Shown here: positions 1-48,394 of the stretch, in pieces
How positions within the stretch are numbered: the first letter of the stretch is position 1
Layout of the letters: each line of letters begins with the position of its first letter
Source of the DNA: Hydrogenophaga sp.
Lineage (GTDB): Bacteria; Pseudomonadota; Gammaproteobacteria; Burkholderiales; Burkholderiaceae_C
Assembly: GCA_025458915.1 (NCBI GenBank)
Contig: JALORL010000007.1
Span: 1 to 48,394, forward strand
DNA: 48,394 nt
Direction of reading: 5' to 3'
Notes under the pieces: model-generated
The model's input: only the letters and a program-made list of their open reading frames with translations
Told to the model about the DNA's origin: nothing
Databases searched by the model: none
Program-made: the position numbers and the translations under genes

Positions 1-2204
1 CCCGAAATCACACCGTCCAGGCTGCGCGCCAGCGCCATGATGCGCTCCACCGCCTCGTGCGCGGTCTGCAGCATCTCGTAGTCGTCGCTGTTGACCGGAA
101 TGTTGGTGTGCACGTTGCCGTCGCCGGCGTGCATGTGCAATGCCACCCAGACACGCCCCTTGAGCACGCGCTGGTGGATGGCCTTGCATTCCGCGAGCAC
201 GGGCCCGAAAGCTGCCCCGGCAAAGATGTTCTGCAGGGGAGCACGGATCTGGGTTTTCCAGCTGGCGCGCAGGCGGTGATCCTGCAGTTGCGGGAACAGG
301 CTGTCCACATCGCGCAGCCAGCCGGCCCACAGGGAGCGTATATCGCGCACCAGGGCCAGCGCCTGCTGAACGCGGTCTTCCAGCAGCTCGGCGCTGGGAA
401 TTTCGCCTGCGTCGTCGCTCTTGCCCAAAGGCAGGTTGCCACGGGCAAAGAAGGCTTCCAGCGCGTCGCAGAGCTTGAGCTTGTTGCGCAGCGAAAGCTC
501 GATATTGATGCGCTCGATGCCTTCGGTGTATTCGCCCATGCGCGGCAATGGGATCACCACGTCTTCGTTGATCTTGAAGGCGTTGGTGTGCTTGCTGATG
601 GCCGCGGTGCGCTTGCGGTCGAGCCAGAACTTCTTGCGCGCTTCCGGGCTGATGGCGACGAAACCTTCACCGCTGCGCGAATTGGCCAGTCGAATCACCT
701 CGCTGGTGGCGCGGGCCACGGCATCGGCGTCGTCGCCCACGATGTCGCCCACCAGCACCATCTTGGGCAGGGTGCCGCGCTTGCTCTTGGTGGCGTAGCC
801 CACGGCCTTCAGGTAGCGGTCGTCCAGGTGCTCCAGGCCAGCCAGAATGGCCCCGCCCGGGCGCTTCATTTCGCCGAACATGAAGTCCTTGATATCGACG
901 ATCGACGGCACGCAGTCCCTGGGGTTGCCGAAAAATTCCAGGCACACGGTGCGCACGTGGTCGGGCATGCGGTGCACCACCCAGCGGGCGCTGGTGATGA
1001 GGCCGTCGCAGCCCTCTTTCTGGATGCCCGGCAGGCCGCTCAGGAACTTGTCGGTGACGTCCTTGCCCAGCCCTTCCTTGCGGAAGGTCTTGCCGGGAAT
1101 CGCGAGCTGCTCGGTGCGCAGCGGTGTCTTGCCGTCGGCGGCGAAGTACTTCAGTTCGAAGGTCGCCACGTCGGCGTCGTGGATCTTGCCCAGGTTGTGG
1201 TCCAGCCGGGTGACTTCCAGCCATTCGGCCTGCGGCGTCACCATGCGCCAGCTCACCAGGTTGTCCAGTGCCGTGCCCCAGAGCACCGCCTTCTTGCCAC
1301 CGGCGTTCATGGCGATATTGCCGCCAATGCACGAGGCCTCTGCCGACGTCGGGTCCACGGCAAACACGTGGCCCGCGCGTTCGGCCGCATCCGCCACACG
1401 CTGGGTCACCACGCCGGCTTCGGTCCACACGGTGGGAAGCGGCTTGTCGTGGCCGGGCACCTTGACCCATTCCACCTCGGTCATGGCTTCGAGCTTTTCG
1501 GTGTTGATCACCGCGCTTTTCCAGGTCAGCGGAATGGCGCCACCGGTGTAGCCGGTGCCGCCCCCGCGCGGAATGATGGTCAGGCCCAGCTCGAAGCAGC
1601 CCTTGACGAGTGCCGCCATCTCGGCTTCGGTGTCGGGGGTGAGCACCACGAACGGGTATTCCACCCGCCAGTCGGTAGCGTCGGTCACGTGCGACACACG
1701 CGAAAGGCCATCGAACTTGATGTTGTCGTGTGCCGTGAGCCGCTTCAGCGCCTTGGTGGCGCGCTGGCGCAGCTTCGCCATGTCTTCGAAAGAGGCAGCG
1801 AAACGGTTGACCGCTTCGCGCGCCGAGACCAGCAATTCGGCCACCAGGGCATCGCGCCCGGCATCGTCCTGCGGCATGCGCCGCTTTTGCACCTCGCCAA
1901 GCCGGTGGTGCAGGGCGTCCACCAGCTGTTTGCGGCGTTTGGGGGAGTCGAGCAGGTCATCCTGCAGGTACGGGTTGCGCTGCACCACCCAGATGTCCCC
2001 GAGAACCTCGTACAGCATGCGGGCGGAGCGTCCGGTGCGGCGCTCGCCACGCAGGCTGTCCAGCAGTGACCAGGCCCTTTCGCCCAGGACGCGGATCACG
2101 ATCTCGCGATCCGAAAAGGAAGTGTAGTTGTAGGGGATTTCGCGCAGACGCGGAGCGTCGTCGTGGACAGCGGCGAGGAGCGGGAACGGAGTGGGAGCGT
2201 TCAT
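1..2204 (-). CDS. FAD-linked oxidase with N-terminal DUF3683 (partial, 3' end outside window)
   Basis: About 734 residues lie in the window and the frame is still open at base 1, so the C-terminus is missing. An N-terminal stretch ([18 protein letters not shown], about residues 20-37) matches the DUF3683 domain of large Burkholderiales FAD/FMN oxidoreductases. A FAD-binding type 4 (PCMH) domain follows, with the glycine-rich [11 protein letters not shown] near residue 213. At the window edge the reading ends in DGVIS, the start of the GVISGEHGIG motif of GlcD/D-lactate-dehydrogenase-like enzymes. Family members oxidise 2-hydroxy acids, and the long versions often add an Fe-S C-terminal half. 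The substrate cannot be told. It is divergent from ugpB across 179 bp. The ATG at 2204 was chosen because DUF3683 begins shortly after it. Confidence 0.85.
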
Positions 2205-2295
2205 GGATTGGCTGCAGAGTCGCCAGCACGACAGTGGGTAGCCCGAAATGGTACTGCAGCGCACCATACACCCACCCCGATCATGGAAACCCCTG

Positions 2296-2324
2296 TTGTC
2301 ACGTCCACGAAAACTGTATGCAAT
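2296..2324 (+). promoter_or_regulatory. candidate promoter of the ugp operon
   Basis: TTGTCA at 2296-2301 resembles a -35 box (5 of 6). After 17 bp, TGCAAT at 2319-2324 is a weak -10 (4 of 6). A second TTGTCAC lies at 2329-2335. The gap between the divergent oxidase and ugpB is the expected control region, but the match is only moderate. Confidence 0.3.
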
Positions 2325-2383
2325 CGATTTGTCACACAAGACCGATAGGCTGCAGCCTTCCAAAACCCAATTCAGGAGCATCC

Positions 2384-3700
2384 ATGCACAAGAGACTCGT
2401 GCCGTTGACCGGCGCCATCGCACTCGCCGCCCTCATCAGCGCCCCTGCCCACGCACAGACCGAAATCCAGTGGTGGCACTCCATGGGCGGCGCGCTCGGC
2501 GAATGGGTCAATGACCTGGCCAAGGACTTCAACAGCACCCAGACCCAGTACAAGATCGTGCCCACCTTCAAGGGCAGCTACGACGAGTCCATGACCGCCG
2601 CGATTGCCGCCTTCCGCGCCGGTAACGCACCGCATATCCTCCAGGTGTTCGAAGTGGGCACCGCCACCATGATGGCCAGCAAAGGCGCTGTTGTGCCGGT
2701 GGGCGATGTCATGAAGAAGGCTGGCGTGACATTCGATCCGAATGCCTACGTGCCTGCCGTGGCCGGCTACTACACCGCTCCCAACGGCCAGATGCTGAGC
2801 TTCCCCTTCAACAGCTCGACCACGGTGTTCCATTTCAACAAGGACGCCTTCAAGGCCGCAGGGCTCGACCCCAACACGCCGCCCAAGACCTGGCCTGAAG
2901 TCGCCCTGGCTGCCGCCAAGCTGAAAGCCAGTGGTCACAAGTGCCCCTTCACCACCAGCTGGGTCAGCTGGACACAGCTGGAGAGCTTCTCGGCCTGGCA
3001 CAACACCGAGTTCGCCACCCTGGGCAACGGCATGCGCGGCATGAATGCGCGCCTGAGCTTCAACAGCCCGCTGCACGTGCGCCACATCGAGAACCTGGGC
3101 AACATGGCCAAGCAGGGCCTGTTCGTCTACAAGGGCCGGGGCAACGCGGCTGACGCAACGTTCGTGTCTGGCGAGTGCGCCATGACCACCGGCTCTTCCG
3201 CGCTCTACGGCAACATCAAGCGCAACGCCAAGTTCGAGAGCGGCATTGCGGCCCTGCCCTACTATCCGGACGTGCCCGGCGCACCACAGAACACCGTCAT
3301 CGGCGGTGCCAGCCTGTGGGTGATGTCAGGCAAGAAAGACGACGAGTACAAGGGCGTCGCCCAGTTCTTCGCCCACCTGTCCAAGGCAGAAGAAGCGGCC
3401 AAGAGCCACCAGCGCACCGGCTACCTGCCCCTGACGACCGCGTCGTACCAGCTCACCGAGAAGTCGGGTTTCTACAAACAGAACCCTGGCACGGACGTGT
3501 CGGTCGAACAAATGATCCGCAAAACCACCGACAAGTCGCGTGGCATCCGTCTGGGCAACTTCGTCCAGATCCGCACCATCAACGACGAAGAGCTCGAGCA
3601 GGTGTGGGCCGGCCGCAAGTCCGCCAAGGAAGCCCTGGACTCGGCGGTCCGCCGTGGCAACGAGCAGCTGGAGCGTTTCGAGCGCGCCAACAAGTCCTGA
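2384..3700 (+). CDS. ugpB: sn-glycerol-3-phosphate ABC transporter, substrate-binding protein
   Basis: 438 residues. A Sec signal peptide (hydrophobic stretch 9-20, cleavage after AHA24) is followed by a family-1 extracellular solute-binding protein beginning [11 protein letters not shown], as in UgpB. It captures glycerol-3-phosphate or glycerophosphodiesters in the periplasm and delivers them to UgpAE. The ATG at 2384 has an AGGAG 5 nt upstream and opens directly onto the signal peptide; a longer in-frame extension upstream has no signal sequence. It is first in ugpBAECQ. The order B-A-E-C-Q and a downstream phosphodiesterase favour Ugp over a sugar transporter. Substrate specificity itself is inferred. 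Confidence 0.92.
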
Positions 3701-3731
3701 TAATCGCCTTCCCGGGCACAACCAGTGCCCC

Positions 3732-3772
3732 ACCCGCCCCAGCGCCGGCCACCCCGGCAGGGGCGGGTTTTT
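3732..3772 (+). terminator. intrinsic terminator/attenuator between ugpB and ugpA
   Basis: ACCCGCCCC (3732-3740) pairs perfectly with GGGGCGGGT (3760-3768), and a run of five T follows (3768-3772). The loop contains a further GCCGG/CCGGC. A leaky terminator after the binding-protein gene is a common way to make more binding protein than permease. Confidence 0.7.
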
Positions 3773-3820
3773 CGTTGACCGCTGGGTCAACCCTTTCCTC
3801 ACGCACCCGGTGAGAAATCC

Positions 3821-4702
3821 ATGGAAAAACGCGTCCGCTTCAAATCGTCCTGGCTGCCCTGGATGCTGGTGGCCCCGCAGATGGCGGTGGTGCTGGTGTT
3901 CTTCTTCTGGCCCGCCGCTCAGGCGCTCTACCAGAGTGTTCTGCAGCAGGATGCCTTCGGCATGTCCACCGAATTCGTGGGCCTGGAGAACTTCCAGCGG
4001 CTCTGGGCGGATGAAACCTATGTCGAGTCATTCCGCACCACGGCCGTTTTCTCCATTCTGGTTGCGGTGGTCGGGCTGAGCGTCTCGCTGCTGCTCGCCG
4101 TGATGGCCGACCGGGTGATCAAGGGCTCGGGCACGTACAAGACCCTGCTGATCTGGCCTTATGCCGTGGCGCCCGTGGTGGCCGGCGTGCTGTGGCTGTT
4201 CATGTTTGCATCGCCGTTCGGCACGGTGTCTTTCATGCTGCGCCAGCTGGGCCTGGAATGGAACCACCTGCTCAATCCGAACCACGCCATGGCCCTCATC
4301 GTGATGGCGGCCGTGTGGAAGCAGATCTCCTACAACTTTCTGTTTTTCCTCGCCGGCCTGCAGTCCATCCCCAAGTCGCTGATCGAGGCTGCCGCCATCG
4401 ATGGTGCCAGCCCCTGGCGCCGGTTCTGGACCATCATCTTCCCCCTGCTGTCGCCCACCACCTTCTTCCTGCTGGTGATCAACGTGGTGTACGCGTTCTT
4501 CGACACCTTTGCCATCATCGACGCCGCCACCCAGGGCGGCCCGGGCAAGTCCACCTCCATTCTGGTGTACCGGGTGTACTACGACGGCTTCAAGGCGCTG
4601 GACATGGGCGGCTCGGCTGCGCAGTCGGTCGTTTTGATGGCGATCGTGATCGCACTCACCATCTTCCAGTTCAAGTTCATCGAAAAGAAGGTGCAGTACT
4701 GA
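3821..4702 (+). CDS. ugpA: sn-glycerol-3-phosphate ABC transporter permease
   Basis: 293 residues, typical for UgpA (E. coli 295). Six hydrophobic segments are visible, the first at about 14-36. The cytoplasmic EAA loop ([14 protein letters not shown], from residue 189), which contacts the ATPase, marks a binding-protein-dependent permease of the MalF/UgpA type. It forms the inner-membrane channel with UgpE. It is separated from ugpB by a predicted terminator. The ATG at 3821 begins a basic N-terminus (MEKRVRFK) as usual for this family. Confidence 0.92.
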
Positions 4703-4753
4703 TGAGCCCCTGCCACCACACACCCATTCGCAGGTTCAAGGCGGGAGGGTTCC

Positions 4754-5608
4754 ATGATTGAGCGCCGCCCCGGGCTGACCTTCCTGGCCCATTTCATCCT
4801 CACGGTCGGCGTGGCCATCGTGGCCTTCCCGGTGTACCTGACCCTGGTGGCGTCGACGCAGTCGTCGGAGCAGATCGCGACCTCTGTGCCGATGTCGCTG
4901 CTGCCCGGCTCGCACATGCTGGAGACCTACCGCATTGCGTTGTTCGGCGGCGAAACGGCCGCAGGCAGCACCTTGCCAGCCGCACTGCCCATGATGTGGG
5001 TGAGCCTGATGATGGCGCTGGTGATTGCCATCGGCAAGATCGCCATTTCGCTGCTGTCGGCGTTTGCCATCGTTTACTTCCGGTTCCCGCTGCGCAACCT
5101 GGTGTTCTGGATGATCTTCGTCACGCTGATGCTGCCGGTGGAGGTGCGCATCGGGCCCACCTACGAGGTGGTTGCGGGACTGGGCATGCTCAACAGCTAC
5201 GCCGGCCTTACGGTGCCGCTGATCGCCTCGGCCACCGCCACCTTCCTGTTCCGCCAGTTCTTCCTCACCGTGCCGGACGAGCTCGTGGAAGCCGCAAGGG
5301 TGGACGGCGCCGGGCCGATGCGCTTCTTCAAGGACGTGCTGCTGCCCATGTCCGTCACTTCGATTGCCGCGCTGTTCGTCATCCAGTTCATCTATGGCTG
5401 GAACCAGTACCTGTGGCCCCTGCTGGTCACCACCAACGAAGACATGTACCCCATCGTGCTGGGCATCAAGCGCCTGGTCAGCGGCGAGTCCTACACCGAA
5501 TGGAACGTGCTGATGGCCACTGCCTTCCTGGCCATGCTGCCCCCGGCCATCGTGGTCATGCTGATGCAGCGCTGGTTCGTCAAGGGCCTGGTGGACACCG
5601 AGAAATAA
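4754..5608 (+). CDS. ugpE: sn-glycerol-3-phosphate ABC transporter permease
   Basis: 284 residues, MalG/UgpE type, close to the E. coli length (281). Six membrane segments; the EAA loop reads [14 protein letters not shown] from residue 179. It is the second half of the heterodimeric channel with UgpA. A purine-rich GGGAGGG lies just upstream of the ATG. It starts 51 nt after ugpA and is followed by ugpC after 50 nt, which fits one transcript. Confidence 0.92.
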
Positions 5609-5658
5609 GCCCTCGCACTGCTTCGCGAACGCAAAAACCACTCAACGCAAACCCTCCC

Positions 5659-6663
5659 ATGGCTTCCATTTCCCTGCGCAACGTCGTCAAGCGCTACCGC
5701 ACCGGCAAAACCGAGCTTCAGGTGATCCACGGCGTCAATGCCGAAATCGCCGACCGCGAATTCATTGTCATCGTCGGGCCGTCGGGCTGCGGCAAATCCA
5801 CGCTGCTGCGCATGGTCGCAGGCCTGGAGGACATCAGCGGTGGCGAAATCGCCATCGGCCCGCGCGTGGTCAACCAGCTCGAACCGGCCGAGCGCGACAT
5901 CGCGATGGTGTTCCAGAACTACGCGCTCTACCCGCACATGACGGTGTTCGACAACATGGCCTATGGCCTCAAGATCAAGAAGGTGCCGATCGACGAGATC
6001 AAGCAGCGGGTCGACAAGGCCGCCGGCATTCTGGAACTGGGCCACCTGCTCGCCCGCAAGCCGCGCGAGCTCTCCGGGGGGCAGCGCCAGCGGGTGGCCA
6101 TGGGCCGTGCCATCGTCCGCCAGCCGCAGGTGTTCCTGTTCGACGAACCGCTGTCCAACCTGGACGCCAAGCTGCGCGCCCAGACCCGCCTGGAAATCCA
6201 GAAGCTGCACCGCGAACTCGGCATCACCTCGCTCTTCGTCACGCACGACCAGGTGGAAGCCATGACGCTGGCCCAGCGCATGATCGTCATGAACGCCGGC
6301 AACATGGAGCAGTTCGGTACGCCTGAAGAGGTGTATTCACGCCCGGCCACCACCTTCGTGGCCAGCTTCATCGGCTCGCCGCCGATGAACCTGTTGAAGA
6401 ATGCGCCTGGCGGGCGCCCCGGCGCTCTGCTGGGCATTCGCCCGGAACACATCGACATTGGCGACAGCGGCTGGTCGCTGCAGGTGGAAACCGTCGAGTT
6501 GCTGGGTGCAGAACGCCTGGTGCATGCCAGGCTGGGCGAGGAGTCTCTGATCATCCGGACCCACGAAGACCAGGGGGCACCCGAGGTGGGCAGCACCATC
6601 CGGGCCCAGCCGCGCGAGGACCGCCTGCACTGGTTCAACGCCCAAACCGGCCAACGGCTGTGA
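5659..6663 (+). CDS. ugpC: sn-glycerol-3-phosphate ABC transporter ATP-binding protein
   Basis: 334 residues. ABC ATPase domain with Walker [10 protein letters not shown] (40-48), Q-loop in [10 protein letters not shown] (84-93), signature LSGGQRQR (138-145), Walker B VFLFDEP (158-164) and switch His196. A C-terminal OB-fold domain of the MalK/UgpC kind contains the GIRPEHI motif. It couples ATP hydrolysis to uptake through UgpAE. The C-terminal domain is slightly shorter than in E. coli UgpC (356 residues). The ATG at 5659 gives the canonical [13 protein letters not shown] start. Its TGA overlaps the GTG start of ugpQ, indicating translational coupling. Confidence 0.94.
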
Positions 6664-7430
6664 GCGCCACCACCAGCCCCGCGGCCAGGCATTTGCCCGC
6701 CTGGCCCTATCCGAAATGGATCGCCCACCGGGGCGCCGGTCGGCTGGCGCCGGAGAATACCCTGGCGGCGTTTCGCCTGGGCGCTTCACACGGCTACCGC
6801 ATGTTCGAATGCGACGCCAAACTCAGTGCCGACGGCGTTTGTTTTCTGCTGCACGATGCCACGCTGGAGCGCACCAGCAACGGTCGTGGGACCGCCGGAG
6901 AACAAGCCTGGGCCGAGCTGAGTCAGCTCGACGCAGGATCCTGGCACTCCAGAACCTACGCGGGAGAGCCCTTGGCCACCCTGGAGGCTGCAGCCCGGTT
7001 TTGCCTGGCCAACGCCTTCCACCTGAACATTGAAATCAAGCCAACGCCGGGCACCGAGCATGCTACTGGCGTTGCCGTTGCACGCGCGGCGAACGCCCAT
7101 TGGTCGGGCGCGCAGTCCCTGCCCTTGCTCACCTCCTTCCAACCCGACGCGCTCGCCGGAGCCCAGGAAAGCGCACCGGACCTTCCGCGCGGGCTGCTGC
7201 TGGACACGTTATGGAGCGGCTGGTGCGACATGGCCAGCAAGCTGGGGTGTGTTGCCATCGTCTGCAACCATGCGCTGTGGGACACAGCCACCGTGGCTCA
7301 GGCCCGCAGCGCCGGCTTTCGTACCCTGGCCTACACCGTGAACGACGAATGGGCGGCTCAGCGCCTGCTGGACCTCGGGGTTGACGGCGTGATCACCGAC
7401 CGGGTGGATCTGTTCTCACCCCACCGTTGA
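6660..7430 (+). CDS. ugpQ: glycerophosphodiester phosphodiesterase
   Basis: 256 residues, cytoplasmic GDPD-family enzyme that hydrolyses glycerophosphodiesters to glycerol-3-phosphate and an alcohol. Catalytic and metal motifs are intact: [12 protein letters not shown] (H23, R24), E50 and D52 in FECDAKL, and H65 in [13 protein letters not shown]. No signal peptide, so it acts on substrate imported by UgpBAEC. It starts with GTG overlapping the ugpC stop (GTGA), so expression should be coupled to the ATPase. It is the last gene of the operon; no clear terminator follows. Confidence 0.93.
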
Positions 7431-7448
7431 CCGCAGAGGCAAACCCCA

Positions 7449-7712
7449 TCACACCGATCGTCCTCGCCACCACCAGGCGATGGTGCCCTGCGCCAGCACC
7501 ATCGCTGCGTAAGTGGCGATCTTGCCGTCGCGACCGAACCCGATCAGACCAGCCACCAGCACCGCAGCGCCAGCCAGGCACAGCCAGAGCAAAAACCGGC
7601 GGCCTTTCCTGCCATATCGCCAGCCTCTGGCCATCACCCACAGAAGACAACCCGTCAGCAGCGCAGGGGCCAGAAACCCGGCCAGGTGTATCTCCAGCGC
7701 CAAAACGGTCAT
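7449..7712 (-). CDS. small integral membrane protein, unknown function
   Basis: 87 residues from ATG at 7712: [20 protein letters not shown] and onward. About three hydrophobic segments (roughly 8-26, 39-58, 63-80) separated by basic loops ([12 protein letters not shown]). I do not recognise a named family. The ORF extends upstream of this start but would then enter hemA, so the internal ATG that places a membrane segment first is preferred. No good Shine-Dalgarno is visible. It is divergent from hemA with 48 bp between starts and convergent with ugpQ. Codon bias and hydrophobicity make it a plausible real gene, but it could be a chance frame. Confidence 0.55.
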
Positions 7713-7748
7713 GCGGGTATCTTGGTAGGCGACATAAGCGTTCAATTT

Positions 7749-7754
7749 TATAAT
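7749..7754 (+). promoter_or_regulatory. perfect TATAAT -10 hexamer for hemA
   Basis: TATAAT ends 6 nt before the hemA ATG at 7761. No convincing -35 is seen at 16-18 bp; TTGGTA at 7722-7727 is 21 bp away. A start about 7 nt downstream would coincide with the ATG, giving a leaderless mRNA. Confidence 0.6.
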
Positions 7755-7760
7755 TCGGCA

Positions 7761-9059
7761 ATGTCTGTCTGGGCGCTCGGCATCAACCATCACACGGCAC
7801 CGCTGGATTTGCGGGGCCGTTTCGCCTTTGCGCTTGACCAGATCCAGCCCACGCTGCACGGCTATCGGCAAAGTCTGCCGCGCCAGCCCGAAGCCACGCT
7901 GCTATCCACGTGCAACCGCACCGAACTCTATGGCGCCGGCGATCAGGGTGCTGTTGAGCCCACGCTGGAGTGGCTTGCCAAGACCGGTGGTGTCAGCACC
8001 CATGTGCTGAAAGACCACGCCTACGTGCTGCGCGAGGACCAGGCCGCACGCCATGCCTTCCGCGTGGCCAGCGGGCTCGACAGCATGGTCCTGGGCGAGG
8101 CGCAGATCCTGGGACAGATGAAGGATGCAGTGCGTGCCGCCGACGACGCCGGCGCCCTGGGCACTACGCTGCATCAGCTGTTCCAGCGCTCGTTCGCGGT
8201 GGCCAAGCAGGTGCGAACCTCCACCGAAATCGGTGCCCACTCCATCAGCATGACTGCGGCGGCGGTTCGGCTGGCAGGTCAGCTGTTCGAAGACCTGCGC
8301 GAGATCAAGGTCCTGTTCGTCGGCGCGGGCGAAATGATCGAGCTGGCAGCCACCCACTTCGCGGCCAAAACGCCCAAGGGACTGGCCATTGCCAACCGAA
8401 CCCTGGAGCGCGGAGAAAAGCTGGCGGTCCGCTTTGGAGGCGAAGTCATGCGCCTCGCGGACGTTCCCGACCGGCTGCACGAATTCGATGCGGTCATCAG
8501 TTGTACCGCCAGCACGCTGCCCATCATCGGGCTGGGTGCCGTGGAGCGGGCACTGAAGAAGCGCCGCCACCGTCCTTTGTTCATGGTGGATCTGGCCGTC
8601 CCCCGCGACATCGAAATCGAAGTCAAGGCGCTACCCGACGTTTATTTGTACACCGTGGACGATCTGGCATCGGTGGTGCAGACTGGCAAGGACAACCGGC
8701 AGGCGGCCGTGGCCCAGGCCGAGGCCATCATCGATGCAGGCGTGCTGAGCTTCATGCACTGGATGGAACAGCGCGACCCCGCCAAGGGCGTCGTGCCCCT
8801 GATTCAGCAGATCCATGCGCAGGCAGCCGAATGGCAGGCAGCCGAACTCGCGCGTGCCCGCAAGCTGCTGGCCAAGGGCGAACCGGTCGAGGCTGTACTG
8901 GAAGCCCTCTCGAAGGGCCTGACCCAGAAAATGCTGCACGGCACCCTCGCCGAACTGCATGCCGGGGACGCCCCCACCCGCGCGGCCACTGCGCAAACCG
9001 TCTCCCGCCTGTTCCTGCGCGACGAGCCGCGTCGGGGCGACCGCGGCAACCACTCCTAG
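7761..9059 (+). CDS. hemA: glutamyl-tRNA reductase
   Basis: 432 residues. First committed step of C5 haem/tetrapyrrole synthesis: NADPH-dependent reduction of glutamyl-tRNA to glutamate-1-semialdehyde. The catalytic Cys51 lies in [12 protein letters not shown]; the family signature [16 protein letters not shown] is at 105-120; the NADPH-binding VLFVGAGEM starts near 184; a C-terminal dimerisation helix region follows. Length matches the family. The ATG at 7761 gives the usual [14 protein letters not shown] start; there is no Shine-Dalgarno and a TATAAT lies only 6 nt upstream. It is followed after 73 nt by prfA, the hemA-prfA-prmC order conserved in many proteobacteria. Confidence 0.96.
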
Positions 9060-9132
9060 CCACGCGTCCAGTGGGTGCGGCACTCCTGGCGAAGCCAGGC
9101 GCGTTCGCTGCCCTGCTGCCGCCACCCCACCC

Positions 9133-10221
9133 ATGAAGCCTTTCGTCCGCGAAACCTTGCACCGGCAGCGCACCCGGCTCCACGAGCTTGACGCCCTGCT
9201 CTCGGCACCGGATGTGGTCAACGACATGGACCGCTTCCGCGCCCTGAGCCGCGAGCACGCCGACGCCTCCACCCTGGTGGACACCTACAACCGCTATCTG
9301 CAACGCGAATCCGACCTGGCTGCAGCGCAGGCCCTGCTGAACGACCCGGAGATGGCCGAGCTCGCCGCCGAGGAAGTCGCCCAGGCCAGCGCCGAATTGG
9401 ACGCCCTTGATGCAGACCTGCAGCAACTCCTGTTGCCCAGGGACCCGGATGACGAACGCAACGCCTTCATCGAAATCCGCGCCGGCACCGGCGGTGACGA
9501 GTCCGCCTTGTTCGCCGGTGACCTCGCACGCATGTACACCCGCTACGCCGAAACGCAAGACTGGCAGATCGACACGGTCAGCGAGTCTCCCAGCGAACTG
9601 GGCGGCTACAAGGAGCTGGTGTTGCGCGTGGCCGGCCATGGGGCCTACGGACGACTGCGCTTCGAGTCGGGGGGGCACCGCGTGCAGCGGGTGCCGGTCA
9701 CGGAGACCCAGGGCCGCATCCACACCAGCGCTGCCACGGTGGCAGTCATGCCCGAGCCGGACGAAACCCAGGCCATTGCACTCAACCCGGCCGAGCTGCG
9801 CATCGACACCTACCGGGCCAGCGGAGCCGGCGGACAACACATCAACAAGACCGATTCCGCCGTTCGGGTCACGCACCTGCCCACCGGCATCACAGCCGAA
9901 TGCCAGGACGGGCGCAGCCAGCACAGCAACAAGGCCAAGGCGCTGCAGGTGCTGACCGCGCGCCTGCAGGAGAAGGAGCGCAGCGAACGCGCGGCCAAAG
10001 AGGCTGCCACGCGCAAGGGCCTGATCGGCAGCGGCGACCGCAGCGACCGCATCCGCACCTACAACTTTCCCCAGGGCCGCCTCACCGACCACCGCATCAA
10101 CCTCACGGTGTACAAGCTGCTGCAGGTGATGGAAGGCGATCTGGGCGATGTGGTGCACGCCTTGCAGGTGGCCCGTGGCGCCGAGCTGCTGGCCGAGCTC
10201 GAACAACGCAACAGTCTGTGA
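9133..10221 (+). CDS. prfA: peptide chain release factor 1
   Basis: 362 residues, normal RF1 length. It recognises UAG/UAA and triggers peptide release. The GGQ catalytic motif is at 233-235 ([16 protein letters not shown]). The codon-recognition tripeptide region reads [15 protein letters not shown], so the RF1 P-x-T motif is PVT (188-190) where E. coli has PAT; the P and T are kept and it is not the SPF of RF2. The ATG at 9133 fits the usual N-terminus. Its TGA overlaps the GTG of prmC, whose product methylates the GGQ glutamine, so factor and modifier are coupled. A small perfect hairpin (CCTGGC-GAA-GCCAGG, 9085-9099) lies in the hemA-prfA gap. Confidence 0.96.
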
Positions 10222-11072
10222 ACACCCTGGCCATTCGCCATGTGCTGCTGGACGCCCAGCGCACCGGTCTGGAGCGGCTTGACGCCCAGATGCTGTTGCT
10301 GCTCGCACTGGGGCGCAACCCGAACGACCGCGCCTGGCTCCTGGCGCACGACGACTCGCTGCTGACACCGGACCAGGCGACCCGGTACGCACAGACGTGC
10401 GAGCGCAGGCTGCGCGGCGAACCCCTGGCCTACATTGCCGGCCACAAGGAGTTTTTTGGCCTGGACCTGCAGGTGGACGCACGCGTTCTTGTGCCCCGCC
10501 CCGACACCGAAACGCTGGTGCAATGGGCCCTGGACACGCTGGAAGTCACTGCTGCGGGCACATCCAGGCCCCTGCGCGTCCTGGATCTGGGCACGGGCAG
10601 CGGCGCCATCGCGCTGGCGATCCAGCGCAGCCAGCCGGCCACCGACACCTGGGCCACCGATGCCAGTGCAGATGCCCTGGCCGTTGCAAGGACCAACGCG
10701 ATGGCACTCGGCCTACCCATCACCTTCCGGGAAGGCCGGTGGTGGAACGCGGTACCCGGCGAGAGGTTTCACCTCGCCGTCAGCAACCCACCCTACATCG
10801 AACCCGACGACCCGCACCTGCAACGGCTCACCCACGAACCCCCATCGGCGTTGGTGGCAGGCCCCGACGGGCTGACCGACCTGCGCGATCTGGTGCTGGG
10901 CGCTCCCAGCCATTTGCATCCGGAAGGCTGGTTGCTGGTCGAGCATGGCCACGATCAGGCCGGGCGGGTGCGTGCGCTTTTCCGCCAGGCAGGCTTTGCA
11001 AACGTCTCCACCCGCAACGACATCGCGGGCATCGAGCGGTGTACTGGAGGCCAGTGGCTGGAAAAGCCATAA
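10218..11072 (+). CDS. prmC: release factor glutamine N5-methyltransferase
   Basis: 284 residues. SAM-dependent methyltransferase that methylates the Gln of the GGQ motif of RF1 and RF2. N-terminal helical substrate-binding domain, then the Rossmann fold with SAM-binding [12 protein letters not shown] (from 123) and the catalytic NPPY (190-193). The GTG start at 10218 overlaps the prfA stop (GTGA). The ORF stays open further upstream into prfA, which is a shadow. Length matches the E. coli PrmC/HemK (277). Confidence 0.95.
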
Positions 11073-11124
11073 TCCGGTTTGCATTGGGAGCCTCTTCCGG
11101 CCCCACCGACCAAGGACTTACGCC

Positions 11125-11448
11125 ATGAGCGACGCACAGACCCAGATCGACCAACTCGTCAAATCCAACGACATCGTGCTGTTCATGAAAGGCAGCGCCA
11201 GCTTCCCCATGTGCGGCTTCTCGGGCCGCGCCATCCAGATCCTCAAGGCCTGCGGCGTGGAGCCGCGCACGCTGAAAACCGTGAACGTGCTCGAAGACGA
11301 CGGTATCCGCCAGGGCATCAAGGAGTACAGCAACTGGCCCACCATTCCCCAGCTCTACGTCAAAGGCGAGTTCATTGGCGGTTCGGACATCATGATGGAG
11401 ATGTACGAATCCGGTGAGCTGCATCAGCTCATCGCAGGCAAGTCCTGA
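11125..11448 (+). CDS. grxD: monothiol glutaredoxin (Grx4 type)
   Basis: 107 residues. CGFS-type monothiol glutaredoxin: active-site Cys30 in FPMCGFSGRA, plus the glutathione/cluster-binding WPTIPQLYVKGEFIGGSDI stretch. This class binds and transfers [2Fe-2S] clusters and takes part in iron homeostasis rather than general disulphide reduction. It begins 52 nt after prmC and is followed by a strong terminator, closing the hemA-prfA-prmC-grxD block. Confidence 0.95.
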   Translation: MSDAQTQIDQLVKSNDIVLFMKGSASFPMCGFSGRAIQILKACGVEPRTLKTVNVLEDDGIRQGIKEYSNWPTIPQLYVKGEFIGGSDIMMEMYESGELHQLIAGKS

Positions 11449-11477
11449 AAATCAAAGCGACTGCCTGCGGTCTTTCA

Positions 11478-11500
11478 AAGCCACCCTCGGGTGGCTTTTT
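11478..11500 (+). terminator. intrinsic terminator after grxD
   Basis: AAGCCACC (11478-11485), a CTCG loop (the outermost C and G can also pair) and GGTGGCTT (11490-11497), then T through 11500. A classic rho-independent terminator ending the hemA-grxD transcript. Confidence 0.85.
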
Positions 11501-11633
11501 CATGCGCTCGTGGTGTTCCCACAGTCTGTCATGCGGAACGGAAAGCCGGTGTTTTCCCTGCCTTTTCCGGCATTGAGGACAGGCACGTCTTGTGCTTGAA
11601 TGAAAGCATCACCGAACCGCAAGGAGAACCATC

Positions 11634-12638
11634 ATGAGCTCCCGCAGCCTGGTTGCCCCTCCCTCCATGGGCCTGCCCATCGCCCAGATGCGCAGCGTCT
11701 TCAGCGCGGACGATGTTGAGCGCAAGCTGGCACACCTGCAAGCCGGTGGCAACGAGCGCGAACACGACGCCCTTCGCAACACCCTGCAGCGCATGCTGGA
11801 GCGAGGACCGCAGCGGTTTGCGGTGAAGCCTTCCGGCGTCCCTGAAATGGCGCCCCTGTACGACCTGCTGCCCAACTTTGGTGAGGTCCTCGACGACGTG
11901 AAGCGCCACGTGGCGCTCACGCAAGACAGCCGCGACAGCCTGGAAGTGACCCCCATCCTGCTGCTCGGACCGCCCGGTGTGGGGAAGACACACTTCGCCC
12001 GGCAGATCGCCGACCTGCTGGGTACCAGCATGAGCCTGGTGCCGATGAGCTCCATGACGGCCGGCTGGCTGCTTTCAGGATCGTCGTCGCAATGGAAGGG
12101 CGCCAAGCCGGGCAAGGTGTTTGAGGCGCTGGTGGACGGGCAGTACGCGAACCCCGTCATCGTGGTCGACGAGATCGACAAGGCCAGCGCCGATGCGCAA
12201 TACGACCCACTGGGCGCGCTGTACAGCCTGCTTGAGCACGACACCGCCCAGAATTTCGTGGACGAGTTCGCCGAAGTGCCGATCGATGCCAGCCAGGTGA
12301 TCTGGATCACCACCGCCAACAACGAACGCAGCATTCCGGAACCCATCCTGAACCGGATGAACGTGTTCGAGATTGCACCACCCAGCCTGGAAGCTGCCCG
12401 CAAGATCGCCGGGCACCTCTACCGCAGCATCCGCGGCGAGCACGACTGGGGCCAGCGCTTTGAACCGGACCCGTGCGACGACGTGCTGGACCAACTCGCC
12501 ACCCTGGCACCTCGGGAGATGCGCCGTGCGCTGGTCACGGCGTTTGGCAACGCCCGGCTCGACAACCGCTACGCGCTGGAACCCGACGACCTGCCACGCA
12601 ACGGTCCGGGCAAGGCCCGCATCGGCTTCTTGCAATAG
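11634..12638 (+). CDS. AAA+ ATPase, Lon/ClpX-like, no protease domain
   Basis: 334 residues. A single AAA+ module: Walker [14 protein letters not shown] (P-loop 112-119), Walker B VIVVDEID (175-182), sensor 1 ITTANN (225-230), arginine-finger region [13 protein letters not shown], and sensor 2 in [10 protein letters not shown]. The ATPase core resembles Lon, but there is no Lon N-terminal domain and no Ser-Lys protease domain after it. About 80 N-terminal residues have no recognised family. It starts at the ATG after a good AAGGAG. It sits between two terminator-like regions and shares no operon with its neighbours. The role is unknown: chaperone-like remodelling is a guess from the fold. Cytoplasmic. 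Confidence 0.85.
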
Positions 12639-12669
12639 GCTCCTGCCACCTTCGGGCGGCCCCGGGGGC

Positions 12670-13335
12670 TCAGGCGTCCGGGTGTGTCCACTGCCGGGCC
12701 GCAGCGTACACCGCATCCGGGTACTTGGCCTGACCCCGGCTGCCGTTGTAGCGCCCCAGCGCCATGAAGGTGTTGCCCCGTTCGCGGTCGAGGTAGTGTC
12801 GCAGGATCACGCAGCCAAAACGCAGATTGGTCTGCATGTTGAACAGCTTGCCCACATCCCCGTCGCCGATCAACCGCGACCAGAACGGCATGATCTGCAT
12901 GTAGCCCCGCGCGCCAACCCTCGAGATGGCAAATTTGCGGAAGGCGCTTTCCACCTGGATGAGGCCCAGGACCAGGGTGGTGTCCAGGCCGGCACGCCGC
13001 GTCTCGTACCACACGGTCTGAAGGAACTCGATCCGCGTCTGGAAATCCGGCTTGCGGCGCTGCAGCCGCGTACTCATTGCGCCCAGCCAGCGCAGATGGG
13101 CCAGCCGCTGTTCGGTGCTGGTGAACACCGGCACCGGTGGCGCGCTGTTCGAGATGGCCGCACTCAGCGCCCCGCGAACCGAGTCCGCCAGGGGTTCCTC
13201 CAGCTGTCCACCCGCCCATGCCGGTGTCCAGGCCGACGAAGCACCCCAGGCGACTGCGCCAAGGCCCGCCGCCAGACACGCCCGGCGCACGGGGTCGGCC
13301 AGGCTGGGGGATGGCCTGGAATCCAGAGACTTCAT
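12670..13335 (-). CDS. lytic transglycosylase (SLT domain)
   Basis: 221 residues. An N-terminal hydrophobic signal-like segment ([23 protein letters not shown], split here as about residues 16-38) is followed by an SLT domain. The catalytic glutamate lies in [15 protein letters not shown], followed by the typical [12 protein letters not shown] and later [10 protein letters not shown] motifs. It cleaves the MurNAc-GlcNAc bond of peptidoglycan in the periplasm. The ATG at 13335 overlaps the original proS stop (ATGA), so the two were translationally coupled. Because proS is frameshifted just upstream, ribosomes leaving proS would now miss that stop and read through this gene in another frame. 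Confidence 0.88.
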
Positions 13336-15013
13336 CCGTTGAGGCGCCCCTGTACATGGGCCACCACGTCCGCCAGGGCAATTTGCGTGGCAGCGGCGTC
13401 GCGCCGGTGCTGGTACCCCAGTCGGCAAACATGGCGCCCGGCCGCTCGCCGCGGTCGTCCAGCATGGCATCGATGCCGAGCGCCAAGAGCTGCCGGTACA
13501 GCGACTCGGCCGCCGCACGCAACTCATCGCTGCGGTCCATGCCGATCGGGCAAACCACCACGGTGAACGGCGCAATCGCGTCCGGCCAGATGATGCCGCG
13601 CTCGTCATGGTTCTGCTCGACCGCCGCCGCCGGCAGCCGCGTGATGCCAATGCCGTAGCAACCCATCTCGAAATACGCCGGCTTGCCGTCTTCGCCGAGA
13701 AAGGTGGCGTTCATCGCTTTGCTGTATTTGGTGCCCAGGTAGAACACATGCCCCACCTCGATCCCGCGCTCGATGGCCAGCACACCCTTTCCATCCGGGG
13801 ATGCATCCCCTTCCACCACGTTGCGAATGTCCGCCACCACGTCGGGCTCTGGCAGATCGCGGCCCCAGTTCACGCCGGTCATGTGGAAATCCGGCTCGTT
13901 GGCGCCGCAGATCCAGTCGGCCATCACCGCCACCTCGCGGTCCACCACCAGCTTCACCGGCTGGCGGGTGGCCACTGGCCCCAGATAGCCAGGTTTGCAA
14001 CCAAAATGCGCCTCGATCTCCGGCAAGCTCGCGAAGCGGAAACCCTTGTCCAGGCCAGGTATCTTGCCCACCTTGATTTCATTCATGTCGTGGTCGCCGC
14101 GAAGCAGCAACAGCCACACCGTGGGCGCCATCGGCTGGCCCTGGTCATCCACGCCGTCGGTGGCCAGAACGAGCGACTTCACCGTCGTGGCCAAAGGCAC
14201 CCCCAGGTAGGCAGCCACATCGGCGCAGGTGCTCTTGCCCGGCGTGGCGGTTTTCGCCATGGCGTTGGATGCGGCAGGCCGGGGCGACTGTGGCGCCAGT
14301 GCTTCGGCCTTTTCAATGTTCGCGGCGTATTCGCTCTCGGGGCAGTACACGATCGCGTCTTCGCCGGTGGCGGCAATCACCTGGAACTCTTCGGAAAGAT
14401 CCCCGCCGATGGCGCCGCTGTCGGCAGCCACCGCCCGGTAACGCAGGCCGAACCGGTCGAAGATCCGCCGATAGGCTGCCGCCATGGTCTGGTAGCTGCG
14501 TTTGGCGCCCGATTCATCCTTGTCGAAGCTGTAGGCATCCTTCATGATGAACTCGCGGCCCCGCATGAGGCCGAAACGCGGCCGGCGCTCGTCCCGGAAT
14601 TTGGTCTGGATCTGGTAGAAGTTGCGGGGAAGCTGTTTGTGGCTGCGCAGCTCCTGCCGGGCGATGTCGGTCACCACCTCTTCGCTGGTGGGTTGCACCA
14701 CAAAGTCGCGGTCGTGGCGGTCCTTGATGCGCAACAGCTCCGGACCCATCTTTTCGAAGCGGCCTGTCTCCTGCCACAACTCAGCTGGCTGGATCACCGG
14801 CATGGTGAGTTCCACCGCGCCCGCCCCGTTCATCTCCTCCCGCACGATGCGCTCCACCTTCTGGATCACCCGGAGCCCCATCGGCATGTAGGTGTACACC
14901 CCGGCCCCCAGCTTCTTGATCATGCCGGCCCGCGTCATCAGCCGGTGGCTGACCACTTCCGCGTCAGCGGGCGCTTCCTTGAGGGTGGAGACAAAAAACT
15001 GGGATGCTTTCAT
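13332..15013 (-). pseudogene. proS: prolyl-tRNA synthetase with 3' deletion and frameshift (or sequence error)
   Basis: Class II ProRS of bacterial type. The catalytic domain (motif 2 [16 protein letters not shown]) and the INS editing domain inserted at about 228-400 are intact, and the anticodon-binding domain begins normally ([15 protein letters not shown]). After [11 protein letters not shown] the frame breaks. The expected ELIG...E stretch of about 22 residues is missing, and the original frame resumes as [18 protein letters not shown], ending NG-TGA at 13332. The junction is at 13415-13418, where only two bases separate the Trp and Tyr codons. With 64 nt restored the protein would be 581 residues, normal for the family. 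As written, translation runs out of frame to 12569 (814 codons). ProS is essential, so this is either an assembly error, a variant, or rescued by another copy. Confidence 0.85.
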
Positions 15014-15198
15014 CGAACGCGTGCCGACCCGCGAGGTCGGGGTGTAGGAAATGACAGGGGTGGGAAAACGTGCTGTCCCTCTGTTGTGGAGCCCGCCAGT
15101 CGGTATTTACCCGGCGTTGGTCCCCGGCGAGGGGAGAACGAAATGGATTTTGTCATGCGCGATGCATAATCCAGACAGTTCAAAATTTGGGGTTGATT

Positions 15199-15840
15199 AT
15201 GCTTGACAGAGAAGGCTTCAGGCCCAATGTCGGCATCATCCTGCTCAACCAGAAAAACCAGGTGTTCTGGGGCAAGCGTATCCGCTCCCACTCCTGGCAA
15301 TTTCCTCAAGGCGGCATTGACCGGGGCGAAACCCCCGAACAGGCCATGTACCGGGAATTGCATGAGGAAGTGGGCCTGCTGCCCGAGCATGTGAGCATCG
15401 TGGCCCGTACACGGGACTGGTTGCGCTACGAGGTGCCCGACCGCTTCATCCGCAGGGATGCCCGCGGTCACTACAAAGGCCAGAAACAAATCTGGTATCT
15501 GCTGCGTCTCATTGCCCAGGACTGGAACCTCAACCTGAGGGCCACCAGCCATCCGGAGTTCGATGCGTGGCGCTGGCACGACTACTGGGTGCCCCTCGAT
15601 GTGGTGGTCGAGTTCAAGCGTGGCGTGTATGAGATGGCTCTGACCGAACTGGCCCGCTACCTGCCGCGAAACGATTCCCGCAACCGCTATCTGCGCAATG
15701 GAAACCGGGCGAGGGCTTCGGGGGAATACCCGCACGCCATGCCCCAACAAAGCGTACCTGCCGGCATCGAACTGCCCCCGGGAGGCTGTTTCGATCCCGA
15801 TCCCCAGAAATCCCAGTCGACTCCGGCCCCGCAGGAGTGA
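15199..15840 (+). CDS. rppH: RNA pyrophosphohydrolase
   Basis: 213 residues. Nudix hydrolase that removes pyrophosphate from the 5' end of mRNA and so starts decay. The Nudix box is intact: [17 protein letters not shown] then HEEVGL (38-60). The family start [17 protein letters not shown] is present from the ATG at 15199. The Nudix fold ends near 160; the remaining 50 residues (proline-rich, ending PAPQE) are a low-complexity tail found in beta-proteobacterial versions but absent from E. coli RppH (176). It is divergent from proS across 185 bp and convergent with proB. Confidence 0.94.
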
Positions 15841-15856
15841 CGTTGCGCGGGCGGCA

Positions 15857-17002
15857 TCAGCCCCCGGTAAGCACCAGGTTGTCCCGGTGAATCATCTCGT
15901 GTTCCCCAAGATAGCCGAGCAAACGCTCGAAATCCCCCGACGATTTTCTGCAGATCAGGCGAGCTTCTGAGCTGGAGTAATTGGCCAGCCCGCGCGCGAT
16001 TTCTGCACCCGCTGCGTTGCGAACAGCGATCACGTCGCCGCGGGAGAATGCGCCGTCCACCGAAACCATCCCGATCGGCAGCAGGCTCTTGCCTTCGCGC
16101 TGCAACTTCAGTACCGCCCCGTCGTCCACCACCACCGAACCACGCAGCTGGAGGTGGTCCGCAATCCAGCGCTTGCGGGCCTGGTTCTTCGGTGTCTGGG
16201 CCTGCAGACAGGTGCCGATCGACTCTCCTTCACACAACCGGATCAGCACCTGCGGTTCGCGACCCCAGGCAATCACCGTCGATGCCCCCGATGCTGCCGC
16301 GCGCTTCGCTGCCAGAATTTTGGTGATCATGCCGCCTTTGCCAATCCCCGAGCCGGCACCACCCGCCATCGCCTCCAGCGCCGGATCCCCCGCCCGGGCC
16401 AGATGCACGAACCGGGCACCCGGGTCACGTCGCGGGTCGGCGCTGTACAGGCCTTTCTGATCGGTCAGGATCACCAGCACGTCGGCATCGACCAGGTTGG
16501 CCACCAGGGCTCCCAAGGTGTCGTTGTCGCCGAACTTGATTTCGTCGTTGACGACAGTATCGTTTTCGTTGATGACCGGAATCACTCCCAGCGACAGCAG
16601 CGTCAGGAGGGTTGAGCGGGCATTCAGGTAGCGCTCACGGTCCGCCAGGTCTGCGTGGGTGAGCAACACCTGCGCACTGCCTACCCCGGATGTCCGAAGC
16701 TTGGACTCGTACATCTGCACCAGGCCCATCTGACCCACTGCGGCGGCAGCCTGCAATTCGTGGATTTCCTTGGGTCTTTCACGCCATCCCAGGCGCTTCA
16801 TGCCCTCTGCAACGGCTCCGCTGCTGACCATGATCAGCTCACGTCCCTGCTTCTGCAGCACCGCCAGTTGCTGACTCCATTCGCCGATCGCGTTTTCATC
16901 CAGGCCCTTGCCCTCGTTCGTCACCAGGCTGGAACCCACCTTGACCACGATACGACGCGCATGTTTCAGGACCGATCCCTGGGAAAAATGGTCTGCGTTC
17001 AT
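15857..17002 (-). CDS. proB: glutamate 5-kinase
   Basis: 381 residues. First step of proline synthesis: ATP-dependent phosphorylation of glutamate. Amino-acid kinase domain with [17 protein letters not shown] at about 17-33, [20 protein letters not shown] and FGDNDTLGA, followed by a C-terminal PUA domain ([22 protein letters not shown]). Length fits proteobacterial ProB with PUA. The ATG at 17002 has no Shine-Dalgarno. GATAAT (17022-17017 on the minus strand) is 14 nt upstream, so the leader may be very short. It lies 90 nt downstream of obgE on the same strand and may be read from both promoters. Confidence 0.94.
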
Positions 17003-17092
17003 GGATAGCCAACAGAATTATCAGTTTGTGGGGATGAAACCAGACCGCCAGCCTGCTGGCTTTTGCACTGCAGGACAGGCCGCATTGGCCGC

Positions 17093-18217
<1,125 letters not shown>

Positions 18218-18269
18218 TCAATCAAGCGGGCAACCTGGACGGTGTCGTACAGGCTGCCTCATCAAGCCA

Positions 18270-18530
18270 TCAGGCTACGGGCGTGATGCTCACCACCTGG
18301 CGGTTCAAGGCACCCTTCACCGCGAAGGAAACGTTACCATCCGCCGTGGCAAACAGCGTGTGATCCTTGCCCACACCCACATTGGTACCCGGATGAAAGC
18401 GGGTGCCACGCTGGCGCACGATGATGGAGCCTGCACTTACGAGTTCACCGCCGAATGCCTTCACACCGAGCATCTTGGGCTTGGAATCGCGCCCGTTTCG
18501 CGTAGAGCCGCCGCCTTTTTTCTGTGCCAT
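18270..18530 (-). CDS. rpmA: 50S ribosomal protein L27
   Basis: 86 residues, the usual length. Starts [16 protein letters not shown], the conserved N-terminus that reaches the peptidyl-transferase centre; core [11 protein letters not shown] and [13 protein letters not shown]. 11 nt after rplU on the same strand. No N-terminal cleavage extension as in Firmicutes. Confidence 0.97.
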
Positions 18531-18541
18531 TTGTCGACTCC

Positions 18542-18853
18542 TTACGCCGTGATCGCAGCAATCTGCAACTCAGTGAAATTTTGCCGGTGTCCCTGGCGCT
18601 TCTGGTAGTGCTTGCGACGGCGCATCTTGAAGATGCGAACCTTGTCGTGCCTTCCATGGGCCACCACCGTGACCGTGACCGTTGCGCCGGAAACCAAGGG
18701 AGTGCCGACCTTGATCTCGCTGCCGTTGCCGACAGCCAGAACCTGATCGATCACGATCTCTTGGCCCACATCCGCAGCAATCTGTTCTACTTTAATTTTT
18801 TCGCCAGCGGCAACGCGATATTGCTTGCCACCGGTTTTTATGACCGCGTACAT
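18542..18853 (-). CDS. rplU: 50S ribosomal protein L21
   Basis: 103 residues, same as E. coli L21. [20 protein letters not shown] at the N-terminus and [16 protein letters not shown] near the C-terminus, which binds 23S rRNA. GAGAGG lies 6 nt before the ATG. First gene of the rplU-rpmA-obgE unit; its leader carries a perfect 10-bp inverted repeat (18883-18913). Confidence 0.97.
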
Positions 18854-18882
18854 ATGAACCTCTCAGAAATACCACCACACGG

Positions 18883-18913
18883 GCGGTTCGGCAGACCCTT
18901 TCCGCCGAACCGC
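18883..18913 (-). promoter_or_regulatory. 10-bp inverted repeat in the rplU leader
   Basis: GCGGTTCGGC (18883-18892) and GCCGAACCGC (18904-18913) are perfect complements with an 11-nt loop. They lie between the predicted -10 and the rplU start. This could be an RNA hairpin for L21 autoregulation or a protein operator. Confidence 0.45.
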
Positions 18914-18915
18914 GC

Positions 18916-18944
18916 ATTCTACCACTGAGCTGGAACAACTCCAA
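18916..18944 (-). promoter_or_regulatory. candidate promoter of rplU-rpmA
   Basis: Reading the minus strand, TTGGAG (18944-18939), a 17-bp spacer, then TAGAAT (18921-18916, 5 of 6). Start expected near 18909, giving a leader of about 55 nt. Confidence 0.5.
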
Positions 18945-19018
18945 GCGACCTATTCGCGGCAAGGCGCTGCCCATGGCGGAGGTCCCACCCACCCAAGACC
19001 TCGGAAAGGGTGCGTTCC

Positions 19019-19024
19019 TATAAT
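19019..19024 (+). promoter_or_regulatory. TATAAT -10 hexamer upstream of ispB
   Basis: Perfect TATAAT 26 nt before the GTG at 19051. No convincing -35 at 16-18 bp spacing, so the promoter may need help or be weak. Confidence 0.45.
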
Positions 19025-19050
19025 TACGAACGCTTTCCACCCACTGCCGC

Positions 19051-20046
19051 GTGCCGGCCCCCATCTTGTCCTCCAACGACCCCACTCTTCACGCACTCGA
19101 CCTCATCCGGCCGGACATGGCACTGGTGGACGCAGTGATTGACGACCGCCTCACCACGGACGTGCCACTGGTGCGGGAAGTGTCGAGGTACATCATTTCT
19201 TCCGGGGGGAAGCGGCTGAGACCAGCATTGCTGCTGCTGATGAGCGGGGCGCTCGGCAGTCAGGACCCCAGACGGCACACACTGTCGGCGGTGGTGGAAT
19301 TCATTCACACTGCCACCCTGCTGCACGACGACGTCGTGGACGAATCCACCCTGCGGCGAGGCAAGGAAACCGCAAACGAGCGGTTCGGCAACGCGGCGAG
19401 CGTTCTGGTCGGTGATTTCCTCTACTCACGCGCGTTCCAGATGATGGTGGATGTGAACGACATGCGTGTGATGCAGATCCTCTCGGAGGCCACCAACATC
19501 ATTGCCGAGGGGGAGGTCATGCAACTGATGAACATGCACGACGCTTCCTTGAGCGAAGCGGATTACCTCCGGGTGATTCGCTCCAAAACAGCCAAACTGT
19601 TCGAGGCGAGTGCCCGACTGGCGCCAGTGCTCGCCGGCTCGAACACACAGACCGAACAGCTTTGTGCGACTTACGGCCAGGCACTCGGGACCGCCTTCCA
19701 GGTCATCGACGACGTTCTGGACTATGAGGGCGACAGCGAGGTGCTCGGCAAAAACCTGGGTGACGACCTGCGGGAAGGCAAAGTGACCCTTCCAGTCATT
19801 TGCGCCCTCAGAACCGGCTCCGAAGGCGACAGGGCGCTGCTGGAGGCGGCAATCACGCAGGGTGATAAAACCGATCTTGTGGACATCATCCGGATCATTC
19901 GGGACTCCGGAGGGCTCGACATGGCAAGGGCTGCCGCTCACGCAGAGGCGCAACGGGCAATGGAAGCCGCGAGGGCCCTGCCGGACAATGCCTTCAGCAG
20001 TGCTTTGCTACAATTAGCGGCTGGGCTTTTGGGGCGCCGTTCCTGA
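19051..20046 (+). CDS. ispB: octaprenyl (all-trans polyprenyl) diphosphate synthase
   Basis: 331 residues. Trans-prenyltransferase making the C40 side chain of ubiquinone. Both Asp-rich motifs are present: DDVVD (93-97) and DDVLD (220-224), plus GGKRLRP and GDDLREGK. The residues just before the first motif (FIHTATLLHDD) are small, which fits a long-chain product. The GTG at 19051 is the only start that gives the normal length. It is divergent from rplU, an arrangement common in proteobacteria. Chain length is inferred. Confidence 0.93.
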   Translation: MPAPILSSNDPTLHALDLIRPDMALVDAVIDDRLTTDVPLVREVSRYIISSGGKRLRPALLLLMSGALGSQDPRRHTLSAVVEFIHTATLLHDDVVDESTLRRGKETANERFGNAASVLVGDFLYSRAFQMMVDVNDMRVMQILSEATNIIAEGEVMQLMNMHDASLSEADYLRVIRSKTAKLFEASARLAPVLAGSNTQTEQLCATYGQALGTAFQVIDDVLDYEGDSEVLGKNLGDDLREGKVTLPVICALRTGSEGDRALLEAAITQGDKTDLVDIIRIIRDSGGLDMARAAAHAEAQRAMEAARALPDNAFSSALLQLAAGLLGRRS

Positions 20047-20095
20047 AGGTCAAGGTGGTGCCGTCATGGATCGCAACATCCATTGGCACATCACA

Positions 20096-20172
20096 CGGGG
20101 TGTAGCTTAGCCTGGTAGAGCGCTACGTTCGGGACGTAGAGGCCGGAGGTTCGAATCCTCTCACCCCGACCA
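20096..20172 (+). tRNA. tRNA-Pro (anticodon CGG)
   Basis: 77 nt including encoded CCA. Acceptor CGGGGTG pairs with CACCCCG; anticodon stem CTACG/CGTAG with loop TTCGGGA gives anticodon CGG; T-loop TTCGAAT. Very similar in anticodon arm to E. coli proK. It lies between ispB and pilB. No integrase or attachment repeat is seen beside it. Confidence 0.97.
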
Positions 20173-20281
20173 GAGTTTTGACTTCCGAGGTTCGCGCTGG
20201 CGCTCGCCCACCCGCTTTTCGCAGTTTCTCGACCTGTAAACAACGCTGCGCCACCTCCTGTCCCCGAATAAGACACCGTTC

Positions 20282-20299
20282 GCCTCAAATGTCTGAGGC
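20282..20299. promoter_or_regulatory. inverted repeat GCCTCA-N6-TGAGGC before pilB
   Basis: Perfect 6-bp arms (20282-20287, 20294-20299). The right arm sits where a -35 would be for TAGATT (20317-20322, 17 bp away). A possible operator or activator site for pilB. Confidence 0.35.
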
Positions 20300-20330
20300 A
20301 AGTTGTTGATTTGCGATAGATTACGGGCCT

Positions 20331-22064
20331 ATGGCCTCTGTCGACGCAGCTACCCCCGACCGTTCCACCATGGCACTGCCCGGCCTGGGCAGGGCATTGG
20401 TCGCCGCCGGAAAGCTGGGACAAAGGGCCGCAGAAGATCTGTACAAAAAGGCTCAAAGCAGCCGCACCAGCTTCATCGCCGAACTGACCAGTTCGGGTGC
20501 CGTTTCCGCGGCAGACATGGCGCACACGATCTCCACGGCCTTTGCTGCTCCGCTGCTGGATCTTGATGCCATTGATGCAGAGCGCTTGCCCAAAGGGCTT
20601 CTGGACCCGAAGATCTGCTCGGACTATCGCATTGTTGTCCTCAGCAAGCGCAGCAACCGGCTGATCGTGGCCACTGCCGATCCGGCGGATCAGCAAGCTG
20701 TCGAGAAGATCAAGTTCGCCACCCAGATGGGGGTGGACTGGGTGATCGCCGAATACGACAAGCTGAGCAAACTGGTGGAAGCCCAGGGCGTGACGGCCAA
20801 CGAGGCGATGGACAACATCGTGGGCGGCGACATCGAATTCGACGACCTTGCCACGGAGACGGCAACCGCCGACGTCACCGACAAGGCGTCCGAGGTCGAC
20901 GACGCGCCGGTGGTGAAGTTTCTCCACAAGATGCTGATCGACGCCTTCAACATGCGGGCGTCCGACCTTCACTTCGAGCCTTATGAAAACGTATACCGGG
21001 TGCGGTTCCGGGTCGATGGCGAACTGCGGGAAATTGCTTCGCCGCCCATCGCCATCAAGGACAAACTGGCGTCCCGCATCAAGGTGATCTCCCGCATGGA
21101 CATCTCCGAAAAGCGGGTGCCTCAGGACGGGCGCATGAAGCTGAAGATCGGCCCCGACCGGGTGATCGACTTCCGGGTCAGCACGCTGCCGACCCTCTTC
21201 GGCGAAAAGATCGTGATCCGTATTCTGGACCCCAGCAGTGCCAAGGTGGGGATCGATGCCCTGGGTTACGAGCCGGAAGAGAAGGAACGGCTGATGTCGG
21301 CCATTTCACGTCCTTACGGGATGGTGCTGGTGACCGGCCCCACAGGCTCTGGCAAAACGGTATCCCTGTACACCTGTCTCAACATCCTGAACAAGCCAGG
21401 CATCAACATCTCGACGGCGGAAGACCCTTCCGAGATCAACCTGCCGGGCGTGAACCAGGTGAACGTCAACGAAAAAGCCGGACTGACGTTCGCCGCTGCC
21501 TTGAAGGCTTTTCTCCGACAAGACCCGGACGTGATCATGGTCGGTGAAATCCGCGACCTCGAAACGGCGGACATCTCGATCAAGGCTGCCCAGACCGGAC
21601 ACATGGTGTTGTCGACGCTGCACACCAACGACGCGCCCACCACGCTCACCCGGATGATGAACATGGGCATTCCCACGTTCAACATCGCCTCCAGTGTCAT
21701 TCTGATCACCGCACAGCGTCTGGCGCGCAGGCTTTGCGCCAACTGCAAGGCCCCGCTGGATGTGCCACGCAAGGCACTGCTCGATGCGGGCTTCAAGAGC
21801 GAGGAGCTCGACGGTACCTGGACCCCGTTCAAACCGGTGGGTTGCTCTGCCTGCAACAACGGGTACAAGGGCCGGGTCGGCATCTACCAGGTGATGCCCA
21901 TCTCGGAAGAGATCCAGAGAATCATCTTGCGCGGAGGCAGCGCCTTGGACATTGCGCAGCAGGCCAGCCGGGAAGGCGTGCGGACTCTGCGCGAATCAGG
22001 CCTTCTGAAGGTGCGGCAAGGAATGACGTCGCTGGAAGAAGTGCTCAGCGTCACCAACGAATGA
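20331..22064 (+). CDS. pilB: type IV pilus extension ATPase
   Basis: 577 residues. Cytoplasmic motor that powers pilin addition. N-terminal GspE/MshEN domain (about 20-150), then the secretion ATPase core: RASDLHFEPYE, Walker A GPTGSGKT (about 336-343), Asp-box EDPSEINLPG, Walker B region DPDVIMVGEIRD and the His-box. A zinc tetracysteine is formed by CANC (about 470) and CSAC (about 505). The ATG at 20331 has no Shine-Dalgarno and follows a TAGATT by 8 nt. First of pilB-pilC-pilD; the pilin genes are outside the window. Confidence 0.95.
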   Translation: MASVDAATPDRSTMALPGLGRALVAAGKLGQRAAEDLYKKAQSSRTSFIAELTSSGAVSAADMAHTISTAFAAPLLDLDAIDAERLPKGLLDPKICSDYRIVVLSKRSNRLIVATADPADQQAVEKIKFATQMGVDWVIAEYDKLSKLVEAQGVTANEAMDNIVGGDIEFDDLATETATADVTDKASEVDDAPVVKFLHKMLIDAFNMRASDLHFEPYENVYRVRFRVDGELREIASPPIAIKDKLASRIKVISRMDISEKRVPQDGRMKLKIGPDRVIDFRVSTLPTLFGEKIVIRILDPSSAKVGIDALGYEPEEKERLMSAISRPYGMVLVTGPTGSGKTVSLYTCLNILNKPGINISTAEDPSEINLPGVNQVNVNEKAGLTFAAALKAFLRQDPDVIMVGEIRDLETADISIKAAQTGHMVLSTLHTNDAPTTLTRMMNMGIPTFNIASSVILITAQRLARRLCANCKAPLDVPRKALLDAGFKSEELDGTWTPFKPVGCSACNNGYKGRVGIYQVMPISEEIQRIILRGGSALDIAQQASREGVRTLRESGLLKVRQGMTSLEEVLSVTNE

Positions 22065-22096
22065 TCTCGCCACAGCGCTAGAACCCCGAGGACACC

Positions 22097-23314
22097 ATGG
22101 CAACCGCTGCATCCAAGAGCATCAAGGATTTCGTTTTCGAATGGGAAGGCAAGGACCGCAACGGGCGCACCGTCAAGGGCGAAACCCGTGCGGCTGGCGA
22201 AAACCAGGTACTGGCTGCCCTGCGGCGCCAGGGCATCATTCCCGGCAAGATCAAGAAGCGCCGCACCACATCCGGCAAGCGCATCAAGCCCAAGGACATC
22301 GCCATCTTCACGCGGCAACTGGCCACGATGATGAAGGCAGGCGTACCTCTGCTGCAGGCGTTCGACATTGTCGGACGCGGCAACCCCAATCCCAGCGTGA
22401 CAAAACTGCTCAACGACATCCGTTCGGATGTCGAAACCGGTACCTCGCTGAGTTCGGCGTTTCGCAAGCACCCGCTGTATTTCGACAGCCTGTACTGCAA
22501 CCTGGTGGAGGCTGGCGAGGCGGCCGGTATTCTGGAAGAGTTGCTGGACCGGCTGGCCACGTACATGGAAAAGACCGAGGCGATCAAGTCCAAGATCAAG
22601 TCGGCGCTGATGTATCCGGTGTCGGTCATCATCGTGGCCTTTGTGGTGGTCGCCGTGATCATGATCTTTGTGATTCCTTCGTTCAAGGAGGTGTTCACGT
22701 CCTTCGGGGCAGACCTGCCCGGCCCCACCCTGTTCGTGATCGCGATGAGCGAGTTTTTCACGGAGTACTGGTGGCTGATCTTTGGCGGCCTGGGCGGTGG
22801 CGGCTATTTCCTCATGCAGGCCTGGCGGCGCAACGAAAAGGTGCAACGCTTCATGGATCGGGTTCTGCTCAAGATGCCCATCTTCGGTGTGCTGGTCGAA
22901 AAATCCGTGATCGCACGATGGACGAGGACCCTGTCAACCATGTTCGCAGCCGGGGTGCCGCTGGTCGAAGCCTTGGACTCGGTGGGCGGCGCTTCAGGCA
23001 ACTCGGTGTATGCAATTGCTACCGAAAGGATCCAGCAGGAGGTCTCGACGGGAACGAGTCTGACCAACGCCATGACCAATGCGAATATCTTCCCGTCGAT
23101 GGTGCTCCAGATGTGTGCCATCGGTGAAGAGTCCGGCTCCATCGACCACATGCTGGGGAAAGCTGCAGACTTCTATGAGGCCGAGGTGGATGACATGGTT
23201 GCAGGCCTTTCCAGCCTCATGGAGCCCATCATCATCGTGATCCTGGGCACCATCATCGGCGGTATCGTGGTGTCCATGTACCTGCCGATCTTCAAGCTGG
23301 GCCAGGTCGTTTGA
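22097..23314 (+). CDS. pilC: type IV pilus inner-membrane platform protein
   Basis: 405 residues, GspF family. Two repeated cytoplasmic helical domains (FTRQLATMMKAGVPLLQAF near 72 and WTRTLSTMFAAGVPLVEAL near 275), each followed by membrane segments (about 176-196, 215-235 and 375-397). It is the platform that PilB rotates to insert pilins. It follows pilB by 32 nt, and its TGA overlaps the ATG of pilD. Confidence 0.95.
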   Translation: MATAASKSIKDFVFEWEGKDRNGRTVKGETRAAGENQVLAALRRQGIIPGKIKKRRTTSGKRIKPKDIAIFTRQLATMMKAGVPLLQAFDIVGRGNPNPSVTKLLNDIRSDVETGTSLSSAFRKHPLYFDSLYCNLVEAGEAAGILEELLDRLATYMEKTEAIKSKIKSALMYPVSVIIVAFVVVAVIMIFVIPSFKEVFTSFGADLPGPTLFVIAMSEFFTEYWWLIFGGLGGGGYFLMQAWRRNEKVQRFMDRVLLKMPIFGVLVEKSVIARWTRTLSTMFAAGVPLVEALDSVGGASGNSVYAIATERIQQEVSTGTSLTNAMTNANIFPSMVLQMCAIGEESGSIDHMLGKAADFYEAEVDDMVAGLSSLMEPIIIVILGTIIGGIVVSMYLPIFKLGQVV

Positions 23315-24174
23315 TGGTTTCGCTGGGTGCTGCAGACGCAGCGCTGATGGGGCTGCTGGGTCTTCTGATCGGCAGCTTCCTCAATGTGGTCATCCACCGC
23401 CTGCCCAAGATGATGGAGCTTCAGTGGGAGCGCGAGTGCGCCGCAATGCACGCTTCTCCGGGTGCAAGCGAGGCCGCCACGGAGGAACCACCAGACTTCA
23501 ATCTGATGACTCCCCGGTCACGCTGTCCGCACTGCGGCCATGCCATTGGCTGGGTCGAAAACATTCCCCTTGTCAGCTATGCCGTCTTGCGCGGGCGTTG
23601 CCGAGCGTGTTCCGCGCCCATCAGCCTGCGGTATCCGGCTGTCGAGCTGGTCACCGGGTTGCTGTTTGCCTGGTGCGGCTGGCAATGGGGCCTGACGTGG
23701 GAAGCGCTGGCATGGGCAGGTTTCTCAGCCGCATTGGTGGCGCTGACATGCATTGACTGGGACACCACCCTGCTGCCCGACGACATCACCCTCCCCCTGC
23801 TCTGGGCGGGGTTGTGCAGTTCGGCATTGAACTGGACAGGCGTCGCGCTCGGTGACGCGGTGTGGGGAGCGGTGGGCGGCTACCTGTCGCTGTGGCTGGT
23901 GTACTGGGCCTTCAAGCTCGCCACAGGCAAGGAGGGGATGGGCTATGGCGACTTCAAGCTGTTTGCCGGTCTGGGCGCCTGGTTTGGATGGCAGGGCCTG
24001 ATCCCGATCATTCTCATGGCTTCCGTGATCGGCGCCGTCATCGGCATCGCAATCAAACTGCGCGGAGAACTGCGCGAAGGTGGTTACCTGCCTTTCGGGC
24101 CGTTTCTGGCCCTTGGGGGTTTGACCGCCATGGTGTTTGGCCCTCAGGCCATCTTGCGTACCGTCGGCCTGTGA
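23314..24174 (+). CDS. pilD: prepilin peptidase / N-methyltransferase
   Basis: 286 residues. Cleaves prepilin leader peptides and methylates the new N-terminus. The N-terminal methylase domain has both CxxC pairs (C71, C74, C96, C99) with GWVENIPLVSY between them; the A24 aspartyl protease has Asp148/Asp150 in CIDWDTTLLPDD and Asp213 in GMGYGDFKLFAGLGAW. Eight or so membrane segments. The ATG at 23314 shares its A with the pilC stop (TGATG); a TTG one codon earlier is less likely. coaE follows directly. Confidence 0.95.
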   Translation: MVSLGAADAALMGLLGLLIGSFLNVVIHRLPKMMELQWERECAAMHASPGASEAATEEPPDFNLMTPRSRCPHCGHAIGWVENIPLVSYAVLRGRCRACSAPISLRYPAVELVTGLLFAWCGWQWGLTWEALAWAGFSAALVALTCIDWDTTLLPDDITLPLLWAGLCSSALNWTGVALGDAVWGAVGGYLSLWLVYWAFKLATGKEGMGYGDFKLFAGLGAWFGWQGLIPIILMASVIGAVIGIAIKLRGELREGGYLPFGPFLALGGLTAMVFGPQAILRTVGL

Positions 24175-24191
24175 CACCGGGAACGGGCCAG

Positions 24192-24785
24192 ATGGTTCTG
24201 AGAATGGGCCTCACGGGGGGTGTGGGCAGCGGCAAGAGCACAGTGGCGTCGATGCTGGGTGACCGAGGTGCAACGGTCATCGATGCCGACGCCATTTCGC
24301 GGGCATGCACGGCGCCCGGTGGTAGCGCCATACCGGCCATTGCGCGTGCGTTCGGTTGGGAATTCGTTGGCGACGATGGCGCGTTGCACCGGGAGCGCAT
24401 GCGCTCCCGGGTGTTCTCCGACCCGCAGGCCCGCAACCAGCTGGAGGCCATCCTCCATCCCCTGATTGCAGCCGAGATGGCCCGTCAGGCGAACAGCTCC
24501 CGGGCCCGCTGCGTGGTGTTTGACATCCCTTTGTTGGTGGAGTCGCCACGGTGGCGCCCGCAGCTGGACCGGATTGTGGTGGTGGATTGCTCCCGAGAAA
24601 CCCAGATCCGGCGGGTTCAAGTGCGTAGCCAGTGGGATCTGCCTACCATCGAGCGCGTGATGCAAAACCAGTGTTCCCGGGCGCAGCGTCTGGCGGCGGC
24701 CGATGCGGTGCTGTTCAACGACGGAAAAAGCCTGGAACAACTGCGCACACTGGTCGCGGAACTGGAACAGCGGTTCGGGCTATGA
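24192..24785 (+). CDS. coaE: dephospho-CoA kinase
   Basis: 197 residues. Last step of coenzyme A synthesis, phosphorylating the 3'-OH of dephospho-CoA. P-loop GLTGGVGSGKSTVA near 6-19, DADAISRACTAPGG, and FDIPLLVES. Length is near E. coli CoaE (206). The start is uncertain: ATG at 24192 is used, but GTG at 24171 overlaps the pilD stop (GTGA) and would add 7 residues, and ATG at 24204 would remove 4. pilD-coaE-zapD-yacG is a conserved run. Confidence 0.94.
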   Translation: MVLRMGLTGGVGSGKSTVASMLGDRGATVIDADAISRACTAPGGSAIPAIARAFGWEFVGDDGALHRERMRSRVFSDPQARNQLEAILHPLIAAEMARQANSSRARCVVFDIPLLVESPRWRPQLDRIVVVDCSRETQIRRVQVRSQWDLPTIERVMQNQCSRAQRLAAADAVLFNDGKSLEQLRTLVAELEQRFGL

Positions 24786-24840
24786 TGCTTTTTTGCGTGC
24801 GCCCGCTGGTCCTGGCCTCGCCTCATGAAGCCCTGCCGCC

Positions 24841-25596
24841 GTGATCCTTTACGAATATCCCTTCAACGAACGCATCCGAACCTACCTGCGTCTCGAACAG
24901 CTGTTTCGACGTCTGGCCGAACTGGTGTCCCGCAGCCAAGCGCTCGACCACCACTTTGCCATCCAGACGATCTTCGAGATCATGGACGTGGCTTCCAGGG
25001 CCGACATGAAGTCGGACGTGCTCAAGGACCTCGACCGGCAGAAGATGCAGCTCAATGGCTTCCGGGGCAATCCTGCAATCTCGGAGGAAGTCCTGGACGG
25101 GGTGGTCGGCCAGCTGGATGCCTGCTTCACTGCGTTGAGCCAGCTTCATGGCAAAACAGGGCATGCGCTCACCGAGAACGACTGGCTGATGAGCGTGCGT
25201 AGCCGAATCGGTATTCCGGGAGGAACCTGCGAGTTCGACCTGCCGGCCTACTACCATTGGCAACATTCCAGCAACGAATACCGCCAGCGGGATTTGCATC
25301 ACTGGGCACTCAGTCTCGCACCGCTGGCAGACGCCATCGTGCTGCTGCTGAAGATGCTGAGGGATTCCGGTTCCGCTCAAAAGATGCTCGCGGTCCATGG
25401 ACAACTCCAGCAGAACCTTCCCCAAGGACGTACCTTCCAGTTGCTTCGCCTGCGCATCGATCCCACGACTGGACTCATTCCAGAAATCAGCGGCAACCGG
25501 TTGATGTTTTCGGTGCGCCTGATGCGGCAGGGCGACGACGGTCGTCTGCATCTGGCGCAGGAAGACGGAGCTTTCGAGCTGACCCTGTGCGCGTGA
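24841..25596 (+). CDS. zapD: cell division protein ZapD
   Basis: 251 residues, same size as E. coli ZapD/YacF (247). It bundles FtsZ filaments at midcell. Typical start [19 protein letters not shown] from a GTG; no catalytic motif is expected. Helical N-terminal half ([30 protein letters not shown]) and beta-rich C-terminal half. The TGA overlaps the ATG of yacG, supporting coupled translation. Confidence 0.93.
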
Positions 25597-25808
25597 TGGA
25601 CAAGGTACGCACGGACACCACCTTGGAGCCCCGATTGGTGCGGTGTCCCGGGTGTGGGGGCAACAGCGTGTACGGGCCGTCAAACGCCTATCGGCCGTTT
25701 TGCAGCGAGCGCTGCAAGCAGATGGATCTGGGAGCGTGGGCGAGCGAGAGCTTCAAGGTGGAGTCCAGCGAGCCAGGGCGTGCTGCCGGTCCTGAACAGT
25801 CGGCCTGA
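25596..25808 (+). CDS. yacG: DNA gyrase inhibitor / zinc-binding protein YacG
   Basis: 70 residues. Four-Cys zinc finger: CPGC near 17-20 and CSERC near 36-40 with the conserved [19 protein letters not shown] stretch. In E. coli YacG binds GyrB and inhibits gyrase. The ATG shares its A with the zapD stop (ATGA-type overlap). The acidic C-terminal tail ([14 protein letters not shown]) is variable in the family. Convergent with the Nudix gene, 13 bp apart. Confidence 0.93.
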
Positions 25809-25821
25809 AGCGGGTTCGGAA

Positions 25822-26307
25822 TCAGCCGTTGCACCGGATCGGTGGAGCGCCGGCAATCCCCTGTTCCATCGCGAGCCATTCGAGCACTGGCAGTGTTCCA
25901 GCCAACACGGGTGTGCACCCCACGGGGAGGCGCTGCCAGCCAAACCGCTGACCCTCCCGCATGTGAATTTCGCCTGACCATGTGCGGACCTTGCAGAAGT
26001 GCAGACGGACCAGCGCATGGGGATAGTCCACCAGTTGTGTTCTCCATACCGGCGCAGGCCCGATGGTGACGCCAATCTCCTCTTGCAGTTCACGGCGCAA
26101 GGCCTGCTCCACCGACTCTCCTACCTCGAGCTTGCCGCCAGGAAACTCCCAGTGGTCGGCATACACCTTGCCCGGTGGGCGGGTGGTCATCAAGAAGGAT
26201 GCGTCCGGTGCGATGAGAATGCCCACCGCCACCTCCACGATGGGTCGATCGAGCGATCCGGTGCGCTCCTGAGCCTGGTCGACCACCAGAACGCCGGCAG
26301 CAGCCAT
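25822..26307 (-). CDS. MutT-like Nudix hydrolase (8-oxo-dGTP diphosphatase type)
   Basis: 161 residues. Nudix box GGKLEVGESVEQALRREL then QEEIGV, preceded by MTTRPPGKVYADHWEFPGG, the MutT pattern. The likely role is removing oxidised dGTP from the nucleotide pool, though the substrate is inferred. A start at 26307 (MAAAGVLVVDQ) was chosen: it lies 1 nt after the stop of the upstream ATPase, and the longer frame would run into that gene. An alternative is a start nearer VEVAVGILIA. Confidence 0.85.
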   Translation of the reverse strand: MAAAGVLVVDQAQERTGSLDRPIVEVAVGILIAPDASFLMTTRPPGKVYADHWEFPGGKLEVGESVEQALRRELQEEIGVTIGPAPVWRTQLVDYPHALVRLHFCKVRTWSGEIHMREGQRFGWQRLPVGCTPVLAGTLPVLEWLAMEQGIAGAPPIRCNG

Positions 26308-26308
26308 G

Positions 26309-27196
26309 TCAGTGGCCCACAGTGTTCTGCAATGCGCGAGAACCTGCATGGTCACGCGCAAACTGGAATGCCACACGACCACTGCGCGACCCCCTCTCCA
26401 GCGCCCAAACCAGTGCCGGTGCACGCGCGGCGTCGATGTCAGCAGCGTTCAAACCAAACGCACTCAGCCACTGGGCCACGATGGCCAGATATTCATCCTG
26501 GCTGAACGGGTAAAAACTCACCCAGAGACCAAAGCGTTCCGAGAGGGATATCTTTTCCTCCACCACCTCGCCCGGGTGCACCTCGCCATCCGGCGTGTGG
26601 GTGTAGGAAAGGTTTTCCTTCATGTATTCGGGGAGCAGGTGGCGACGGTTGCTCGTGGCGTAGATCAGCAGGTTCTTGCCCACGGCTGACACGGATCCGT
26701 CGAGGATGGATTTCAGCGCCTTGTAGCCGGGATCTCCGTCCTCAAAGCTGAGGTCGTCACAGAACACGATAAAGCGCTCTGTCCGATCGGCCACCGCGTC
26801 GACGATGTCCGGAAGATCCACCAGATCGGATTTGTCCACCTCGATAAGGCGCAACCCCCGTGGGGCATATTCGCGCAGGCAAGCCTTGACGAGGGAGGAC
26901 TTTCCAGTACCGCGGGCCCCGGTCAGCAGCACGTTGTTGGAAGGAGCACCGCTGACAAACTGCAGGGTGTTGCGCTGGATGCGTATCTTCTGCTCGTCGA
27001 TTTCCTTCAGGTCGTCCAGAGCCAACGCTCCCACTTGCCGGACCGGCTCCAGGGATCCGTGTCCGTTGCGGCGACGGTAGCGAAAGGCAATGGAAGCGGA
27101 CCAGTCGGGAGGTGCCAAGGGACCTGGCAGCACCGCCTCGATGCGTGCCATCAGATGCTCCGCCCGTTCGACGAGACGCTCCAGACCAGCGCTCAT
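26309..27196 (-). CDS. ATP-binding protein, DUF815 family
   Basis: 295 residues. P-loop ATPase with Walker A LLTGARGTGKSSLVKA (about 90-105) and a Walker B-like RFIVFCDDLSFE; the SNRRHLLPEYM and LSERFGLWVSFYPF stretches are typical of DUF815. Family members have no fixed function; some are annotated as AAA-like. Cytoplasmic, no membrane segment. It is 1 nt upstream of the MutT-like gene and 63 nt downstream of argJ, so argJ-DUF815-mutT look like one transcript, a common Burkholderiales order. Confidence 0.87.
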   Translation of the reverse strand: MSAGLERLVERAEHLMARIEAVLPGPLAPPDWSASIAFRYRRRNGHGSLEPVRQVGALALDDLKEIDEQKIRIQRNTLQFVSGAPSNNVLLTGARGTGKSSLVKACLREYAPRGLRLIEVDKSDLVDLPDIVDAVADRTERFIVFCDDLSFEDGDPGYKALKSILDGSVSAVGKNLLIYATSNRRHLLPEYMKENLSYTHTPDGEVHPGEVVEEKISLSERFGLWVSFYPFSQDEYLAIVAQWLSAFGLNAADIDAARAPALVWALERGSRSGRVAFQFARDHAGSRALQNTVGH

Positions 27197-27259
27197 GGCC
27201 TGCTCCAGGACAGACTGGGGGTACCAGAAAACAAAAATGACGGCGAGAAAGCGCCGGGA

Positions 27260-28507
27260 TCAGGATCGGTAGTCGGCATTGATGGTCACGTAGTCGTGGC
27301 TGAAATCACAGGTCCACACCGTCTCGCTGGCGTTCCCGCGGCCCAAACCAATCTGGACAAGGATCTCAGGCTGGTTCATCACGCGCTGGCCATCGGCTTC
27401 GCGGTAGGACGGGTGCCGACCACCGCCGGTCACCACGTGCACATCGCCAAGATGCAATTCGATCCGGGATACATCCAGGTCGCTGATACCCGCATAACCC
27501 ACCGCTGCCAGGATGCGTCCGAGGTTCGGGTCGCTGGCAAAGAACGCTGTCTTGACCAGAGGAGAATGGGCCACGGCGTAGGCCACCTTCAGGCATTCGT
27601 CGGTGCTGGCGCCGCCGTTCACGCGGACTGCAATGAACTTTGTGGCGCCTTCGCCGTCCCGGACGATCGCGTGGGCCAGTTGTCTGGCCACAGGGGTGAG
27701 CGCCGCCAGCAAGGCATTTCCATCGGCGCCGTCCAGGTCTGTGATGGGCGGATTGCCAGCTTGCCCGGTGGCTACCACCACAAAAGAATCGTTGGTGCTG
27801 GTATCGCCGTCGATCGTGATGCGGTTGAAGGAGGCATCGGCCAGCCGGCGCGCCAGCGGGCCCATCGCCTCAGGCGAAACCGCTGCGTCGGTAGCCAGAA
27901 AGCCCAGCATGGTGGCCATGTTGGGACGGATCATGCCGGCACCTTTGGCAATTCCGGTAGCAACCACCGTATGGTCGGCTATCTGGAACTGCGTGCTGCA
28001 CGCTTTGGGCAGCGTATCGGTGGTCATGATGCCCTGCGCGGCCAGCAGCCACTGGTCGCCCGTGGTGGCCGTGTGCTGTGATGCGCTTTCCAGCGCTGCC
28101 GGCAAACCGGCCAGCAGCCGGTCCATCGGCAGAGGCTCCATGATCACACCGGTGGAAAACGGCAGCACCTGCTCGTGGTCCAGGCCGAGGGCCCGGGCCA
28201 GTGCATGGCAGGTCTGGCGGGCGTCCACCAGCCCGGGCTCGCCGGTACCTGCATTGGCATTGCCGGTGTTGATGACCATGGCACGGATGCCTGAGCCAGA
28301 ACCCAGATGCTCGCGGCACACCTGCACGGGCGCGGCGGCATAACGGTTCTGCGTGAACACCGCTCCCACGGAACAGCCCTCGTCCAGCAGGAACACCGTG
28401 AGGTCGTATCGGTTGGGTTTTCGGATACCCGCCTGCGCAACACCGATGCGAACGCCTGCGATGCCTCGCAAGTCGCTGGCTGCTGGAACGTCAAGGAGTA
28501 CAGGCAT
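27260..28507 (-). CDS. argJ: bifunctional glutamate N-acetyltransferase / amino-acid acetyltransferase
   Basis: 415 residues. Arginine synthesis: transfers acetyl from N-acetylornithine to glutamate, with possible acetyl-CoA activity as well. The self-cleavage region [16 protein letters not shown] is intact, with the catalytic Thr in ATML, as are GDTSTNDSF and the C-terminal [15 protein letters not shown]. Start [20 protein letters not shown] at the ATG with GGAG upstream. It lies 92 nt after secA on the same strand. Confidence 0.95.
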
Positions 28508-28599
28508 GGAGGCTCCGCAATGAGAACGGTGGATTCGGTGGAACGGGCTGGGTCAACGACAGCGCAGGCAACAATGACCCGCGATCGACCGCGACGGCA

Positions 28600-31344
<2,745 letters not shown>

Positions 31345-31513
31345 AGATGCGGGCCCGCCTTGACCACGCTAGGGGATCGAAGCAAGCGGATTGGGTTCTG
31401 GTAACGACGGCTTGTCCACCCGACTGCCATCGCGCGAAGGCGAGGTAGATGCTGCCGAAAGGATGGGCTTCAAGTGCAAGCGCGCGATTTTACCCGGGGC
31501 AGGCGCGGCCCCA

Positions 31514-32461
31514 TCAGGGCTTCACTTCAGCGCTGCGGGCCACTTGCCGCAGTCCTGCATCATCGCCCGCTGCGAGAAATCGTTGTGGGTCCTGGGGAAC
31601 ACCCGACACCCAAACTTCGAAATGGAGGTGTGGCCCTGTGGAGCGTCCTGTAGAACCGACTTCGGCGATTTTCTGACCGCGCTTGACAATGTCGCCCTTT
31701 TTCACATGCACGGCAGAGGCATGGGCATACCGGGTAATCAGGTTGTTGCCGTGGTCGATCTCCACCATGTTTCCATAAGCGACGTGGTACTCCTGCACCA
31801 CCACCACGCCCCCTGCCGCAGCGAGGATGGGTGTTCCGGTATCGGCTGGAAAATCCAGCCCCGTGTGCAGCGCCGAGCGCCCGGTGATGGGATCGATGCG
31901 AAAACCGAATGGGGAGCCCACTTGAACCCCGGATACAGGTGGTTCGGTGGGCACCATGGCCCGGCGGATTTTCTGGTCAAACAAGCGCGATTCAATGACT
32001 GTGAGCAGGTCCACCCGGGTGCCTGTGAGGTCTTCGAGATCGTCCATGGCCGTGAGCAACTCATTGAGAACTAGCTCGCGACCACCCACCAGCGCTCCGC
32101 CAGCCCCTTGCGCTTTGAACTCTGCCGGATTGAGACCCGCCAATCCGGCCACCCGCTCACCCAGTGAATCAATTTGCATCATGCGCGCCTGCATCTCCCC
32201 CAGCTTGCGTGCCATGGCGTCAAGGTTGGCTCGCAGATAGGCATCCCGGGACTCGGGTTCATTCTGGTGAACGATCCGGGCCACGGAGGCGAAACCGGGC
32301 CACCCCTGGCGAACGCCTTCCAGGAAGATCCAGTGGTAGGTTGCGATGGAGCTCAACATCAGCAGGACGGAGGCAAGGGCAAGCGCCGCGACGAGCTTGA
32401 GACCGCTGAGATGCATGGCCCGGCTCTTGGCCAGCCAGGCGTCCGTGATAATGATGTGCAC
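31514..32461 (-). CDS. M23-family peptidase (LytM-type), membrane-anchored
   Basis: 315 residues from GTG at 32461 (VHIIITDAWLAKSRAMHLSG). An N-terminal membrane segment (about 22-45), then a helical region that may form a coiled coil (LDAMARKLGEMQARMMQIDS), and a C-terminal LytM domain with zinc ligands in HTGLDFPADTG and HLHFEV. It acts on peptidoglycan cross-links or as an amidase activator in the periplasm. All four metal-ligand positions look intact, suggesting an active enzyme. AAGGGG lies before the GTG; the frame continues upstream but overlaps the divergent gene. Next to secA, the standard Burkholderiales context. Confidence 0.87.
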   Translation of the reverse strand: MHIIITDAWLAKSRAMHLSGLKLVAALALASVLLMLSSIATYHWIFLEGVRQGWPGFASVARIVHQNEPESRDAYLRANLDAMARKLGEMQARMMQIDSLGERVAGLAGLNPAEFKAQGAGGALVGGRELVLNELLTAMDDLEDLTGTRVDLLTVIESRLFDQKIRRAMVPTEPPVSGVQVGSPFGFRIDPITGRSALHTGLDFPADTGTPILAAAGGVVVVQEYHVAYGNMVEIDHGNNLITRYAHASAVHVKKGDIVKRGQKIAEVGSTGRSTGPHLHFEVWVSGVPQDPQRFLAAGDDAGLRQVARSAEVKP

Positions 32462-32484
32462 TGCTGCCCCTTTTTGTACGTACC

Positions 32485-32823
32485 ATGCCCGCCGCGCCCA
32501 ACAGAAACCCGCATGCACATGGCCCATCCCATGTGTACAGCCTGGAGCAGGCGGCTGAAGCCTCGCCAGGCCTGTCGGTGCTCTACGAACGGGTGAGGCA
32601 ATCCCAACGCCTGTTGTCCATCGTCCGGCAGCAATTGCCAGAGCCTTTGAGAATGCGCGTCTGGTCGGGCCCCTTGACCGAATCAGATTGGTGTCTGCTG
32701 GTGGACAGCGCGCCGGTGTCGACGAAGCTTCGACAACTGCTTCCCCGATTGCTCACGACATTGAACCAAAACGGGGCGAAGGTTAGCGCAATTCGGATCA
32801 AAGTCCAACAGCGAACACGATAG
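32485..32823 (+). CDS. DciA-like protein (DUF721)
   Basis: 112 residues. The stretch RQQLPEPLRMRVWSGPL followed by WCLLVDSAPVSTKLRQLLP and the final VSAIRIKVQ resemble the DUF721/DciA fold, whose members load the replicative helicase in bacteria without DnaC. The family assignment rests on this short pattern and on position: a DUF721 gene divergent from the M23/secA pair is usual in this group. Only 23 bp separate its ATG from the M23 GTG. The protein is short for DciA. Confidence 0.65.
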   Translation: MPAAPNRNPHAHGPSHVYSLEQAAEASPGLSVLYERVRQSQRLLSIVRQQLPEPLRMRVWSGPLTESDWCLLVDSAPVSTKLRQLLPRLLTTLNQNGAKVSAIRIKVQQRTR

Positions 32824-32871
32824 GCTGGTCGCTGGGGTGGACCGGAGGCACACCTGTGGGGTCCGTAGGGG

Positions 32872-32947
<76 letters not shown>

Positions 32948-32963
32948 GCAACGGGACTGAAGT

Positions 32964-33503
32964 TTACTTGACCCTCTTGAGCTGCGGACGACCACCCGGG
33001 CGGGGTGGCCCGTCGGGGTGGCCATCAGCCCCACCCTCGGTGGCGTCCGGCGTCTCATTGGGAACGGAGCGCAACGGCAGACGGGAGCTATCGGGCGACT
33101 GTTCACTTTCGGACCCATCCTGCTCCTGCCCTTCACCCGGCTGGCGGGATGCTGCCAAGGTGATGCTGGCACTGGGTGTGGGTGCCGGGAACGCCATGCC
33201 CTGACCGTTCTCGCGTGCATAGATGGCGACCACGTGGGTCACGGGAACCACGATGTCCCGGGCTACCCCGCCAAATCGGGCCTTGAACTCGACAAAGTCA
33301 TTGCCCAGGCGCAAGGCGCTGGTCGCATCAAAGCTCACGTTGAGCACGATTTCGCCGTTCTGGACAAATTCCAGAGGAACCTTCACCGAGGCATCGACCT
33401 GAACCGCGATGTATGGCGAAAAACCATTGTCCGTACACCATTCGTGCAAGGCGCGGATCAGATAAGGCCGGGTAGAGGTTGATGCAGTACCAAGTGCACT
33501 CAT
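32964..33503 (-). CDS. sspB: ClpXP protease specificity-enhancing factor SspB
   Basis: 179 residues. Delivers ssrA-tagged proteins to ClpXP. The substrate-binding domain is at the N-terminus (TRPYLIRALHEWCTDNGFSP, IVLNVSFDATSALRLGND, FGGVARDIVVPVTHVVAIYA). The rest is a disordered acidic/proline-rich linker, and the C-terminal peptide RPQLKRVK matches the ClpX-binding tail seen in E. coli SspB. 24 nt after sspA on the same strand. Confidence 0.93.
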   Translation of the reverse strand: MSALGTASTSTRPYLIRALHEWCTDNGFSPYIAVQVDASVKVPLEFVQNGEIVLNVSFDATSALRLGNDFVEFKARFGGVARDIVVPVTHVVAIYARENGQGMAFPAPTPSASITLAASRQPGEGQEQDGSESEQSPDSSRLPLRSVPNETPDATEGGADGHPDGPPRPGGRPQLKRVK

Positions 33504-33527
33504 GGGAGCAACGGGTGAGCAGCGAAG

Positions 33528-34139
33528 TTACTTCCGCATCACCTTCTCGGAGGGCGTGAGCGCCTCGATGTAGGCAGGGCGCGAAAAGATGCGCTCGGCA
33601 TACTTCAACAGCGGCGCAGCGTTCTTGCTGAGCTCAATGCCGTAGAAGTCCAGGCGCCAGAGCAGCGGCGCAATGGCCACGTCCAGCATGGAGAAGTTGT
33701 CGCCCAGCATGAATTTGTTCTTCAGGAACACCGGTGCCAGCTGAGTCAGACGGTCCCGGATGTGGGCCCGGGCCTTTTCCAGCGCTTTCTCGTTCCCCTT
33801 CGACGACCTGGATTCCAGCGTCGAGACATGCGTGAAGAGTTCTTTCTCGAAATTCAGCAGGAAGAGACGAACGCGCGCACGATCAACCGGATCGCCAGGC
33901 ATGAGCTGCGGATGCGGAAAACGCTCGTCGATGTATTCATTGATGATGTTCGACTCGTACAGGATCAGGTCGCGCTCCACCAGGATGGGAACCTGACCGT
34001 ACGGATTCATGACACCGATGTCTTCTGGCTTGTTGTACAGATCGACATCCCGGATCTCGAAATCCATGCCTTTCTCGAACAGAACGAAGCGGCAGCGGTG
34101 TGAATAGGGGCAGGTGGTGCCCGAGTACAGAACCATCAT
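33528..34139 (-). CDS. sspA: stringent starvation protein A
   Basis: 203 residues. GST-fold RNA polymerase-associated protein. Thioredoxin-like N-terminal domain (VLYSGTTCPYSHRCRFVLFE) and helical C-terminal domain (FMLGDNFSMLDVAIAPLLWR). In E. coli SspA binds RNA polymerase in stationary phase and does not act as a GST. Two ATG codons are adjacent; the first at 34139 has AAGGAG 8 nt upstream. It is separated from petC by a strong hairpin with six T, so it needs its own promoter or read-through. Confidence 0.94.
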   Translation of the reverse strand: MMVLYSGTTCPYSHRCRFVLFEKGMDFEIRDVDLYNKPEDIGVMNPYGQVPILVERDLILYESNIINEYIDERFPHPQLMPGDPVDRARVRLFLLNFEKELFTHVSTLESRSSKGNEKALEKARAHIRDRLTQLAPVFLKNKFMLGDNFSMLDVAIAPLLWRLDFYGIELSKNAAPLLKYAERIFSRPAYIEALTPSEKVMRK

Positions 34140-34158
34140 TGGGGGATCTCCTTAATGC

Positions 34159-34203
34159 AAAAAACAGTGGTTGCGAATGCTGCTTGCATGTCGCAAACCA
34201 CTG
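34159..34203 (-). terminator. intrinsic terminator after petC
   Basis: On the minus strand CAGTGGTTTGCGA (34203-34191), a 14-nt loop, and TCGCAACCACTG (34176-34165), one bulged base, then TTTTTT (34164-34159). Strong terminator of the petABC operon, just before sspA. Confidence 0.85.
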
Positions 34204-34256
34204 TGGACCGTTGCGGACAGCGACCGACCCTCCGGGCCGGTCGTTCGCAGGGCGGA

Positions 34257-35015
34257 TTACTTGATGTCTTTCCAGAAGGCAGCGTTGAGGCGCCATGCGA
34301 CAACAGTAAAGGCTGCCAAGAAGATCATGACCCATACACCGATGCGGACCCGGTTGTTCTGTTCTGGCTCGCTCATCCATTGCATGAACGCCACCAGATC
34401 GCCGACATTCTGGTCGAATTCGGCGCGCGTCATGGTTCCAGGGTTCACCTGCTCCCAACCTTTAAGCACCTCGACCTCTCGCCCGTGACTCACGACCTTG
34501 TCGTACTGTGGGCGCTGCTCACCCTGCAGCTCCCAAAGGGGGTTGGGCATTGCAGTAGCCGGGAAAGCCTTGTTGTTCCAACCCGTCAGGGTGGTTGCGT
34601 CTCGGTAATAGCTGCGCAGGAAGGTATACAGATAGTCAGGGCCCGAATGCCCGCCGATCGCCGCGCGGGACCGTGCCACCAGGGTCAGGTCAGGCGGGTT
34701 TTTTCCAAAGAAGGCCTTTGCGTCGTTCGGATTCATCGTCACCTTCATCGTGTCACCGATCTTGTCGGTGGTGAAGGCGAGGTTTTCCGCGATTTGCTTG
34801 TCGGTCAGACCGATGTCGCGCAAACGGTTGAAACGCATGAACGACGCGGAGTGGCAATTCAGGCAGTAGTTAACGAACAGCTTGGCCCCGTTCTGCAGGG
34901 CCGACATGTCGTTGGTGCGCTGCGGCGCAGCGTCCATGGGAATGTTGGCACCCGCCGCCCAGGCAGCTCCCGACATGGCCAGGCTCAGCGCGAGGCTGGA
35001 GATCAGTTTTTTCAT
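34257..35015 (-). CDS. petC: ubiquinol-cytochrome c reductase, cytochrome c1
   Basis: 252 residues. Signal peptide MKKLISSLALSLAMSGAAWA; haem c site CLNCH (C51, C54, H55); the axial Met is probably Met156 in FPATAMPNPLW; a C-terminal membrane anchor (VRIGVWVMIFLAAFTVVAWR) ends in a positive tail. It passes electrons from the Rieske centre to soluble cytochrome c. Start at 35015 was chosen because it begins the signal peptide; the frame is open 28 codons upstream, into the petB tail. Third gene of petABC. Confidence 0.95.
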   Translation of the reverse strand: MKKLISSLALSLAMSGAAWAAGANIPMDAAPQRTNDMSALQNGAKLFVNYCLNCHSASFMRFNRLRDIGLTDKQIAENLAFTTDKIGDTMKVTMNPNDAKAFFGKNPPDLTLVARSRAAIGGHSGPDYLYTFLRSYYRDATTLTGWNNKAFPATAMPNPLWELQGEQRPQYDKVVSHGREVEVLKGWEQVNPGTMTRAEFDQNVGDLVAFMQWMSEPEQNNRVRIGVWVMIFLAAFTVVAWRLNAAFWKDIK

Positions 35016-35052
35016 TGCAGTCACTCTCTCTTGTGGCTTCGTGCGGGCTGGC

Positions 35053-36474
35053 TCAGTGCGGCTTGAAAACGACGCGGCTGGGCACCGGCTTGAACTCACC
35101 CAACCGGCTCCACCAAGGCATCAGCAGGAAGAACCCGAAGTAGAACAGGGTGCCAACCTGTGAAACGCGCTCTCCGACCGGGGAAGGCGGCAACACGCCG
35201 AGGTAGCCCAGAATGAGGAAGTTCAGCACGAACAGGGCATAGAGCCACTTGTTCCAAGTGGGACGGTAGCGAATCGACCGCACAGGGCTGTTGTCCAGCC
35301 AGGGCAGGAAAAAGAGGATCACCACACCACCGCCCATGGCCACCACACCCCAGAACTTGGGATCGATGCTGAGCATCATGGCCACCAGGGCAACAGCACC
35401 CAACACCACTGCCCCTTTCATCAACGCGCTGAGCTGGGTCTTGAGAACACCCAGGATGGCAGCCAGGACAACGCAAGCCACCAGCACGTACATCATTTCC
35501 GTGGTCACTGCCCGGAGGATCGAGTAGAAGGGCGTGAAGTACCACACTGGTGCAATGTGCAGCGGCGTCACCAGAGGATCGGCGGGGATGAAGTTGTTGT
35601 ATTCGAGGAAGAATCCGCCGAACTCGGGGGCGAAGAACACGATGGCCGAGAACGCCATCAGGAACACGGAAACACCCAGGATGTCATGCACGGTGTAGTA
35701 CGGATGAAACGGGATGCCATCCAACGGAACACCCTTCTCGTCCTTCAGTGCCTTGATCTCGACGCCATCCGGGTTGTTGGAACCCACCTCGTGCAAGGCA
35801 ATGATGTGCGCCACGACAAGACCCAGCAGCACCAGCGGGACTGCAATCACGTGAAAGCTGAAGAAGCGGTTCAAGGTGGCGTCGCCCACCACGTAATCTC
35901 CGCGGATGAGCAACGCAAGATCCGGCCCGATGAACGGGATGGCCGAGAACAGGTTCACGATCACCTGCGCGCCCCAGTAGGACATCTGGCCCCAGGGCAG
36001 CAGGTAGCCCATGAAAGCTTCGGCCATCAGCACGAGGAAAATCGCGCAACCGAACACCCAGACCAACTCACGCGGCTTGCGGTAAGAGCCGTAGATCAGG
36101 CCCCGGAACATGTGGAGATAGACCACCACGAAGAAGGCCGATGCGCCGGTGGAGTGCATGTAACGGATGAGCCAGCCCCATGGGACGTCCCGCATGATGT
36201 ACTCCACCGAAGCAAACGCGACGGGAACGCCAGCGGCGTTCAGGTTGGCGTCCGGCTTGTAGTGCATGACCAGGAAAATACCGGTCACGATCTGGATCAC
36301 CAGCACCAGCAGCGCCAGGGAACCGAAGAAATACCAGAAATTGAAGTTTTTCGGCGCGTAGTACTCGCCCAGATGCTCGTTGTAGAGCTTGGACAGCGGG
36401 AACCGGTTGTCAATCCAGTTCAGCGCCTTCTGTGCGGCCGGGGCATCCGGGGAAATCTCTTTGAATTGAGCCAT
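35053..36474 (-). CDS. petB: ubiquinol-cytochrome c reductase, cytochrome b
   Basis: 473 residues, full-length fused cytochrome b. Haem ligands H107/H121 and H208/H223; the second pair is 15 apart, not 14. The Qo-site motif that is PEWY in many organisms is PVWY (309-312) here. Multiple membrane helices. It carries quinol oxidation and quinone reduction in the bc1 complex. The ATG at 36474 gives the usual MAQFKEISPDAP start. It lies 51 nt after petA and 37 nt before petC. Confidence 0.95.
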   Translation of the reverse strand: MAQFKEISPDAPAAQKALNWIDNRFPLSKLYNEHLGEYYAPKNFNFWYFFGSLALLVLVIQIVTGIFLVMHYKPDANLNAAGVPVAFASVEYIMRDVPWGWLIRYMHSTGASAFFVVVYLHMFRGLIYGSYRKPRELVWVFGCAIFLVLMAEAFMGYLLPWGQMSYWGAQVIVNLFSAIPFIGPDLALLIRGDYVVGDATLNRFFSFHVIAVPLVLLGLVVAHIIALHEVGSNNPDGVEIKALKDEKGVPLDGIPFHPYYTVHDILGVSVFLMAFSAIVFFAPEFGGFFLEYNNFIPADPLVTPLHIAPVWYFTPFYSILRAVTTEMMYVLVACVVLAAILGVLKTQLSALMKGAVVLGAVALVAMMLSIDPKFWGVVAMGGGVVILFFLPWLDNSPVRSIRYRPTWNKWLYALFVLNFLILGYLGVLPPSPVGERVSQVGTLFYFGFFLLMPWWSRLGEFKPVPSRVVFKPH

Positions 36475-36525
36475 GTGTTGCCTCTGAAGTCTGCTGTTTG
36501 TTGGCGGTTGCTGGTGCAAACGCCA

Positions 36526-37134
36526 TCAGGCCGAACGCTCTTCACCGATCATGACCGTCGTTTCCGAGGTGTAGTAGTGCGGGGGAACCTCCAGGTTGTC
36601 CGGAGCAGGCTTGTTCTTGAAGACACGCCCTGCGACATCGAAGGTTGATCCGTGACAGGCACAGAGGAATCCGCCTTGCCAATCGTTGGGGAGTGAAGGC
36701 TGCGGACCAGGGGTCAGCCTGTCGCTGGGGGAGCAACCCAGATGGGTGCAGATACCGACCGCCACCAGAATTTCCGGCTTGATGGAACGGTGCCGGTTGC
36801 GAGCGTACTCAGGCGTTGGGTATGCAGTGCGAACCGAATTGGGATCGGCCAGCTGCTCGTCCAGCTGCTCAAGGGCAGCCAATTGCTCCGGCGTGCGGCG
36901 CATGATCCACACGGGCTTACCGCGCCATTCCACCACCACCTTTTCGCCCGGAGCAATGGCTGTGATGTCCACCTCGACGGCGGCGCCAGCGGCCTTGGCT
37001 CGTTCCGACGGCTGAAAACTGCTGACGAAGGGAACGGCGACGGCGGCTGCCCCGACGCCACCCATGGCGCAGGAGGTGATCAGCCAGGTGCGGCGGCTGC
37101 TGTCGACAGTCGTATCGGCGGTTGCGTCACTCAT
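36526..37134 (-). CDS. petA: ubiquinol-cytochrome c reductase, Rieske iron-sulfur subunit
   Basis: 202 residues. Twin-arginine region SRRTWLI at 13-19 with a transmembrane anchor (about 17-39). [2Fe-2S] ligands in CTHLGC (C129, H131, C134) and CACHGS (C160, H161... with C158 also present). Export of this protein needs the Tat system encoded further on in the window. First gene of petABC; TTGACC upstream is a possible -35 but the -10 is unclear. Confidence 0.95.
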   Translation of the reverse strand: MSDATADTTVDSSRRTWLITSCAMGGVGAAAVAVPFVSSFQPSERAKAAGAAVEVDITAIAPGEKVVVEWRGKPVWIMRRTPEQLAALEQLDEQLADPNSVRTAYPTPEYARNRHRSIKPEILVAVGICTHLGCSPSDRLTPGPQPSLPNDWQGGFLCACHGSTFDVAGRVFKNKPAPDNLEVPPHYYTSETTVMIGEERSA

Positions 37135-37202
37135 GGGGATCTTTCAATCAGTATCGGTGAGACATTAGGGTCAACCCGGCATTGTACTGGAGGAGGTTCT
37201 GG

Positions 37203-37233
37203 CTCCCTTGCTTGCCTTTGCAAGCCGAGGGAG
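37203..37233. repeat. imperfect inverted repeat between petA and mscL
   Basis: CTCCCT (37203-37208) pairs with AGGGAG (37228-37233) and CTTGC (37211-37215) with GCAAG (37220-37224), leaving a TG/CCG internal loop and CTTT apex. No T-run. It lies in the divergent control region of about 256 bp; nothing else is recognised there. Confidence 0.4.
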
Positions 37234-37390
37234 TATTCGGGATATCGAGGACACTCGCTGGCGATCTTTGCAGCGCTTGGGGACGTGCTCCGGATCGGGC
37301 TCCCCCTGCAGGCGTTGTGTGAGAATCCGCAATGCGGACGAGCGCGTCGCGAGTCCCAATGTCGCAACACCATAAGGCAAGGAGAAAACC

Positions 37391-37813
37391 GTGGGAATGA
37401 TTCAGGAATTCAGGGAATTTGCAGTCAAGGGAAACGTGATCGACCTGGCCGTGGGGGTCATCATCGGTGGCGCCTTTGGCAAGATCGTCGGCTCGCTGGT
37501 GGACGACGTGATCATGCCCATCGTGGGCTCCTTGTTTGGCAGTCTTGATTTTTCCAACCTGTACCTTCCACTGGCGAAGGTGCCGGCGGGAACGGAGTCC
37601 ACGCTGGCGGCCATGAAGGCTGCCGGCGTGCCGACACTGGCCTACGGCAATTTCATCTCGGTATCGATCAATTTTCTGATCCTGGCGTTCATCATCTTTG
37701 TGATGGTGAAGCAGATCAATCGGCTGAAACGCGCTGAGCCACCGGCTGCGGCACCGGCGACACCGGAAGACATCCTCTTGCTCAGGGAAATCCGCGACAA
37801 CCTGCGCAAATAG
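37391..37813 (+). CDS. mscL: large-conductance mechanosensitive channel
   Basis: 140 residues (E. coli 136). Pentameric inner-membrane channel that opens under osmotic downshock. Conserved N-terminus [32 protein letters not shown] with the pore helix, a variable periplasmic loop, second membrane helix ([20 protein letters not shown]) and a C-terminal bundle. The GTG at 37391 has AAGGAG upstream; an ATG two codons on is possible. Confidence 0.95.
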
Positions 37814-37870
37814 ATCCATGAACGCCCGCGCGGCGAACACCACCGATTGCCACACGGCCACAGCCTGCCA

Positions 37871-38027
37871 AGGCCTGTTCACCCCCTGTTTTTCTGAGGG
37901 ATTGCGGATCAAATGAACCATGCGAAAGGCGTTCGCGACGCCGCGCATGGCCTTTCTGGCTGCGACACAACGCGAATGGCTTGAAAACAGCGCCATTCGC
38001 TCCTGAAAAAACAGCGTGAACGGGCCC
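37871..38027 (-). mobile_element. MITE-like interspersed element, copy A
   Basis: 157 bp between mscL and pdxA with no transposase. The left end (AGGCCTGTTCACCCCCTG) and the reverse complement of the right end (GGGCCCGTTCACGCTG) form terminal inverted repeats that continue through a T-run. Its internal block (37932-37952) matches copy B at 47139-47159 in 20 of 21 positions, in the opposite orientation. An internal palindrome GCGAATGGC/GCCATTCGC occurs near 37972-38000. The outermost G at 38027 is the last base of the pdxA TAG stop. Confidence 0.7.
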
Positions 38028-39106
38028 TACTCTGACGAGCTGGCCATGGCGGCCTCTATGGCAGCCACCAGGCTCGCTTCGCTCGCCCGGGCGGTTCCAG
38101 CCAGATCCATGGCTGTCCCATGGTCGGGACTCGTGCGAATGAAGGGCAACCCAATGGTGGTGTTCACACCATGATCAAGCCCCAAGAGTTTCACGGGGAT
38201 CAGTCCCTGGTCGTGGTACATGGCAACCACCACGTCGAACGCGCCCTGACGCGCTCGCATGAACACCGTGTCGGGTGCATGCGGACCTGATACGTTCACC
38301 ATCCCCCGCTGCCGCGCTCGTTCAATGGCGGGCGCGATCACATCCAGCTCCTCCCTGCCAAACAGGCCACCTTCTCCAGCATGCGGATTGAGGCCTGCGA
38401 CTGCAATGCTCGGCGCCTTCACGCCCATGCGCAAAAAATGTGCATGGGTGAGTTCGAGCGTTTCGTCCAGCTGCTCCGGGGTCACGCATTCCAGGGCGCG
38501 GCGCAAGGCGACGTGGATGCTCACCAGAACAGTTCGCAACCCGGGGCAACTGAGCATCATGCGGACGGGCAGGTCGGTTGGAGACTTGCCGCAGCGTTCT
38601 GCAGCGAGCGCCTGGAGGTACTCGGTGTGCCCGGGAAATCCGAGACCGGCGGCGGCCAGCGCTTCTTTGTGCACCGGAGCCGTGACCAGCGCACGCACCG
38701 CACCGTCCAGGGCGGCCAGTGCACCAAGCCGGATGCACTCTGCGGCGGCGCGACCAGCCTCGGCGCTCACCTGCCCGAAGATCACTTCCACCGGGAGCGT
38801 GCAGGCCTGTACGACCGGAAGACAACGAGGTGGCGCATGGGACCAGTCGCCCACGGAGGACACATGAACCACGGGAAACGATACCTTCAGACCGTCATGC
38901 GCCTCCACCAGGCGCACCGCGCGGCGCAGGGTGGCAACATCTCCCAGAACCACCAACTGTCCCGCCCATTCAGGGTGTGAGAGGAATGCGCGAGCGATGA
39001 TTTCCGGACCAATGCCCGCCGGGTCGCCCATCGTGATGGCGAGAGGACGGGTGCCAGACGGCACTGCAGCGGATCGGGATGGGAAAGGCTGGATGGAACT
39101 GGACAT
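38027..39106 (-). CDS. pdxA: 4-hydroxythreonine-4-phosphate dehydrogenase
   Basis: 359 residues. Pyridoxal-5-phosphate synthesis (DXP-dependent route), NAD-dependent oxidation. Characteristic ITMGDPAGIGPEI (about 24-36), VTAPVHKEAL, FPGHTEYL, GLNPHAGEGGLFGREE and YHDQGLIPVK motifs, the His residues being metal ligands. Length slightly above E. coli (329) because of an N-terminal Ser-rich extension (MSSSIQPFPSRSAAVPSG); an internal start is possible. Its TAG stop uses the end base of repeat element copy A. 3 nt after the NIF3-family gene. Confidence 0.95.
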   Translation of the reverse strand: MSSSIQPFPSRSAAVPSGTRPLAITMGDPAGIGPEIIARAFLSHPEWAGQLVVLGDVATLRRAVRLVEAHDGLKVSFPVVHVSSVGDWSHAPPRCLPVVQACTLPVEVIFGQVSAEAGRAAAECIRLGALAALDGAVRALVTAPVHKEALAAAGLGFPGHTEYLQALAAERCGKSPTDLPVRMMLSCPGLRTVLVSIHVALRRALECVTPEQLDETLELTHAHFLRMGVKAPSIAVAGLNPHAGEGGLFGREELDVIAPAIERARQRGMVNVSGPHAPDTVFMRARQGAFDVVVAMYHDQGLIPVKLLGLDHGVNTTIGLPFIRTSPDHGTAMDLAGTARASEASLVAAIEAAMASSSE

Positions 39107-39109
39107 GGC

Positions 39110-39895
39110 TCAGGCCGGATTGGGAATGTCGACAAACTCATGGGTCAACCCCAGCGTTTGCGCTACGTGAGCGCCCAGCGCCGCCACACCATAACGCTCC
39201 GAGGCATGGTGGCCGCAGGCAATGTAGGCCACGCCGGTTTCCCGGGCATAGTGGGCCTGGGGCTCGGAGATCTCGCCCGTGATGAATACGTCGGCACCGC
39301 TGGCGATGGCAGCTTCAAAATAGCCTTGCGCACCGCCGGTGCAGAGCGCGATCTTTTCCACCGGGCGATCGGGTTCGGCCACAAGGGTGACGGGGCGCTC
39401 CAGAACCGACGCCACGTGATCCGCCAGCACCCGGGAAGAAACGACCGCCCGCCGACCGAGAAAGCCCAGCGCCTGAGCCCCAAATCGTCCCTCCGGGCCT
39501 TGCTCGAGCTGGATACCCAGGCGTTCGGCCAATTGGGCGTTGTTGCCCAGGGAAGGGTGTGCGTCCAGCGGCAAGTGGTAGGCGAACAGGTTCAGCTCGT
39601 GGCCCAGCAGCAGCGACAGCCGTTGTTTCATCCATCCCGTGACGCGGCCGTCCTGTCCACGCCAGAACAAGCCGTGGTGGACCAGCAGGGCGTCGGCCCC
39701 TCGCTCGATCGCTGCTTCGATGAAGGCACGGCTGGCGGTCACGCCCGAAACGAGTTTCAGGATCTCCGCTCGCCCCTCCACTTGCAGTCCGTTGGGACCA
39801 TAGTCCTGGAACCGGGCCGGCTCCATCAACCCGTTCAGACATGCTTCGAGCGCGTCCCTGGATACAGCTGCGCTGGGGGGTGGTTGCGTTGACAA
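39110..39895 (-). CDS. NIF3/DUF34-family dinuclear metal protein
   Basis: 261 residues. Metal-ligand motifs of the family: LLVHHGLFW (about 70), YHLPLDAHPSLGNN (about 106), and the C-terminal GHHASERYG. E. coli YbgI is the closest named relative; the biochemical role is unsettled, although some members have been called GTP cyclohydrolase I type 2. It lies 3 nt upstream of pdxA and is probably cotranscribed with it. Divergent from the HtrA protease gene. Confidence 0.9.
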   Translation of the reverse strand: MSTQPPPSAAVSRDALEACLNGLMEPARFQDYGPNGLQVEGRAEILKLVSGVTASRAFIEAAIERGADALLVHHGLFWRGQDGRVTGWMKQRLSLLLGHELNLFAYHLPLDAHPSLGNNAQLAERLGIQLEQGPEGRFGAQALGFLGRRAVVSSRVLADHVASVLERPVTLVAEPDRPVEKIALCTGGAQGYFEAAIASGADVFITGEISEPQAHYARETGVAYIACGHHASERYGVAALGAHVAQTLGLTHEFVDIPNPA

Positions 39896-39973
39896 GGTAT
39901 TTCCTCCATCCGGATTTCACCAACGCCGCGCTTCATGCGCCCTGCATGGGCGCCTCCAGCGGGCATGGAGATT

Positions 39974-39994
39974 CTGACAGTGGCCATCTGTCAG
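39974..39994. repeat. CTGACAG-N7-CTGTCAG inverted repeat
   Basis: Perfect 7-bp arms (39974-39980 and 39988-39994) in the 256-bp gap between the NIF3-family gene and the HtrA protease. A possible operator. I see no other gene or clear promoter in this gap. Confidence 0.4.
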
Positions 39995-40151
39995 GGTTCG
40001 GCCGCGCGCGTGGGACCAGGGCAGCGCCAGCCCCACGCTTGAACGCGGCCGGCGCGCACGCATATGCAGGACAATTGCGATTCAGCACCCTGGATCCGTG
40101 GATTCGGGGTGGTTTGGCTTGTGTGCCGCTTCCATTGTTCTCTGGCTCGAC

Positions 40152-41306
40152 ATGAAACGAATCTGGCTTCTGTTCACGCAAACGGTCACCATATTGCTGG
40201 CGGTATTCTTTGTGATTGCTTCGCTGAAACCGGAGTGGTTGAACCGGCGGCCGACCATGGCATCGATCGTGCCCGTCTTCGAGGCAGCACCGGCATCGGG
40301 CGAAACGGCGGTCGAAGGGGCGACCAGTTTTCGAACAGCGGCCAAAAGTGCCTCTCCGGCAGTGGTGAGCATCAACACCAGCAAGGCGCCCTTGAACGCC
40401 CCCCAGAACGCCGATCCCTGGTTCCGTTTCTTCTTTGGCGAGCAGGACCGATCTCAGGCACAGACCGGTCTTGGCTCCGGGGTGATCGTCAGCCCCGCAG
40501 GCTACATCCTCACCAACAACCATGTCATCGAGGAGGCCGACGAGATCGAGGTGGTGCTCAACGATGGACGCAAAAGCACGGCCAAGGTGATCGGCACCGA
40601 TCCGGAAACCGACCTTGCCATCCTGAAGGTGGATCTCACCGGGTTGCCAGTGATCACACTGGGCAATTCCGATGCACTGGAAATCGGCGACCAGGTGCTG
40701 GCCATCGGCAATCCGTTCGGGGTGGGACAGACCGTCACCAGCGGCATCGTCAGCGCGCTGGGTCGGACCCAGTTGGGCATCAACACCTTCGAAAATTTCA
40801 TTCAGACAGACGCGGCCATCAATCCGGGCAATTCGGGTGGAGCCCTGGTGGACATCAATGGCCACCTGATGGGCATCAACACCGCCATCTACTCCCGCTC
40901 GGGCGGTTCGATGGGCATTGGATTTGCGATTCCGACATCAACCGCCCGCATGGTGATGGAGTCCATCGTGAGAGATGGACAGGTGACCCGCGGATGGATC
41001 GGTGTGGAGCCGCAGGACCTGAGTCCCGAGTTGGCCGAGAGCTTTGGCATCCGGCAAGCCACCGGTGTGATCATCACGGGCGTGCTGCAGAACGGACCAG
41101 CAGCGCAGGCCGGACTTCGGCCCGGCGACGTCATCACCCGCGTGGCGGACAAGGATGTGCAGAACGTGGCCCAGTTGCTTTCGGCCGTTGCAAGCCTGCA
41201 ACCCGGTGTTCCCGCAACCCTTGAAGTGGTCCGAAGGGATGGACGTTCGGAACTTGAAGTCGTTCCAGGCCGACGCAACCTGCAACAGCGCACCCTGCCG
41301 CGGTGA
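40152..41306 (+). CDS. HtrA/Do-like serine protease (DegS/AlgW-like, one PDZ domain)
   Basis: 384 residues. N-terminal membrane anchor (about 5-25), trypsin-like domain with catalytic His124 (TNNHVIEEAD), Asp154 (PETDLAILKV) and Ser228 (NPGNSGGALVD), then a single PDZ domain (about 270-370). One PDZ and an uncleaved anchor fit the DegS/AlgW type that triggers sigma-E release better than DegP, but this is inference. The ATG at 40152 directly precedes the anchor; Shine-Dalgarno is weak. Its neighbour tatC is convergent, 17 nt away, the standard order in this group. Confidence 0.92.
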   Translation: MKRIWLLFTQTVTILLAVFFVIASLKPEWLNRRPTMASIVPVFEAAPASGETAVEGATSFRTAAKSASPAVVSINTSKAPLNAPQNADPWFRFFFGEQDRSQAQTGLGSGVIVSPAGYILTNNHVIEEADEIEVVLNDGRKSTAKVIGTDPETDLAILKVDLTGLPVITLGNSDALEIGDQVLAIGNPFGVGQTVTSGIVSALGRTQLGINTFENFIQTDAAINPGNSGGALVDINGHLMGINTAIYSRSGGSMGIGFAIPTSTARMVMESIVRDGQVTRGWIGVEPQDLSPELAESFGIRQATGVIITGVLQNGPAAQAGLRPGDVITRVADKDVQNVAQLLSAVASLQPGVPATLEVVRRDGRSELEVVPGRRNLQQRTLPR

Positions 41307-41323
41307 CCGCTGCAGAGGATCGG

Positions 41324-42112
41324 TCAGATTCCTTCCTGCGACTCACCTTCGGGCTTGGCAGTGGCCTTGACGAACCACCCAGCCCCCCAGATGCCGAGCT
41401 GGTAGAGCAACACCATGGGAATGGCCAGTGCGAGCTGTGAAATCACATCCGGGGGGGTGACGATGGCAGCAATGATGAAAGCCACCACCACGAAGTAGCC
41501 CCGGAAATCCTTGAGCTGCTGAATGCTGACCATGTTCAGTCGTACCAGGAGCACCACCACAATGGGCACCTGGAATGCGAGGCCGAAAGCCAGGTACAGC
41601 GAAAGAATGGCTTCCACATAGGACGCAATGTCCGGGGTGGCAGAAACACTGTCCGGGGTAAATCCCTGAATGAAGCCGAACATCTTGTCCAGCACAAAAA
41701 GCTGCACGAACGCAATGCCCACATAGGCCAGCAGGCTGCCGATCACGATCAGCGGAATCGCGAATTTTTTCTCATGGGCGTAGAGCCCTGGTGCAACAAA
41801 CGCCCAGACCTGGTACATCCACCATGGCAGTGACAGGAGCAGCGCCGCCATGGCGAGCACCTTCAAAGGAACGAAGAAAGGAGAGAACACGCCCACCGCA
41901 ATCAGCTTGGCGTCGGGCGGCATGTGCGCCCGGATGGGCACTGCGATCAGATCGATCAATCCGCTGGGCCCTGGCCAGATGGCCAGCAGGGCCATGCAGA
42001 TGCCCAAACCCGCAATGCCATACAGCAGGCGGTCGCGCAGCTCCATCAGGTGCTGCACAAAAGGCTGCTCAGTACCGGCGAGTTCGTCGGTCTTGTCTTG
42101 TTTGTCGGACAT
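41324..42112 (-). CDS. tatC: Sec-independent translocase TatC
   Basis: 262 residues, six membrane segments. Receptor for twin-arginine signal peptides. Conserved PFVQHLMELRDRLLYG near the N-terminus, FVAPGLYAHEKKF, the PDIASY and IVTPPDVISQ stretches. Start [10 protein letters not shown] shares its A with the tatB stop (TGATG). The GTG-opened longer frame overlaps tatB and is rejected. Confidence 0.95.
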   Translation of the reverse strand: MSDKQDKTDELAGTEQPFVQHLMELRDRLLYGIAGLGICMALLAIWPGPSGLIDLIAVPIRAHMPPDAKLIAVGVFSPFFVPLKVLAMAALLLSLPWWMYQVWAFVAPGLYAHEKKFAIPLIVIGSLLAYVGIAFVQLFVLDKMFGFIQGFTPDSVSATPDIASYVEAILSLYLAFGLAFQVPIVVVLLVRLNMVSIQQLKDFRGYFVVVAFIIAAIVTPPDVISQLALAIPMVLLYQLGIWGAGWFVKATAKPEGESQEGI

Positions 42113-42621
42113 CAGCGAGGGGCGGAGAGGGAACGGGGGCGGAACCGCGCCACACGGGCGGCTCCAGACTGGGTGCGCGTGCGCACTCCGGTCCTGGCCT
42201 TGTACCACTGGGGCACCGCCTTCTGTTTGACGCGCCAGTTTTTCTTGGGGTGCCTGTAGGTCGGATAGGCCGGCGAACCGATCGAGCCGAGCGCGGCCGA
42301 GGTGTCATCCTGGCCGTAAGCGCTGCCAGCCCCATCCAGCCCGGCTGTGGCTTCAGACCACGACTTTTCGAAGTCTGTGGCGGTGGACTGCACCGATGTC
42401 TGCACATCTCGGGCAGCACTCTCCACCGACTCTTTCATTTTCTTGAGCTCTTCCAGCTCCATGGAGCGGTTCACCTCGGCCTTGACATCCGCCACGTACC
42501 GCTGGGCTTTGCCCAGCAAAGCTCCCACCGTACGTGCCACGCGCGGCAGTTTTTCAGGTCCGATGACGATGAGCGCCACCACGCCAATGAGGGCGAGTTT
42601 GGAAATGCCCAGATCAATCAT
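42112..42621 (-). CDS. tatB: Sec-independent translocase TatB
   Basis: 169 residues. One N-terminal membrane helix ([21 protein letters not shown]), the [12 protein letters not shown] hinge, an amphipathic helix (about 22-75) and a long basic disordered tail. With TatC it forms the signal-peptide receptor. A glutamate follows the membrane helix (GPEKLP), separating TatB from TatA, which has GTKKL. Downstream of tatA by 99 nt and overlapping tatC. Confidence 0.93.
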
Positions 42622-42720
42622 GTGTCAGCCGTTCAGCAGGCGAAATCTTGTGTACGTCGCCCTTGCAGGGATGACGTGGCTCGGCAGGTCGAAGCCCACC
42701 GGGCTGGGCCATGCGATTGC

Positions 42721-42963
42721 TCAGCTTTTCTGCTTGGCTTCCACGTCGATTGCACTCTTGTCAGCGCGGACGTCTTGCGTCACCTGCGCTGCGGGTGCGG
42801 CGGCTGATTCGTCGGCGGACTGACCACCATCCTTCATGCCGTCCTTGAAGCCCTTGACGGCACCACCGAGATCAGAACCGATGTTCTTGAGCTTTTTCGT
42901 GCCAAACACCATCACGACGATCAACAGCACGATCAGCCAGTGCCAGATAGAAAACGCACCCAT
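42721..42963 (-). CDS. tatA: Sec-independent translocase TatA
   Basis: 80 residues. Membrane helix ([18 protein letters not shown]), FGTKKL hinge, then the amphipathic helix [18 protein letters not shown] and an acidic tail. Forms the variable-size pore. TGGAG lies 6 nt before the ATG. TAGAAT at 43015-43010 is a possible -10 for tatABC in the gap to hinT. Confidence 0.95.
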
Positions 42964-43009
42964 GGTTCACTCCAGAAGTAGTAACTAGGCGCAGCGCGCC
43001 GCTTGTGGG

Positions 43010-43015
43010 ATTCTA
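43010..43015 (-). promoter_or_regulatory. possible -10 (TAGAAT) for tatABC
   Basis: TAGAAT on the minus strand, 46 nt before the tatA ATG in the 116-bp gap to hinT. No good -35 is visible. Confidence 0.3.
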
Positions 43016-43079
43016 AGCCCGGGGAAACGTTCAGGGGTGCCAGCCCGGCAAATCCGTCTGAGCGGTGCGGCCGCCCGGT

Positions 43080-43436
43080 TCAGCCCCGCACCCAGGGGCG
43101 TGGGCCACACATGACGTGGATGTGGAGATGGTGGACCTCCTGCCCCCCTTCGGTGCCGGTATTGCAGACCATGCGGAAGCCGCCTTCGGGGTAAGGATTG
43201 CATCCCTGCTCCATCGCCAGGCGGGGCGCCAGCACCATCATGCGCCCCAGCAGACCTTCATGGTGGGGCTGCAGCTGCGCCATGGACGGGATATGAATCT
43301 TGGGCACGATGAGGAAATGCACCGGCGCCCAGGGATGGATGTCGTGGAAGGCGTAGATGTCGTCGTCCTGGTAGACAGGACGTGACGGAATCTGGCCGGC
43401 GATGATCTTGCAGAAGATGCAGTCAGGATCGTGCAT
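43080..43436 (-). CDS. hinT: HIT-family purine nucleoside phosphoramidase (HinT)
   Basis: 118 residues. Histidine-triad motif H103-L-H105-I-H107-V intact, with the N-terminal CIFCKIIAGQIPS and the DIHPWAPVHFLIVPK stretch. Hydrolyses adenosine phosphoramidates and related adducts. Lies between the DUF4870-like gene and tatA, a conserved place in Burkholderiales. Confidence 0.93.
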   Translation of the reverse strand: MHDPDCIFCKIIAGQIPSRPVYQDDDIYAFHDIHPWAPVHFLIVPKIHIPSMAQLQPHHEGLLGRMMVLAPRLAMEQGCNPYPEGGFRMVCNTGTEGGQEVHHLHIHVMCGPRPWVRG

Positions 43437-43481
43437 GGTTATTGAGCAGGCGTGTTCGGGAGAAGGCGGGTCAGAACAGGG

Positions 43482-43883
43482 TCAGGCTGCGACAGGCCGG
43501 TTGTCGTTCATGCGCACCATGCCCTTGACGATCCGGTACAGGAACCACACCGAAACGATGAGCCACGCCAGCATGCCGGGGAGGAGCAAGAGAAGAAACA
43601 GGGGCGACGTGAGGACGTACCAGAAAGCCGCCCAGAGCACTGTTCGGATGCGCCAGGAAAAATGGCTGGCCTGCCAGGTCTCAGCCGCGTCACCCTGCTT
43701 GACGAGGTCAATCACCAAGGCCACCAGCAACAGCGCAATGCTGGGCTGTGCACCGGGTACGACCGCCGCCACTGCCACCACCAGGTGCAGGATGTAGCTG
43801 ACCCAGCCCACGTTCTTGAGCGACTGGGCGGCTGGCTCGGTGGTGTTGTCGGCGGGCAAAGGGTTGTTGGGGTCGGTGTTCAC
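43482..43883 (-). CDS. DUF4870-like membrane protein
   Basis: 133 residues from GTG at 43883 (VNTDPNNPLPADN), chosen because CAGGAG lies 6 nt upstream; the frame runs further into hisE. Polar N-terminus then three hydrophobic segments (about 27-45, 49-60 and 86-113), the last in TSPLFLLLLLPGMLAWLIVS, ending YRIVKGMVRMNDNRPV. It resembles DUF4870 proteins found next to hisE/hinT. Function unknown. Confidence 0.72.
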   Translation of the reverse strand: MNTDPNNPLPADNTTEPAAQSLKNVGWVSYILHLVVAVAAVVPGAQPSIALLLVALVIDLVKQGDAAETWQASHFSWRIRTVLWAAFWYVLTSPLFLLLLLPGMLAWLIVSVWFLYRIVKGMVRMNDNRPVAA

Positions 43884-43920
43884 GGGCTGCTCCTGCGGCA
43901 CGCCAGGTGGGACGTCCTGG

Positions 43921-44286
43921 TCAGGCGCCAGCCTCGCGCGCCTGCGCCTTGCGCAAGGCTTTTTCTTCCAGACCGCTCTGCCCTTCCCTGCGCACCAGCT
44001 CGGCCACGACGTCTGCGGGGCTCTTGCCGTAGTGCGCAAGTGCAATCATGCAATGGAACCACAGGTCAGCCACTTCGTTGACCAGCTTGTCCGGGGCTCC
44101 GCCCTGGTCGCAATCCTTGGCGGCCATCACCACCTCGGTGGCCTCCTCCCCGATTTTCTTGAGGAAGGCGTCGGGGCCCCGGTGCAGCAAACGGGCCACG
44201 TAGCTCTTGTCCGGGTCGCCACCGGCTTGTGGGCGGCGGCTCTCGATGACGGCCGCCAGGCGGGCGAGGGAATCGGTTGCGTTCAT
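43921..44286 (-). CDS. hisE: phosphoribosyl-ATP pyrophosphatase
   Basis: 121 residues. All-alpha MazG-like NTP pyrophosphohydrolase; second step of histidine synthesis. Metal-binding [12 protein letters not shown] (about 47-58) and EVADLWFH (about 71) motifs, DKSYVARLL. Free-standing, not fused to HisI. 3 nt after hisI on the same strand. Confidence 0.95.
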
Positions 44287-44289
44287 GGG

Positions 44290-44679
44290 TTATTTGTAGA
44301 TCGAATCGGGGTCTTTGAGCACCGGGTCAACCGCCTGCCAACGTCCTTCCTGATGACTCTGGTAGAAGCAGCTGTGCCGTCCGGTGTGGCAGGCGATACC
44401 GGGGTCGTGGCCCAGCTGCGTCACCTTCAGGAGAATGACATCGTTGTCGCAGTCCATGCGGATGTCGTGCACCGTCTGCACGTGGCCAGAGCTTTCGCCC
44501 TTGAACCAGAGACGACCGCGCGAGCGGCTGTAGTACACCGCCTGCCGCAGCTCGACCGTTTTCTGCAGGGCTTCGCGGTTCATCCAGGCAAACATGAGAA
44601 CGTCGCCGGTGGACTGTTCCTGCGCAATCACGGGCACCAGCCCCTGGGCATCCCACTTCACTTCGTCAAGCCAGTTCAT
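44290..44679 (-). CDS. hisI: phosphoribosyl-AMP cyclohydrolase
   Basis: 129 residues. Third step of histidine synthesis. Conserved [17 protein letters not shown], the [16 protein letters not shown] active-site stretch and zinc/metal residues in DCDNDVILL and [16 protein letters not shown] ends exactly 6 nt before the ATG and there is no Shine-Dalgarno, so the mRNA may be leaderless. Cut off from hisF by an opposite-strand gene. Confidence 0.95.
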
Positions 44680-44685
44680 GGGTTG

Positions 44686-44691
44686 AATCTA
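44686..44691 (-). promoter_or_regulatory. TAGATT -10 candidate for hisI
   Basis: TAGATT on the minus strand is followed by CAACCC and the hisI ATG: the same 6-nt spacing as hemA. No strong -35. Confidence 0.45.
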
Positions 44692-44809
44692 ACATGGCAC
44701 TCCCGAATGCCGACATCTTGGCGGGGCTTCGGAGATAGGATGGGCAATGCCGGCACTGGCGCGGCTCTCCGTGCTGCCCGTTGGCGATGCCGCGAAACAA
44801 GGAAATTCC

Positions 44810-45301
44810 ATGAAATTCAGAACCGTATTGCTGCTGCTGCTCATCTTGATGGTGGCCGGACTGGTGGCCCTCAACCTGGACGAAGTGCTTCGCCCCACCG
44901 CCCTCAACCTGGGTGTGACCAGCGTGGAGGCTCCACTGGGGCTGGTGATGCTCGGACTGATGGCTGTGTTGCTGCTGGTGGCGCTGACGCTTCTGGTGCT
45001 CAACCAGACCAGCCACCTGATGGAGATGCGGCGCATCACGAAAGAAGCCACGGAACAGCGCCATCTGGCCGACAAGGCAGAGACGTCACGCTTCGTGGAA
45101 CTGCGGGAATTCATGCAGCAGGAACTGCAGGCCTTGACCGCACGAGACCAGGCAACGGAGGCGCGCGTGAACCAGCGGCTGGATGAGCTGCAGGTGCGGC
45201 TTGCCGAGGTGATCGAGCAAACCGGCAATGGACTGGGAGCGGGTCTCGGCGAGCTGGAAGATCGGCTGGAGCGGCAGTTCAAGCCTGCATCCGGCACCTG
45301 A
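44810..45301 (+). CDS. LapA-like membrane protein
   Basis: 163 residues. Two membrane segments (about 5-20 and 45-66) with a short periplasmic loop, then a long cytoplasmic helical region (about 75-150, rich in E, R, Q) that may form a coiled coil. The two-helix-plus-coil layout resembles LapA/DUF1049 proteins; the match is by layout only. ATG at 44810 has AAGGA upstream and begins a hydrophobic stretch. It runs against the his genes and sits between hisI and hisF. Confidence 0.65.
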   Translation: MKFRTVLLLLLILMVAGLVALNLDEVLRPTALNLGVTSVEAPLGLVMLGLMAVLLLVALTLLVLNQTSHLMEMRRITKEATEQRHLADKAETSRFVELREFMQQELQALTARDQATEARVNQRLDELQVRLAEVIEQTGNGLGAGLGELEDRLERQFKPASGT

Positions 45302-45313
45302 AGACAGGCGCAT

Positions 45314-45331
45314 GGGGCTGAGGGCAGCCCC
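45314..45331. terminator. hairpin between convergent LapA-like gene and hisF
   Basis: GGGGCTG-AGGG-CAGCCCC, perfect 7-bp stem. No T-run on either strand, so termination is only possible. Confidence 0.35.
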
Positions 45332-45345
45332 CCGGGCCGCTGCCA

Positions 45346-46125
45346 TCAGAGACGGACAGGGATTCCCCGCTCGGCCATCCGGGCCTTGGCTTGGGCCACC
45401 GTGTACTCGCCGTAGTGAAAAATGCTGGCGGCCAGCACGGCATCGGCACCCCCTTGCTGAACGCCGTCTGCAAGGTGGTCCAGATTGCCCACGCCACCGG
45501 AGGCGATCACAGGAACATCGATGGCGTCGCTGACCGCCCGCGTCAGTGCGAGATCGAAGCCCGACTTGGTGCCATCGCGGTCCATGCTGGTAAGCAGGAT
45601 TTCGCCTGCACCGAATTCGGCCATCTGACGCGCCCACGCCACCGCGTCGAGCCCGGTGTTCCTGCGGCCGCCGTGGCTGTAAACGTCCCAGCCCTCGCCG
45701 CGTTGTGCAAGGTCTTCGCCAGCCCGACGCTTGGCGTCGATGGCGACGACGATGCACTGGGATCCGTATTTGTCGGAAGCGTCTCGAATCACCTGCGGGT
45801 TCGCAATGGCGGCTGAGTTGAAGCTGGTCTTGTCGGCACCGGCGTTGAGCAGCCGGCGAACATCTTCCACCGTGCGAACACCACCGCCCACGGTCAGGGG
45901 AATGAACACCTGAGAAGCGACCGCTTCGATGATGTGCAGGATGAGGTCACGGCCGTCGGAGGTGGCTGTGATGTCAAGAAACGTCAGTTCGTCGGCGCCC
46001 TGCTCGTTGTAGCGGGCAGCGATTTCCACCGGATCACCGGCGTCACGCAGTTCAACGAAATTGACGCCCTTGACGACCCGCCCTCCGGTAACGTCCAGGC
46101 AGGGGATGATGCGTTTAGCGAGCAT
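45346..46125 (-). CDS. hisF: imidazole glycerol phosphate synthase, cyclase subunit
   Basis: 259 residues, (beta/alpha)8 barrel. Makes imidazole glycerol phosphate and AICAR from PRFAR with ammonia from HisH. Phosphate-binding and catalytic residues: [14 protein letters not shown] (Asp11) and [10 protein letters not shown] (second catalytic Asp, about 130); GGGVRTVED. 99 nt after hisA, unusually far. Confidence 0.96.
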
Positions 46126-46169
46126 GGCGAGCAGCCAAAGGTGTTGCCGCCAAGGCCATCCAAGGCAAA

Positions 46170-46213
46170 ACGCTCCTTTTCGGGAGGCAGCGACCTGCTA
46201 AGCGACGGAGCGT
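46170..46213 (-). repeat. hairpin-rich spacer between hisA and hisF
   Basis: On the minus strand ACGCTCC (46213-46207) pairs with GGAGCGT (46176-46170), followed by TTTTG. The loop holds a repeated GTCGCT. It resembles GC-rich intergenic repeats I recall from Comamonadaceae; it may act as an attenuator. Confidence 0.4.
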
Positions 46214-46224
46214 GGGAGCCATGT

Positions 46225-46965
46225 TCATCCGTTGAGGTCGTCGGCAAGTTGCTGGGCGGCTTCAAAATCGAGGTCACCGCTGTAGATGGAGCGACCACAG
46301 ATCACGCCCTCCACGCCTTCATCTTCCACTTCGCACAGCGCACGAATGTCGTCGAGGCTGGACAGCCCACCGGAGGCGATCACCGGCACCGACAGGGCCT
46401 GCGCCAGTTTCACAGTGGCTTCGATGTTGATGCCGGAGAGCATGCCGTCGCGCCCGATGTCGGTGTAGATGACGCCTTCCACACCGTAATCTTCGAATTT
46501 TTTGGCCAGATCGATGACTTCATGGCCCGTGAGCTTGCTCCAGCCGTCGGTGGCGACCTTGCCGTCCTTGGCATCCAGGCCGACGATGATGTGACCGCCG
46601 AAAGCGGTGCAAGCATCCTGCAGGAAGCCAGGGTTCTTGACCGCAGCCGTACCAATGATCACATAGCGCAAGCCCGCGTCCAGGTACCGCTCGATGGTGT
46701 CAAGGTCACGGATTCCACCGCCGAGTTGCACGTCCACCTCCGAGCCCACTTCCTTGAGGATGGCGCGGATGGCCTGCTCGTTGCGGGGCTTGCCGGCAAA
46801 AGCGCCATTCAGGTCCACCAGATGCACGCGGCGCGCTCCCCGGTCCACCCAGTTGCGGGCCATGGCAGCCGGGTCTTCCCCGAACACCGTGGATTGGTCC
46901 ATGTCGCCCTGTTTCAGGCGAACGCACTGGCCGTCTTTCAGATCAATGGCGGGAATCAACAGCAT
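46225..46965 (-). CDS. hisA: phosphoribosylformimino-5-aminoimidazole carboxamide ribotide isomerase
   Basis: 246 residues, barrel fold like HisF. Isomerises ProFAR to PRFAR. Catalytic Asp in [16 protein letters not shown] (about 8), second Asp in [11 protein letters not shown] (about 130), and QLGGGIRD. Start at the ATG at 46965. It is separated from hisH by 289 bp holding repeat element copy B. Confidence 0.96.
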
Positions 46966-46988
46966 GATGGTTCAGGGGTTGGCGATTG

Positions 46989-47255
46989 GGGCCTGTTCAC
47001 ACTATTTTTCCAAGTGCGAAGGGTTGAAAACAGCGCCAATCCAGGCGCGCGACGGCGGCCAGACCGGGCGTCTGGCCTGGGAGTGCAAGGGCGAGTGGCG
47101 CTGATTCCAGCCCATTCCCTTCGGGTTGCGGCCAAGAAGGCCATGCGCGGCGTTGCGAAGCCTGGCCAGGGGGCAACCCCGGCTGAGTTTCGCGCCTTGC
47201 ACATGGCCTTTTTTTGATCCGCAACGCATCTTGGAAAAACAGTGTGGACAGGCCC
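46989..47255 (+). mobile_element. MITE-like interspersed element, copy B
   Basis: 267 bp filling nearly all of the hisH-hisA gap. Terminal inverted repeats of 26 bp (46989-47014 and 47230-47255) match at 24 positions; both begin GGGCCTGT and end TTTTTCCAAG. Internally it shares blocks with copy A, including 20 of 21 bases at 47139-47159, and a TTGATCCGCA stretch near the right end. There is no transposase. It is longer than copy A by two internal inserts. The last base is part of the hisH TAG stop. Confidence 0.75.
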
Positions 47256-47917
47256 TAGGGCTTCCAGGACAGAAAATTGCGGTACAGGGCCAAGCCTTGG
47301 TCGGCACTTTTTTCCGGATGGAACTGGGTGGCAAAGATGTTGTCGCGGGCAATGGCCGCAGCAAAGCGCCCACCATACTCGGCCTCGCCTGCGCAATGCG
47401 CGGGTTGCTCAGGCCGAGCATAAAAGCTGTGTACAAAATAAAAATAGGCACCTTCCCCGATGCCTGCCCACAGCGGGTGCGCTGGGCCAGCCTCGCGGGC
47501 GTGGAACACCTGGTTCCAGCCCATCTGAGGCACCTTGAAGCGGCTGCCATCGGCCTGGTGACGGCCTTCCAGCCGGAAGCGCACCACCTCGCCCGGAATC
47601 AGGCCCAGACCCTGGGTGGGGCCTTCTTCGCTGCGGTCCAGCAGCATCTGCATGCCGACACAGACCCCGAACAGGGGCTTGTTGGCAGCGGCGTGCAGCA
47701 CCGCGGCCAACAAGCCGGATGCGGCGAGTTCGCGCATGCAGTCGCCCATGTGACCCTGACCGGGCAACACCACGCGGTCGGCATCCAGCACCTGTTGGGC
47801 TTCGCTGGTGACCAACACGTCCATGTCGGCAGACCGGGCCACATGCTGCACCGCCTGCGAAACCGAGCGCAGGTTTCCGCTGCCGTAATCCACCACGGCG
47901 ACCGTCTTGCGTTTCAT
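47255..47917 (-). CDS. hisH: imidazole glycerol phosphate synthase, glutaminase subunit
   Basis: 220 residues, class I glutamine amidotransferase. Nucleophile Cys in [12 protein letters not shown] (about 84), His and Glu in [23 protein letters not shown] at the N-terminus. Supplies ammonia to HisF. Its TAG stop overlaps the end of element copy B by one base. 12 nt after hisB. Confidence 0.96.
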
Positions 47918-47929
47918 GGACTGGAGCGG

Positions 47930-48394
47930 TTAGAGCGAACCTTTGGTGGAGGGAATCGCGTCGCCCATGCGGGGATCGCGTTCGAGGGCCATGCGCAGCG
48001 CGCGTGCAAACGCCTTGAAGACGGTTTCGGCCTGGTGATGGGCATTCTCACCGTGCAGGTTGTCGATGTGCAGCGTGACTCCGGCATGGTTGACGAAACC
48101 CTGGAAGAACTCGTAGGTGAGCTGGGTGTCGAATGCGCCGATCATGCCGCTTTTGAACGGCACGCGCATGTGCAGGCCGGGACGGCCGGAGAAGTCGACC
48201 ACCACGCGCGAGAGCGCTTCGTCCAGTGGCACGTAGGCGTGACCATAACGGCGGATACCCTTCTTGTCGCCCACAGCCTGGGCGAACGCCTGGCCGAGCG
48301 TGATGCCCACGTCTTCCACCGTGTGGTGGCCGTCGATGTGGAGATCGCCCTTGGCCTCGATGTGAAGGTCGATGAGCCCGTGGCGCGCGATCTG
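47930..48394 (-). CDS. hisB: imidazoleglycerol-phosphate dehydratase (partial, 5' end outside window)
   Basis: The frame is open to the window edge, giving 154 C-terminal residues; the N-terminus is missing. Duplicated metal-binding motifs: [14 protein letters not shown] and [15 protein letters not shown]. The visible part begins [17 protein letters not shown]. Monofunctional type, since no phosphatase domain precedes it as far as can be seen. First visible gene of the his cluster. Confidence 0.95.

Follow-up and report, generated by a model that had tools for sequence, protein, structure and literature searches.

A MITE of probable IS5-family type at the hisH stop codon of a Hydrogenophaga genome and its multi-genus family of two-armed elements

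Related elements in other bacteria

ISAba12 belongs to the IS5 family of insertion sequences (ISs). The element it moves in Acinetobacter, MITEAba12, is described as short, non-coding, of near-constant length, and family-wide in occurrence, with ends shared with its IS (PMC6382973). The elements analyzed here are alike in these respects, but MITEAba12 measures 111–114 bp and generates 9-bp duplications, whereas the present family has a modal length of 266 bp, a TA duplication, and two hairpin arms. The Correia elements (NEMIS) of Neisseria, compared here by description, share TA termini, long and short size classes, and long stem-loops, and have terminal inverted repeats (TIRs) of 24 bp; their lengths of about 107 and 155 bp differ from the 266 bp found here (excerpts of PMC2229807). 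According to the same excerpts, ERIC (RU-1) and RUP are likewise intergenic with TA termini, and RUP has an IS partner, but ERIC is 127 bp long with TIRs of 7 bp, and RUP is ascribed to IS630-Spn1 (PMC2229807). IS5 itself targets Py-T-A-Pu, mostly CTAG, and is described in the available text as duplicating all four bases (PMC5493358), whereas in the present family TA alone is duplicated.

The titles and abstract beginnings retrieved in literature searches, which were partly swamped by arthropod mites and incomplete in coverage, contained no name for this MITE family. Likewise, neither they nor the partial texts consulted described, for this kind of MITE, a fold with two arms that is conserved while its base pairs turn over by compensatory change, or an insertion that rebuilds a stop codon.

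An element between hisH and hisA

The window, i.e., the entire stretch of DNA analyzed, comprises 48,394 nucleotides of a Hydrogenophaga sp. contig (JALORL010000007.1, assembly GCA_025458915.1). Two tRNA genes are located at 20096–20169 and 32875–32947. The features relevant to the element are the following:

about 37872..38027, minus strand: second relative of the element, shorter (about 156 bp) and decayed; TA after its high-coordinate side
46225..46965, minus strand: hisA (TIGR00007, above cut-off)
46987..46988, no strand: left target copy, TG where TA is expected (decayed), from the sequence and the flanks of the family
46989..47255, no strand: MITE, 267 bp, from its end pair, copies, and flanks
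46989..47014, plus strand: left terminal inverted repeat, outer 14 bp an IS-like end (GGGCCTGTTCACAC)
47018..47117, no strand: arm A, long imperfect hairpin (fold, covariation)
47118..47124, no strand: tiny hairpin at the junction of the arms (fold)
47125..47225, no strand: arm B, second long imperfect hairpin (fold, covariation)
47230..47255, minus strand: right terminal inverted repeat, from the end pair
47255..47917, minus strand: hisH (TIGR01855, above cut-off), C-terminus LSWKP as in relatives
47256..47257, no strand: right target copy, TA, completed by element base 47255 to the stop codon TAG of hisH (minus strand)

From the stop codon of hisH to the start codon (ATG) of hisA, the distance is 289 bp. 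A first-pass annotation, made from the sequence alone, had considered this gap abnormal for two usually adjacent genes and explained it by a MITE-like element with 26-bp ends. Both points are borne out by the relatives: in a survey that matched 55 of 60 genomes (including that of the window), 29 relatives were fetched and 27 could be parsed for both genes; all 27 are uninserted, with gaps of 18–31 bp in 26 cases and 73 bp in one.

Measurement of the inverted arms (46989–47014 and 47230–47255) agrees with the annotated ends: they are 26 nt long, match at 24 of 26 positions (92% complementary), and enclose 215 nt. No other inverted pair with at least 24 of 26 matches and at most 300 bp apart exists in the window, and none was found in any of 10 random windows generated with an order-1 Markov model. 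The annotation had also stated that the interior lacks a transposase. Indeed, the only listed open reading frame of at least 60 aa that lies wholly within the element, with 75 aa, has no match in either NCBIfam or Pfam at E 0.001. TIRs, a transposase-free interior, copies at multiple sites, and a target-site duplication, by which bacterial MITEs are recognized, are all present. Together with the outer ends shared with ISs and the uninserted junctions in relatives, this supports the earlier reading of 46989–47255 as a MITE. That reading did not extend to a likely parent in the IS5 family, the fold into two arms, the exact location in the hisH stop codon, or the spread across genera.

Copies, spread, and age

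The element is not a single-copy segment. The same genome harbors three further full or near-full copies (225–267 of 267 bases, 85–91% identity), i.e., four in total, and several fragments. Copies in this and other genomes also confirm the proposed membership in a family. Matches at E 0.001 were present in 16 of 60 genomes, and the end motif, with up to two mismatches, in 24 of 399 genomes of the bacterial family and 20 of 141 genera (both genome counts including that of the window); the reversed control pattern had no match among the rows listed. The exact 23-base end occurs in 91 stretches of DNA; the genera among the 80 listed include Hydrogenophaga, Acidovorax, Ramlibacter, Diaphorobacter, Giesbergeria, Simplicispira, Curvibacter, Rhodoferax, Ideonella, and Leeia. 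Plasmid and phage collections yielded no match to the element at E 0.01.

Recent movement is evident in five genomes (G103, G356, G410, G190, and G014), where the most similar copies at separate loci show only 2–7 base differences; other copies in G103 and G014 show 11–25. The three full copies in the genome of the window differ by 36–42 bases and are therefore old, and the copy in the window, itself old, has probably lost its mobility.

Length and target site

Of 80 distinct copies, preselected for ends 255–300 bp apart, 57 are exactly 266 bp long and 75 fall between 264 and 268 bp; shorter and longer forms exist outside this set, and five loci with end pairs of low similarity (L076, L119, L136, L172, and L196) were removed before counting. 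TA flanks the left end in 69 of 79 copies, the right end in 65, and both ends in 59, which documents the target-site duplications that the first-pass annotation had proposed to look for; the copy in the window has TG on one side. The base preceding the left dinucleotide is a pyrimidine in 77 of 79 copies (51 C, 26 T), and a purine follows the right dinucleotide in 74 of 79. The target is therefore YTAR, with duplication of TA. A duplication of four bases is unlikely because the first base on the left varies, whereas the right TA is always preceded by a C that belongs to the element. The family flanks thus show the Py-T-A-Pu target expected of an IS5-family (IS427-like) derivative.

Insertion at stop codons

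On the minus strand, the junction with hisH reads CCC TA|G, so that the stop codon TAG consists of TA from the target and the G with which the element begins. All 28 HisH sequences compared have WKP, WNP, or WQP at the C-terminus. A coding test based on GC3 placed a stop codon on the junction in 41 flank sides, as opposed to 4 and 5 sides for the other two frames; 83 of 133 sides bearing TAG were not coding-like. With a looser threshold, 52 sides had a junction stop codon versus 21 for the other two frames together, and therefore some 10 of the 52 may be due to chance. Under this threshold, 58 of the 80 copies were classified, and 45 show a junction stop codon on one or both sides. The copy in the window, which scores 0.13 against a threshold of 0.15, does not count among these; its junction was read directly. 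This coding-frame heuristic suggests that the stop codon is rebuilt as TAG in about 45 of the 80 copies.

Among the YTAR sites of the window, only 3 of 22 are located on a stop codon according to crude gene calls (Fisher p 0.0005 versus 45 of 80; p = 0.06 when YTAR sites in coding interiors are omitted). The junctions may reflect targeting or the survival of harmless insertions. Either end of the element can carry the junction stop codon (21 and 31 sides), and there is therefore no strict orientation to the flanking gene.

The likely parent

G014 and G074 contain ISs of 824 bp whose ends are of the type TA|GGGCCTGTTAACAC and whose transposase is split over two frames; at the other end, G014 has GGGCGTGTTAACAC, and G074 has diverged further. 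Among 30 transposase loci fetched, 12 contain elements of 804–827 bp with such ends and TA on both sides. Their ends, compared with those of the MITE by eye and at the ends only, are identical in 13 of 14 outer bases, with about 14–16 outer bases in common. In two MITE copies of G014 (L124 and L125), one end is exactly GGGCCTGTTAACAC, and copies ending in TTAAC (L124, L125, L047, and L100) stem from G014, G010, and G074. The two pieces of the transposase match PF13340, PF01609, and the IS5-family model NF033580, the latter with a score of 104.9 for the N-terminal piece, which is below the cut-off of 110. We take the ISs to represent the IS427 group; presumably, they also resemble IS1301 of Neisseria. 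They share with the MITE the outer 14–16 bases, the TA duplication, and the YTAR target, but carry a two-frame transposase and often have GGGCGTGTTAACAC at one end.

Related transposases are present in 42 of 299 genomes of the family. Transposases of this kind reside together with the MITE in G014, G074, and G108. They are not enriched in MITE-bearing genomes: only G074 and G108 of the 24 genomes positive for the end motif are among the 42, the two genome sets overlapping without being identical. A transposase of this type was not found in the genome of the window, which is 81% complete, and PF13340 had no match in three genomes with near-identical copies (G356, G410, and G190). The complete genome G356, with three near-identical MITEs, contains no IS-sized end pair at up to one mismatch in 13 bases.

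In the search for an autonomous IS bearing the entire 21-bp end of the MITE, 120 loci, some of them duplicates of one place, yielded 88 end pairs with a separation of up to 3500 bp. Only two pairs exceeded 346 bp; each included an end with six mismatches and was taken as chance. Unpaired ends in 16 loci, inspected by eye, are contig ends, mini-hairpins of 39–50 bp, or solo halves. In G103, an IS-like end stands alone and is followed by other DNA. The full-length IS with the same ends envisaged in the first-pass annotation was thus found for the outer 14–16 bases, whereas none of the ISs encountered has the full 21-bp end. The sequences compared point to an IS5-family IS of 804–827 bp with TA flanks as the likely parent.

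A conserved fold with compensatory changes

The element is palindromic over nearly its whole length. Its fold comprises an end stem and a pair of long arms, with −159.9 kcal/mol and a z score of −9.3 as RNA; the other strand, folded as DNA, has a z score of −6.7. Covariation was assessed in an alignment of 76 of the 80 copies (length 260–270), which omits L154 and the longer L040, L041, and L186. Pair-keeping changes on both sides affect 67 of 109 pairs. Paired cells amount to 95.2% versus 86.7% in shuffles and doubly changed cells to 604 versus 155, and none of 500 shuffles reached any of five covariation measures. When partners were slid by 1–3 columns, the covariation score dropped from 0.234 to 0.035–0.049, a control that somewhat favors the structure, which was derived from the same alignment of related copies.

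The exceptions to pairing are nearly symmetric: G.T and A.C occur at 28:27 in the end stem and at 99:87 in the arms, which have 236 other mismatches. An initial arm count of 82 G.T to 39 A.C was discarded; its pairs came from a fold of one strand under RNA rules, and the ratio of 99:87 is preferred because the structure used for it is shared by the two strands. RNase P RNA from this bacterial family, represented by 24 of 30 sequences (up to 360 nt, oriented by match strand), has G.T:A.C ratios of 47:26, 34:16, or 25:16, depending on the structure. Its strand bias differs from that of the MITE arms with p 0.13; the power of the strand-bias test is therefore limited. The near-symmetry favors maintenance at the DNA level, short of proof.

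Nearest-neighbor copies (61 comparisons) differ by 148 compensated and 427 uncompensated pair changes. Neighboring compensated pairs number 20, compared with a mean of 9.9 and a maximum of 18 in 500 shuffles; uneven rates along the stems could also explain this excess. The only orthologous locus among the 76 copies, shared by two genomes, shows nine substitutions, including two compensated and four uncompensated pairs. Two studies give arm homogenization and the inversion of loops or spacers as marks of template switching (PMC8794818, PMC8604942). The apex of arm A is inverted in one of the 76 copies (L100).

Variants and related elements

The decayed relative at 37872–38027 shares two blocks with the MITE, one of 74 nt (78%) and one of 42 nt (71%), both inverted; the shared blocks that the first-pass annotation had seen in a second element are thus real. 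This relative has kept part of arm B, and its arm A has shrunk to a small hairpin. Elsewhere, there are forms with arm A only (L089, 158 bp; L118, 167 bp), forms with arm B only (L092, L185, and L197; 163–164 bp), and forms of 51–52 bp consisting of the ends only. Mini-hairpins of 39 bp (L114, L132, L180, and L200) combine two ends and a short loop; all have TA on the right, and the left flank is TA in L132, L180, and L200 and TT in L114.

The 268-bp element L119, with ends of about 19 bp, has the same end stem and two arms (z −15.8), and its interior shares just a 10-base match with the family consensus among the hits listed. L172 carries the ends and folds less clearly. This 266-bp element (L172:2440–2705) has an exact 21-bp end on one side and a strongly diverged interior; it stems from a metagenome bin named Neptuniibacter, which may reflect a binning error or a wider spread. 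A 346-bp copy (L136:193–538) contains a long palindrome nested within arm B, possibly another small repeat inserted in the hairpin. A palindromic 268-bp element (L154:4133–4400) has different ends (GAACCTGTTCACGATCT). These resemble the ends (GAGCCTGTCTACGATCT) of two 845-bp elements around transposases (L082 and L085), which suggests a parallel pair of IS and MITE.

Alternative explanations

A chance inverted repeat in ordinary intergenic DNA is extremely improbable in view of the multiple copies, the TA flanks, the random windows, and the uninserted junctions in relatives. Mobilization by a transposase outside the IS5 family, e.g., an IS630-like enzyme duplicating TA, also seems unlikely. 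A TA duplication is typical of IS630/Tc1-mariner elements. The three genomes with near-identical copies and no match to PF13340 would fit such an enzyme, as would the pairing of RUP with IS630-Spn1 (excerpts of PMC2229807), but the YTAR target and the outer 14–16 bases agree with IS5-family elements that are themselves flanked by TA, and no other IS with such ends was encountered in the loci examined.

It is quite unlikely that the pairs are kept by the function of a structured RNA, such as an mRNA stabilizer, a substrate of RNase III, or a regulator. The strong fold with its covariation, the location between co-directional his genes, and the precedents of NEMIS and ERIC in the available text of PMC2229807 are in line with an RNA. 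However, a functional RNA would be expected to accept G-U more readily on one of the strands, whereas G.T and A.C are about equally frequent, subject to the limited power of the control; in addition, junction stop codons at both ends leave the element without a fixed orientation to the flanking gene. Rfam models reached their gathering scores in the window only for the two tRNAs, with the lone hit in the element far below the cut-off. A site search of 46900–47350 found no promoter-like site and two terminator-like matches (0.8 expected), one of them inside the element with a 5-pair stem on the minus strand. This lends little support to a role of the element as a transcription terminator or promoter.

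Origin and significance

All in all, the element is very probably a non-autonomous DNA transposon (MITE) of IS5-family type, for which we infer mobilization in trans and pairing at the DNA level. Judging from the sequences, an IS5-family transposase probably mobilizes it in trans, as in a known kind of MITE. The transposase would have excised the MITE and inserted it at CTAA, a site provided by the stop codon of hisH; as the element begins with G, the TA would have become TAG again, leaving HisH unaltered. Pairing would be maintained at the level of DNA, mainly via template switching between the arms during replication and possibly assisted by selection for a folding that joins the two ends.

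More tentatively, and with considerable doubt, the family might conserve the shape of its DNA rather than its sequence, through recurrent template switching and selection for folds that pair the ends, linked to a rebuilding of stop codons that spares the protein. If true, the family would be a natural test bed for the origin of palindromes and compensatory changes in DNA. With its dozens of copies of a single long palindrome, two of them orthologous in different genomes, it can be used to test directly whether compensatory changes stem from template switching in DNA or from selection on RNA. A YTAR target, which covers the stop codons TAA and TAG, combined with an end base that rebuilds TAG, suggests a simple transposon lifestyle for compact genomes.
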